This document shows positions 1 to 64,000 of a stretch of DNA of 64,000 nt, one piece after another. The translations under genes were made by a program, and so were the position numbers. Source of the stretch: Rhizophagus irregularis (taxonomy: Eukaryota > Glomeromycota > Glomeromycetes > Glomerales > Glomeraceae). The notes under the pieces are model-generated. The model worked only from the letters and a program-made list of their open reading frames with translations. It did no database searches and had not been told where the DNA came from. The DNA is taken from NCBI RefSeq assembly GCF_026210795.1, contig NC_089457.1:1736001-1800000 (forward strand). Direction: 5' to 3'. How positions within the stretch are numbered: the first letter of the stretch is position 1; each line of letters begins with the position of its first letter.

Positions 1-1375
1 TTGGTGCGTCCGAAACGTCATAAATTACAAGTTCATAAATTTAAACTATAAACTATAAAATGCAATGTAACACTAAAAATGTAGTAAAAAAAATGTAACG
101 CTAAAAAAAGTAATAGTATCACTAAAAAAGTGTCATTTTATTAACATACATTGTATTATGTTGCAAATTTTTAATTTATTCCCATAATTGTGGAAAAAAA
201 AAAATTTTAATGATTTCTATTTAAAAAGTTAACAGTATGAATTTTGAAGTCTCATTAACCTTGATTTTTCTTTTATTCTCTCTTCTAATCTTTTGTGATT
301 TTTGATGCGCTGAAGTCTGTCAAAAGAAAATGGGAGTAAAGAAGAATATTTTTAAGACGACTCGTCATTGAAATAGCATTGAATGATTGTCCAGCTGCAT
401 ACTTCTTTTTTTCCATATCTATTACCACTTTTTGTAAAGTTAAACCCCGACTCTTATGGATTGTAATAGCCCACACAAGGCAAATAGGGATTTGTAAGCG
501 TAAGCAAATTACTTTTTTTTCCTCCTAACTGTATCTAATTGGTGAAACCAGCACAAACCTTTTACCTTCTTTAGTAACAATAGCCAGCCCAGAATAGTTG
601 TCAAATTCTATTAAAACAGTAATAGGAAGAGAAGGAGATGACTGGTTTTCTTCAAACACAATTTCTTGGATAGTACCTAAAGATCCATTGACTAAACCAA
701 TTTCTGTCCATAAGTTAATTCTAAGCATGACTCTTGCTCCTCTTGCCAATAATAATTGAGTCTCAAGTTCTTTTGCCAAGTTAAGATCAGCTTTACTCAC
801 CTCTTTACCTCCTGTATAGATAGCTTTGATTAGAGCAATAGGACAATTTAAAGATTTGAGCTTATTAATGTTAAATTTAGCAACATCGGACTTCTGAGGC
901 ATTATATATATGATATCTAAGAATTTTGCTGACGTAACATTTGATTTGTTAGCGAATTGAATAGTAAGTTCTTTCCAGTTATCTAGCATTGATTCACCAT
1001 CACGCATTCGCAATAATATGCCTCTAAATTTGCACTGTACATCAGAATCACCTGACTGATATTGAATAACATCGAGCTTATAGACTTCATGGAACTGTCT
1101 ATATATCTTTATACCGTCATTTGACAATGAATCTCCTTGAGAAATTTTTGAGTACATTGGTTCATCACGTACTGGAAGAAGCTGACCAAAATCTCCAACC
1201 AAGATTATTGAGCGTTTACTAAATACTTTATTTTATTTCTCAGGAAAAGCTTAACATAATCTCATATCAATTAAGGCAAGCATACGATACCCTACCATAC
1301 TTTTTTCATCTATAATTAAATATTCTATGCCTTTTAATTTTTTCTGTAACTTTTTCAGATGTTCACTGTTCAGAT

Positions 1376-2753
1376 AGGACTCCGCTTACTTCTAATAAAG
1401 GTCTCCGGGCAAAATTTCAGATTTACTAGTAATTTTACCAACCTTTCTTATCTCATAATTTTACCATATATATATAGTGACCTTTTAAAATTATATTAAA
1501 TTTTACCTTAGATTTTCAGAGACCTAAATTTTTTTAAATATTAAATAAACAAAATATTTTATAATCATTACAATAAATTTTAAAAATTTTTTATTTTTAC
1601 TAAGTTTAATTCTTATTCTTTAAAGATAAATAACTTTTATTAGTAAAAAAAGTACTTTGAATTACAAAAATACTATAAAAAAAATCTTAAAGACACACAT
1701 CTTTAACTTTACTTCAAAACTATTATTCACTTACTTTCTTTAAAAAAATCTAATTAATTTTTTTTTAAAAAAAATAAATTCGTAATTGGTATTATTATGA
1801 AAAAATGCTCGTACCCCATAAGTATTAATCCAACTGCTATGAAAATATTTATCTAAATATTTTCGACCTTGCCGAACAACTTTACTTAAGCATGAAAAAG
1901 TGATTTCATTTGACCAAAGTGCCCAAATTACGCCCTATAATCACTGATCGGGAAAATAAAAAAAAATTAAAAGTGCGAAAATTGCTCGTATTCCGTAAAT
2001 ATTAAACTGATTCTTATGAAAATTAATATTCAGGTAGTTTCGATCTCGCCGAACAATATTACTTAAGCTTAAAAAGGTGATTTCATTTGACTAAAATGCC
2101 CAAATTACGCTCCGAATTTAATAAACAAAAAACGTAAATTTTAAGTTAATATTAAAATAAAAAAATGCTCGTATGCAATAAATATTACTCCAACTGCTAT
2201 AAAAATTCAAATATAAGTAGTTCGACCTTACTAAACAACTTTCTTAGATAGTAAAATATGATTTGATTTAACCAAAGTACTGAAATTAAATTCTGAAGTT
2301 GCTAATTGCTGTACGAATTTTTATATTTTAAAAGCTAATTTTTGTAATAATTTTCAAAAAGATAGTGCTAATGCAAATAAAATTAAAAATATAAAATGGT
2401 TTTTACAAGTATAAAGAAGAGAATAAATTTTTTATTTTGAGAAAAAATTATAAAACGTATATTACCAAATATTGTAATAATTGTTGTACAATATTTCAAA
2501 TTAGTATATATAAGGTAAATATTAAATTTTATATACAATTTTACCTTATTATTTACCGAAACATTTGTAAACTTATATTTGATTTTACCTTATAAAACCG
2601 GAAACCTATTTTAACTTTACCTTACATATCCGGAGACCTTTATTTGTCATATATATAATTTTACCTTTATCTATTAAGAGACCTAAAATTTTTTTTTAAT
2701 ATAAATTTTACCTTATATTTTCGGAGACCTCTATTAGAAGTAAGCGGGGTCCT
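1376..2753. mobile_element. Non-autonomous TIR element A, inside the helicase
   Basis: The ends are inverted repeats of about 32 bp: AGGACTCCGCTTACTTCTAA at the left, and the reverse complement of AGGACCCCGCTTACTTCTAA at the right. The 8-bp target copies GTTCAGAT (1368-1375 and 2754-2761) flank it, and removing the insert rejoins the helicase codons. No ORF of note is present. The interior holds three diverged copies of a unit of about 150-180 bp (around 1798, 1975 and 2160) with the shared core CGACCTTGCCGAACAACTTT. An 8-bp duplication fits the hAT superfamily. It shares its terminal AGGACYCCG and its internal unit with element B at 6844. Confidence 0.85.
1798..2305. repeat. Three diverged tandem units inside element A
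   Basis: Each unit runs from about GCTCGTA, through CAACTGCTATGAAAAT-like and GAACAACTTTACTTAAG-like blocks, to CATTTGACCAAAGTGCCCAA. A fourth related unit lies inside element B at about 8307-8455. The blocks are conserved among otherwise AT-rich drift, so they may be transposase-binding or amplification units. That role is inferred. Confidence 0.6.
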
Positions 2754-2767
2754 GTTCAGATCTAGCT

Positions 2768-3795
2768 TATACTGGTCAAAATTGATGCTATTGGGTACAT
2801 ATTGGGTACCTGATATGTGTATAATATATGTGATATATGTGTATGATATTTAACAATACTATACATATCGGGTACCTGATATATGTAGTATAAATGTAAA
2901 AAAATGGTGACACATCTTGTAAATATCATATACACATCTTATACATATCGGGTAGTCAAATATCAGTGACATATCTTATAGATATCATACATTTAATATA
3001 CATATATCGGGTAGTAAAATATCAGTGATATATATTATAGATATCATACTGTTAAAATAGAAATGTGGCGCAGTAATTTTATGTAAATCAATTTTGTAGA
3101 TCATTTCGTAGATCCCTTGATTTTTTCGATTTTCTTGATTTTCTTGATTTTCTTGATTTATTTAATAAATCTGATAAATTTGATATATTTGATTTATTAA
3201 TTTTATTTATTTTATTTGTTATATTTTATTTATTTGATATATTTATTTTATCTTATTTATTTATTTTATTTTATTTATTTTATTTATTTATTATATTTAA
3301 TTTATTTATTTTATCGAATATTCTTGATTTTTATTTTATTATAAATAGTGATAGGATTTTACCAAGTAGGGGGAGGTCAGTTAGTTAGTTAAGAATTGTA
3401 TTGTAGTTTTTGAGTTATACGAAAAGAGTATTATTCCCAGTAGTATAATTCAAGATAGTTAATTTCGCAACCAAGAGATTATCTATATTTTTTGTCGTAT
3501 CTAAAATCTTACATTATTTTAATAAAAACCTATTTTCTTTAACTGAACATCTAACGTTATTTCACGTGATTATTTGTGATCAACTTAAGACTCTCCTATT
3601 AAGTTAAACTCCAGTTAACCTGTTAAAGCGTTAAAGTTTTTCAGTCAGCTTTAATCGTTGATAGGATAACAATACATTTAACACACATATATCGGGTAGT
3701 GAAATATATATATAGATATTGTATATTTATATCATGTCAGGCATATATCAGATAGTAGCTATATACTATATTTTTATTGTATACGTTTGACAATT
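2768..3795. repeat. Minisatellite-like ATATCGGGTA repeats, split by a solo LTR
   Basis: Units of about 60 bp built on ATATCGGGTAGTNAAATATC and TATAGATATCATAC repeat from about 2800 to 3049 and resume from 3672 to about 3790 after the solo LTR. The array starts at ACTGGTCAAAATTGATGCTA. A near-identical sequence in inverse orientation ends a similar repeat tract at 49520-49556 (GATAGCATAGATTTTGACTA). The array is therefore probably part of a dispersed element with defined ends. Confidence 0.55.
3050..3671 (-). mobile_element. Solo LTR, copy 1
   Basis: This 622-bp sequence begins TGTTAAAATAG and ends GGATAACA, so it has TG...CA ends. The 4-bp sequence ATAC flanks it on both sides (3046-3049 and 3672-3675). 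It is an inverted, near-identical copy of 4294-4943. No internal retrotransposon genes lie beside it, as expected after LTR-LTR recombination. The strand is arbitrary relative to copy 2. Confidence 0.75.
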
Positions 3796-4293
3796 TCATA
3801 TTAAAACTAATAGATTTATATCTCTTTTTTTTTTATTTTAATTCGGATTAAATGAAATTCAATTTTATTAAAATTTATAAATTTTATTTACATAAAAGCA
3901 ATAATACAAATCTTACTCTATTTATTACATAAAATCAAATAAAATTGAACATAATTATACTATGTAATATGTAAATTTCTACTGATGATAATAAAATTAC
4001 CTCTTTGCTTCTGTTTATTATTTAAAAGAAATATTAGCGAAAATATTAGTAAGTGTATTAATTTATAAGAGAAAAAAGGAAATGTTAATAAAAATGTTAG
4101 TGGTAAATATAGAAAATATTAGTAAAAATGTTAGTAGAAAGAAAGAAAAGTTAGTAAAATAGAAAATATTAATAGAAGAACGTTAATAGAACGTTAGTAG
4201 TATTTAATATTAATAGAAAATATTAGTAGCAGAAAACATTAGTGGAAAAAAAGAAAAAAAAAATATTAGAACATCAATAGAAAATATATATAT
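3796..4293. other. AT-rich spacer between two inverted solo LTRs
   Basis: No ORF is visible here. The right half is a simple repeat of AAATATTAGTAGAAAA/AATGTTAGTAG type (about 4030-4270). The inverted LTRs on either side make this the loop of a potential 620-bp-arm hairpin. Confidence 0.5.
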
Positions 4294-4943
4294 TGTTATC
4301 CTGTCAACGATTAAAGCTGACTGAAAAACTTTAACGCTTTAACAGATTAACTGGAGTTTAACTTAATAGGAGAGTCTTAAGTTGATCACAAATAATTACG
4401 TGAAATAACATTGGATGTTCAGTTAAAGAAAATAGGTTTTTATTAAAATAATGTAAGATTTTGAATACGATGAAAATATAGATAATCTCTTGGTTGCGAA
4501 ATTAACTATCTTGAATTATACTACTGGGAATAATACTCTTTTCGTATAACTCAAAAACTACAATACAATTCTTAACTAACTAACTGACCTTCCCTTCTAC
4601 TTGGTAAAATCCTATCACTATTTATAATAAAATAAAAATCAAGAATATTTGATAAAATAAATAAAACAAATATAATAAATAAATAAAATAAATAAAATAA
4701 AATAAATAAATAAGATAAAATAAATAAATAAGATAAAATAAATATATCAAATAAATAAAATATAACAAATAAAATAAATAAAATTAATAAAATAAATAAA
4801 TCAAATATATCAAATTTATCAGATTTATCAGATTTATCAAATAAATCAAGAAAATCAAAAAAATCAAAAAAATCAAGGGATCTACGAAATGATCTACAAA
4901 ATTGATCTACATAAAATTACTGCGCCACATTTCTATTTTAACA
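4294..4943 (+). mobile_element. Solo LTR, copy 2, inverted to copy 1
   Basis: This 650-bp sequence begins TGTTATCCTG and ends TTTTAACA, with 4-bp ATAT copies on each side (4290-4293 and 4944-4947). It contains a long (AATAA)n-like tract at about 4630-4870 that accounts for most of the length difference from copy 1. The 4-bp duplication matches that of copy 1 and also that of the full Gypsy element at 21972. Confidence 0.75.
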
Positions 4944-5397
4944 ATATATAAAAAAAAACAAGTATAATGAAAAATATACCTTTATGTTTATTTCTAAATA
5001 TAAAAATAAAAAAAAATATTAATAATATTATTTCATAATAACTAAGTAAAGAATTTGTTTAGTTTGGTTTAAATAGTTTTAAATAAAAAGTTTAAGAGAA
5101 AGGTTTTTACAACGGAAAGAAAAAAAAATAAATAAAGTGCGAAATATAAATACTTAAATCATGTGATCGATCGCTTGATTACAATAACAAATTCTGATTA
5201 GGCCATAGATTTTATATCAATCCGGATTATTATAATTAATAAAAATGCATTTAATGTTCATACTACTCACTAATCACTATACTATTTATACTAGAATTAC
5301 ACTACAAGTTAAACTCTTTATCGCTTTAAATAATATAAAACCCTACTTATATATACTAATTAGTCACAAATCAGGTAGCCTATTGGTCACCTATCAT
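4944..5397. other. Intergenic, nothing recognised
   Basis: AT-rich sequence with no ORF or clear repeat, ending at the CCTATCAT target copy (5390-5397) of the large hAT-type element. Confidence 0.5.
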
Positions 5398-5404
5398 TAA
5401 AGAT

Positions 5405-5595
5405 AGGTCCTCAATTGATTTCCAAAATCTGCAATATTGCGGATTTTAGAAATTAATTGCGCTTAGTAATTTACAAATCCGCAAATAATTTGCAAATCTG
5501 CAAATCTGCAAACCCGCAAATAATCTGCAAATCTATATAGTATCACAAATAATCTGCAAATTCGCAAATAATTTACATTATCGCAAATTTACGAA
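5405..5595. repeat. Left subterminal GCAAATAATTTGC array of the hAT element
   Basis: Short direct repeats of AATCTGCAAAT and CCGCAAATAAT follow the left end. The same words in inverse orientation precede the right end at 14180-14340. Subterminal repeats of this kind are known transposase-binding sites in hAT elements. The match between the two ends supports the element boundaries. Confidence 0.65.
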
Positions 5596-5780
5596 TAAGT
5601 GAATAAAATTGTCCACTTTTAGTATATAAATAAATTTGGTTATATTTAATTGCAAAAATTAAATTAACATGATTTATGAGTTTACAAAATGGACAAAATT
5701 GTCCACTTTTTAGTATATAAATAAATTTGGTTATATTTAAATTAACATGATTCAAAATGGACAAAATTATCCACTTTTGA
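5594..5780. repeat. Three copies of the AAAATTGTCCACTTTT dyad repeat
   Basis: The near-palindrome TGGACAAAATTGTCCA (7-bp arms, 2-bp centre), or its half, appears three times. Between the first two copies lies a repeated block of about 60 bp containing TAAATTTGGTTATATTTAA. The same dyad forms long arrays at 10440 and 13190. Confidence 0.7.
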
Positions 5781-5862
5781 GTAGAGGATCATCATTATTT
5801 TTATTGTTTATATTTTATTAGTAATTACAAAATAAAATTGTTTTTATTACAATTTATTATTA

Positions 5863-8800
5863 CTAAACAATCTCTTCTGGATTCCAGTCATCGTCATTTT
5901 CACTATCATATTTATTATTAAACATGAATAGAATCTCAGAAGATTCAATATATACCCACAGTCCCAAATCTATCACTTGTTCGATATTTAACATCTCGTC
6001 AACACTTTCTTTTTGTATATTGGGTGACTCTTCATATTCCTCCTCTTCATCTTCCATTTTCATTTAATATGTCTTCCTCTTCAAATAAATTATCTATCAT
6101 TTTTTGAACATCATCATTTGATATGCTATTTCCAATGTGATTCAAGGATCTTTTACTATTTGAAAGTAAATGAATATTATGAGTATAAATTTTGGACATA
6201 TATTGCACATTTAAATTTGTTCTCCTTTTACCAAACATCCATCCAAGGGCTGAAAAAAGGCGTTCGCAGCTAGCTGAATGTGGCGTTATTGAAAAAACAA
6301 TTTTTGCAAGACGAGATAATGAGCTGCGCCCATCAATTATTAAGTTCCACTACTGAAAAGGCCCATTATTATTTGAATATAGTGCGCTATAAGGGTTATC
6401 TTGGTCCAAATACTTGCGAAACTGTGCCTTAAGTTCTAAACCAGAAGTTTTCTTATGACCCAAATTCTTCCAAATATTAAGCGCAGTTTTTTGGATACAT
6501 TCAAATTGAGTATTGTGGATACCCGCTCCTACAATATTTATAAAGAATAAATTATTTATCTTATTTAATTATTTTTTCTTATATTAGTAATACCTTTATA
6601 TTGCGGATGGAGAAAGAAAGCCAATAAGTAAATATTTTCGTCAAATTCTTTGTATCTATTAAAGAAATTTGATTACTTATTTCAGTTATTTAGTTTTTTA
6701 TTAAACTAAAATTATTTTGAATATTACCTCTCATTGAAGGCTTTAATACAAGAATTCTTTAATGAGCGGTAATCATTTATTGGCATTTGTTTAAAAAAGG
6801 TTGCAATTCTAAGGAGATAAAGGTAACAATCTGCCAATGTAGTAGGACCCCGAACAATATATATAAAGGTAGATTTTGAGTTTGCTTAACCAACATATAA
6901 AAATTTTTCCTATGTGAGATTTATTATTGCTTATTTGATAACATAATTTTTAAATAGTCAGATATAATTATGCGTAGCAGAGTATTAAGAGTATATTACG
7001 TCATCCCATATATGGCAAAAAATTGGAGATCATCTTTTTTTTACTTTCGTTACAAGAAAAAATTTTTTAATATTTTTCAAACTCCTGCTTAAAAATATCT
7101 GTTAGAGAGCCAAAGTTTCTGGTTTTTCAAATAAACTTTAAAAAAGTATAGTATAAATATAGTTTACAATGAAAAACTACCATATGAAGTTAACAGTAGT
7201 TGCGAATTCTCTAAGGTAAGTTGCGAATTCTCTAATTAGACTAACTTTAAATTAACTTAAAACTTGCGAAACTTTGAGACTTAATAATATAGTAATTAGT
7301 TAAATAATTTATATCAAAAAATTAGCAAGCATCATATTCAAATAAAAATTTTTACTAATACCATTTTATTTTTTTATTATCTTAATAAGCGTATTTGTTC
7401 CTTTAAACTAAATACAAAATATTTCATATGTTGTGAAGTAATAATTAGATTATTATTATTTTATAATGAAATGGAAAGGCAAATAAATTAATTTAATAAC
7501 CTTGAATTATATATTTGGCGTTTGTGAAGTTATTATTTATTTATTTTTAATGTACAATATCAATCAAACAAATGGTATTTTCATTAAGTTTTGTCCATAA
7601 AAATATATAGAAATATTAATAAATGGTTAAAATGTAGATAGGATGCATTATATTTATTATTTGAACGTATATTTAATAAAATTCATATGGTAGGTTGGAA
7701 AATATTTTATTTTTCCAAGAGTTTTTTCGTCAATTTCGTGGTCACGTGATCATATAAATGATCGTTATATGGTCATATACAAATGATGACGCAATATACT
7801 GGACCCTTAAATTATTAATAGTCAGATATATATTTGCGTAGCAGGATAGAATTTTTTAATATATATATATAATATAATATATATTTACATTTTCACATTA
7901 AAAAAATCTAATAAAATATGTAAACAAAGTTATAAACATGTTTGTATAAAAAAAATTTACTATTTTTAATACAAAGAATAAGTTAATTGTATACGTAATA
8001 CAGGGAACATTTTTAGATGTGATCGTGTAACATGTTTTTGATAAAACAAATACGCGTCCGCGTAACATTAAAATCATAAATCATATACGTGTCTGTATAA
8101 CATTTAAAAAATATATATTTAAAATGAGAGCAACGGGTGGGTGGAAAGGGAAAAATAAGTGTTTTCTGTTTTTTTATAATTTTACACTATAATTTTTGTA
8201 ATAATCAATAAAAGTTATTTCATTTTACTTAGAAAATTTTTTAAAAATATTTTTTTTGACAAATTTTACAGTAAATTTTAAAAATAAAAATTCCGCGTAT
8301 TGGTGGCGTTACAAAAAACATGAACAAATCCATAAATATCTATTCAATTATGATAAAAATTTATATGTAAGTAGATTCGACCTGCTGAACAACTTTACTT
8401 AAGAAGATTTTGGATGTTTCCTTTGACTAAAGTACCTAAATTACGCTTTGAAGTCACAGAACAGATATACGAAATATTAATAAGAAATATTTATAAGTTG
8501 TAATATTACAAAAAAATAATAATAGCTTTATCCATACATTATTTCAAAAATTTTTGTTTTTTTAGTTTTTTTTATATACACATTTTATAAAAAAAATTAT
8601 ATATAAATATATATATGTCATAAAATAAGTTGCTTAGCAGTGTAAAAAATTTATGGGTTAGATAAAAGTTTGCTTAGCAGACATGAAAAATATTTGCTTA
8701 TTGACCTTAGTAAATTTTGAATTTTTTATCTGATCTATATATATATTGTTCGGGGTCCTAATGTAGTATACGTTCTTTCAAGCATAAGAATTGCCTTTTT

Positions 8801-10153
8801 TATCAGTTTAAAAATATCTGATATTACGCGAACATCATCAAAAAATCCTCGTTTTTTCAAAATAGTTTTAATAGCTTGATTTGAAATTTCGTGTTCATGA
8901 TTTTCCAGAACCTAATTTAAATAAAATTAAATTTTTTTTTTTAAAAAAAAAATAATTTATCTTATTAACATACGTGCTGTAAAGCATCTTTTAATCTCCA
9001 CACAGAATGTACACATTCATAGACAGTTGTCCATCTTGTTTTTACGTAAGTCTTCAGCCCTCTGTCTTCAATATTTTTACTTTTGATTGCTTCATTGAAC
9101 CATGATGATCCAAGGGTAGAATTTTTAAAATATTTTGAGAGAATGTTTGCACATCTCACTATATATTTAACTTTATCTATTTTTACAATAGATGTGCTTA
9201 TTGGGTTTACGTAATGAATGATACATCACACATTAATGATATTTAGGTAATTGTTGTCAATTATCTTATGTGCTGCTGCAACATTTGAGCTATTATCTGA
9301 CACAATAGCAACAAACTTTTTGGCTCCCACTTTATTGATAACTTCCTCAATAACGTTAGATAAATGCTCTCCTGTATGGCGAATATTTGAAAGATCCTCA
9401 AGATTTAAAAGATATTCTTTCCTTGACCCAGTTATTAACATGAATGTCCAAAGGCTATTCCCATGTGGATCAGTCTAACCATCCATCGCTAATGAACATA
9501 AATACATATCAAAACTGTCAATATTTTACAAAAATTTCTTCATTTTAATTTAAATTAAAAATCTTACTAATAGTAAAGTTATTGTTAGCACTTAATTCAT
9601 TCATAATACATATATTTACGTGAAATGTTTCAGATTCTAATAAAGTACCACTCAAAACTTGCCTTGAGGGAGGATCATATCCTGGTTGTAAAGTTTTGAT
9701 CAAATCAATAAACCAAGGATTTTCAATTATACTAAAAGGAATATTGCACATTACGAATGCTTTCGTTATTGAACGATGTATTTCATCACTATATCCTTTT
9801 TCTAACTTTTTATTCTTGTAAAAAGATCGGATGGATGTTTAGCCATCATTGAGCCTTTGTTTTTTAGTTGTTAATTCTGAGTCGCTTTCATCATCTTCTT
9901 CGTTCTCTGCTATTTCATTACCTACAATTTTTGCGAACTGTAATAACACTTCTTGCAGACATTTTCGGCAATGATTTGCTAAGTGCTCACGTAAAACGTG
10001 AAGTTTTCCATCCTTCCAATAAAAGTTACAATAGCTACATGTCGCAGCGTAGTGTCCTCTTGTCCTCTGTACTTCTTTTATCATATGTCCATTCTACACT
10101 TCCGTAAAATGATGTCCTTTTTTTGGATTTTCTGAAGGTTCTGAACTTGTCAT
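5863..10153 (-). pseudogene. hAT transposase with BED zinc finger (decayed, interrupted)
   Basis: The order matches the family. An N-terminal BED-type finger is encoded at about 9960-10060 (CSYC ... LREHLANHC). The block FVMCNIPFSIIENPWF follows (about 9700-9755). A catalytic-core block of DUF659 type comes next (about 9226-9480: LAMDG[stop]TD, GEHLSNVIEEVI, VAIVSDNSSNV). The C-terminal dimerisation motif is SASCERLFSALGWMFGKRR at about 6225-6285. Several AT-rich introns are visible, for example about 9532-9585 with GTAAG...ACAG. The first ATG at 10153 is followed by an in-frame TAG near 10096, and further stops lie near 9840, 9475 and 9224. Most are explained by single transitions. A frameshift near 6050 separates the acidic tail, which ends DWNPEEIV. 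Element B (6844-8759) splits the codons of ERTYTTLADCYL; without it the frame is continuous. Confidence 0.85.
6844..8759. mobile_element. Non-autonomous TIR element B, inside the hAT transposase
   Basis: The 22-bp inverted ends are AGGACCCCGAACAATATATA... at the left and its reverse complement at the right. Identical 8-bp copies AATGTAGT flank it (6836-6843 and 8760-8767). It is 1916 bp long with no ORF of note. A unit around 8307-8455 (GAACAACTTTACTTAAG ... TTGACTAAAGTACCTAAATT) is related to the three units in element A. The phrase AGTCAGATATA...TTTGCGTAGCAG occurs twice (about 6955 and 7820). It is younger than the hAT element it sits in. Confidence 0.88.
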
Positions 10154-10439
10154 TTTATCAAAGAAAAATTAGGAACCTAAAATATTAAAATAAATGACTA
10201 ACGAAAAATGAAATGATGAAAATAAACGTGAAATATTTCATCAACAACAATTCAGTTTTAAATTCAGGAGTATTCAGGGATGTTGAGTCACGTACTTACA
10301 TAGTTATATTTTGAGAATATTAATGAATTTCAGTTAACCAGAAAAAGTAAGTTAAAGTATTTTCAAAAAAAAAAATAGATAAAGTTTGAACTTTGAAAAT
10401 ACGTATGTTTTATACTAAATATTATAAAGTCGATCTATC

Positions 10440-10935
10440 TTTTTAGACAATTTTGTCCACTTATTTCGTAATATATCTTTTGGACAATTTTGTCCACTTA
10501 TTTCGTAATATATCTTTTTGGACAATTTTGTCTACTTATTTCGTAATATATCTTTTTGGACAATTTTGTCCACTTATTTTGTAATATATCTTTTGGACAA
10601 TTTTGTCCACTTATTTCGTAATATATCTTTTTGAACAATTTTGTCCACTTATTTCATAATATATCTTTTTAGACAATTTTGTCCACTTAGTATTTCGTAA
10701 TATATCTTTTTAGACAATTTTGTCCACTTATTTCATAATATATCTTTTTGGACAATTTTGTCCACTTATTTCATAATATACCTTTTTGGACAATTTTGTC
10801 CACTTATTTATTCCAACTCGCATAATATATCTTTTTATTTTTTAGAATTAAATCATTTGTTATATCTTATATGCTGCGTACAATTATTTATCCCAACTTA
10901 CGTAATATATCTTTTAGACAATTTTGTTCACTTTA
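10440..10935. repeat. Tandem array of GGACAATTTTGTCCACTTATTTCGTAATATATC units
   Basis: About ten nearly perfect units of 37-38 bp, plus one degenerate unit, lie between the two genes of the hAT element, just upstream of the transposase start. Each contains the dyad GGACAATTTTGTCC. In this position the array could serve as promoter, enhancer or protein-binding sites, but that is inferred. Confidence 0.85.
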
Positions 10936-11222
10936 CATAATATTAAAAAAGAATTATAAATCTCAAAATAAAACTTTTTAATTGTAATAAAAATTTTGCA
11001 ATTTGCATTTCATAATCTACTGCGTATACCTAATTTTACATTCTGCAATTTAATCTAAATAATAAAAATAATAATCTGTATTATAACTAATAAAAATAAT
11101 AAGCTGTATTATGCCCATTCAATATACTCACTTCCTTTAAACTTCTCCCTTAAATCTCTGAATTCTTTGCTTAAACTCAATTTAAATACAACATCACTTT
11201 TTCTTTCTGGCATGGTGAAATC

Positions 11223-13641
11223 TTAATTCGACATAATTTCAGAAATACGTTCATCTAGTTGGCTTGAAGTAATTGATTGATAAGCGGGAATTTGAGACAA
11301 AAATATATCATAATATTTTTGCTTTACAAAAAAATCACACTTGTGACAACTTGCTTGCGCAAGCTGCGTAGGTGTTATTCCATCATTAAATAATTTGCGC
11401 AATCTGTCACACCCCAACCTATTTTTCTGTTCAGCTTTTTGATCGATATTAAGCTTACTTCACATAAAAGGGATCACCCAGGATTTTGTATTTTTAATTT
11501 CTAATCTTTCAGCAAGTATTGAAAGATCATCATAAATTTGAACTAATGATGCTAAATGTAGCAAATTGAAAGACTCCGCCGCTATCACAAGGCTTTCACA
11601 ACATAACTCCTGTTTTTTCTATTGATTAATTCTGTCCATAGCGGACTTCTCGTCGACAACTGTAATTTTTTCAGCTATTAACAATTCAGCCAAGGCGTTG
11701 AATATCGCAGAAGTTTTTGATGGTTCTGAGGTAACGAGATGCTCATCATTTGATGCTAACAAAATATCACATAGTTTCTTTCCCTTCTTAAACAAAAGCA
11801 TTTGGACAGAATTCAACTTTTCTTTCATAATAGTTTTATCATCATGGTCATTTTCATCAACATCCTCATCTGAGAAAATTTCAACACAGTTAAGTTTACG
11901 TTTTTTTACTAATGATGTTGATGTAGATGCTAGTTCTTGAAATTCTTCTGACACTTCTGAAACTAATGCTTGTGATTTCACCGGCGTTTTCATTTTTGAA
12001 GTTTGTGTTTCTACTACTACAAACACTTCTGCACTGGGTATTTTTTCTGCTAATTTCAATGTGGGTGATCTTGCTGGTGCCTTTGTTGACGGTGCTTCTA
12101 CTGATACTTTTTCCGGTACTGCTACCAGTGGAGCTTGTATAGATGAATTCAATTTGGTACTTTCATTATCAGCGCTTTTATTAGCCATCGGTAACGCTTG
12201 TAGAGGTGAATTCAATTCATTATTTTCATTAGCTACCGGTGGCGCATTCAGTTCATCACTTTCATTAGCTACCGGTAGCGATTGTGAAAGTGAATTCAAT
12301 TTAGCACTTTCATTAGTTACTTGTGGCACTTGTAGAGGTGAATTCAATTCAGTACATTTATGGTAGCTTGATTCTCCTATTATAGAGTCTGAATTTGAAA
12401 TATCAGCAGTTTGAGAATTATTATTACCTATAAAATTAAGATGTAAATTATTATAAAGTTTTATAATCAAGAATAATTCTATAATTGACAAATATGACTT
12501 ACAGAAATTATTAATTTTTGTCATCCAGTTATCAATATAATAAAAATAATCTTTCATCGCATTTTAGCTGCGATAAGCTGGCAATGTCATGCTGGCTCAC
12601 GTTATATCTGAAATAGTAATATTATTTTTTATGTGGTTTTGGTTACCAAATTTTTCAATACATCGCAGATTTAAATTTGCCCAAATATTTTCTGCTGTAT
12701 CAAAAGTTGTGAGATTGTTCATTGCTAAATCACAGTTTATAACGCGGGCAAGTTCTGAGTTATTAGACTCGCGATATAATGCTGAGCGAAGAGTTGATGT
12801 TGAAGATTCAAAGAGGAAATGTTCGTGTGTTGAATAATTTAACAATTGTTTTAAGGATTCATCAACATTAGAATCAGTATCAGCTGTACCAGCTGTGTCA
12901 CTTGAACGCGTATTTTCCGCCATTACTGAAGTAGAGTACTTTTGCAATTTGTTCTATTATTAAAAATTAACAAAGAAAGGTAAGATATAAATTTTATAAA
13001 TTAAAAATTAATATCATTTTTATACTTTACCTCTAATCTAACATTATGATTCAAAACTAATTCGTATTTACTTTTATATAATTCATATAGAGACTTGTAA
13101 TGCTGAAGTTCAGCCAGATTATCCTGAAAAAACAAAAAAAAATAAAAATAAAATTACAGTTGTCTAGGAACAAAAAAAAAAAGACAAAAAAAAAGGTGGA
13201 CAAAATTGTCCAGAGACGAAAAAAAAGTGAAAAAAAGGTGGACAAAATTGTCCGAGAGACGAAAAAAAAGTGAAAAAAAGTGGACAAAGTTGTCCAGATG
13301 AAAAAAAAAGTGAAAAAAGTGGACAAAGTTGTTCTGACAAAAAAAAAAAGCAAAAAAAAGTGGACAAAATTGTCCAGACGAAAAAAAGTGAAGTAAAAAT
13401 GGACAAAGTTGTTCAGAGACGAAAAAAAAAGTGGACGAAGTTGTCCAGAGAGTAGAGACGAAAAAAAAGGATAAAGTCGAAAAAAAAAAGTGGACAAAGT
13501 TGTCCAAAACCGAAAAATGGACAAAAACAAAATAAAGGGAAAGGAGACAAAATTATCATATACCTTATCGATAAATGTAAAATTTGACAATGATTCCTCC
13601 AGATCAAAATATATACGACCTTCATTTTTTTTATATGACAT
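11223..13641 (-). pseudogene. Second gene of the hAT element, unknown function (decayed)
   Basis: I do not recognise the family. The likely exon 1 is 13564-13641 (MSYKKNEGRIYFDLEESL...). A 440-nt intron full of dyad repeats follows, then exon 2 at 13031-13123 and exon 3 from 12953. All three join in frame with GT-AG borders and give a short coiled coil (ELQHYKSLYELYKSKYELV ... NKLQKY). Then come an N/T-rich region, a 75-nt intron (12428-12502), and a low-complexity region repeating NES..LNSPLQ.LPVA. A basic motif VKKRKLN and an acidic patch [11 protein letters not shown] suggest a nuclear protein. In-frame stops near 12596, 12565, 11619 and 11462 break it. The C-terminal part ends ...QLDERISEIMSN. 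Accessory genes of large hAT elements are poorly known. Confidence 0.6.
13190..13515. repeat. GTGGACAAAATTGTCCAGAGACG array in an intron
   Basis: About eight units of roughly 40 bp combine the dyad TGGACAAARTTGTCCA with an A-rich spacer. They fill the predicted first intron (13124-13563) of the second gene. The core dyad matches the arrays at 5594 and 10440, but the spacers differ. What is shared is the dyad, not the whole unit. Confidence 0.8.
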
Positions 13642-14179
13642 TCTTACTCTATCTTGCTCGAAAGTATACGAATCAATTTTTTTATCCGTCTTTATTCAAA
13701 TAAGAGAAAGTGCTGTTGAAATTAAGCTTTCATCATCATCAGGTAAATAAACTTTTTCCCGCAAATTTTGAATTGAGAACTGAACAGGGTGTTTTTGACA
13801 TTTCTAATATATTTATTCAATATTTTAAAAGCTGATACTTTATTTTTTATTTTTAAAATGAAAAGGGAAGAAAGCAATTGGGATACTAAAAACTGTAAAA
13901 ACTGATATTTATTTAATTGATCAAATAATAACATTTGATAACACGATTGTTTTGATACGTAATTGTATATTATAATACGTTTGATAGAATGAGTTTTGAT
14001 ACAATGATATATATAATTGTTAAAATAATGTATTGATTATGGCTGAATAATCTGATATATTATTATTATTTTAATTGGATTTTGGAAATAATATTTCCGT
14101 ATTCTGGTGAGAAAATTTTTTTTTCACTTCGGTAGGAATATTTTACAAAAAAAAATGATCATGTGAAGATGATCTACAG

Positions 14180-14345
14180 TCAATCATAATTTTTGAGATT
14201 ATTTGCAGATTTGTGAATTATTTGCGAATTATTTGCAGATTTGCAGATTATTTGTGTATTTGCGGATTATTTGCAATTGCAAATTTGCGAATAATTATTC
14301 TTCAAAATCTGCAACATTCCGCAATATCGCAAATCACAATTAATC
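14180..14345. repeat. Right subterminal array of the hAT element
   Basis: Repeats of GCAGATTATTTGYGAATTATTTGC lie just inside the right end, inverse to the left subterminal array at 5405-5595. Confidence 0.65.
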
Positions 14346-14383
14346 CGCAATTAAGGTATTACGGACACATCTTTACCTATCAT

Positions 14384-15161
14384 GCATATATATTAAATCC
14401 TAATTTTTTGCTGATTTTTCATAATATCACAATAATAAATATTTATATAGAATCTATTTCATCTATTCAATTTACAGTTCATATTATTATCTAAAAATTC
14501 ACGTTCTTAATAACAATAATAAAAAAAAGAAAGAGAATATTTATTAATTTAATTTTAAAAAAATTCCCCCTCTCTTCCCATTCTACTTACTATTAGTCCC
14601 ATTACAAAGCCCAGTATAATAGTATCCAATAGCTGCAAACAAGAGTCTTTAAAGATACAAAAAAAGGGAGATTAATAAACATTCTCAATTTAAAAAAATC
14701 TCCTTTACCCATTCAATTTACTGTTTGTATCATTTTTCAAGAAGCCACGTCTTTAAAGAAAAAAAAAGAATAGGTATATTAGTAATATTCTCAACTCAGA
14801 AAATCACTTTTCAACTTACATTCTAAAGTCCAGGTTCATCTAAGAAGTTCGGCAACCTAAAGAAATAGAAAAAGAAATATTAGTAACGTTTCTTTAATAT
14901 TAAAATAATCTGCACCTTTTCAACTTACATTCCAAAGCCCAACTTTATTAATATTATAGTAATATGATGAAACTTGTTACTACTAAGATATATATGCTGT
15001 GCATATTGTAAATAAAGTAACCTATCCAAAGTTTACATTTTGTTATTGTCTAATCTAAAATTTTTGAGTATATTATCATAAAAATTAAACTTCCTATACA
15101 TTTTCGCATCTTCTTTCCTTTTCTTGTTGATGATATTCACTATCTTAAGATTTTTTGCCTA
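14384..15161. repeat. Diverged tandem units of about 110 bp, otherwise empty
   Basis: About four loosely similar units lie between 14490 and 14955. Each has a TTTAAAGAAAAAAA-like block, an ATTAGTAATATTCTCAA-like block and TTACATTCYAAAGYCCA. No ORF is supported. The interval separates the hAT element from the LINE tail. Confidence 0.45.
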
Positions 15162-15444
15162 TTTTTTTTTTTTTTTTTTAAAAAAACTTTATTATAGATG
15201 CGATCATGTCCTATTATAATTACGCTTACTTACATATATAAACTTACAAATATAAGATAAACAAATACATATAAGAATTAAGCATTATGAAACATGACTA
15301 CTTTTCATAAAAAACAAGTTGACCTGTCATCTAAACGATCACATTATTGTTAAAAACCATGATGCGACCTCAAATTCAAAAGTGACTGTCATGATCTACC
15401 TAAAAATTTGCCCAATAGTCACCTCGATGGAATGCCAAATCATT

Positions 15445-18400
15445 TCATTTATTCCAATTACTTTCTAACATATTATAGTCAACATCTTTAACACCCACTT
15501 CAGTGCGTTTACTATATGACTTAGCTTTTTTATCTTTACCGCTAATACTGCACCGCTTTTCTTCCTTTATTTGTAACTCATTTCTTAGTTCCCAAATAAG
15601 CATTTTGAATTCTAATAAAACTCTCCCAGTTATTTGTTTCAGTACCTTATACAACAATTTTTCTTCAGTTATTTTATAGCACCTTAATAATTCTATTAAC
15701 TGACAACTGACTTGATTCTTCATTAAAAATGTAAAATCATATAAGCATCCAATTTTCCACATACCAAGCTCATTAATTTTACCTTTTAATTCTTGTATAT
15801 CTATATCATCTCTTGAATACTCCTGTATAATTTTAGCTAAAAAAATTTTTAATTGTTTGAGTATATCTTGCACAACATTTTGAATCTTACTACATTTCCA
15901 AAAATGATCAAAGGTTTCTTCTTCTATTTTACAAAAATTACATTTCCAATCTTCATCATATAGATCTGGCCTACGCTTTTTTAAATTAGCACAAGTTGGT
16001 AATTCATTACAACAAATTTTAATCCTAAATGATTGTAAATAATGATCCTCAAACAATGTATCATATTGATTTATGTTATTTAACTTTAAAGATATTTTCC
16101 AATCTATCAACCTTAATAGATTTGATTGTCTATAAACTTTATTATGGTATAGCATTAGAAATTCTTCTATAAATTGAGCGTCCTTTATTCCCTTTATCAT
16201 AAGAATGGGGTTACGTTCTATAGGCATATCTTTCCAACAAACCGTACCATTGTGTAATAACAATTTATCCTCTATTATTAATACATTTTTCTCAGCATCA
16301 GATTTAGCGAGCTTATCTGCTTCCTTATTATAATCATAATCACTATGCACTTTAACTTTAGTTATCTTTACTTTGAGACTATAGATCCTAATTATCTTGA
16401 ATAAACATAACCATAAAACCTTATAATTAACTTTTGATCTTTCTATATCTTTAATCATCAAAAAGTTTAAATCATCAAATGTATTAACTACCCATTGAGA
16501 ATCACTATATATTTCAACATTTGCAGCTTTAGGACAGATCATTAAACTTAATATCACTGCCATTAATTCAGCCTTATTAGAGGAAGGATTATCTACAATT
16601 CCACAATTAAAACTTTTCTTTATAGGGGCACTAATTACGAACGCAAACCCATCATTATTTCGTTAGTCGCTACATTTTTCATCGACTCATCTGTATAAAT
16701 CTCTATATCAGTTTCTTGCGTTAAACTATTTGCAATTTCTATCAACGCATTACGATAATCACTTGGATGTATATATTTGAATAAGCCATTCACTTTTTCA
16801 ATAATACATTCATTCATAGACGTTTTTCTGTAGTATTTACATTCCGCTTGAGCTAACGCCTCGTAAATAGCTATATCTGCTATATAACGATCATTTTGTA
16901 TTAAATTTGCATTAATTTTAACACAATTCTCTATATTAATATCTGCTATACACCTTACTTTAATGTTACTTCTTTTATTTCTGATTTAATTCATTTTCAC
17001 TTCACATTCTCCACATTTTTTAAGGATTGGTAACTGTACTGATGGTGATATTTGATCATTTTCTAGGTTTTGTATCCAATGTTCTATACGAATTTTGTCC
17101 TCATTTGGATTATCTAAAACACGACCTATTATAGGTTTACCCATTTGATCATGAAAGGTTGTTATCCAATTTTTTGTTTTTAAATTATCAATTTTTGTGT
17201 CTACACTATGTATATTATATCCTAATTAATAATCAGTTTTCACTTTCTTAGATTTTAAAGGTTCTTCAATAAGCTTAGTTTCTATAAACTTGAACCAACT
17301 AGGGATTCTACCCTGTGTATTTATCTTAGTTCTGTGTTTCAAATCTTTATATCTCAAAATACGTGTACCATCTGATAACATTAACTGACTAGCGAAATAA
17401 ACATTTTTCCCTTTCAGTTCCTTACTAATTCCATTTGTAAATATTTCTTTATGTGTACATATTTCTACTATTGGTATTAATCCCCCTTGAATCTGATTAA
17501 CTTTCACACCACTTGATTTTATGGTTAACATATTGTCGTATAAAAGTGCTAAAACATGAGCTAACAAACAGTGTTTTACTTGTAAGTCTTTCAAACTGAT
17601 ATTCCATGTTGCTAATGGAGATTTATTAGATAATAATTCACTTTGCAATTGTTTACAATCTATTTTAAAAATATCTTTCATCACACCTTTTGATATCACT
17701 TGATTGTATAATCTACTTAACTGTCTTTAAGCTTGAATCGTATTAATATTTTTGATAGTAATATAGTCCAATGATGAATGTATAATACTATTAGGAGTAG
17801 TAAGTGGCAATGACACTTTTCTTTTAAACATATATCTACAGGTAGAATTTAATTTTTCTGTTTGAGAATTTGTCTAAACTAACAATTATGCTTTATAGTC
17901 AACACGAAGAATGATTATGTGATTATATATATATTTCATCTGCAAATCCATTATTTGTTTGAAGCTAATTGTTTTATTATATCTTTTAATAATATCCTTA
18001 CACTGATTAAAGACATAATTAGTTCTTAAATCTAAATTAATCCAGACACCTAAAATTCTCACAGATTCTTTTGATGTTAATGGTTTAACCATTCTTTTTG
18101 ATGATCTGAAATTAACTTCAACAATATCTTTATCTAACTTTTTATTCGTTATTATTTCAAACTTATCATAATTTGTTTGTATATTATTCATAATGTTGAA
18201 TTAATCTGCAATTTTCAAGATCTGCTCTAACTGAGCTTTATTTTTAGTAATCCGCGTGACGTCATCCATGTATGACTGTGATGATATATTGATTCTGAGT
18301 TTTTCTTCTTGGTCTGATTGTACATTACTTTTAAAGCAATGCTCAATTTCATATCCCATTTTTACTGAATTAATTTCTGCAAGCAATGGATCGTAATAAA

Positions 18401-20703
18401 TTGTCCATAGCAGAGGTGAAATGACCTCACCTTGATCTATTCCTATAATAGACGTATATTGTTTCGTTATTCCTTTTTCTTTTATAACACTTTTTTTACT
18501 ATTCATAAATAAATTAATCATTAAACAGATCAAAACCTCTGGGATCTTAATTCTTTGCAATGCTAATTTAAGCATCTTAATATCTACCCTATCGTAAGCT
18601 TTAGAGAGGTCCTGAAAAGTCAACTATAACTCTTTATTATTCTTCTTTGCATCTTCAATACAAGTATTAATGATTCTTAGAGGTGCCTCTGTAGATCCAC
18701 CAGGTAGTCTCGCGTGATTACCTCCTTTTAATATATTACGCTCTGCAATAACTTTAGATAATCTTTTTGTAACAATTTTCACTACCACTTTTCTCAAAGT
18801 TTCTAGGAGTATTATTGGTCTAGTTTTTATTAATGAGTATTCCCAATCCATTGTCTTTGGGATAGGATATAATAACGCATGTTTCCATTTTTCAGGGATA
18901 TCACCAACTTGTAAACATAAATTTGCTAATTTTAACGTAATACTTTTCATTAAAGTTTCCATGTGTTTGAGCATTTTATTCAATATTTGGGAAATTTCTG
19001 GCACTTTATCATTTGCTAGCTGTCTAATCACATGGTCTCATTCACTCTTACTAATAGGTTGAATAACCTCGTTATACCAACATTCATTTATATCTTGTTT
19101 AGGGCTATATTGACAAATCCATCTTCCTTTTAACTTTTCATTTGAATTCAACTTTTTTTCCGCAAATGATCTGAAATGTTCAATCAACTCATTTTCTATC
19201 AATTCTTCATCTGAAATTAATTGTTTTACTGAATTTTTTTCTATCACTATTTTATCCAGGATAATTTTACTTCTTTTTCTATTCAATGTAAAATCTAGAA
19301 ACCTCTTTTTATTATCTTGTAGATCCTCACTCCGTTGTTGGATATAAAACTTCATTTTCTCTTCTTTATATATTTTATTTTCTTCAGCAAAATTCGCCTG
19401 AACTAATTTAAAGGCTATCTTGACTATTTCTTTAAACTCTTTTATATTTTTATCAAGTAGCCTATCTATGTCTATTGTGAATTTAAAACATATTTCTGAT
19501 ATTGTTTCATAATGCTTTCCTATAAATATTTTACACTCTCTATAATTAGTTAAATTCAAACTTATGATCTTTTTTTCCGTTAAATTTGTTAAGATATATG
19601 ATAATTTATGTAAAAATCTCTTATAAAACACAATTGTTTTTGATAGCACTTCTTTGTTCAGGTTACCTTTCTTTTTTGGCAATTCACTATTAGCTTTTTT
19701 AAATGTATCTCGAATTGTATTCCATATTCTATTTATATTATTGATCAAAATTTCTACATTATCAATTATATCTTTTTCTTTATCCAATAACTTTTCTATT
19801 TTTTCTGCATATGTTTCCCATAATTGACTATCTATTTTCTTATAATCCACTTTCAAATTGTTATTATTATGTTTTTTCTTTTTAAATAATTGTTTTGTAT
19901 GAAACAGATCATCTATTTGGAAATATATCATTACGGCTGAATGATCAGTTTCAAATATGTGGGACTTTATTCGTAGACACGTAAATAGTATCTGGTACTA
20001 AATCTTTTGTGACCCATATATAATTGATTCTAGATTTTTTATCTGATCTATTCCATATATTCAACGGTTTATCTTGGTGAATTAAATTAATATTAACCAT
20101 AACGTTCTTTTTTAATATCTGAAAAATATGATCTTTCCAAAAAATTTTTTGATTTGCTCTTTGTTGAGCTATTGCTGTATTATAACTTGCATTAAAATCT
20201 CTAACACAAACTATTTTAGCTTGTAATTTTTTTTCAACTGTTAAAATTTCTTCTAATTTTGTATAAAATTCCAAAATTTTATCTTTATAACTATTATTCG
20301 AAAAGTTATAAATTGCGATTATTGTGAAACGAATCTTTTCCTTCAACAGTAATGTAAGTTTTAAAGCTCGACCTTCAATGATATCTTTTTTAATAACATA
20401 TTTTGCATAATCATTATTCATTATAATCCCGACTTCAGTTGAAAAATAGTTGTCACTGTCGCATAACCACCAAGTCGTTATATCCTTATAATCTTTATAA
20501 ATCATTTTCGCACTAGCAGTTTGAAGTTTTGTTTCTGTAATTATTAAACAACTAATCTTATTAATTTTCATATAATTTAAAACTTGTTCTTGCTTAAGTG
20601 TTGTATTTAATCCTGACACATTAATTGTTGTTATCTTAAATGTATTATTAATGTCTATAATACCATCAATAGATGGTCGAATATCTATAGGTTATACTAT
20701 CAT
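15445..20703 (-). pseudogene. LINE ORF2: endonuclease, reverse transcriptase, RNase H
   Basis: Domains in order are as follows. The APE-type endonuclease is at 19951-20619 (ITETK; RDFNASYN; ETDHSA at the end after a frameshift). A linker with heptad-like charge follows (19038-19931). The RT is at about 18201-19031 (FQDLSKAYDRVD, DQGEVISPLLW, catalytic SYMDD) with a thumb region down to 17226. RNase H lies at 16800-16260 (IEIYTDES, EIYSDSQW, KVHSDYDYNKEADKLAK). A zinc motif CNFCKIEEETFDHFWKC is at about 15885-15945. ORF2 probably starts at ATG 20703, overlapping the preceding ORF's stop as ATGA. In-frame stops at about 20692, 19038, 18624 (ELxLTF) and 18201, and frameshifts near 19945 and 17880-17700, make it inactive. 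Most stops need only one transition. Confidence 0.9.
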
Positions 20704-20981
20704 TGTTGATTATATTGGAGGTTGGTTGTTCCATTATTGAATTCCCTAGCCCTGTCTTTATTGACATATAGTATTTGGTTGTTCATTAAATGGTCAAATT
20801 TTTCAGACATATCTGTCAAAATACTAAACGCCTGATCCATTCTGGCTTCAAAATTATCTAATCGTTGTGTATTTCCTTTTTGACTATTTGGGGACAAAGG
20901 TGATGTACCCAACACGGTTGATGGTTCATATATGAACTTTTCTGTCTCAACTGTTTTATTTACTTCACTATCTTTTTCCAT
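20700..20981 (-). CDS. Small ORF between LINE ORF1 and ORF2
   Basis: This 93-residue ORF follows ORF1 and ends at a TGA that overlaps the probable ORF2 start (ATGA, 20700-20703). That arrangement would suit reinitiation. It has a Ser/Pro-rich start and a predicted helical stretch (LDNFEARMDQAFSILTDMSEKF). It could be the beginning of ORF2 displaced by a frameshift, or a separate small protein. No domain is recognised. Confidence 0.5.
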   Translation of the reverse strand: MEKDSEVNKTVETEKFIYEPSTVLGTSPLSPNSQKGNTQRLDNFEARMDQAFSILTDMSEKFDHLMNNQILYVNKDRAREFNNGTTNLQYNQQ

Positions 20982-21044
20982 AGGAGATAATGTACAAGTT
21001 TGTACATTTAGCGAAATATTTTTTTTGATATATACATCACGTGT

Positions 21045-21971
21045 TTATTGAAATTTTTTTACCCTTTTATTATTATTATTCATGAACGTATTATCATCTT
21101 TAAAAAACATTAATTCTACTTTTCTATTACTCAAAATCTCAGCTTGATTAATATGATTAATTTCTAAATTTGAAACCCTCTCATTCAATCTTTGTATCAT
21201 ATTCATGAATTTTTCCATCTGTCGTTCCAATCTATCCAGCCTATCACCCTCATTATTAACTGGTGTAGGATTAATATTCTGTTGATTCCAAGGTTTTCTT
21301 ACTGGTTCTTGTGTCTCTTGTTGTTTTCCTTTTCCTTTGTAAGATTGAGATGGACCTTGACTTGATGTTAAAACATTTGCTCTTACATTGGGTACTGTCT
21401 TAATTTTCTTTGCAGCCTCAGCATAATTTGAAGGACCTTGTAATGGCATTTCTTGTTCACCTTCCTCCCAATTGTGCATACCTTCTGACTTATCAGATTG
21501 ATATTGTGAATTTCTCAGAAATAATGGTCTGAATCCCATACTTGGTCTGGGTGCTTTTACTCCATATCTACTATAAATCTGTTGATATACTTCATGTGTT
21601 GATGACATGTTTCTTTTCCTTTGATTTTCTGGACATGTTCTGACTCAATGATAGGGAGAACTACAAACGTGGCATGTGACTGCATCATAATTAATGAAAA
21701 CTAAGCCTCGATTGTTGAAAGAGAATTTTTTTCTTAGGGCATTATTAAAGTCGTTCTCATTATCAAAAAAGACAAATGCAAACCTTTTTTTCTCATAATT
21801 TTTTGAAAACCTATTCTTAAATACAAAACATGATTTCGCCTTCATTTGTATGATAATATCTTTCAAATCTGCAGCGTATGTACCTACGGGTAAATTAGCT
21901 AATTTCAACCTATATTTAAAACGTAAATTCCTTTCGTCCTTAGTTAAGTTAGATGGAAAAATCCTAAACGC
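21045..21971 (-). pseudogene. LINE ORF1, C-terminal part: RRM-like region and CCHC knuckle
   Basis: This continues the ORF1 segment at 34824-35413, from which the Gypsy insertion separates it. The junction reads ...CKYA|FRIFPSNL in frame after removal of one ACGC copy. It includes a second RRM-like fold (LKLANLPVGTYAADL ... RFAFVFFDNENDF) and a zinc knuckle C-x2-C-x4-H-x4-C (CHVCSSPYH[stop]VRTC). It then has an A/Q/P-rich stretch and a coiled coil (LDRLERQMEKFMNMIQRL). The stop within the knuckle (about 21642) disables it. The annotated piece that appears to start at 22004 reads through from LTR sequence and is not a real start. Confidence 0.8.
21968..21971. repeat. Gypsy target duplication, left copy (ACGC)
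   Basis: ACGC immediately precedes the left LTR and recurs at 34824-34827 after the right LTR. Confidence 0.9.
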
Positions 21972-22657
21972 TGTCACCCACGTCTGCCACCCGTGGATAA
22001 ACACCTCTTTCTCATTTAACTTATTTCTCGTTACTTTGCTTGGTTTAGATTTTGTTTTTCTTTTAACTTCTCGCTTTCTTTCTCATATATCCGTAGTATT
22101 TATTCTCAATACTACTGCTCATTCATAATATTCCCAAAATATTATGCTGCCTGTAATATTTATTCTTTCAAATATTACCATCTTATTTCTTATAAACTGC
22201 GAGAGTTCTCCTAACTTCTTATATTTCATACAATAAAACGAGAATAACTCCTCTTACTTTACTTTTCGGGACTTAATAATAATATTAATTAATTCTCAAG
22301 CGTACAATGAGCATATTCAAGATAACTTTTAATAATTAATATTTATTTTATTAAATTTGAGTCAAAACTGACTGCGGAATTCCTAACGAATCCCACCTAT
22401 ATTTATACATTTTTAAGAAAACTATTTCTACCACTTCTAACTTTTCTACTAATAAAAATTTAAGAACAATAAGAAAATAAAGATATATTATCATATGACT
22501 ATCTTGTGACTAAACTAAACTAAACTATAAATATTATTTTATCGGTTAATTATTTATCCTTCGGCTAATTATTTATCCATCGGTTAATTATTTATCCTTG
22601 TTCTATTCGGTCTTTTATTCATCTGCTCACGTGATTATCCTGATTTCTCGGGTTACA
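21972..22657 (-). repeat. Gypsy 3' LTR
   Basis: The LTR reads TGTAACCCGAG... to ...GGGTGACA on the element strand and matches 34138-34823 at every position compared. A G7-containing purine-rich stretch (22661-22675) lies just upstream in element sense and is the likely polypurine tract. Confidence 0.95.
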
Positions 22658-22675
22658 GCTATCCCCCCCAAGAAA
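22658..22675 (-). promoter_or_regulatory. Likely polypurine tract
   Basis: On the minus strand the sequence before the 3' LTR reads TTCTTGGGGGGGATAGC. It is adjacent to the LTR, where plus-strand priming occurs in Gypsy elements. The C just before the LTR is atypical. Confidence 0.6.
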
Positions 22676-22688
22676 AATTTGAGTCCCA

Positions 22689-23876
22689 TCAAATTCTAAT
22701 TATAACTTCGAAACTTGACCTGTCTATATATTCCTTCAATAATTCTCCATTTACTGGCGTTTTCTGTATTCTTCCCTCCATAGTTTTAATTTTATAAGAT
22801 CCTTTAGAAATTATTTCGTGTATATAATACGGTCCTTTCCATTTTTCTTCTAGTTTTCCAGACCATTGTTTTTCTTTTGCTGCATCATAATATAGTACTT
22901 TATCCCCTATTTGAAAGTTCTTTTTCGTCTTATATTTCTTATCATGATATTTCTTCTGTTTTTCTTGAGATTTTTCTATATTCTCTCTGGCTCGGCTTCT
23001 AATGTTCGGTAGATCTTCCATTAAACTATTAATCCTTTGTGTTATTGTAACATTTTCATCTTCCATATTTAGTAATGTCCTCATTTCCCTTCCATATATT
23101 AGATATCCTGGTTTTAACTTGGTCGAATCATTCTTTTTTGTTCTATATGCAAATAAGACTCCTGGTATTCTTAAATCCCAATCTTTAATGTTACTCAATT
23201 TTGCTAATGATTCACATAGTGTCTTATTGAACCTTTCTATTAATCCATTCGTCTTCGGGTGATAAGGTGTCGAAAAATTGTGTTTTATCTGAAATTCCCT
23301 CATTAATAATTCTACTAATTTGTTATTGAAATGACTTCCCCTATCACTTAATATCTTCTTTGGACATCCGTGTCTACATATTATATCTTCATAAATGAAT
23401 CTTGCAATTTCTTTAGCATCTGCTGTTTCTAAGGCTCTAGCTTCTGGCCATTTCGTAAAATAATCCATTGCCGTAACTATGTATCTATTATTTCTTTCTG
23501 TTATTGGTAACGGTCCTACAACATCTATTCCAATCTGATAAAATGGTTCTTTAACTTTTATTACATTTAATTCGTGTTTTCCAATCGGTTTTCCTCTTCT
23601 TTGACAACTATTGCATGATTTAACATATATTTCTATATCTTGTCTCATTCCATTCCAGTAATATTTCTCTCTAATCCTTTCATATGTTGCATCTATTCCA
23701 AAATGTCCAGATAATTCATGGTCGTGTGCAATATACATTAATCCTTCAAACTCATATTTTCTTATTACTCTCAATTCTCTATTATCCTTTATTCTATATA
23801 ACAAACCATCTTTCATCCTATAGTGTTGTTCATTATCTATATTTTTAATTATCTCATTATATTTATCTTCTTCCAT
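22689..23876 (-). CDS. Gypsy integrase
   Basis: This 395-residue ORF carries a complete Gypsy-type integrase that inserts the cDNA into the genome. It has the zinc-binding HHCC set H51, H58, C88, C91 and the DDE core D118 (GIDVVG), D178 (LSDRG) and E214 (GLIERF), with 35 residues between D178 and E214. A C-terminal chain-binding region follows (GDKVLYYD ... WKGPYYI). No chromodomain is visible at the end. It is its own ORF, not fused to RT; its ATG overlaps the end of a 50-residue upstream ORF by 14 nt. No damage is seen. Confidence 0.95.
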   Translation of the reverse strand: MEEDKYNEIIKNIDNEQHYRMKDGLLYRIKDNRELRVIRKYEFEGLMYIAHDHELSGHFGIDATYERIREKYYWNGMRQDIEIYVKSCNSCQRRGKPIGKHELNVIKVKEPFYQIGIDVVGPLPITERNNRYIVTAMDYFTKWPEARALETADAKEIARFIYEDIICRHGCPKKILSDRGSHFNNKLVELLMREFQIKHNFSTPYHPKTNGLIERFNKTLCESLAKLSNIKDWDLRIPGVLFAYRTKKNDSTKLKPGYLIYGREMRTLLNMEDENVTITQRINSLMEDLPNIRSRARENIEKSQEKQKKYHDKKYKTKKNFQIGDKVLYYDAAKEKQWSGKLEEKWKGPYYIHEIISKGSYKIKTMEGRIQKTPVNGELLKEYIDRSSFEVIIRI

Positions 23877-24015
23877 TAATTAGTATATCTTCTATTTCTT
23901 CTTCAAAAGGTAAAATAAACCTAATATTTTTATCTTCAAATAACACGCAGTGATAATTCGTATTCCTGTGTATGATGTAAATATATATTCCTATTCCAAT
24001 ATTTTCAGTAGTCAT
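23863..24015 (-). CDS. 50-residue ORF linking pol and integrase
   Basis: The start codon lies two bases after the pol stop (TAA-AA-ATG). Its stop lies 14 nt inside the integrase ORF, in another frame. The product begins MTTENIGIGIYIYIIHRNTN and contains an acidic C-terminal stretch (EEEIEDILIN). No family is recognised. The spacing suggests coupled termination-reinitiation across pol, this ORF and integrase; alternatively it is a remnant of a former fusion. Confidence 0.55.
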   Translation of the reverse strand: MTTENIGIGIYIYIIHRNTNYHCVLFEDKNIRFILPFEEEIEDILINGRR

Positions 24016-24017
24016 TT

Positions 24018-26339
24018 TTATTTTTCCAATAGCTTTTCTACTCGTTTATATACTTTTTTCCAACTTTTGTCATCGTTTTTAATTTTAATTCTCCTATATT
24101 TTCCTTTATTCTCATAAATATTCTGATGCTCTTTAAACATTTTCACCATGTCCATGTATTCCTCTTCGTTCAACGTTTCATATGATGTTTTATGTCCTTC
24201 ATTACTTTTCTTAGTTTCTCTTCCAATATAATTATTCCAACATTCTTTATTCTCTAAGAAAATTATTATCGCATTATCTATAATATCTTTATATTTAAAT
24301 ATCTCTTTCTCCATTTTATGATTCCCATATGGAGTAATATATCCTCTGTCAAAACTTTTGGTCTTTTGATAAAAGTATTCACAATATGGTGACTTATCCA
24401 GTATTATAATGTCTTCATCTGTAAATTCAACTATTCTCCTATTGATTTCTTCTACAACTTGTTTTCTAAATAACCATTCATATTCTTTTGAAGGTTCCTC
24501 AAATCTCTTATCATCATTTCTTCTTCTTTTAAACTTATTAAATATTATTTTTAAATCATCCTTTTCTTTTAATCGTTTAATTATATTTTCTACTATGGTG
24601 GATTTCCCTACACCATCAACCCCATCAACAATAATAATCTGTGGTTTACTCTTCCTTCCTAATTTCTTTAATAATTCTTTTTCTGTCTTTTCTTCTAAGT
24701 TCAGTAATATTGCTTCTTTATCATTAAAATATTTCATATCATCCCATTTTCCCTTAAATCTTCTAGCGTCGAACCATTCATTTCCTGATCTAACATATCT
24801 CAGCTTTTTCTCTTTATTATTTTCCATTTTCATTATTTCTTGACTTAAGTCTCCAGGGTCCCTTTTTATAACTTTCTCTTCAAATTCTAGTCTTGATAAC
24901 GCATCTGCATTCTTATTTTCTTTACCATTTCTATGTATTACTTCAAAGTCATATTGTTGTAACTCCATTACCCATCTTGCTCTTCTTCCTGTAGGTACTT
25001 TAGCATTCATTAATCCTTTTAACGCAGCATGATCCGTTATAACCGTAAATTTTCTTCCTGCTAAGAACTTATGGAAATACTTGATCCCCCAGAATATTGC
25101 TAAACATTCTAATTCTGTTATTGCATAATTCTTTTCTGCTCCCACTAAACTTCTACTAGCATAGGCGATAACAAATTCTTTATTTTCTTCATTTTTCTGA
25201 GATAATACTGCTCCTAACCCTTCTCCTGACGCGTCTGTAATCAATATAAACTCCTTTTCGAAATTAGGGTGATCTAATACTGGTTTCTCCATTAATCTTA
25301 TTTTTAATTCTTCAAATGCTTCCTGCTGTTTCTCTGTCCATTCAAATGGTACATCCTTTTTAACTAAGTGATATAAAGGTTTTGCTATTTTCGCAAAATT
25401 CTTTATAAATCTTCTATAATATGAGCACAATCCTAAAAATGATCTCACTTGTGTAACAGTTTCTGGTATCTTTATTTCTTTAATCTTCTCCACTTTCTTT
25501 GCATCTGGTTTCAAACCATCTCTTCCAACTATATGTCCTAAAAATTCTATATTTCGTTCACCAAACTTACATTTCTTCAATTTCACAATCAAGTTGTTTT
25601 TCTTTAATTTGTTCAACACTTTATCGATATGTTCCACATGTTCTTCAAAATTTTTTGAATAAATCATTATATCATCTAGATATACTATTACAAATTCTCC
25701 AATATATTCTTTTAATATCTCATCCATTATCCTCTGAAATGTTCCTGGTGCATTCTTTAAACCAAATGGCATAACATTATATTCATATAATCCTTGTGAA
25801 CATATAAATGCTGTCTTTTCTTTATCTTCTTCTACCATTTCTACTTAATGATACCCTGCCGCTAGATCCAAACTCGTAAACCATCTCGCTGTTCTATATT
25901 TTTCTAATAATTCGTCTATTCTTGGTAATGGGTATGCATCCGACTTAGTTATATTATTCAATTTCCTATAATCAATGCAAAATCTATAATTTCCTGTTTT
26001 CTTTCCTGCTAGTGTTACTGGAGACGCCCATGGACTCCATGACTTTCTAATTTTCCCCATTTTTAATAACTGTTCAACTTCTTTCTTTATAAACTTTCCC
26101 TTTTCCTCGGTCTCTTTATACCTCTTCTGTGCTATTGGTTCTTGACCTTCTTTAATTTCTATTTTATGTCTAACAGTGTCTACCTTTCCTAATTTTTCTC
26201 CATCGTATTCAAATATCTCTTCATAACTTTTGATTAGCTTTATTATACCATCCTTTCTTTTACCTGTTACTTCTCCCAAATTTATCTTTTTATCGAACTT
26301 TTCCCATTTAGTTTCATTTTTATCATTTTCATTTATCAT
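24018..26339 (-). CDS. Gypsy pol: RT, RNase H and a thymidylate-kinase-like domain (one nonsense codon)
   Basis: The first part (26339-25848) has the RT motifs SPWASPV, RFCIDYRKLN and SLDLAAGYH. A TAA at 25845-25847 replaces a residue that is usually Gln, and the frame then continues (VEMVEEDKEKTAF). Numbered from the second part (25838), residues 1-150 complete RT (MPFGLKNAP, catalytic YLDD 53-56). Residues 195-318 are RNase H (TDAS 201-204, ELE 242-244, TDHAAL 268-273, NADALSR). After a charged linker, residues 396-604 form a P-loop kinase. Its Walker A is GVDGVGKST (406-414), with DKSPYCEYFYQ (481-491), like the DR-S-YQ signature of thymidylate kinases, and DRGY (497-500). The kinase is in frame with no break, so the fusion is read directly. 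The domain could phosphorylate dTMP or a deoxynucleoside. Which substrate is unknown. Confidence 0.9.
24021..24653 (-). other. Thymidylate-kinase-like domain within pol
   Basis: This is the C-terminal roughly 210 residues of the pol ORF, the usual size of a whole thymidylate kinase. The Walker A lysine, the aspartate of the DRS-type motif and the YQ pair are present. The motif has Lys for Arg and Cys for Ser. Base composition and codon use look like the flanking pol sequence, so the capture does not look recent. Other P-loop nucleoside kinases remain possible. Confidence 0.8.
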
Positions 26340-26423
26340 TTTAAAATTTATTTATTATTTTATTTCTTATTATTATTTCAACAATTTTACATTTTGGGAC
26401 AATTTTAGCCCTTTTTATATAAT
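26340..26423 (-). other. Spacer between protease and pol
   Basis: The 84-nt spacer is AT-rich with many stops in the shared frame, so pol is not made by simple readthrough from protease. It contains AAAAAGGGCTAAAATTGTCCC, similar to AAAAAGGGCAAAATTTGTACC in the gap at 31540-31610. Confidence 0.5.
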
Positions 26424-27059
26424 TTAATCCTCATTTTCACTAGATATTTCACTATCATCAGACGAGCTTTCTTCACTGGAACTTTCACTATCTTCTTGAG
26501 ACTCATTTTCTTTTACTACTTCCTTTTCTTTTATTGCTTCTTTTACTGTATATAACTTCTTTCCTTCTTCTTGTTCATAATCAGATTCTCCTGATTCACT
26601 TTCATAGTCGGATTCTTCTGACTCTTCCACTTGTTTAATATACCACACTGGTATGTCTATTATTTCTTCATCATTTTCTAATTCCAATATCTTTTCTTTA
26701 TAGTTGATATTTGCATTCCATTTATCCAATAAATCATTTCCTATAATCATTTCTTTTTGCTTTGAATCTATTACATCTAATGTTACTGGTAATACTAATT
26801 CTTTATAAACTTTTATTTCTGTATTCACTTTTCCTAATGAAGCAATCTTTCCTCCATCTGCTAATGTACACGTAATATTACTTTTTCCTTTTATTGGTAT
26901 ATTTAACTCTTTTCTTAATTTCTCTGTTATTACACTTATTGCTGCCCCTGAATCTATTACAACTTCGATTTCCTTATCATTTATTATAAACTGTGTTTTC
27001 ATTGCCGTTGTAACTTCTTTTTCTCCACTTATTTCAGTCTTTTTCACCTCCGAGTGTAG
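26424..27059 (-). CDS. Gypsy aspartic protease, in frame with gag across UGA-CUA
   Basis: The retropepsin core has the active-site triplet DSGA (in VVIDSGAAISVI) and a downstream IIGNDLLDKW, as in Gypsy proteases. A long acidic Glu/Ser tail follows. No ATG precedes the active site at a sensible distance. Upstream, the frame is open back to the gag stop, and the two are in one frame: gag ends ...KTE, then UGA CUA, then HSEVKKTEISG. UGA followed by CUA is a known leaky-stop context. The protease is therefore probably made as a gag-protease readthrough product. The start given is the codon after the UGA. Confidence 0.8.
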   Translation of the reverse strand, partial: LHSEVKKTEISGEKEVTTAMKTQFIINDKEIEVVIDSGAAISVITEKLRKELNIPIKGKSNITCTLADGGKIASLGKVNTEIKVYKELVLPVTLDVIDSKQKEMIIGNDLLDKWNANINYKEKILELENDEEIIDIPVWYIKQVEESEESDYESESGESDYEQEEGKKLYTVKEAIKEKEVVKENESQEDSESSSEESSSDDSEISSENED

Positions 27060-30000
27060 TCACTCTGTTTTATCTCCTTTTCTTATCATTTTCTTTATCA
27101 TTCTTCCTTGTTGTTCCACAATATTAAGTAGATTTCCATAATCTACTGGATCTTTTGATTTAACTCCTATAATTTTATCTTCTCTTGGTCTACGTTTTCC
27201 CCCTGCTTCTTTCCATCTATTTATTCCTTCCATTGTGTCATAATATTCTCCTCTCTTTTTACTCCATTTATATCTTTTTGGGATATTCGTATTGTCTGGT
27301 CCTATTGGTCTATTATACATTGGTTGCTCATCCTCCACATATTCTTCCATCGGAACTTCTCTTCTATTTCTATATTTATGTTCTTCTTTCCCTCTTTCCT
27401 CAATCTCTTTGTCTAAATTTGGCTTTCCAAAATTTTTCCATCCTTGTTTAGGATTTATTCTATTACTTCTCCTTCTTTCTTGTACTGGGTTATCTTTTTC
27501 ATACAAATCACGATTGTAGTTATACAATTGTGGATCATCATATTCATTATTTTCATAGTCGTAATCATCATCTGATTCTTCATTTTCGTAGTCATAATCT
27601 TCTTCATGGTCTTCTATATCCATTAAATTAACTCTTCTCTCATTTCTTCTGATATTATTTCCTAATGGACATCTAGTCGCAAAATGACCTCTTCTATTAC
27701 ACCTAAAACAAGTTATTTCATCATAATTAATTGGTGCTCCATTATTTCTTCTCTGATTCAATTGGTTTCTATTCCCATTATTATTCAACTCCCTTTCCAT
27801 ATTTCGTACTTGTTTTTCCAATTTGGCAATTCTCATTTTCTCTAATTTTTCCACTAAATCGTCCTCATAATCTTCCTTTAACGGTTTGTTAAACTTATTT
27901 TCTTGTTCATTTCTTTTATCACTGTTTTGTCTAATATCTTGAATATTATTATTCTGAATATTATTCTGATTTAACAAACTTTGATTCATCATACTTTGTA
28001 TCATCATTTGATTTCCTGTCTCTATAATTTTAGCTCTTTCAACAGCTGCATCCAACGTCGCTGGTGCTGTTTCCATTACTCTTGATATCATAACTGGATT
28101 CAGTCCCTGAATAAAATAGTTAATTTTATACATTTCTCCTAAATCATTAACTCCTGGTGCTATTTTTCTTATTAACTTTCTGAATCTGCTTGCATATGCT
28201 CCTACTTTCTCATTCATTTCTTGTTTAATCGTTTGTAACTCTCTAATCCATTGATTCTTTCTAACATCGCTTGCATAATGTTCCTTCAGTATTTTAGTAA
28301 AATCATTATTCCCATGGTTATGACCATTGTCCTCCCATCTTTGTATATCTCCTTGTTTGTTTTCATACCAATCAGCTGCTTCTCCTCGCATACATGCTGC
28401 TGCTTTTCTTATTTTATCTATTTGATTAGCTCCTTCTTGATAACCATTTGCGCTCCAAACAACCTCAAAATCTCTAATCCACTCATATGGATCTTGATCT
28501 CCTCCATAATATAATGGTAAATCTCCTACTTTCGCTGCTCTATTCACTGGTCCTGTCAAATTTCCAACTCTTGTTTCAACTTGATTAATTCTTCCAAATA
28601 TTGTATCTGCTGGTGGAACTAAAGCATTCCAATCATTTCCTATATCATGTCCTAATATTATATTTCCAAACGTTCTCAAATCTTCTCTGATGTGATTTCT
28701 TTCTGCCATATTCAATAATATATTCTCTTGAGATAAATCCTGTAAATTATAATCAGATAGTTCACTTTCTGTATCAGAATTTTCAATATCAGAATCCTTA
28801 ATATTTAACGAATTATTCGAATCTGAATTTTGACTTAAGCCAAAATCTTCCGTATTTATAATATTTTCCTCATTGTTTTCAATTCTATTTTCATCAAAGT
28901 CTTCAGAATTTTCTTCCCAAATCTCATATTCTTCTGGATCTAATATCTCTCCAATCTTTTCCGAATCATCTGAATTATCATTTTCTTCTTCACTTTCTTC
29001 AATCTCGAATTTCCTTAAGTACTCATCCAATATTCTCTTTATTTCCCTTTCTGATTCATTTTTATATTCTTGAAATTTTCTTATAAAGTCTGCACTTAAT
29101 ATATCAACATCTCTATATCCCATACTTATTAATCTTAATAATTCTCCATCAGAAACTTCAATTTTTAAAACTTTAATTAAGTTTCTTAGCTGTTCTAATC
29201 TTTTCTCTATTTCCGTTTCATCATCCGATTTATTCTCGTCTTCTAAATTTTCTGGTCCTTTTTCATAACAACTTTTACATATCTTTTCTATAAATTCTTT
29301 ATTGTATTCTACCGCTTCTATTGCTTCTTTCTTTAATATTATTTTATTGCACATTGGGCATTCTATCGTATACATATAATGCCATATTCTTAACTCTTCT
29401 TCTATTCTTTCGTCATCTAATTCTTCAATAGTTTTGTAAAAACTCATAAATTCTTTAGTCTTCATTATTTCATATTCCACTCTGAAATTTATTATTCGCC
29501 TTATCTCTTCAGTATCAATTTCATAACCATTTTCTAACCAATAATTTCTGTATATTCTTTCTATATGTTCATCTCCTTCATTCGAACTTGATTCTCCTAA
29601 ATCATCTGAATTTTCCAGTTCTCCTACATCACTTTGTTCTTCAACAAAACCTTTTGCTTCTACAATTTTCTTTATTATCTTATCTGTTATGTCGTCATCT
29701 ATCCATGGTTTCGGGTATTTATTTCCATCCCACCATTGATATGTTATACTTTTCTGAAACTTTCTGACTTTCTCTCTATTCTCTTCTTCTACTATATTTT
29801 CTTCTAAATGCAATATTTCCTTGAAATATCTCATTGTGCTATATCCTTTGTTTTTAATGGTTATTGGTTCTGTTTTTTCTAACCATTCCTCAAATTTTGC
29901 AAATCTCATATCTAATTCATCATCTTCTATAATATATCTATATGTTAACAATTCCCTATTTCCTAATAAATTCTCTTCTGTTTGTTCATCTAATATAAGT

Positions 30001-30140
30001 TCATTATCTTCATTCAGTATGTAATGTTCACATATTACTTTTATTACTGATATAATTCCTATTTTTCTGTAGTCCGGTTTATTTCTATACCTTATTGATC
30101 TTACGACTACATCCAACAGTTTTTCTCCTTCTTTTCTCAT
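27060..30140 (-). CDS. Gypsy gag with long N-terminal extension and CCHC knuckle
   Basis: The ORF has 1026 residues, about twice a usual gag. A gag core of retrotransposon type lies around residues 540-700 (DPYEWIRDFEVVW, CMRGEAADWYE, YASRFRKLIRKIAPG, YFIQGLNP). A CCHC zinc knuckle follows at about 809-823 (CFRCNRRGHFATRC). The N-terminal half is acidic and contains a paired-cysteine module (CPMCNK ... KICKSC, about 260-290) of unknown role. The C-terminus is rich in Asp/Glu/Tyr and then basic. Its ATG overlaps the TGA of the preceding ORF (ATGA at 30137-30140), and its own stop is UGA-CUA. It forms the particle and binds RNA. Confidence 0.92.
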   Translation of the reverse strand: MRKEGEKLLDVVVRSIRYRNKPDYRKIGIISVIKVICEHYILNEDNELILDEQTEENLLGNRELLTYRYIIEDDELDMRFAKFEEWLEKTEPITIKNKGYSTMRYFKEILHLEENIVEEENREKVRKFQKSITYQWWDGNKYPKPWIDDDITDKIIKKIVEAKGFVEEQSDVGELENSDDLGESSSNEGDEHIERIYRNYWLENGYEIDTEEIRRIINFRVEYEIMKTKEFMSFYKTIEELDDERIEEELRIWHYMYTIECPMCNKIILKKEAIEAVEYNKEFIEKICKSCYEKGPENLEDENKSDDETEIEKRLEQLRNLIKVLKIEVSDGELLRLISMGYRDVDILSADFIRKFQEYKNESEREIKRILDEYLRKFEIEESEEENDNSDDSEKIGEILDPEEYEIWEENSEDFDENRIENNEENIINTEDFGLSQNSDSNNSLNIKDSDIENSDTESELSDYNLQDLSQENILLNMAERNHIREDLRTFGNIILGHDIGNDWNALVPPADTIFGRINQVETRVGNLTGPVNRAAKVGDLPLYYGGDQDPYEWIRDFEVVWSANGYQEGANQIDKIRKAAACMRGEAADWYENKQGDIQRWEDNGHNHGNNDFTKILKEHYASDVRKNQWIRELQTIKQEMNEKVGAYASRFRKLIRKIAPGVNDLGEMYKINYFIQGLNPVMISRVMETAPATLDAAVERAKIIETGNQMMIQSMMNQSLLNQNNIQNNNIQDIRQNSDKRNEQENKFNKPLKEDYEDDLVEKLEKMRIAKLEKQVRNMERELNNNGNRNQLNQRRNNGAPINYDEITCFRCNRRGHFATRCPLGNNIRRNERRVNLMDIEDHEEDYDYENEESDDDYDYENNEYDDPQLYNYNRDLYEKDNPVQERRRSNRINPKQGWKNFGKPNLDKEIEERGKEEHKYRNRREVPMEEYVEDEQPMYNRPIGPDNTNIPKRYKWSKKRGEYYDTMEGINRWKEAGGKRRPREDKIIGVKSKDPVDYGNLLNIVEQQGRMIKKMIRKGDKTE

Positions 30141-30442
30141 TCTCTCAAATTCTTTATTTCTTTTCTTTTACTAGATGGATAATTTTCTTCCCCATCCTTT
30201 CTTGTTAGTATTATGTATTCCATTAATTTCATATACGTATTTCTGTTATAACTCATTGCTTCTAATATTACTTTTTGAAAAATTTTCCAAAATCTTTTAA
30301 ACCAATCTTCTATCTTTATTTCATCAATACCATAACATTTCAGGCATGAAGGATCTACTTGATATTCCTTCCTCGATTCATTATGTTTTTCTATTTCATG
30401 TTTATTTTTGATCTCTTCTAATTCATCGTATATTTCAGACAT
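30137..30442 (-). CDS. 101-residue ORF overlapping the gag start
   Basis: This unrecognised small protein is charged, with a CLKC pair (SCLKCYGID) and an aromatic stretch (WFKRFWKIFQKV). It ends ...KNLRE and its TGA shares bases with the gag ATG. Tight coupling to gag suggests both are translated from one RNA. Confidence 0.55.
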   Translation of the reverse strand: MSEIYDELEEIKNKHEIEKHNESRKEYQVDPSCLKCYGIDEIKIEDWFKRFWKIFQKVILEAMSYNRNTYMKLMEYIILTRKDGEENYPSSKRKEIKNLRE

Positions 30443-30858
30443 CTTGATTTATTTTATTTACCTATTTACTTGCAAAATGATTTCATTTCATATTTCCCGT
30501 CTATTTATATTTTTATTCATATAGTATTTATTCGTTTATCATTTCAATCTTTATTTCTTTTATATTTTCATGTTTACAACTTTCTACTACATTTCTTTAT
30601 TATATTTTATATTACATGGTATTCTATTACTTATAACTTGATATTCTTCTAACTTCATTAATTCTTAATTAGTTTAACGTCTTTCCGGACAACTATTTGT
30701 CCCTAAATTCTTATTATTTACATTTTTCCTGTATTTCCATCTTAACCGCTTGATTTCTTCACGCTTATTATTCTTCTTATGATATTCTTTTATTCCACCT
30801 GTTATCTTCTAACGTCTTTTTGTATATTTATTTCATCCTTTAATATTCATCTTATTCT
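30443..30858 (-). other. AT-rich gap between small ORFs of the Gypsy element
   Basis: No ORF on the element strand. The sequence TTTAGGGACAAATAGTTGTCCGG (minus strand, about 30686-30708) contains the dyad GGACAA...TTGTCC, which recalls the motifs in the other intercistronic gaps. Confidence 0.4.
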
Positions 30859-31203
30859 TCAATTCCTATATTCTGTCTGTTCATAAATTTTCTGATTATT
30901 CCTGTATGCGGCTATTTTACATTCTCCCATTCGCAATATATTCATATTTTTGTGTTCACATCTTTCTTCATATTCATTAAGGTATTCCATTCCTTTTCGA
31001 AAGTATTCTTTACATAACGTTTCTATTTTATTTCTTAAACTTTCTTCGCTTTCTTCCCTAACTTCGAAATAATTAATTTCTTGTAACGTTACATTCTCTA
31101 TTTTCTCGCAATATTTACATTTTACTTCACCGTCTATTCTAATAAAACCTTTTCCATTTATATTTTCAAATACCGTTGTTTCCATTTCTCGTATTTTATT
31201 CAA
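30859..31203 (-). CDS. 114-residue ORF with paired cysteines
   Basis: The family is not recognised. It has CKYCEK near residue 30 and later CEHKN and GECK, so it may bind zinc. The size and cysteine spacing resemble the cysteine module in the gag N-terminus (CPMC ... CKSC), which may mean duplication within the element. Confidence 0.5.
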   Translation of the reverse strand: MNKIREMETTVFENINGKGFIRIDGEVKCKYCEKIENVTLQEINYFEVREESEESLRNKIETLCKEYFRKGMEYLNEYEERCEHKNMNILRMGECKIAAYRNNQKIYEQTEYRN

Positions 31204-31272
31204 AATTTCTCATTTATTATTATTTTATTTTGTCATTATTCATTTCCTCCTATTTTTATAATAATTGATTAC

Positions 31273-31533
31273 TCAGTTCCTACCATCACTTGAATATTTA
31301 TCAATTATTCTAAATTTTAAATTCAACCATTTGATCTCATTTTTATCCCAATCTGCAATACACATTCCTTCATCTTCAAACCATTGTAGCGCATTTCCTA
31401 ACAAATGTGTCTTTGCAACCCTAAATATTCTTTTATCATCCTTAATTCCTATTTTCGACAAATATTTCTCAACTTGATTCGTCCATTCTTTCGAATTTTC
31501 TCCTTTTATACCATAAAATATTGGTATTTCCAT
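31273..31533 (-). CDS. Short gag-like ORF (second gag module)
   Basis: The 86 residues match the beginning of a Gypsy gag core: IPIFYGIKGENSKEWTNQVE, a helix with DDKRIFRVAKTHL, then LGNALQWFEDEG and IADWDKNEIKW. This is the pattern of the main gag core (DPYEWIRDFE ... GEAADWYE ... IQRWED) but truncated, so the element carries two gag-like modules. It may be a degenerate duplicate or a separate small capsid-like protein. Confidence 0.65.
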   Translation of the reverse strand: MEIPIFYGIKGENSKEWTNQVEKYLSKIGIKDDKRIFRVAKTHLLGNALQWFEDEGMCIADWDKNEIKWLNLKFRIIDKYSSDGRN

Positions 31534-31539
31534 TTTAAT

Positions 31540-31665
31540 CTTTCGTATTACTTCTTAAAATATATATACTTCATATTCTTTTCACGGTACAAATTTTGCC
31601 CTTTTTTATAACTTTATTTTAAACATTTCAAGGTTCTCAGACTTTAATCTCTATATTTTGACCTT
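31540..31665 (-). other. Intercistronic gap with GGGC..TTGT motif
   Basis: AT-rich gap. On the minus strand it carries AAAAAGGGCAAAATTTGTACC about 50 nt before the next ORF, close to the motif in the protease-pol gap. Confidence 0.4.
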
Positions 31666-32571
31666 TCATTCCTCTATTTCTTGTCCTCTTATAAGATCTT
31701 CCGCTATTTCTGTTATTTCTTTCTTAGTACAACTATCTACTGATGTAATATCACAATTACTTTCGAATACTCTTTTCTTTCCTATCTTATTAACTAATAA
31801 ACAAACTTTTTCTGCTTTTTCCATCATTCTTTTTAATCCTTTTCTTGTTCTTACTACATCTGTTTCCAACATTTCCTTATATATCTTTTCTCGTTCCTCT
31901 TTATCTGTTCTCCTTTTTCTATTTTTCCCTTTTCGCTTATTAATTTCTTGTTCTAATCTTTCTTCAAACCTTTTTCCTAAATAATAATGTATTTCCAATA
32001 ACATCTGATTATTCCTTCTCATTTTATGACATAATTGTAATAACGATAGTCCTCCATTCTCCTTTTCTAACATTTCTTCGTCAATATCTTCCTTCTTATG
32101 TTTTAATCTAATCATTAAAACTTGGTAATTTTCTGATCTAACTATTTCTTCATTTTCTTCACTATCATCAGTTCCATTTTTCTCACTACTATTATCTTCT
32201 TCCTTTTCTCTAACCTTATCATTCTTGTCATCTATTTCCATTAATTCTGATCTTTCTTCATCAGCTATTCCATCATTATTTATTTCATCTATTACTATAT
32301 TATCATTATCATTCTCATCATTTTCTACATTAAATTCTGACTCATCATTAACATTCCTATTTCCTGAACTATTATCACTTTCTTCTATCATATCTTCATC
32401 AAGTTCAATTTTTTCTTCGTTAAATATTCTTTCAGTAACTATCTCGCATGTGACAATCCAATTCTTTAGTCTCATGTCATTTTCATCATAAAATTCCACT
32501 TCAATACAATCATTTAGTTTTTCTTCAACTTTTCTCAATTCTCCTTTCGATATTTTAACTTTTAATTTCAT
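31666..32571 (-). CDS. 301-residue acidic/basic ORF at the 5' end of the Gypsy element
   Basis: This is the first long ORF after the leader. The central region is highly acidic (Asp/Glu/Asn/Ser), followed by a basic, helical C-terminal half (RLEQEINKRKGKNRKRRTDK, then RTRKGLKRMMEKAEKV). No known domain is visible. The basic patch could bind nucleic acid or act as a nuclear localisation signal; both are inferred. It is intact. Confidence 0.6.
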   Translation of the reverse strand: MKLKVKISKGELRKVEEKLNDCIEVEFYDENDMRLKNWIVTCEIVTERIFNEEKIELDEDMIEESDNSSGNRNVNDESEFNVENDENDNDNIVIDEINNDGIADEERSELMEIDDKNDKVREKEEDNSSEKNGTDDSEENEEIVRSENYQVLMIRLKHKKEDIDEEMLEKENGGLSLLQLCHKMRRNNQMLLEIHYYLGKRFEERLEQEINKRKGKNRKRRTDKEEREKIYKEMLETDVVRTRKGLKRMMEKAEKVCLLVNKIGKKRVFESNCDITSVDSCTKKEITEIAEDLIRGQEIEE

Positions 32572-32984
32572 GATTTATTATTTCTTATTTATTTATTATT
32601 TTATTAGTCAGTCGTCCCTGCCCAGGGGCAACTATATATATACTCTTAATTTGATATTTTCCTATTATTCTATTGGTTATTCATTCTTATTGTTCCATCA
32701 ACCGTTCTCAGTATTTCATTAAATTCTTTATTTCTTTTATAATTCTTTATTTCTCAACTTCAATCTCCTTTTCTCTAATTATTTCTTTCGCTCTTTAATT
32801 CCTTTCTACTTTCTTTCTTAACTTTTCTCTTACTGTGCCCTATACCATTCACATGATCTGTATCACTCACGTGACTTGTATAACATTCCAATTCTTTTAC
32901 TGTGCCTTGTACTACTCACATGATCTGTATTACTCACGTGACTTGCCGCAGTATAATCTCATTTTATTCACTCACATTTGTAAT

Positions 32985-33050
32985 TGAACTGAAGATCATA
33001 AGCCCAATTGTTCAAACACTTACCATTATACCAACAACATATAGTTGTTA
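32985..33050 (-). other. Degenerate tRNA-like stretch in the Gypsy leader
   Basis: On the minus strand TTGGTATAATGGTAAG resembles an A box, GGGCTTATGATC an anticodon loop and AGTTCAATTA a B box, at about tRNA spacing. The T stem and most of the acceptor stem do not pair, so it is not a functional tRNA gene. It may be a captured remnant or chance. Confidence 0.25.
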
Positions 33051-34117
33051 CATTTAAACCTTGGATTCATATTTAATTTTTATAACTCCGTTCTTACAAC
33101 ATCAAATATTCAACAATACTATTTCTTTTTATTTCATACTTGATACAATTCTTTTATTATACTTCTCATAATCATTAACATCATTCTTTCTTTTATTATA
33201 GTTGGATAGCCACGGATTTTTAAGCGATCAACTTACTAAAATTTCTGTTGACAAACGCCCCTGGTGACACAACTATTTTTTTTTTTTTTTTTTTTTTTTT
33301 ATTCTCTTACTTGACCAGCAAGTTTCTTCAAAAATAAATTAATATGAGGGTTTAACACCGCTTTACCCACAACGTACAATAATAATAATGGGGGTTTCTT
33401 ACAGTTTAACCTGCAACTTACAATCTAGAGGGTTTATTACAGCTTAACCCACAACTTACAATCTTATAGTGTTTTAAAGGTTCCCACATAACCACTAGTG
33501 TTTTTCTTGTAAGGTTCCCACGCAACCTCTTGGGTTTATAGTTCACCCGCAACTTTTGCATTATTTCTTTTATTAGATTTACTTTCTTACCGTGAAATCT
33601 CAACACGGTCTTATTTTCTTTTATAGTCAATTATCGTGACTAACTTCACTCCAATAATTCTTATAGAATTATCTCCTTTTATTTCCAATAACCTATACTA
33701 GGCTTATCTCTACCTTCATATCGAAGTATGATAGTTTCTAGGTTTGTCATTAACAACTTTTTATTTCTTATTTATCAGGCTTATACATCGTCTAGTGTAT
33801 TTCTTTCATTTCATGTTAGTCCTTTTTCATACTAACATACACTTCTTGTTAGTCCTTTTTCATACTAACATATACTTCTTTCAACTTCTTATAATAAACT
33901 TCATAATTTCCTGATAAATCTCCTAATCACAAGCAATACACGCTTTGATTATCCTTCATTACTTGTACTTCTTTTATTTCTCATTGTACACTTAATAATT
34001 TTTTTTTTTATACTCAAGTCCAGATCCTCTAGGAATACCACACAGGTACCTAACTATATGAAGATAGTCAGAATGATCATATTTCATTTCTTTTAATCTT
34101 TATTGATCATTTCCTTT

Positions 34118-34134
34118 CTCGGAAGCATGCACCA
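34118..34134 (-). promoter_or_regulatory. Likely primer-binding site
   Basis: Three bases inside the 5' LTR the minus strand reads TGGTGCATGCTTCCGAG, beginning with TGG as expected for pairing with a tRNA CCA end. I cannot say which tRNA, and it is not the usual initiator-Met sequence. Confidence 0.5.
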
Positions 34135-34137
34135 AAT

Positions 34138-34823
34138 TGTCACCCACGTCTGCCACCCGTGGATAAACACCTCTTTCTCATTTAACTTATTTCTCGTTAC
34201 TTTGCTTGGTTTAGATTTTGTTTTTCTTTTAACTTCTCGCTTTCTTTCTCATATATCCGTAGTATTTATTCTCAATACTACTGCTCATTCATAATATTCC
34301 CAAAATATTATGCTGCCTGTAATATTTATTCTTTCAAATATTACCATCTTATTTCTTATAAACTGCGAGAGTTCTCCTAACTTCTTATATTTCATACAAT
34401 AAAACGAGAATAACTCCTCTTACTTTACTTTTCGGGACTTAATAATAATATTAATTAATTCTCAAGCGTACAATGAGCATATTCAAGATAACTTTTAATA
34501 ATTAATATTTATTTTATTAAATTTGAGTCAAAACTGACTGCGGAATTCCTAACGAATCCCACCTATATTTATACATTTTTAAGAAAACTATTTCTACCAC
34601 TTCTAACTTTTCTACTAATAAAAATTTAAGAACAATAAGAAAATAAAGATATATTATCATATGACTATCTTGTGACTAAACTAAACTAAACTATAAATAT
34701 TATTTTATCGGTTAATTATTTATCCTTCGGCTAATTATTTATCCATCGGTTAATTATTTATCCTTGTTCTATTCGGTCTTTTATTCATCTGCTCACGTGA
34801 TTATCCTGATTTCTCGGGTTACA
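34138..34823 (-). repeat. Gypsy 5' LTR
   Basis: 686 bp, same ends and internal sequence as 21972-22657, followed by the second ACGC copy (34824-34827). It should contain the promoter of the element. I cannot place a TATA box with confidence in such AT-rich DNA. Confidence 0.95.
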
Positions 34824-35413
34824 ACGCATATTTGCAAAATCTCAATGACCATAAGTCTTTAAATTTTTCTTCCACTTGTTTGCCGTTGAATCTAACTACT
34901 ACTTTATAGTATAAATTTTTAACATTAAATTTGAGGGTTTTAATTGGTCAAAAACTTTTCAAATATACTTCTAACATCTGCTTATCCACATCTAGTGGAA
35001 CATCCCAGATTTTAATTTCATAATCGTTAAGATTATCATGTTACTAATTGTTGATTACTTCCAATTTAGCAAATCTTACATCATTATCATCTGCAATTTT
35101 CTTGGCACAAACTTCAGCTGCTTGTGCTTCCATTTCATATGTTGCTCAAATCACTTTAATACCCTTAATGGAAGTCGGTGCCAATGAAATTAGCCTAAGC
35201 ATATCCGAAATTTTCCTATATATAAAATTTTTCTTAGCAATAATATTATCGCCTGGAAGATTATCTTGCAGAATGAAAATACTAAAATGTTTAGTCTTCT
35301 TAATAATAGTCCAACTGTCATCTTTCTTCGCTTCTTTAGAAGTTGTATTCTGACCAGGGTGACTTGCGTTAGTTTGAGCATACATAGAGGCCTCCAGCCC
35401 TACGTTAATATTA
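34824..35413 (-). pseudogene. LINE ORF1, middle part (RRM-like)
   Basis: This continues from the start at 45187 across the TIR element and into 21971 across the Gypsy element. An RRM-like block YEIKIWDVPLDV ... IKTLKFNVKN ... VVVRFNGKQVEEKF is visible. In-frame stops occur near 35141 (KVIxATYEME), near 35040 (two adjacent) and near 34948. Upstream it reads NVGLEASMYAQTN. Confidence 0.8.
35412..35413. repeat. TA target duplication of the 9.7 kb TIR element, left copy
   Basis: TA precedes CATCAGG at 35414 and follows CCTGATG at 45090 (45091-45092). Keeping one TA makes ORF1 of the LINE read QTNSNINVGLEAS with no stop; keeping both would create a stop. Confidence 0.7.
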
Positions 35414-35429
35414 CATCAGGAAATTTTAT

Positions 35430-36090
35430 AGTGCGAAAAATTGCGTAAGTTTACGATTTTGTAAGTTTACGAAAATTTATGGCATAATATTTCGAAAAAT
35501 TTCAAAATATTACGTAAGTTTACAATTTCGTAAGATTTATGTGATATTACGGTTAAAATATTACGTAAGTTTTCAATATCGTAAGATTTACGCAATATTA
35601 CGGTCAAAATATTCTGCAAATTTACGAAACTGTAAACCTGCGTAATATTACGGTTGAAATATTTCGAAAATTTACGAAACTGTAAACCTGCGTAATATTA
35701 CGGTTGAAATATTTCGAAAATTTACGAAACTGTAAACCTGCGTAATATTACGGTTAAAATATTTCAAAAATTTACGAAACTGTAAACCTGCGTAATATTA
35801 CGGTTAAAATATTTCGAAAATTTACGAAACTGTAAACCTGCGTAATATTACGGTTGAAATATTTCGAAAATTTACGAAACTGTAAACCTGCGTAATATTA
35901 CGGTTAAAATATTTTGAAAATTTACGAAACTGTAAACCTGCGTAATATTACGGTCAAAATATTCTGCAAATTTACGAAACTGTAAACCTGCGTAATATTA
36001 CGGTTGAAATATTTCGAAAATTTACGAAACCGTAAACCTGCGTAATATTACGGTTGAAATATTTCGAAAATTTACGAGATTGTAAACTGC
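35430..36090. repeat. 50-bp tandem array with the palindrome CGTAATATTACG
   Basis: From about 35615 at least nine near-identical 50-bp units follow (AAATTTACGAAACTGTAAAC, CTGCGTAATATTACGGTTGA, AATATTTCGA). More diverged units fill 35430-35615. Each unit holds a 12-bp perfect palindrome. Position just inside the terminus fits protein-binding sites for transposition. Confidence 0.9.
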
Positions 36091-36461
36091 ATATGCAGTA
36101 GAACGTATACAAGGGGCATGTGATACTATTGAATAATCAAAAATAATATAAACACCTTTTCTTTTATATAAACACCTTTTTTTTTAAGTTTGGGAAAGCA
36201 AATTTATTTTTATTTACGAATTTTTTATTATTTACAATTTTTATGTTAAAAATTAAAGTAAATTCTAATTTTTATTATAACTTAATAAAAAAAATACACA
36301 TTTGATACTTGTTCGCTACTATTTTATAAAATAAGTACCCAGGCTGTACGGCGTGGACGTCAGTATCAGTCACAGCCCAAAAAAACGTGAGTCTCCAGCC
36401 GATATTTGGTACGGACTGGGCCTAGCTACTCACTTAATAAATAATAAAAAAATAAAAATAA

Positions 36462-37083
36462 TTATCTTTTTCTACGATACGTAGGTAAGTTTCTCCTTGC
36501 TCTACGATCGTCACGCGTGACTAAAATTGATCAAATTGATCAAATTTAAAACATGAACGTAAATATTAATTATAAATTTTATTATAGTATAATTACCCGG
36601 CCTCTTCCAAAATCTCGTTCTAAATTCGCAATAATATCTTGCGCCGGTACGCGTCCACAGCCACCGCCCAGGATTACCATTACGATAAAGGACATAGTTC
36701 TAAATATCAAAATCAGTTTGAATATTCGGTAAATACATTTAATTTATATGAATGTAATGTTATTTATTTACTTACATGGTAATCCCTGACGAGGTTCCTC
36801 CACTTTTGGCTGCACTGTTGCCCGGAAACCCTCGTTCGAAATATTCTATTTATTCTGATTCAATTAAATGGATTTGTTAATTTGAATTTAAATTCTTTCT
36901 TAAAGAAATTATAGATATTAGTCATATGAACCTATTGGCAACAGAGTCCCAAAAATCTTGGCGGCTTCTACCATTAATATTATGGTAGGCACGGTTTCTG
37001 TCGCGGCGTATGTCGACAAGTTCGTCCATCATAGCCCAGTTCCAATGGACGTTATAGGAACGACGACGTGTTTGGCGAGGCAT
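36462..37083 (-). CDS. Myb/SANT-like DNA-binding protein, four exons, intact
   Basis: Exons 37083-36932, 36845-36776, 36699-36597 and 36520-36462 join with GT-AG borders and no stop to give 127 residues. The protein has the Myb/SANT-like trihelix pattern. Trp and acidic residues lie in helix 1 (YNVHWNWAMMDELVDIR). DFWDSVANRI follows in helix 2, then GQQCSQKWRNLVRDY in helix 3. Then come YRNG, FRTRFWKRP and a basic tail (RRARRNLPTYRRKR). It probably binds DNA in the nucleus, perhaps the terminal arrays of its own element. The donor at exon 1 (GTTCAT) is weak, but the three-exon frame match leaves little doubt. Confidence 0.82.
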
Positions 37084-37653
37084 TATTAGATTTGATTTGA
37101 TTTTTATAATTTGATTTTGGGATGAGTAAAAATTTGAAAGAAAGTCGTAAAATGTCACTTTAAATAAAATTTGAACAATACCTCTTTGGTTTGATTTTAT
37201 TTCTCGTTTCAATTAAAATTTAATTTATTAGACTTTTCATCATTAAACATATTAATTAAATCTCATGCGGATATGGATTATCTAAATATAAATATCATGA
37301 TTCTAAATATAAATATAAATCACTTAATTTATTTTAATTTTTTTTAAAAAAAAAATCTTAGTTTGATTTCAATTAAAAATAATTAAAAATCATGTACATG
37401 ATTTCAATTAAAAATAATTAAAAATCATGTACATGTTTTGGTTATTTAAATATAAATATCAATATATTATATTTAAAAATAAACCAATTTATTATTAGCA
37501 CATTCTATTGAATTTTAAAAAAATCAATTTTTTTTTTAAAAAAAAAATCATCAATATATCATATTTAAAAATAAAACAATTATATTCTGATTAAATATTT
37601 TGCGTACATTTCTTAAAAAAAATCATAAAAAAAAATCTTGTACGTCGTACATG
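37084..37653. other. AT-rich sequence upstream of the Myb/SANT gene
   Basis: No ORF. The 48-bp phrase around AAAATAATTAAAAATCATGTACATG is duplicated in tandem (37365-37440). It runs up to the inner element's terminus. Confidence 0.4.
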
Positions 37654-37960
37654 CAATTACTAAATATCATCCCCTTGTGATAAATAAAAAATTACGCAAC
37701 ACAAATTCAACACAAACTCAACACAAATTTAACAAATTTAACGAAATTTGGCCAAAATTAATAATTTTTTACCAGAATTATCAACACAAATTGAACACAA
37801 ATTGAACACAAATTTCAGTCACGATTTATTTATGTCACACCCGTGTTGTTAATAATTAAATAAATAAATCTGCATTTTATTTATGATATGGGAAACGTGA
37901 CCATAAATTCTTTAAGGATATAATTTTATTAAAATAAATCAAAACTCCTATATCAAGTGA

Positions 37961-40941
37961 CTAAAAAATATATTTATTTACGAAATATTCATTTTGTTTA
38001 TCAAATCGGGGTACTATGTGAACGACACCATGTATAGACTCTATAGCTACAAAGTTATATAATTCTATCAATTTTAAGTGAGGACATCCATATAAATATG
38101 GGTTCTTTTTAGATTTAAAATCGTACCATTGAATTAATGCGAGATTTAGCGGTGGGTCTGTTAATACTTCTGCTAACAATAAGGCCTATAAATAATAAAT
38201 ATTTATTAATACTTTATAATAAATTATTACATAAATTGGAAAAATACCTGTCCATAACAAAGTCCTTTGTCTGATATATAATCATTTGATTCTTCAGAAT
38301 CCATTGAAATAGCTATGTCGCTAAACCATACTTTATTATGATACCTGTTTGTGGCACGCATTATGGCACCATTTTCCAGTGTTACCGATCCGTATATGTT
38401 TATTCGGGTTTCCCAATAATTGTGAACCCATCAAGTAAATCTAGATATGAATCCAGACAACTTATAAATCTAGCAAAACCGGTCTGCATTTTATTGTCTA
38501 CGGAATCTTTTTTTTTCATTAAAAAATGTATTTGCATCTTGTAAAGAGAAATCAAAGAGTCTTGCAGAAAATTTACAAGTGCGAGGTGTTTTTGCCGGAT
38601 TCACTGAATGTTGAGACATTCTAATAGATATTGCTTGACGTTTTATCTATTAATTTAATTTCCATCTTAAGTTATATAATAAATATATACAATAAATAAA
38701 TTTCCAAATACTTACAGTTCGTAAAAGCTGAGGTTCGACATCTTTTTTATTGCTAATTCGGTAGGGTATTTTAACGAAATATTTGTGGAGACTTTCGTAA
38801 GTTTCTGTGGTATAGCCATTTATTGCGCCATAAGATCGTATTGAGTCAATAATGTGATAAACCCATGAATGCAATTTAGGCAACTTCAAATTGGAAGGAG
38901 AAACAAATTTAAAAGCCTTGACAAACATCCGCGCCCATCTATGTATTGCATCCTAAAATTTAAATGTTAATTTAATTTATTTAATTTAAATTTTCGATTT
39001 TACTAAAATTTTAATACATACATTAAATTTCTCCAAGTCACTTTCACTAAATTCTTCATATCTACTTAAAATATACATTTCATTCCAATATTCGTACAAT
39101 TTCACAAGATCATCATTATTTACAAAATTATCTACTTCGTTATTATTTTCATCATATAAATTATCAATAACAAATATCATGACTTTCATCAAACTTCGAT
39201 ATTCATTAGCAGTTAATCTTGCAATTGACTGCAGTCCATTGGAAAAAATTTTAATGGCGGGAAAACGTGGAATTGCTGCTAGACGGCGATCTACTTCTTC
39301 AACTAATTTATTACCATTAACATGTTGCAATTTTAAGATATCGCACGTGAAGATAATTTGATAACGAAATAAACCCAAATCTAAATGATGCATTCTGTCA
39401 GGAACAGTAGCCAAGTAGATATTTATATTCCTTGATAATATAAATATTTATAATTAATATATATATATGTTATTATAATTATTTCTACTTTTGCATACTT
39501 ACGGCAAATCCCAAAAAAAATTAGGTACAGATTCTATGCAAACAGATTTTTGTGTATCATTTTCAAAATATTTACGCATTTCATCATGAGTTCTTAGTAT
39601 TACATCATTAACCGATAAGTTTATATTTGCAAGATTGTCCCTTTTAATTAAACAGGAGTGACATGGAAGGCTTGAATTGGAGGATTTATAAACTAAACAA
39701 AAACTTGCGGCTTCTGGCCAATCTGCAATAATAGTTGAAACTCTAGGATAAAACCAGGTATTTTCATTATTTATAAAAAGGTCTATACCATCTTTTAATA
39801 AAATAATTGGTTCTAGTAAATGACGTAAAGATTTATGAAAGGTATCACGAACCAGATCTTTATTTGCAGCTTCTAAAATTGGTAAATATCCCAAAAGTTG
39901 CTTTGCATCCTGTTTATTACGACGCCATATTGGAATATTGCCTAATGAAATATATATTGGATGCAATTGACTTTTTCCTAATGTATCTGTAGTTGTTGCA
40001 TCTGAATATAAAATAATTGATAATAATTTGGAACCAGTAGGTAAGGATTCTTGCGTAGTTTTCCACCATTTTCCAGTGTTTTGTTCACTGTAAATACTTT
40101 CTCTATTATACTATAAAATAATATAAATAAATTAAAATAAATATTATTTAAATTATTGAATTAACTAATATTTACTATTTACCTCATAGTTTTCGTAAGA
40201 TAGGGCAAAATTTTGTGTTATGTCAGGAACAGTTAATATATTTTTGATGCACTGTATTAAGTTTTGATAATAAAGAAAATAATCTTTATCCTTATGTTTT
40301 GTTATAAGAACTTTACTAAATTCTAAATTAGAAAACTTCATATTATTCATAAATGCTCGTCCCTGTTCAATATTTTTTGGTAATGGTGATTCTGTAAGAT
40401 TTGAATGTTTATTAAAAAAACGTATTATTTCATTACCACCTTTATTGTTTATTTTATATTTCGTTACTAATAACATTAGATCTTTATAAGCATCATTAGG
40501 AAATTCTGTGCAAGTTTTAGTATTGAGATTTTTGGGTTCTTCAAAAATTTCAGGCTCTTCAGATGAATCTAATATATTTTCAAAGTTACTATCTTCAAGG
40601 CTCATCTCTGATATTGCACTTCCAATACTGTCAAATGACATATTTTGTACATTATTATCATCATCCACCTAAAATTATAAACCAAAATGAGTTAGTATAA
40701 TTTGAGCTTTTTCTTTAAAAAGAATAATCTGGAATAACATAATTACCTCAACTTTATCATTTTCATATTCACTACTTAGATTACTTCTTGTATCCATTTC
40801 ACTGCTATATTTTTCACTATCATTATTATCATCATCATCTTCTACTTCTACTTCTACATTTTTTAAGCATTTTTGGGCGTGTTGAGTATATGCAAAGCGT
40901 TGACTGAATATTCGCATACAAAGGGGGCATTTGAAACTCAT
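37961..40941 (-). CDS. Plavaka-type transposase, seven exons, two compensating frameshifts
   Basis: Exons: 40941-40747, 40668-40183, 40110-39503, 39430-39022, 38952-38716, 38646-38248, 38185-37961. All borders are GT-AG and phases agree. An N-terminal C2H2 finger (CPLCMRIFSQRFAYTQHAQKC) is followed by an acidic region. The core has HPIYISLGNIPIWRR, LLGYLP, FYPRVSTIIADWPEAA, then CHSCLIKRD, then PDRMHHLDLGLF in exon 4. The end is IHGVVHIVPRFDKQNEYFVN. These are hallmarks of Plavaka transposases of fungi. In exon 6 the frame slips at the A9 run (38508-38516) and returns near 38400, so the exon length is still a multiple of three. This is either recent damage or a sequence error. Confidence 0.85.
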
Positions 40942-42027
40942 GTTACTAAATTAACGCGTCAAATTTGATGAAAAGTATCAATTCACTATTTAATTTATAT
41001 GAGATTATGTGTGCTAATAAAATTATATTGCAAATTCATTGTAAAAATTTAATGAATTAATTGAATGGATTACAATTGATTGAGTTATTTGAATAGACAC
41101 GACTACGCAAATTTACGCATTAATGAATGGAACTGGCTGTAAGAATCTGGTGGCTAATATCGCGGAATCATTCGCAATTTTACGCATTATAGCAAAATTT
41201 AAAATATGCGAAACACTCAGCAATTTTGCTGTCGGGAACTTGCCGAGTTCGTGGGTTGGCAAATCTAAAAATAAATGTAACAAGTCTATGATGTACCATA
41301 TAAATATTGTTTATTATTTTATTTACTATTTCAATTTGCCGGCAATCTGCCAAGTGAATCTGACAGCAAAAGTGCTGAGTGTTTCACATATTTTGAATTT
41401 GCTGTAACGGGCTGTAAGAATTCGGATGGCCGGCTAATCATCTGATAATCAGCCGCAAATTTATTGGCTTAACACGGCAAATCACTTTTACAATAATGGA
41501 CGGATGATCAGCCACAAATTTATGCGATAATCAGGTTATAAGCGCTATCAATCTGATCAGCCAAATGAGTTCACTGGCTGCAACTTTTTTTTTTCCATGC
41601 ATAAAAGCCCCAACATGTGTAACATGTTATTTTTTTATAAATTGGATTTGATTAATATTTCGATTGTACTATGTATGTGCTTTTACGAGAGTTTTTTTTA
41701 AAGTTCTCTTATGAAAGTGTTACAATATTTTTTCGTAATATCACGATGCAAAATTTTTGCATTAGTACATTCATTTTTCGTAATATTTCGCATTAGTTCA
41801 TCCATTTTTCGCAATATTTCGCAAGTTTTTTTTCTTTTTTAGTATAGAATGGCGGAAATTACCTTATGACAGCTTGCCTCCTTTTTCTGAATTTCTGATT
41901 CATGTATTTCCCCCTTTTTCCTCATCCTTTTCGAATTTTCTAGTTCACCTTTTTCTCATATATTTCCTCTTTTTTCTCATATATTTCCTCCTTTTTCTCA
42001 TATTTTCGTTTCAAATTTATTATCATA
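40942..42027. other. Divergent promoter region with a 215-bp MITE-like insert
   Basis: This lies between the two divergent genes of the Plavaka element. A MITE-like sequence (41190-41404) has 43-bp inverted ends reading AGCAAAATTTAAAATATGCG and its inverse. A direct repeat GGCTGTAAGAATYYGG lies on both sides of it (41131 and 41409). Multiple CATTTTTCGYAATATTTCGC phrases follow at about 41770-41830. Confidence 0.5.
41190..41404. mobile_element. MITE-like sequence in the divergent promoter
   Basis: Inverted ends of about 43 bp share the core AAACACTCAGC and GCTGAGTGTTT, and TTTTGCTGTC and GACAGCAAAA. No clear target duplication is seen. There is no coding capacity. Confidence 0.55.
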
Positions 42028-43443
42028 ATGGCTACAAAGCGTGGCGAGAAACGAAGAATTGACGATAATGAAAGATTTTCAAAACGTAGTACTGAGGGTA
42101 GCGAAGCTGAGAAGCGAGTGAGAATATCCGATGATAGTGTTGATGGTATATATGACATAATATGTATCATATTCTTTATAAAAGAAATTATATAATATAT
42201 AGTTAAATTATATTTTATTGTTAAAGTTAATAAAAAAACAATAGAAAAACTATTAAGAACCAATTCGCAGATAATTTCTAAGCTTGAAGTTCTTATCACC
42301 GGACAAAAAAATCTCGAAACCCCTCTCGAGCATAGAAAAAAAGCTCAACGATAATAACAAAAATAATAATAATACAATAGATCTGGAGTATGTAAAGGTA
42401 ATAAAGATGAATATTATTTAATGTAAACCTGAAATGCTAACCTCGTTTGATTAGGAGCTCGTTAAGAAGGTGTCGAAAATTTTATTTGAAAATTTTGTTT
42501 ATCCTTCGCAAGGACGAGCATAAACTCGCTACCGAAAAATATTTAAAAGACGAAAATCCGGAATTTATGCGCCAGTTCAAAAAAAATCAATGGATTATTT
42601 TTTTCGAAAAAAAATTGCCCCGACTGTAAGTTAAAGCAATTATGAATTTTATTAAATTTCATACTAACATTTTTTTTTAATAGTTAGTACAACAACATAG
42701 AAGCATACGAGGGACGTTCACGTCTAGAGTTAAAGACGTTATGTATTCTGTTTTCGAAGCGACTGGGCATAAATTACCGTCTATTAACACTCAGGCTAGT
42801 CCGTCAAAGATTCAGGAATGGAAGAGTAAGGCGGAGGTGAAAAGATGTTACAACAACCTATTTAAAAAGGTTAAAGATGGGCAACCTACGACATATATGT
42901 CGCTGATAATTGATAAGTTGCGAAAAGAAAATAAAAATCCCTCAAAAACACAAATAGCGTATGCGATTAGCATATGTGAAACGTACTTAAATCCTAATAA
43001 TCAAAACATTCAAATGAGCAAAAGTATAATGAAGTCGAAGATAATCAACAACTTAGTAAGTTTTTAATTTACAATTTGCAAAATGTGAATTATTTGAATT
43101 ACAGTTTATTTATTTATTTATTGATTTTTAGCAAAAGTTGGAAAATAGGGATAAATTTACACATTCGGACGATGATTCTCATGATGGTAATGATGTAGAC
43201 GATGGTGGTGATAGAGCAGCTGACGATAGAGCAGGTGCGGCTGATAATGGTGTGACTAACGATGGTAGGCCTAACGATGGTGCGGCTAACGATGATGCGG
43301 CCAACGATGGTGCGGCCAACGATGGTGCGGCCAATGATGGCATAGCTGACGATGATATACTTTCTATTGACTCTTATAACACGGAGGAGGAAGGTCGGTA
43401 TGTAAATAGTTTATTAGAGAATTATGGGTTGCATAAAAAATAA
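42028..43443 (+). CDS. Accessory gene of the Plavaka element, unknown function (frameshifts)
   Basis: Five exons are likely: 42028-42145, 42227-42397, 42455-42625, 42685-43055, 43132-43443, all with GT-AG borders. The product starts MATKRGEKRRIDDNERFSKR (basic, probably nuclear). A helical stretch SQIISKLEVLI follows, then a conserved-looking block in exons 3-4 (LATEKYLKDENPEFMRQFKK, KVKDGQPTTYMSLIIDKLRK). It ends in an acidic tail with repeats of NDGAA. An apparent frameshift in exon 2 (the A7 run near 42310) and another in exon 3 (near 42515) interrupt it. I do not recognise the family. Pairing with a transposase suggests a role in its movement or expression. Confidence 0.65.
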
Positions 43444-43716
43444 ATATTATTTTTTATATATATCACACGTAATAGCATTTTTTTTACCATAATTAATATA
43501 GTTTTAATAAATAAAATGGTTATTAATTCTTAACAACACGGGTGTGACATAAATAAATCGTGGCTGAAATTTGTGTTCAATTTGTGTTCAATTTGTGTTG
43601 ATAATTCTGGTAAAAATTTGTTAATTTTGGCCAAATTTCGTTAAATTTGTTAAATTTGTGTTGAATTTGTGTTGATAATTTTTAATTTATCACGAGGGGA
43701 TAATATTTAGTAATTG

Positions 43717-44620
43717 TGCATATACAATTTCTGTGATTTTTTAAAATGCGGATTTCCGTAATTTTACGATATCGTATTTTCTGGCCAATCAAAATTAGGC
43801 TGATCCTTGCATGTGATTTAATCATTTAATCATTTAATCATGCACGCGTTTTTGTCTTATTTATTTTTGTTTCTTATTTCTTTATTCTTTTGTTCAATAT
43901 TTTTAATTTTTTTGTCTCTTCTTTCTATTTATATTTCTTTAATTATATACAATATATTTACATATATTTCATAATTTATTGCTTTGCAGGTATAGAAATA
44001 TTTGTTTATTAATACTAATTATTTTCATTTTTTTTTACCTCTTTGTTATTTTGTATCGTAATACTAACAATAATATCCATGTTTCCTTTATTCCTTTTTA
44101 CTTGTACTTTAATACTAACGATACTAACAATACTAACAACATGTTTATTTTTTCCTTTCTCTTTATTTCTTTATTCTTTTGTTCAATTACTTTGCAGGTA
44201 TAGAAATATTTATTTATTAATACTAATTATTTTAATATTAACGCGTTTTTTTTTTACCTCTTTGTTACTTTATGTCGTAATACTAACAATACTATCTACG
44301 TTTCCTTTATTTCTTTTTACTTGTACTTTAATACTAACGATAATATCCATGTTTCTTTTACTCCTTTTACTGTTTCTTTAACTCTTTTTACCTTAATACT
44401 AACAATAATAACAATATTTCTTTTATCTTTATATCTAATACTAACGTTACTATAGCTGTTTCTCTTCTTTTTACGTCTAATAATATTGTTACTCTACTCT
44501 TTCTTTTTTTACTTTTATGTATTCTGTATATATTAATAAATACTTGTAATTTTTTATGATTATATCTAATAAAACATACATTATATAAACTTATAGTACA
44601 GAAAATGAAGTATTATTTAT
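43717..44620. repeat. Imperfect repeats in the right arm of the TIR element
   Basis: A unit of about 200 bp beginning TTTGCAGGTATAGAAATATTT and containing AATACTAACAATAATATCCATGTTTCC is present twice (about 43983 and 44190), with further partial copies to 44470. No gene is seen. Confidence 0.5.
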
Positions 44621-45060
44621 CGAAATATTTTGAAATATTACGAAATATTAAGTTGTGTAAAATCACAGAATATTACGAATCGTCAAATTATGGAATATTA
44701 CGCATCATAGAATTTCGAAATATTTTAAAAAGTTGCGAAGTATTACGCAGTAAAATTACGGAATATTACGAATCGTAAAATTACGAAGCCTTGCATACAG
44801 TAATATTTCGAAATATTTTAAAAAGTTACAAAATATTACGCTTACGCAAACTTGCGGCGGGTCTGAAAACTTACGAAATATTATGTAAAATTACGAAATA
44901 TTGCGAACCGCAAAATTACGGAATATTACAAATCGTAAAATTACGAAGCTTTGCATATCGTAATATTTCGAAATATTTTAAAAAGTTACAAAATATTACG
45001 CTTACGCAAACTTGCGGCGGGTCTGGAAGCTTATGAAATATTATGATGTGTAAACTTGCG
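44620..45060. repeat. Right subterminal array of the TIR element
   Basis: Repeated TACGAAATATTACG / CGTAAAATTACGGAATATTACG words include two longer copies of TTACGCTTACGCAAACTTGC GGCGGG (about 44837 and 44997). They are inverse to the left array at 35430-36090 but more diverged. Confidence 0.65.
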
Positions 45061-45092
45061 CAACTTTTCGCACTATATAATTTCCTGATGTA

Positions 45093-45187
45093 CTATTCGT
45101 CTGTATAGGTTGCTGAGCTATCGAAAAGCTCATCGAAGCAGCTGAAGTGCTACTTTCTAAAGGTTGGGTAAATTCTACCCCTTCCAT
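45093..45187 (-). pseudogene. LINE ORF1, N-terminal start
   Basis: The ATG at 45187 opens MEGVEFTQPLESSTSAASMS..., which continues in frame across the excised TIR element to the segment ending at 35413. It has no upstream in-frame continuation. The 5' UTR would be about 130 bp. Confidence 0.7.
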
Positions 45188-45316
45188 ATTACTCTTCCCA
45201 AATTCTATAATAAAAAAACAATATTTTCTATGACTTAAACGATAATAAACGTAAAATTTTTCTTTAAACTACTAGTGTGAAATTTGTGACTGAACGATCA
45301 GTGAAAAGAGTTTTTA

Positions 45317-46360
45317 CTTAAAGATTCCTTGCCTATATTTCTTCACTATTTCCACTACTTCATTTTTGCCAACTCTCAGTTCTGTATTAATTTCTTTATT
45401 GAATTTCTTTTATTTACAATACTTCCTCTTCTTTATATATCAGTCAAATCTCCTAACACAGGTTAAAATGTGAAAAATCAGGCATCAATTAGTCACCAAT
45501 CGGTTACCAATCAGATACCTGATTGGTGACCGATTGGTGACTGATTTTTCACTTTTTGACCTGTGTAATTGTGTGATTGAATTTTTTTCTTTAGAAATTA
45601 TGTTGTTGAAACTTTTTTCTATTGTGAAATAATCCAAGTTCCTTTCAGCTCTTCGTTATTTAAACCTTTTTCAATCAGATTTCCTAACATCTCTTCATGT
45701 TTATAATACGCATAAAAAAACCTTTTACCTTCAATATATATCATTTAAATCCATCAACTCCTTTTCCAATAAATTCTTTTATTCATCCTTTAGGCCACAT
45801 ATTTGTACCTTTTACGGATATCAAATAATTTCATAGATTCTGAAAATCATCAGAAAAATATAATATTGCTTCACATCACTTCTATAGTTCCATCTGATTT
45901 TTCTTCGAATAAATTTCTGCCTTTACCAATTTTGTGCCAAAATTTAACTGAAATTTTTTTATCAGCCCTAAGCTTTTTAAACCGGATATAATCTTCTCAT
46001 TCTTCCATCTAGCCGAAAAATCAAAATAAAAAAAATGTTCATCTGATAAAGATTTTCATTAACTTCTTCAATATGATAAATATGATGTCATTCTTTTTAA
46101 TCGTACTTTTCTTTTTTTGCAAGCTCATATTGTTCGTATGCTGCGCCAAACAAAGCAAATCCAAATTTTGTCTTCCTATCATTGTAATGCCTTTATTATA
46201 AAGATTATAACTTATAAGCAACTTTTTAGAAACTTCTACTGATTCATCGTTTAACCTTGATATCTTAGTAATATTTCTTTTGAAAAATTTTTTTGGAAGT
46301 GTTAGTTTTTTTTGTTTGGATACATAATCAGTAACTGTGACTACAGTCATATGACTTGTT
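45317..46360 (-). pseudogene. Decayed coding sequence of unknown type
   Basis: Fragments on the minus strand still read as protein: an open piece at 46039-46350 (VTDYVSKQKKLTLPKKFFKR ... GRQNLDLLCLAQHTNNMSL), then DYIRFKKLRADKKISVKFWH and KGRNLFEEKSDGTI at about 45890-46000. Stops and shifts separate them. No family is recognised. A 111-bp hairpin sequence interrupts the region on the left. Confidence 0.4.
45456..45566. repeat. 111-bp near-palindrome (hairpin MITE)
   Basis: The arms ACACAGGT..GTGAAAAATCAG..TCACCAATCGGT.ACCAATCAG and their inverse are separated by only four bases (ATAC). A similar phrase, AATCAGGTAGCCTATTGGTCACC, occurs at 5370-5391 beside the hAT element. The termini are TAACACAGGT/ACCTGTGTAA. 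Confidence 0.75.
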
Positions 46361-46499
46361 AAATGATTAACTGATAATCTATTTTTTTAAAAAAAAAGGT
46401 TTTAAAAAAAATAATTTTTTTTTTAGTTTAATTTCCAGGTCAGAACTCGCTTAGAGCTGATAATAAGATATTTTTTTATTTTTTCCTTTATTTTAGAAA

Positions 46500-47640
46500 T
46501 GAAATTAATTAGGAACGTTTTTTCAGATAGAGATTTCTAGGCTAAAGGTAATGAAGTATGTAGTCATTGTGATGTGAATGGTGTTAGAAATTCCACTAAT
46601 ACTATTTCTTTATCTTTTTTAGGTTTTTAGGCAATTTTTAAACAGCTCTTAGACAAACGGCATGTAATGGAGTATATATGTTATGCCTCAGATTGATTCT
46701 TGCCTCAGATTAAAACTACCAATAGGATGTGACGAATTATGTATATACACTGATACACATGATGATCTACATAGTAAAATTACCATATATGTAATACACG
46801 TGATTTGGTGTTGATCTCACGCAACATGAGTTTTAATCTGAGGCAAGAATCAATCTGAAGCACAACATATATATATATATAGTTGAGTGTGGTATTGCTA
46901 ATGGTGTTATAAAAAATAATAACTAATGCCACTATTTTTTATTTTTAGGATTCTTGATAGTTCTTAGATAATCCTTCGTGGTAGATCTTTTGGTTGGGTA
47001 TTAATGGCGTTATTAAACTATATAATAATGCCTTTTTTATTTTTTTTTAGGTTTTAAGTCAGACGATTATTTGCAATAAGTTTCTTTGGGTGATTATATG
47101 GTGGTGTTAATAGCAATATTAACACCTTTTACTTCTTTCTTTTTTTGATTTTTAGATGATTCTTTGATAACTGTTTATGGTAAGTCTTTCGGGTGGGTGT
47201 TAGTACAGTAGTACTATTAAACTATAATAACACCTTTTTTTTGTTTTTAGGTTTTAAAATAGTTTCTGAATGTCTCCTTGCGGTATGTTTCTTTGAGTAG
47301 TTATGTGGTGATATTAATGGCATATTAAATCCATTTGTTTTTTTTTCAGTAAGTTTCTGAATGGTTTTTATGGATAAAAAACACAGATTTCTGTACTGGT
47401 AATAAGTTTCTTTTGGTTGGTATATAAATGTTAATAACGTTAGGATGCAGTACTAACATAATTTCTTCTATTTTTTAGGTTCTTGGACAATGCTTTGAAT
47501 GATTTTTGGATAAAACATTATGGTAGGTTCTTTTGTTAATGCAATAATAATGGTATTATTAAACAAAGCTAACATTTTTTTTTTATTTTTTTATGTTTCT
47601 TGGATTAAAACGTGTAATGTAGATCAGACATGATAGTAAT
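46500..47640. repeat. Imperfect tandem array of about 125-bp units with splice-like signals
   Basis: About eight units share the order: T-rich tract ending TTTTTAG, a 30-45-nt segment containing GTTTTNNA and GATNATT, GGTAAGTYTCTTT-like, GGTTGGGTRTTAATGG, and TATTAAACTATAATAA. Each therefore carries something like a splice acceptor and donor around a mini-exon. No continuous reading frame is found. A MITE interrupts the first units. Confidence 0.6.
46673..46880. mobile_element. MITE with 40-bp inverted ends
   Basis: The ends are TATGTTATGCCTCAGATTGA (continuing TTCTTGCCTCAGATTAAAAC) at the left and its inverse near 46830-46870 at the right, differing at a few positions. About 105 bp of non-coding sequence lies between. 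Flanking (TA)n makes the target copy unclear. Confidence 0.75.
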
Positions 47641-48069
47641 GTCAAGATCAACTAAGACGTGACATTTGATATTAGAATTTAAAAGTTGCTTGTTGAAATC
47701 GAACCAACTGGAACAATGTTCCAAACTATTAACAACATAATGTAAATAGATAGAATAGGATAAATTAATGAATAATTTAAATATAATAATAAAATAAATA
47801 TATTATATGTTAAATAAATAAATAAATAATAGTACATATAAATGAATAAATAATAAAAAGAAATCAGGTTTCGACATAGCAAATATACACCTGATATCAT
47901 AAATAGTTCGGTAAGGATTAAGAGAAATATCAGATTGCTGAAATTCTCCCGATATTCATATAACACTTACCGTTATGTTCTGACTTGAAAGTCATATGAC
48001 AAATCATTTGACCTGTAATTAGTACCTGATATATATTAGAAATATATCGGTGACATATTGGGTAATATA
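47641..48069. other. Intergenic, with a T-arm-like hairpin
   Basis: No ORF. On the minus strand GTTGGTTCGATTTCAAC (about 47693-47709) folds as a perfect tRNA T-arm with a B-box sequence and is soon followed by TTTT. No A box lies upstream. The right part has TATATCGG/CCTGATATAT repeats like those at 2768-3795. Confidence 0.35.
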
Positions 48070-49392
48070 CACTACTTGGAAAAAAGTAGGCGGACGTCAT
48101 ATTTTATTAATTACTCCAAGATGTACATAATAATTTGGGCTGAAATTTTATCACGTGATAGTTTATGGTATAAATAAACAATGACGTAATTGTTATTTCA
48201 TTTATAGACAACCATCAAATGTGATCGACAAATTAGGATTTTGTACTACTTCGCACCATGTATGATTTAACGGAAGCTGAACGCAACCAGATTATTGGTC
48301 TATTTAAAGGTGGCGCCACCAGACAAAAAATTATTAAAATGCTTGGCTTTTCTAGAACAGCAGTTTACCGAACTATTCAAATCTTTTGTGAAGGAAAAAG
48401 TCTTGAAACTCAGCCACGAAGTGGTCGTCCTAAACTTTTAAATTGCCAACACCAAAAAACATTAAAAAAAATTGTCAAAACAAATAATCGTCAATCAGCT
48501 GAACAAATAAAAAATAATTTTCAAGAGAAAACTGGACTACAAGTTACTACCAAGACTATAAGGAAAAATTTGCATGAACTTAATATTTTTTCACGTATTC
48601 CAGCATTCAAACCTCTTCTTAATGATAAACAAAGAGAAAATCGTTTAAACTGGTGTATTGAAAGGAAAGACTGGTCTGTTAGAAAATGGAAGTCAGTTAT
48701 TTGGAGCGATGAAAGCCGCTTTACTATATTTAAAAATGATGGTCCAGGTCGTGTTTGGAGAACCCCCGGAACAAGGTTTAATGTTAAAAACATGGTTCCT
48801 TCAATAAAACATGGTGGTGGAGGTATAATGATGTGGGGTTGTTTCTCCAGGAAAGGGGTTAGGGCCGCTAATAAAAATTAATGGTAAAATGAACCATCGT
48901 GACTATATACAAATACTCGAATCACATTTACTTCCATTTATTAATAATAATTATAATGGACGAGGTTATTTATTCCAAGATGATAACGCCCCTGTCCACA
49001 CCGCTAAAAATGTTAAAAAATGGATAGAAACAAAAAAGGTTAAAATTTTAGAAAATTGGCCGAGTCAGTCACCTGACTTAAATCCTATCGAGCACCTATG
49101 GTCAGAGCTGGAAAGGCGCATTAGAAAACGTCCCAATCCTGCAAAAAATGTGAGAGAATTGGAGTGTGCTTTACATGAAGAATGGAATCAAATTCCTAAT
49201 AATACATTAATTAATTTAATTGAAAGTATGCCACGCAGGGTTGAGGCGTGTATTAAGAATAATGGATGGCCAACTAAATATTAGTTTTGTATATGGTTTA
49301 ACTAATAAAATTTAAAATTTTGACCCCACTTATTATGTACGTTTTTGAGTAATTAATAAATATGGTGTCCGCCTACTTTTTTCCAAGTAGTG
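48070..49392 (+). mobile_element. Tc1/mariner element, 1323 bp
   Basis: Inverted ends of about 50 bp begin CACTACTTGGAAAAAAGTAG GCGGAC and are flanked by TA (48068-48069 and 49393-49394). It is inserted in the TATATCGG repeat tract. The single gene is a Tc1-type transposase with one frameshift. Confidence 0.95.
48258..49284 (+). pseudogene. Tc1-type transposase, single frameshift
   Basis: An N-terminal paired helix-turn-helix (IIGLFKGGATRQKIIKMLGF; SGRPKLL; TTKTIRKNLHEL) binds the ends. The catalytic residues are all present: D in IWSDESRF, D in FQDDNAPVHTA and E in DLNPIEHLW. I count 35 residues between the second D and E, one more than classic Tc1. One extra base near 48859 shifts the frame at CFSRKGV; the other frame continues GPLIKINGKMNHRD to the stop at 49284. 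Otherwise complete at about 340 residues, so it was active recently. Confidence 0.92.
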
Positions 49393-49394
49393 TA

Positions 49395-50772
49395 TATCTG
49401 ATTATATAGGCGCCCGAAATATACCAGTATATATCGGTGACATATTGAGTACCCAATGTTATACCTGATATATGTAAATGTCTGATATATATCTGATTAG
49501 TCACTGATATATAGGTACCTGATATATACCCGATAGCATAGATTTTGACTAGTGCAAGTACCATTAACGCTATCAAAAAAGAATAAAATTCAATTTTTCC
49601 TATTTAACTACGTACTATGGATAACAAATCTACTTTACAAAGACCTCCAGGAACTTTTTAGTGTCGTGCAGTCCAGCTGATGGGAAACTTTTTAGTGTCG
49701 TACAATCCCTGAAGAGACACTTACCTCATTGCGAACGATCCCAAATGGAGGACATCCACCTCATTGCGAATAATCCTTTGACCTAAAATCTATCTAGATA
49801 AGTCGATCCAATGATAGTCCAATATATATGTGACCACCATGATCGGCATACTACAAAAATTGTGGTACCCAACCTATCACTCCTTATCACTTGAGTGATC
49901 ATCGATTTTGAAAATTAGTAACACCAAGCCACCATGATGATCAAATTTTCTAGTATCCCCCCACCTCCAAAGAAAATAAGGTTACACTGAAAAAAGTGAT
50001 CAAGAAAACCAAAAAGCAAAAAATAAAGACATAAACCTCAGGAAAACTCGAAGTGCAATGAGAAAAACTTGAGTAAAAAATACCAAACATATACCTCAAC
50101 TCTGTCTCCTTATTTTAGAAGACAAACTCTCCTGTTAACAACATAACATCAACTAGCAAGAAATACATTAGTCAAGAGCTCCTTCTAAGAAATAATAGTC
50201 TGGCTTACGAACCACTTGGCCAGTTAGACTTTAAAGGCGTAGGAACCAAGATGCACTACTTTTTAACTTTTCAGAAAGCTCAGGGGAACGTTCATATAGA
50301 ACTGCCATCTTACGTTATTGTTAGTAATTCCAAGACTCATGATAACAGTTCTAACTTAATATAAGTCGTAAGGAGTTCAAGTGAAACTAAAGACCTCGGT
50401 AATAACTTCATATAACATCAAAAAGTCCTTTTACTATCACTCAAGGCAAAAAATCCTCATATTTTTCATCCATGTCTTCTTGGAAAAAAATGGGCAGAGC
50501 CCAACAGGAAAGAAAGTACGATGATCCTCTAAGTTACACTTTTAGTAAATTGACCCATTTTTTGTAAATATTTCAGCATCCAGTGGTCCGATTTTAATGA
50601 ACTTTTTTTTAAATTGTAGAGCTAAATGAGGGCTACAAAATAAAAAAATGTTCTTTAAAATTAAATCACTAGATGCTGAGATACTTATAAAATACGATTT
50701 TTTGAGTTTTAGCAAAAAGTAGTGTTTTTGGGCAAAAGTCAGTTATGACTTATTTTAGAGATGTCCGGGGTT
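49395..50772. other. Non-coding region with a repeat tract and an inverted repeat
   Basis: Positions 49395-49556 are TATATCGG/CCTGATATAT repeats ending GATAGCATAGATTTTGACTA. Positions 49620-50500 are less AT-rich and contain a repeated AACTTTTTAGTGTCGTRCARTCC (about 49651 and 49684) and CCTCATTGCGAAYRATCC (about 49724 and 49760), but no ORF. Arms GTAAATATTTCAGCATCCAG (50564) and its inverse (50666-50690) form an inverted repeat. Confidence 0.45.
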
Positions 50773-51090
50773 CTATTCACATAATATCTTATTAAATCTT
50801 TCTATCAATCTATTAGTTTTTGGATGATAAGGTGTTGAAAAATTATATTTAACTTTAAATTTTTCTATTAATGATTTTACTAATTTATTATTAAAATGAC
50901 TTCCTCTATCACTCAATATTTTCTTCAGACATTCATGTCTATATATTATATCTTCATAAATAAATTTTGCAATTTCCTTAGAATTAGCTGTTTCTAATGC
51001 TTTGGCTTCTAGCCATTTAGTAAAATAATTCATTGCTGTAACTATGTATTTATTATTCTTTTTGTTACAGTTACTTGTAGTCAAACTCCT
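50773..51090 (-). pseudogene. Gypsy integrase fragment
   Basis: About 100 residues match the core of the integrase at 22689 (KYIVTAMNYFTKWLEA, ILSDRGSHFNNKLV, STPYHPKTNRLIERFN), with the second D and the E still present. It is cut on both sides: on the left by unrelated repeat DNA, on the right by direct fusion to leader-like sequence. Confidence 0.85.
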
Positions 51091-51189
51091 CTAGCCATAA
51101 GAAATCTAACACAATTAACATACTTTAAACAACTATTCATCTATTTACTATATATTTCAGACACTAAGTCAATTTATTCCAATTACCTC

Positions 51190-51413
51190 ATACCTAAGTT
51201 CAGATTCTCAGGAATACCACATAGGTAAAATACCACACAGGTAACATACCATATAGGTAACATACCACATAGGTAAAAATACCATACAGGTAACATATCA
51301 CACAGGTAAAAATACCATATAGGTAACATATCACACAGGTACTCAACTATATGAGGATAGTTGGAATGATGACACAAAATCAATCATTTTCTTTCTTAGA
51401 GCATTCACCAAAC
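51190..51413 (-). repeat. Gypsy leader relic with an expanded minisatellite
   Basis: The sequence matches the leader next to the 5' LTR of the intact Gypsy (AGATYCTCWAGGAATACCACA, CAACTATATGAGGATAGT, then ACCAAAYTGT). A phrase present once there (ACCACACAGGTA) is expanded here into about nine copies of ATACCAYAYAGGTAA. Confidence 0.65.
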
Positions 51414-52142
51414 TGTTATCGATGTCTGCCACCCATTGATAAACAAGGTATTTGCTTTTATAGATATTCTCAATGAAACGTTAATTTATTCTTGCTTGGT
51501 TTAGATTTTTATATTTATGTACTTAACTTTAAAACTGCAATAGTTCTCGTTACATAAGTTTATCTTTATTTTAACTCCTCATTTATAAATTATAAACATT
51601 AATTAAAACTTAGGTAAACCTTAAGTATATTTAAAATAACTTTTAATAATTAATATTTTATTAAGTCTGAAGACTGAGTTGTTCAAAACTGAGTAAAACT
51701 AAGTCTAAAACTCAGCCTTTAAATATAAATTTACATTTTATTAAAAGTACCCTAAAATTATAAAAGTACCCTAAAAATAATCTATAATCTAATATTCTGT
51801 AATCTAATATTCTGCTCAAGAATAGTCTTATAAACTATTATAAAGAAAATATTCCAAACGAATCTATCTTTTATGATTAATAATTACTCCTCCTAATTAT
51901 TCCTATTAATAAACTTGATAAACTAATTATTATATCAGAATTGATTGACTCCTTAATTAATAATTTACCTGATCTTCATTAATCATTCAATAAATATTAC
52001 ATCATGTAGATCATTCTATTTCTCAAATGTTTATCCTTTCAGCTAATTATTTATCTAATCACGTGGCTTTCTATTATGTGATCTTTTGTTTGGTATATTA
52101 TTCCTTCATATTACGTGATCATTCTTATATCTATAGTTATAA
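51414..52142 (-). repeat. Diverged Gypsy LTR
   Basis: It begins TGTTATCGATGTCTGCCACC, matching the LTR start TGTCACCCACGTCTGCCACC, and later shares CTTGGTTTAGATTTTT and AACTTTTAATAATTAATATTT. The end near 52142 is approximate. Together with the integrase and leader fragments it is a deletion relic of an element related to the one at 21972. Confidence 0.6.
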
Positions 52143-53660
52143 CGTAATCTCTATAAGTTTACTTAGAGTGACAAAGTATTGTTATCAACTTATTTGATAA
52201 AAATTCTTCTTACGCTAAATCTATTTTTGGAAATTATTGGTGAAGATAGTAAGTAAAGTCAAAATCATCATTCAAAACCTTCTTTCGAATTCTGCAGAAG
52301 AGTGAAATTGCACTCACATTATAAGTTCAAAAGCTTTTATCTATGGGCTCTGTTTTTACTGCTTGATAAATATGCCTTATATCTTATTTACATTTTTATT
52401 ATCTAATATATAATCATTTTATTATTTTAATGCAAAGTTATATTATCAACTCATGTGACATCTGTTTGTTCTGCATATTTTGCAAAAGTTATGCTATTGA
52501 TATATTCTAAGTAAATGGACTTCAGAAATTCACAAAATTTTTATAAGTAAAGCTCTAGTGTTAAGCTTTAGGAAACTGTAGGTGAAAGTTCTATTTGACA
52601 TGTAAAATCAATAAAATTAATTGTACTTTCAAATCAAAAAGTAATGAATGGTAATAAATATGTGCTACAAATTAGAGAGCTGTATAAGTTGTAGTTTTAG
52701 TGAATCCCATGAGCTGAAGATTAAAATTCGTTATAGTAAGAAATTCGCTATACTGAGGGTAATTTTATTATATATAAAGAAAATCTGTACTTAACTTTTC
52801 TTGATTACAGCAAGTTATTCACTATATAAAAATTCACTATAGAGAGTATTTGTTTTATTGTTTATCAAGAAAACTTGCAAAAAATATAATATGTATCAAA
52901 GAAACTTTATATTAGTATCTGCGATATTATCATTTTAGAACTTCGCATAATGTTCATTTATGACACCATTATAGTTGGCATTACGTGCAAGAAAATGTGC
53001 ATAACATAATATCAAATAACACGAGGCAGATATGTGAAGAGATAAGAAAGATCAGTTTTTACAATATATACAATAAAATATAGTATGTCGCTTTTATAAG
53101 TTTCTATTTATTATTTATCCGATCTACAAATTTATATCTTTATATAGATATAATTTTTTAAAAAAATTACCCGTATATACAAGAAAGAAAAAACTAAAAA
53201 GAAAAAAGAAATTCCAAAAAAAGTCTATATTTAAACTAAAAAATTGATAAATAAATAATAATAATAATAATAACAAAAAAGTCTAAACTGTAATTTTATA
53301 CTTAAAATCCAGCAATATTTCTCTATTTTTTTTTTATGTTAATTGTTTTTTTTTTCTTGAAAAAAAGAGTTAAAAAAAGTTAGCTTTTTAACTGAAATTT
53401 TTTCGTTAACCAAAATTTTTATTTTAAAAAATGTTCTTACTTTTTTGACACTTTTTAATAATACTTAATCGGAAAAACAAATCAAGATCTTATTTCTGTA
53501 TGAAAATAATTTTGAAAAAAAAAGATGAAGAAAACAAAAAAGATTGAATCAGAAATAAGATCAAATATTTTTACACAAAATTCAAATTGTTAATTTCTAA
53601 AAAAAATATTTTCTCCTTTATAAACATTTTTATCAATATTCCCAACGCATTGAAAATTAA
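52143..53660. other. Intergenic with a pogo-like terminal fragment
   Basis: No ORF. On the minus strand CAGTATAGCGAATTTCTTAC TATAACGAA (about 52727-52757) resembles the terminal repeat of pogo/Tigger elements. A weak inverse (TTCACTATA.AAAATTCACTATAGAG) lies at 52815-52842, so a small decayed MITE is possible. The right part precedes the 3' end of the chromodomain gene. Confidence 0.4.
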
Positions 53661-56600
53661 TTACACCTCAATTTTTACTTCTGCTAAATCATCAGTGATT
53701 TTATCTTTCATAATGGAATTTTCTTCAGAATCCAAATGATCTTCTTTAAGATGCTTTTTCAATTCAAATTTATCATTAAATGATCTTTTGCAGAGATTCC
53801 ATTCACAAAAATAATTCATTTTTTGAAATGATTTGACAGGACTCCCTGGAATTGGATTTGCAATTACCTTGAATTTTCTTCCGGTAGAAACGGATGATGT
53901 AGAATTCAATGATGTACGAGGGGTAGAACCTTTACTTTGTCCAATACGAGTTGATGTCGTTGGTAATTTTCGCAAGTTTGTATTTCCTCTAATAGAAGCA
54001 GTTGAATTTCTGAAAGCGTTTGGATTTTCGAACAATCTAGTATCATGATAATTATTATTCGGCAAACTTTCAAAAAAAGGAACCGTTGATACCGTTGATA
54101 ATCCTTGAACATTTGTATTATTATTAACATTTCCTATAATCATCATTTAAAAATATAAGTATATAAAGAAAACCTTTAACAAAAGATAAAACTAACAGAA
54201 TTTTAAATTACCATGCGCTGAATTGGTTTCAATAGGCTGTGTTTCCATTCTTTGAGTATAATCTTCACTCTGATTATCCTTATTTTGACTCTGTAATGAT
54301 GGTGATATTCTTTCTCTCAAATAATTCGCTTGAGTACTAGAAGTGTTTGGGATAGAAGATACATCATAATTTTTGAGAATCTCTGCAGCGTTTAACTTTC
54401 TAACTTCAAGCATTAATTTAACAGAATCTTCCGCGATAGTTGAATTCTCCTCGGCCATTTTCAAACTTATTTCTTGTAACTTGTTTTTCATTTTCAAATT
54501 TTCAATTTGACGATTCAAAAAACTCTCATCTTGATTATTACTAGTAGTTCTTCTTATCTTAACTACTTCCTGATTGATTGTCTCTTTCAAATTATCAATT
54601 GCCTTATTGATATTACTTCTCTGATCAATTAATTCCTGCAAAGAATTTTGAAGTCGTGTAAATTTATGATATTCATCTTGCATCAATATGATACTATTCT
54701 TTGTTATATTATTATTTTCTTCTCTAAGTTTTTTCAATTCTTGATTTGCATTATTTAAGTCTTCTTTAAGTATTTCGATTTCGGATTGTTTTCCCATCAT
54801 AATCCTTCTAGTTTGATTATATTCATTTTGTAACCTTGAATGTTCAATATCAAGCTTTTTATATTCATTACATCTAACCACGTATTTATTTTGACTTTCC
54901 ACCACCTTATTACATAATTTCTGAATATTATCTTGACATTTTCTAATAGTATCACTTGCTTCTGAATTTGACCATGGCCTTCTCTCAACTTCTACTCTAA
55001 GTTGATAAGTTTCACTAGCATATTTATTTTTTTCTTTAATCAAATCCATTTTATCTTTCTCTAATGATTCATTATAAGATCTCACTTTTACCAATTCATA
55101 CGATAATTCCTTCTGTATAATATAATGAATTAATCAATTAATATTATTTAATATGATGAAAATATTATATTATAAACTTACCACTCTTTGTACAGCGTCA
55201 AAAGAAGGAACAGAATCATTACTTTCCATTATCAAAGATCCAGTGTTTGTATTTTGTATAATTGAAGATTGTTGATGATTTGATTGTTCATTAATCTGCA
55301 TAATAGTTGGTGATATACTTTGAGGACTTGTCATTATTACAGATTGATTAGAATGAGTAACATTATTATCATCATTAAAAATTGCCATCGAATCTTCATC
55401 TGATGAAATCGGTTGTACATATGATTTGTGGAAATAACTCTTATGTTGTGTCGTCAATAAAGGAACAATTTTATTAGAAACTTGTGAACTACTTGAACTA
55501 CTTTTAGGAACTGAAGAACCTGAATTATTTCTGATACTGGCCAATCTGCTAGAATGTCTATTTGATGATGATGTCGAAATGTTATTATCGGTCCACTTTT
55601 CTGTATTTAATGCACTTGATGTGTTATTTGATGTGCTACTTGATGTGCTACTTGATGTGCTACTTGACGTGTTACTTGACGTGCTAGATGTACTATTTGA
55701 TTTGCTACTACTTGATGAGGAGGAATGTACATTGGAATAATTATATTGTGATGGTGACGGTGGTGGTGATGAATTAATCTTAGCAGCAATCGAACGAAAT
55801 TTAGGAGAAGAAGAACTTGTGGTAGAGGAATTTTTACTTATACTGGAATTGATTCCTGATTGTTGATCATAGGATTGTGTGAAAGATTGTATACATTGCG
55901 AACTTGATAAATCATAATCCGGAAGTGATTCATTAGGCTGTAATGTTGATAATTCATTTATTTGTGAAGATACATTATTGTTTTCGACATTTAATGATGT
56001 TGATGTTGATAATGTTAATGATGGTAAAATTTTGATATCTCTAACATCTTTGGTAACTTTGGCAACTTTGGCAGCATCTTTGATATCTTTAGCATCTTTG
56101 GTAACATCTTTGGTATCTTTAGAATCTTTGATATCTTTAGCATCTTTTGAATCTTTAACATTTGAATCTTTAACATCTTTTGAGTCTTTAACATCTTTTG
56201 AGTCTTTAACATCTTTTGAGTCTTTAACATCTTTTGAGTCTTTAACATCTTTTGAGTCTTTAACATCTTTTGAGTCTTTAACATCTTTAGAGTCTTTAGA
56301 GTCCTTTGCATCTTTAGAATCTTTAATATCTATTACTTTCTCATTAGCATTAATTGATGAATTAATGACATTATCTTTGCGATTCATATCATGAACATCT
56401 TCAGTTTTTTGCCTCTTTGTTGATGAATCATTATTAGGATCTTGAACATTATCCAAAGTTCTCTTATTTAAACTATATAATGATAATCTTTCAGATTTTG
56501 AAGGTAGAGGAATCTTTTTTCCATGAATAGTTTTATGAGATCTTATTTCATTAATATTAGGATCCAAAATAGAAATATTACTTTTAATAGGTGTATTGCT

Positions 56601-57506
56601 AATAATAGATGGTTGTATAGGACTTATTTTAACAAGTTTAACTTTAGAAGTAGGGAAATTTTTCAATATCTTTGAAGAAGAAATGGTAGATTTTGTATTA
56701 CGAGGAGCGTTGTTGTAATTTGTGAATTTTGAGTTGATTTTTACATGAAAACTATGTAAATTTGGTTTAATATTTTTCTTAACATTTGAATTTGAAATTA
56801 AATTATTTGAATTAAGATTCGAATTTGTGATTGGATTTGTATTAGAATAAGAATTAGAATTTGTTTTTGTATCGGTATTAGAATTAGAATTTGGATTAGG
56901 ATTAGGATCGCAATCTTCATAACGTGCAAATGATAAAGTTTTTCGTCTTATATCTTCACTCATGTTTTGACAGTATTTATCCAAAACATATTTTAAACCA
57001 TCTACACCATTAATTTTATCACCTCTCTCCATTATGCTATATGGATTATTTGATTCAGACTTGTTAATAGTATTATTATTATTATTATTATTATTATCTT
57101 GTAAATCCATTGGATCATCATCTTGTACGACATCCATTTTTTCTTGATTTGAACCCTTATGATTTTCTTTATCTTTTTGTTCCTCTTGTTTTTTACGTTG
57201 TCTAGATTTTTCTTGTTCCCATTCTTTTAATAACATTGCCGTACAATTATCTTTTGGTTGCTAAATAAAAAAAAAAGGAAAGAAAATTAAATAAAGTTTT
57301 TTTTAAGGAGAAAAACATTATTTTAAATGAGATAAAAACGTTACCCAATCAGGAGACCAAGGTTTCCCATTTCTATCATGTCCGGACCATTTTATTAGAT
57401 AAAGCCATTTTCCACCAACTTTCTTTTCATCCAAAATTCTTTCAGCGTCAAAATAAGATTCTTGAATATTTGATGATTTTTTTGAAGGATTTCTCTTTTT
57501 AGTCAT
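53661..57506 (-). CDS. Chromodomain / coiled-coil / C2H2 zinc-finger protein, four exons, intact
   Basis: Exons 57506-57345, 57260-55182, 55112-54212 and 54133-53661 join with GT-AG introns of 84, 69 and 78 nt and give 1204 residues without a stop. The chromodomain spans the first junction (YFDAERILDEKKVGGKWLYL, IKWSGHDRNGKPWSPDW, QPKDNCTAMLLKEW), which confirms the splice. Exon 2 is low complexity: Asn/Ser runs, about ten DSKDVK repeats (56120-56320) and Ser/Thr tracts. Exon 3 is a long coiled coil. The last exon has a C-x4-C-x12-H-x4-H finger (CEWNLCKRSFNDKFELKKHL). The protein is presumably nuclear and may read methylated histone tails. No named orthologue is recognised. It looks like a host gene. 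Confidence 0.88.
56120..56320 (-). repeat. 18-bp coding repeat (DSKDVK)
   Basis: Near-perfect direct repeats of GATGTTAAAGACTCAAAA on the coding strand encode KDSKDV tandemly, followed by more diverged KDAKDIKD units. In-frame length change is likely between strains. Confidence 0.85.
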
Positions 57507-60500
57507 TTTTTTAAGTTTATAACTTTAATAACCCTTCTTTTTTTTTGTTTATCTTTTTTTTTGTTTATTTTTATCTTTGTTATTTTTATTTTGTTATTTT
57601 TTTTTTATTTTTGTTACAAAGGAATAAAAAAAGAAACCTTTCCACCCAATATATTAAACTTCTATTAAAAAGCAAAAAAAAAAAAAAAAGGAAAAAAATG
57701 TTGAAAAATTTGTATATATATATATATATTATTTGTTTATTTATATAATAAACCCAAAATAATAAAAAGGTTTTTTTTATATAAAAAAAAATAAGAAAAT
57801 AAAGGTTTTTTTTTAAAAAAAAGACGAAATTTATCGTTTTTTTTTTAAAAAAAATAAAAATCCTATATATATCATGTATATATATATATAAATATATAAG
57901 TACGTATACATAATACATCAAAACTTTTTAGAACATAAAATTTTCGTGTTACGGGATGACAAATATAAAAATAATAAAAAATAAAAAATAAACACATTTA
58001 CATTAGAATTAAATTGTGTTACATTAGGTGATGACCGATGACAAGGAATTTGATTGACATATGTAAACACATGACTACATAATTTCTTGATAATCCCTGT
58101 TGTCCTTGACCCTTTTTTTTTTTTTTAACCAGTCATTTTCAAACTTTAAATTTTATGAAATTATTTTTATTGGTCTTTAAAGTTACCTCCTTGTTGCAGG
58201 TTATTACCTTATTGTATTTCGTTGCAAAAAAAATAAAATAAAATAAAAATAAAATATAAAAAAAATAAAGAATTTTTAGTGGCTTTTAAAAAATTACTAT
58301 AGGCTATAGAGTCTATAGAGGTCTATATAGTGAGAAGAAAAAAATTAAACATCACATCTGCATAACATTTTATCACCACTAAATCACTAAGTATGATTCA
58401 AAAAAAGCAAGTTTTGGCGTAAAAAAAAAAAAAAAAATATCTTTATTCGTATAGTTCATTAAAAAATATATATAATTCAAACAATATTATGCACATCGTT
58501 TTTATTTTTAGTATTTTTTAAGCCATTATAGAAAAAAAAGTTTTCAGCCCAATAAACCCGATAACTTATTAACTAATTACGTTTATCTATCAAATCTATG
58601 AAATTTCTTTATCAGATAAAAATAAAAAATAAAAATATTTTAGTATACAATATATTGAAATATATTGAAATATTATACATTTTTTATATAGAACGATTTA
58701 AAGAAAAAATAAAGATGTAAAAAAAAAAACTTTTCAATGTTATTAAAAAACTTTTATTATCGATATTTTATCTCTTGTTATTTGTGTTAATACTATAATA
58801 CTATTATACCGTTTTAAAACAATAAAATAAAGTATGATAAATGTAAAGTTTTCAAGTATATAATGTTCTTATATAATAATTTAAAGGTTATTATTATTGT
58901 TTTTATGATAAATTTTGATTGTATGCTTTTCATTACGTTGTGGCGCAGAAATGCAAAAGTTAAAACGAGTAAATGGAACAAATTGATAATTATAAAGTAC
59001 CATGAAAAGTGATCGAATTTTATATAAAATTCATTGGACCAAGTTGTTTATAATGATGAAAAATTTCAAAATCATCAAAAATTGTGCATATAAAAGATTT
59101 CTCATTCTCCCCCAAAAAACAGGAGTATTCTTAATCGGTAAATCAAATATTAATGAACAGATAAATGTGATAAAAGGACTTTTATATGTATTTCATGACA
59201 ATGTATTCATGACAGAGTATTGAATATTCATGACAAAATATTCAAAATATTCAATGAAAAGTAAGTGCATAGTTAATTAACTGCTATTCGGATACTTTGG
59301 ATACTCATCTCAATAAATATATTACTATTATTCAGATATGAATTTTTAATTTGATTCCGTATCAATTATATTTGAATGTATTGGTCTGTCAAAAACTTTA
59401 TAATTGTAATATTTATATATAGATAATAGCATTTAGGAAGTGTGGTTCAATAAAATTTGTATGTAATGTATGTAATGTTCACTTATTAAACTTGAACTTG
59501 ATAATTAATTATATCAAAATGAAAATTCCAATTAACAAATCCATGGCTTTTTTTAACATAATGATAAATAATATAAATCGCATAAATTTTATTTCAATTT
59601 ATCTAACATATTTAATAATTGAAATTGTTTATATTAATCATAATCGGATTTTTACATGATATATATGATTATTTTAAGTTATAATTATGTTGTTATATTT
59701 AATATTGCTTTATCAATTATCAATGCTTCATTGGTCAATGCCTCATTGGTCAATTATCTTTATCTTTATCTTTATCTTTATATTCGATTCTTTTAATAAC
59801 TTGCAAGTCTTACCAATATCCAATTATTATATTAATGAATCTTTTAGATTTGATTTCAAATATTTAACTTGATAACTTGTAAAATACTTTAAATCTATTA
59901 AATCTATTAAATATAGAGTCCTTAGTTAAGAATCTTAGTTAAGAATCTTTATTTACATTAAATGAAACATTACATGAAGTTTACATGACTTTAAATTTAA
60001 ATGACTTTTTACATGATTTTAAATTGGTTTAAAATCTAAAAACTCTATACTTAATTAATCTATGATGACTATGAGAACATTTAAATTAATAGTTGATCTA
60101 AAAATAAAAAAGGAGGACTAGAAGAAATGCTTTATGAAATTTATGAATTTGAAGGTTTGCGCATTTGAATTTAAATTTTTTAAAACAGTTCATATCAATC
60201 TTTTATAATCAATTAAAACATATTAAAACATTAAAAGGTTCGTGGCGCAGTGATCAACGGCACAAAAATTTCGTACTCTTTCACACTTTCAATTGAATAT
60301 CACATAAAAGGATATAGTAGATCTACATTTGGATATATTTGATACATAAAAGGATAAATTAAAACCATTTTAAAATATCACATGATTTATGTCACCAAAG
60401 GTCACGAACCGGAATTAAAATTACCCATGTTACCGTTTCCGTTAATCAAGTTCTTATCTCGTAAGAAAAATATAAAATGTAAAACAATAAAAATTTCATA

Positions 60501-63423
60501 TGTACCTTTATTTTTGTGTACACAAAATAAATTAAACAATAATAAATAATAATAATACTTCATATTTTTAAAATAATATTATTATTTAAACTCATTATTT
60601 CAAAAAGAATATATTGTTTTCCAATTAAATTAAAAATTTTATAATAAAAAGTGCATAATTTAAGGTTTTATATTTTCTATAATATCCGAAACCCAAAAAC
60701 GGTTTCCTTTTTCCTTTTTCCTTTCTTTTCTTTTTCCGCAAGGTATCCGTTATCCCGCTTAAGATGAAAAGCCGCTTCGGTTAAAATCTTAAAATATAAA
60801 ATTGTTACACGAAATATTTGTCCAATCAAAAAAAGAATTCTTTGTATTTCCTCCTTTTAAACTTGATTTTTTCGTTTTTATTAAGTTTATTAAAGGTGAT
60901 AATATAAAAAAACCGTTTTACATTATTATAATAAAAAAAAAATTTTTTAGAAAAACCGTACCTTATAGTTTATGCGTACAAAATATTTGTTAAACGATGA
61001 CGACGGGATTTCAAGTATTTGTAAAATCTTTACCATAAAAGTATTTTTTTTTTTTATAAAGGGAAGAGATTTTATTTTCTTTTTTCTAACCTTTTGATAT
61101 CTTAATTCGCGCTCGAGTGTAACGTACAACAAATTCACATTTCACAAGGCACGAGTTTTTGCATGTGATTAATTAAAGGTAATGTGACGATTAAATGTAA
61201 CATAAATAAAACAATTAGATTTACTGTATTACAATTACGAAATATTATAAATATTATTCATGTTATTTATATTATTCTCATCTCGGGAGAAATAAAATTT
61301 ATTTATTATATTTTTCCTTAAAAAACTTACAATTTTTTAATATATTAAAAAAAAAACTGATAAACATTAATCATGATTTAAACTTGTCTCAGGGCGTATC
61401 TTTTGATTGGCGTCACTATGACGTTCAAATCGGAAATCAACCGAAAAAAACCGAAGAGCGAATTATAATAATTATAATTGTTATTTACATTTTTTACCAA
61501 ATATAATTAAAAAGTACGCCGATTACTTACATTACCGAGATAATTAAATTGTTAATTGATCGAAAAATTTTTAAAATTATCCTATTAGAGTAAATTAAAT
61601 TTGTAATCAACATTAAGATTATCCATCTTTAGGTTATTAGACTTGAACTAAATAAGACGGGGCTAAAATCTTTGTGGCTTTATCCGTTTTATCCGTTGCC
61701 CGGTTGCCGGCTACTTGCGTAAGTTTTATGATGTCATTTTTTTTATTACTATAAAGAAACAATGGAATAGTAATTTTCTGTATATATAACTATATAACTA
61801 TATAACGTATAACGTATATAATAATCTTCATGAAAAAAAAATTTTTTGTTGTTCTTATAAATCAAGGCGGTTATTTATATAGAATTATAAAATCTTGGGC
61901 TAAGCTAATTAAAGAAATTTTAATTTATTATTTGTTTATTTGTTAATTTATTTTATTACCAAAGTTAGTTTCACATTTTTTTGATATGCAGAAAAAAAAA
62001 TACGAATTGTACATTACGGTTTTATCCACCCATTTGTAGTATTTGTAAAGAAAACTTTCACGGTTTTGTACCATTTGTAGCATTTATAAAAGAAATAAAC
62101 TTTTTTTTTTTTTCAAATTACATTTTGTGAGTCATAAAAAAAAGTTCCGATAAGTTTATATATATACGAAAAATGTCATCTGCCTGTCATGCAAAAAAAA
62201 TACATCATATTATAAAATAATTATTATAATAATTAAAGATCATATGTACAATCATTATTAATTATAATACATTAAACGTAACAAGTTATTATTACTATAA
62301 TTAATGTACATTACATACAATACATTATTACATTATTTTATTTTAAAAAAAAATTTGTTAAAAGTATATATATATTAATTTAAAATTTAAATTTTTTTTT
62401 TTTTAAATGGCGGAAAAATACGTTGCATAAAAAAAAAATTTTTTTTTTATTTTGGTTTAGATTTAGATTCTTTGAAAAATTTAGATTCTTTGACAAAAAA
62501 AAAAAAAAAAATTTTTTTTTATATATACGATTTCAGATTCATTTTCATCTATTTTTTTTTTTCTTTAGTTTATCCTTGTTCGATAACTCATTAAAATAAA
62601 AATTTTTTTATATCTATTCCTCTTTTTTTTCTTCCTTTTTTTTTTATTTCGTATTTTTCACAATTCGTTTTTAATTATTTTCAATTCGTTTTTTTTTTTT
62701 AAGTTGTCTTCTTTTCGTAAAAAAAAAAAATAAATTTATATTAGTAATTTCATATTATTAATATTTATTTTAATTTTCGTATTAAGAATTCCCGAATCAT
62801 TATATCGTATACCTTTAATGAAAAAGAAAACCCCTCTTTATATCTATCTATATACACACACCTATATAAAAATAACGACCAAAAAAAAATTTTAATTTTT
62901 TTCCCTCTCTTTAAAACTTTTTGATTATTATTTTTTTTTTTTTAACGATTTTCAAAAAAAAAACGATTTTCAAAAAACCGATTTTCAAAACAAATTTTTT
63001 TTCGATCCGTTTTTTTTTTAACCAAATATATCAGAAAAATATCTATTTGTTTTCCTAAACATTACTTTAATTATCCAATCAAAAGTCAACATTATATATC
63101 TGATATGTATTAAACATATTTTTTTAAAACATATTTTTACTTTTACGTTTCCAATTTTCTTTTTTTTTTCACACACTAATTTTTTACACTAAAAAATTTC
63201 ACCTTTTTTTTATACACTTAAAAAATTTACACACTTTTTTCGTATTACAAAAATTTCTTTTTTTCGCAAAACATTTAAAAAATATTTTTTTTTTCGCAAC
63301 ATAAAATTTTTTTACACGCAACAAAAAATTTTTTTTTCTTCACAACATTTTTTTCGCAATTTTTTTTTTCTCATATCCAAAAACATCCAAAACATCCAAA
63401 ACATTCCAAAAAAATCAAAAATC
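57507..63423. other. Long intergenic region, no gene found
   Basis: 5.9 kb of very AT-rich sequence. Short open stretches exist (for example 59002-59223), but none has protein-like composition or a recognisable motif. Two A-box-like words, GTGGCGCAGTGATCAACGGC (60243) and TGTGGCGCAGAAATGC (58940), resemble the 5' half of tRNAs or a SINE head; no B box follows. From 62390 to 63420 long A and T runs dominate, as expected upstream of the next gene. Confidence 0.5.
60241..60262 (+). other. tRNA-like A box (possible SINE head)
   Basis: TTCGTGGCGCAGTGATCAACGG matches the start and D-arm of many tRNAs. The rest does not fold and lacks GGTTCGA, so it is a remnant at best. TGGCGCAG also occurs at 58941 and in both solo LTRs (3066, 4922). 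Confidence 0.3.
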
Positions 63424-64000
63424 ATGACGAAACAAAGAAACGTATTAAATAATTCTTTAACATTATTAACAACATTAACAAATTCCATTACACCTTCAAC
63501 GATATCACCGATCCTATCATCAATTTCATCATCCTTATCACCAATTTCTTCAATAAATAATAATAATAATAATAATAATAATACTATGATTTCATCATCA
63601 ACATCATTATCTTCTTCTTCTTCTTCTTCTTCTATTTTTTCTTCAAAATTACCAAAAGAACCTCCACCAAATAAACAAACAAAAAAACATCATCGTAAAC
63701 TTTCATTATTATATAAACAAGTTGAACATTTAGAATTAAAATTATTATTTAAAAGAGCTTTTATTGAAAGAGAATTATTATGTAAATTAGAATTGGCTAA
63801 AAAAATTAAGGATGAAGCAAGTGAATTAGAATTAAATACTTTAATTCAATTAAATAAGATTAGATCAAAAATTATCTTATTACAAAAAAATAATAATGAA
63901 TTGATCGATAATAATAATAATAATAACGAAGTTAATAATAAAAAAGTTCAACAACAACATCAACAACAACAACAAAAACAACAAAAACAACAAAAAAGTC
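63424..64000 (+). CDS. 5' part of a Ser/Asn-rich coiled-coil protein (runs off the edge)
   Basis: The ATG at 63424 follows a long T/A-rich leader and opens at least 192 codons without a stop. The product starts MTKQRNVLNNSLTLLTTL. It continues with Ser, Asn and Ser runs, PPPNKQTKKHHRK, then a strong helix (SLLYKQVEHLELKLLFKRAF, IERELLCKLELAKKIKDEAS) ending in poly-Gln. No domain is recognised. The low-complexity, helix-rich composition is typical of fungal regulatory proteins. The rest lies outside the window. Confidence 0.7.
   Translation, partial: MTKQRNVLNNSLTLLTTLTNSITPSTISPILSSISSSLSPISSINNNNNNNNNTMISSSTSLSSSSSSSSIFSSKLPKEPPPNKQTKKHHRKLSLLYKQVEHLELKLLFKRAFIERELLCKLELAKKIKDEASELELNTLIQLNKIRSKIILLQKNNNELIDNNNNNNEVNNKKVQQQHQQQQQKQQKQQKS

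Follow-up and report, generated by a model that had tools for sequence, protein, structure and literature searches.

A nucleotide kinase with the fold of thymidylate kinases and deoxynucleoside kinases (TMPK/dNK) is a regular part of Ty3/Gypsy pol in four retrotransposon families (A–D), as supported by profile, fold and selection evidence. The copy described here lies in a window of 64,000 nucleotides, i.e., the whole stretch of Rhizophagus irregularis DNA that was analysed. The explanation we favour, at a probability of roughly 60%, is that a Ty3/Gypsy lineage of the Glomeromycotina acquired a kinase of the TMPK/dNK superfamily and retained it in pol as a functional component that serves dNTP supply.

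The element and its open reading frames

LTRs with a target-site duplication, together with gag, protease, RT–RNase H (RT–RH) and integrase in that order, identify the element in the window as Ty3/Gypsy (Metaviridae). The two LTRs show no base difference, which, with the TG...CA ends and the ACGC duplication, indicates a young insertion (Table 1). The element is approximately 70% A+T. Read 5′ to 3′, several upstream ORFs, none with a Pfam match reaching the cut-off, are followed by gag, aspartic protease, RT (two pieces), RNase H, the kinase, a 50-aa ORF and integrase. An earlier sequence-only reading had called the element nearly intact; this needs qualifying, in that the RT of this copy holds an in-frame TAA. 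According to the ORF coordinates, both RT pieces belong to one frame.

The same reading had the 606-aa minus-strand ORF at 24018–25838 joining RT–RNase H to a kinase-like domain, and this fusion is real: Pfam places RVT_1, RT_RNaseH and RT_RNaseH_2 in its N-terminal region, with E-values from 2e-27 to 2e-37, and Pfam and PHROG 761 support the kinase-like part. Its statement that the kinase lies inside pol holds for the fusion to RT–RH; the integrase, however, is a separate ORF beyond a stop. The charged linker that joins RNase H to the kinase is alike in families A and B and mostly absent from C and D. No dUTPase appears among the Pfam matches of the ten element ORFs scanned (five at E ≤ 1 and five at E ≤ 0.1). 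The 50-aa ORF has no Pfam match above the cut-off (best DUF3908, E = 0.02) and no Nudix match.

Table 1. Features of the element in window coordinates
Feature	Position	Strand	Details
Whole LTR retrotransposon	21972..34823	−	12,852 bp; identical LTRs, TG...CA ends, flanking ACGC duplication
ACGC target-site duplication (4 bp)	21968–21971 and 34824–34827		Flanks both element ends
5′ LTR	34138..34823	−	686 bp; 0 differences from 3′ LTR over 686 nt
gag ORF	27060..30140	−	1026 aa; Ty3_capsid/Retrotrans_gag and CCHC knuckle; Pfam 6.4e-13, 2.3e-9, 5.4e-4
Aspartic protease ORF	26424..27047	−	gag-asp_proteas 2.6e-11 (Pfam)
N-terminal RT piece	25845..26339	−	RVT_1 1.2e-6; stopped in this copy by in-frame TAA 25845–25847
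Remaining RT and RNase H, to NADALSR	24879..25838	−	RVT_1 2e-27, RT_RNaseH 2.1e-37
Charged linker, RNase H to kinase	24660..24878	−	From sequences and alignment
Thymidylate-kinase-like domain	24021..24659	−	213 aa modelled
P-loop GVDGVGKS	24600..24623	−	G13, G18 invariant; V14, D15, G16, K19 at least 90% conserved in 25 aligned rows
DKSPY motif	24384..24398	−	D88, K89, S90, P91, Y92 invariant in 25/25 rows
Invariant Arg, presumed LID	24219..24221	−	R147 of model; invariant column, LID role presumed
50-aa short ORF between kinase and integrase	23863..24015	−	Family A: similar ORF in L021 and L024; family E: broken version in L041
Integrase ORF	22689..23876	−	395 aa; H2C2 zinc-binding and core; Integrase_H2C2 3.5e-21, rve 8.2e-13
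3′ LTR	21972..22657	−	686 bp

Minor features were also recorded in this region. An 86-aa ORF 5′ of the main gag (31273–31533, minus strand) looks gag-like by eye, with a sub-threshold Arc_capsid_dom match (E = 0.055), and is possibly a second capsid-like piece. Three bases past the 5′ LTR lies a putative primer-binding site, TGGTGCATGCTTCCGAGA (34117–34134, minus strand); ARAGORN found no tRNA genes in the window. A tandem array with a 50-bp unit occupies 35491–36187, approximately 0.7 kb outside the 5′ LTR.

Assignment of the kinase domain

PF02223 (Thymidylate_kin) matches the ORF from about residue 400 onwards with E = 7.2e-5 and 22.9–23.0 bits, under the Pfam cut-off of 27, and PHROG 761 ("thymidylate kinase") matches residues 1–208 of the 211-residue domain with E = 1.8e-11 (1.4e-11 when 213 aa are used). 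The HMM check on kinase families that the sequence-only reading proposed thus yields a nucleotide-kinase match. One relative, P0015, exceeds the PF02223 cut-off at 32.5 bits over profile positions 1–180 of 185. Among the 25 aligned rows, PHROG 761 matches all 25 and PF02223 matches 22, whereas PF01712, the family of dCK, dGK and Drosophila dNK, gives a weak match in three only (E ≤ 0.01, best 3e-4). The fold agrees with both the PF02223 and the PF01712 families, and its comparison ends in a tie between TMPK and deoxycytidine/deoxyguanosine kinases.

The P-loop, GVDGVGKS, follows the pattern GxDGxGKS/T. The DR of the "DR-S..YQ" motif cited by the sequence-only reading is here an invariant DK, found as DKSPY with Lys in 25/25 rows. 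In TMPKs, the Arg of the DR motif contacts the dTMP phosphate, and we take DKS(PY) to occupy the place of the TMPK "DR" or the dNK "ERS". DKSPY is also present in those Nudix–kinase relatives in which this stretch is complete (P0103, P0111 and P0119–P0123); its Lys is thus a hallmark of the whole kinase family, which for this reason is not filed as plain TMPK. Other positions invariant in 25/25 rows include N41, K44, R45, R47, D49, F64, R65, N73, R75, E94, Y95, Y97 and W200.

We note the following differences from TMPKs (PF02223; PHROG 761 and PHROG 2107, phage TMPKs; the solved S. aureus TMK). First, the window domain is 12–14% identical to the solved TMKs compared. Second, it has DK, whereas TMPKs have DR. 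Third, it is encoded inside a retrotransposon pol.

It is rather unlikely that the domain, while active, phosphorylates something other than a dNMP such as dTMP. It would then be a deoxynucleoside kinase for salvaged deoxynucleosides, or else a kinase of other small molecules or of polynucleotides. Against this, the profiles prefer TMPK (PHROG 761 in 25/25 rows, PF02223 in 22/25). In dNKs, the catalytic Glu is located after strand 2, where this family has its basic stretch KRRR, which would suit phosphate binding rather than the role of the dNK Glu. Because the profiles favour TMPK and the basic KRRR sits at this place, dTMP is the first choice of substrate.

Retention of the fold for a non-catalytic role, e.g., as a nucleotide sensor, as an RT–integrase scaffold or in nucleic-acid binding via the basic loop, has a low probability in our estimate. 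The change of DR to DK, the location inside pol and the many basic residues would fit such a role. Some copies have a damaged P-loop; one of them, L035, has an otherwise open 706-aa frame despite a changed first P-loop Gly, and this copy also fits. However, conservation is among the highest in the P-loop and at the other positions presumed to form the active site, as would be odd for a scaffold.

Two further candidates were rejected. A chance P-loop or frame artefact is excluded by the PHROG 761 matches in 25/25 rows and by the omega values given below. As for kinship with FtsY/SRP, the best PDB sequence matches span only the linker, the P-loop and the first helix, and are thus taken as P-loop resemblance.

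Copies, families and selection

A search of the genome (146.7 Mb, 32 contigs; E ≤ 0.001) returned at least 135 kinase matches, including two pairs (on C15 and C17) in which a single copy is split between both matches; 121 are stop-free in the matched part and 14 contain at least one stop. Separate searches gave at least 125 RT–RH and at least 124 integrase matches. These counts are lower bounds, with first-look candidates against scored ones at 182/134 for kinase, 428/124 for integrase and 336/125 for RT–RH, so partners that appear absent may be unscored. For 86 of the 135 kinase matches, the same strand carries RT–RH no more than 1.5 kb upstream and integrase no more than 1.5 kb downstream; 17 have RT–RH only, 21 integrase only and 11 neither (at least one of these, C16:787232, which is L033, being an RT-deleted locus), and the reversed order does not occur. 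Conversely, 102 of the 125 RT–RH matches have a kinase downstream, 12 have an integrase but no kinase match and 11 have neither, while 19 of the 124 integrase matches are without an upstream kinase. The kinase in pol is thus multi-copy, and it recurs in several species and four families.

The architecture of the families was read from twenty 9.9-kb stretches. Family A has an RT–RH–kinase ORF of 777–779 aa in three of five loci (674 aa in L024, 626 aa in L025), and the frame is open at this length in five family-A loci other than the window copy (L002 to L006). In B, this ORF has 779 aa in 3/3 loci. In C, five of the eight loci have one of 699–706 aa, and RT is deleted in the remaining three. 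The integrase ORF comes next in A, B and C, L033 excepted. Family D is built differently, with an RT–RH of 493 aa followed by a kinase–integrase ORF, whose length is 600–601 aa at two of the four loci read and 465 and 503 aa at the other two, so that the kinase is joined to the left-hand protein in A, B and C and to the right-hand one, the integrase, in D. In the RT-deleted loci (L032, L033 and L040, with family C kinase), Gag-side sequence runs directly into the end of RNase H and then the kinase; their kinase frame is open, integrase is kept in L032 and L040, and they are possible non-autonomous derivatives.

The short ORF before the integrase has 45–50 aa ("..IIHxNxNYHCxLFEDK..FILPF.."), the L024 copy lying at about 5370–5513. 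Family B has a different ORF of approximately 113 aa between kinase and integrase (L026, about 5388–5730, plus strand). The frame is intact in L026 but broken in L027 and L028, and between this ORF and the integrase lies a short tandem repeat resembling TTTTTACAACACCTTAA.

Family E, with an RT 68–69% identical to that of the window, is free of the kinase: in 11 RT–RH matches, the integrase follows 197–205 nt downstream. A twelfth RT–RH match with integrase but no kinase match has its integrase 893 nt downstream and may hide a kinase missed by the search. In L041 (family E), RNase H ends in NADAMSR and is followed by a broken version of the family-A short ORF, which makes the kinase a module that is present or absent ahead of this ORF. 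The element cycle can thus run without the kinase, which is missing from these 11 places. The RT tree gives no branching order among C, D, E and A/B, and does not separate loss in E from never having had the kinase.

Codon models were applied to 25 of the 33 distinct kinase loci; the duplicate stretches L021–L026 (six) and the partial locus L015 had been left out beforehand, and eight loci were omitted since no single RT–RH match was long enough, so that the sample leans to intact copies. For the 25 loci with both parts, omega is 0.107 in the kinase and 0.077 in RT–RH. Among 12 kinase pairs, omega = 1 is rejected in all (LRT 11.3 to 135.3, kappa refitted); examples are L001–L012 (0.039, dS 2.7), L028–L031 (0.065, dS 0.96) and L029–L031 (0.049, dS 0.26), and the highest values are 0.174 (L001–L005) and 0.149 (L037–L039). 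In five of the 12 pairs, dS exceeds 2.7 and reaches meaningless values through synonymous saturation, so their omegas can only be called low. The tree model with omega = 1 had kappa fixed at 2.5, which makes its LRT of 607 a rough value. The kinase is therefore under purifying selection, as the sequence-only reading had expected; that reading had staked itself on a kinase match, more than one copy and such selection, and all three were found. The constraint is slightly weaker than in RT–RH and family E exists, suggesting that the function is helpful and not indispensable.

We give very little credence to the idea that a single family picked up the kinase recently and merely carries it as a functionless passenger, an idea that the selection result already contradicts. 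LTR elements are known to capture extra ORFs, as passages of PMC5408684 describe, and family E lives without a kinase. However, the cross-family omega of 0.107 is near the RT–RH value (several pairs being synonymously saturated), and the kinase occurs in four families and four named species, with 121 of 135 matches stop-free.

Relatives, cassette exchange and a proposed role

We infer that the domain of the favoured explanation acts as a kinase and aids the element in the following way. A Ty3/Gypsy ancestor would have gained a nucleotide kinase between RNase H and integrase, and the kinase would be made within the RT–RNase H protein (A, B, C) or the integrase protein (D). The element protease would either free it or leave it attached, and, being in a Pol protein, it would be packed with RT in the particle. 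It would then phosphorylate a dNMP in an ATP-dependent manner, most probably dTMP and perhaps dUMP, and may thereby support dNTP supply for reverse transcription of an element with approximately 70% A+T. A rise of dTTP near the particle, as suggested by the sequence-only reading, would be one putative effect of this kind. The gain would be largest at low cellular dNTP pools. Retroviruses in non-dividing cells can be dNTP-limited, and some carry a dUTPase; nuclei of the host fungus are mostly non-dividing. The host's separate TMPK-like exons exceed the Pfam cut-off (C24, C13), so the cell is not without a dTMP kinase. These exons count against the favoured explanation, as do the sub-cut-off Pfam score of the window domain, the tie in fold, the change from DR to DK, the kinase-free family E, the copies with damaged P-loops and the L035 frame.

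Protein relatives numbered 88 in a first search and 116 in a profile search, which scored the 8000 candidates with most shared words and may miss distant relatives. The hosts named among the listed relatives are R. irregularis, R. clarus, R. diaphanus and Glomus cerebriforme, and several relatives are annotated "thymidylate kinase" at their source. The most distant full-length relatives found are metagenome proteins (P0103, P0111, P0119 and P0120) of the same DKSPY family, e.g., 45% (P0103) and 38% (P0111) identical to the window kinase; they carry an N-terminal Nudix domain fused to the kinase. Possibly, they stem from a different type of element or from a virus in which nucleotide clean-up and kinase activity are combined. 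Searches of the R. irregularis genome with P0119 and P0103 found no Nudix partner beside the kinases: 117 matches of P0119 start at residue 93 or later (Nudix 9–103) and 105 of P0103 at residue 114 or later (Nudix 58–143), so that any overlap covers at most the end of the Nudix domain, being widest in one decayed match (C17:2808647). With the patterns used, no relative was confirmed in viral contigs (IMG/VR scans with A1 and P0111) or prokaryote contigs (GTDB scan with A1). In phage tblastn, P0119 gave zero matches and P0015 one weak match, at 31% and covering 41% of P0015, to the tmk of a Vibrio phage.

Among known systems, LTR retrotransposons and retroviruses that bear a dUTPase (fungi, rotifers, planarians), described in passages of PMC5408684 and PMC6431247, likewise embed a nucleotide-metabolism enzyme in pol, but the enzyme and fold are different. 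In some retroviruses, dUTPase likewise lies between RT and IN (PMC5408684), while in most bdelloid element families it lies between PR and RT. Passages of PMC5408684 also describe rotifer elements with captured exonuclease and esterase. An m6A demethylase domain is reported for Ty3/Gypsy elements of orchids (PMC9289625), which, like the window element, gained an enzyme domain, although enzyme and host are unrelated. The sequence-only reading had regarded a kinase in Gypsy pol as undescribed, and no account of a nucleotide kinase in the pol of an LTR element turned up in the literature searched (subscription journals and preprints being outside its scope). The passages of PMC5408684, PMC6431247 and PMC3248453 make no mention of a kinase, those of the R. 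irregularis TE paper PMC8647823 concern other kinases only, and papers pairing thymidylate kinase with retrotransposon and reverse transcriptase treat other subjects, judging from their titles and abstract openings. We thus rate a captured nucleotide-metabolism enzyme in an LTR retrotransposon as a known kind of event and the nucleotide kinase as a new enzyme there. In the genomes of AM fungi and in metagenomes, some entries named "thymidylate kinase" or "hypothetical protein" are members of this family of retroelement kinases.

A pol-encoded kinase would be a direct route to more dNTP, and would make the supply limit testable in a retrotransposon. Whether the lineage moreover encodes its dNMP kinase as a swappable pol cassette that makes dNTP precursors where reverse transcription takes place, and whether families exchange cassettes by recombination at the RNase H–kinase junction, is an evenly balanced question. 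If so, the kinase would join dUTPase as a further kind of retroelement enzyme, and dNTP supply would be a limiting factor in mostly non-dividing coenocytic fungi. Over 343 RT–RH residues, L025 (which coincides with L014) shares 99% identity with L028 of family B, and the two are alike in the linker, yet only 62% identical in the kinase, which means that one pol backbone bears two different kinases; the switch in identity lies close to the P-loop. The B kinase is 88% identical to the C kinase, against 64% for B and C RT–RH. Integrase identity to the window is 78–80% for B and 57–59% for C, so the B integrase, like the B RT, is nearer to A. The families with and without the kinase, and the single RT backbone bearing two kinases, offer natural comparison sets.
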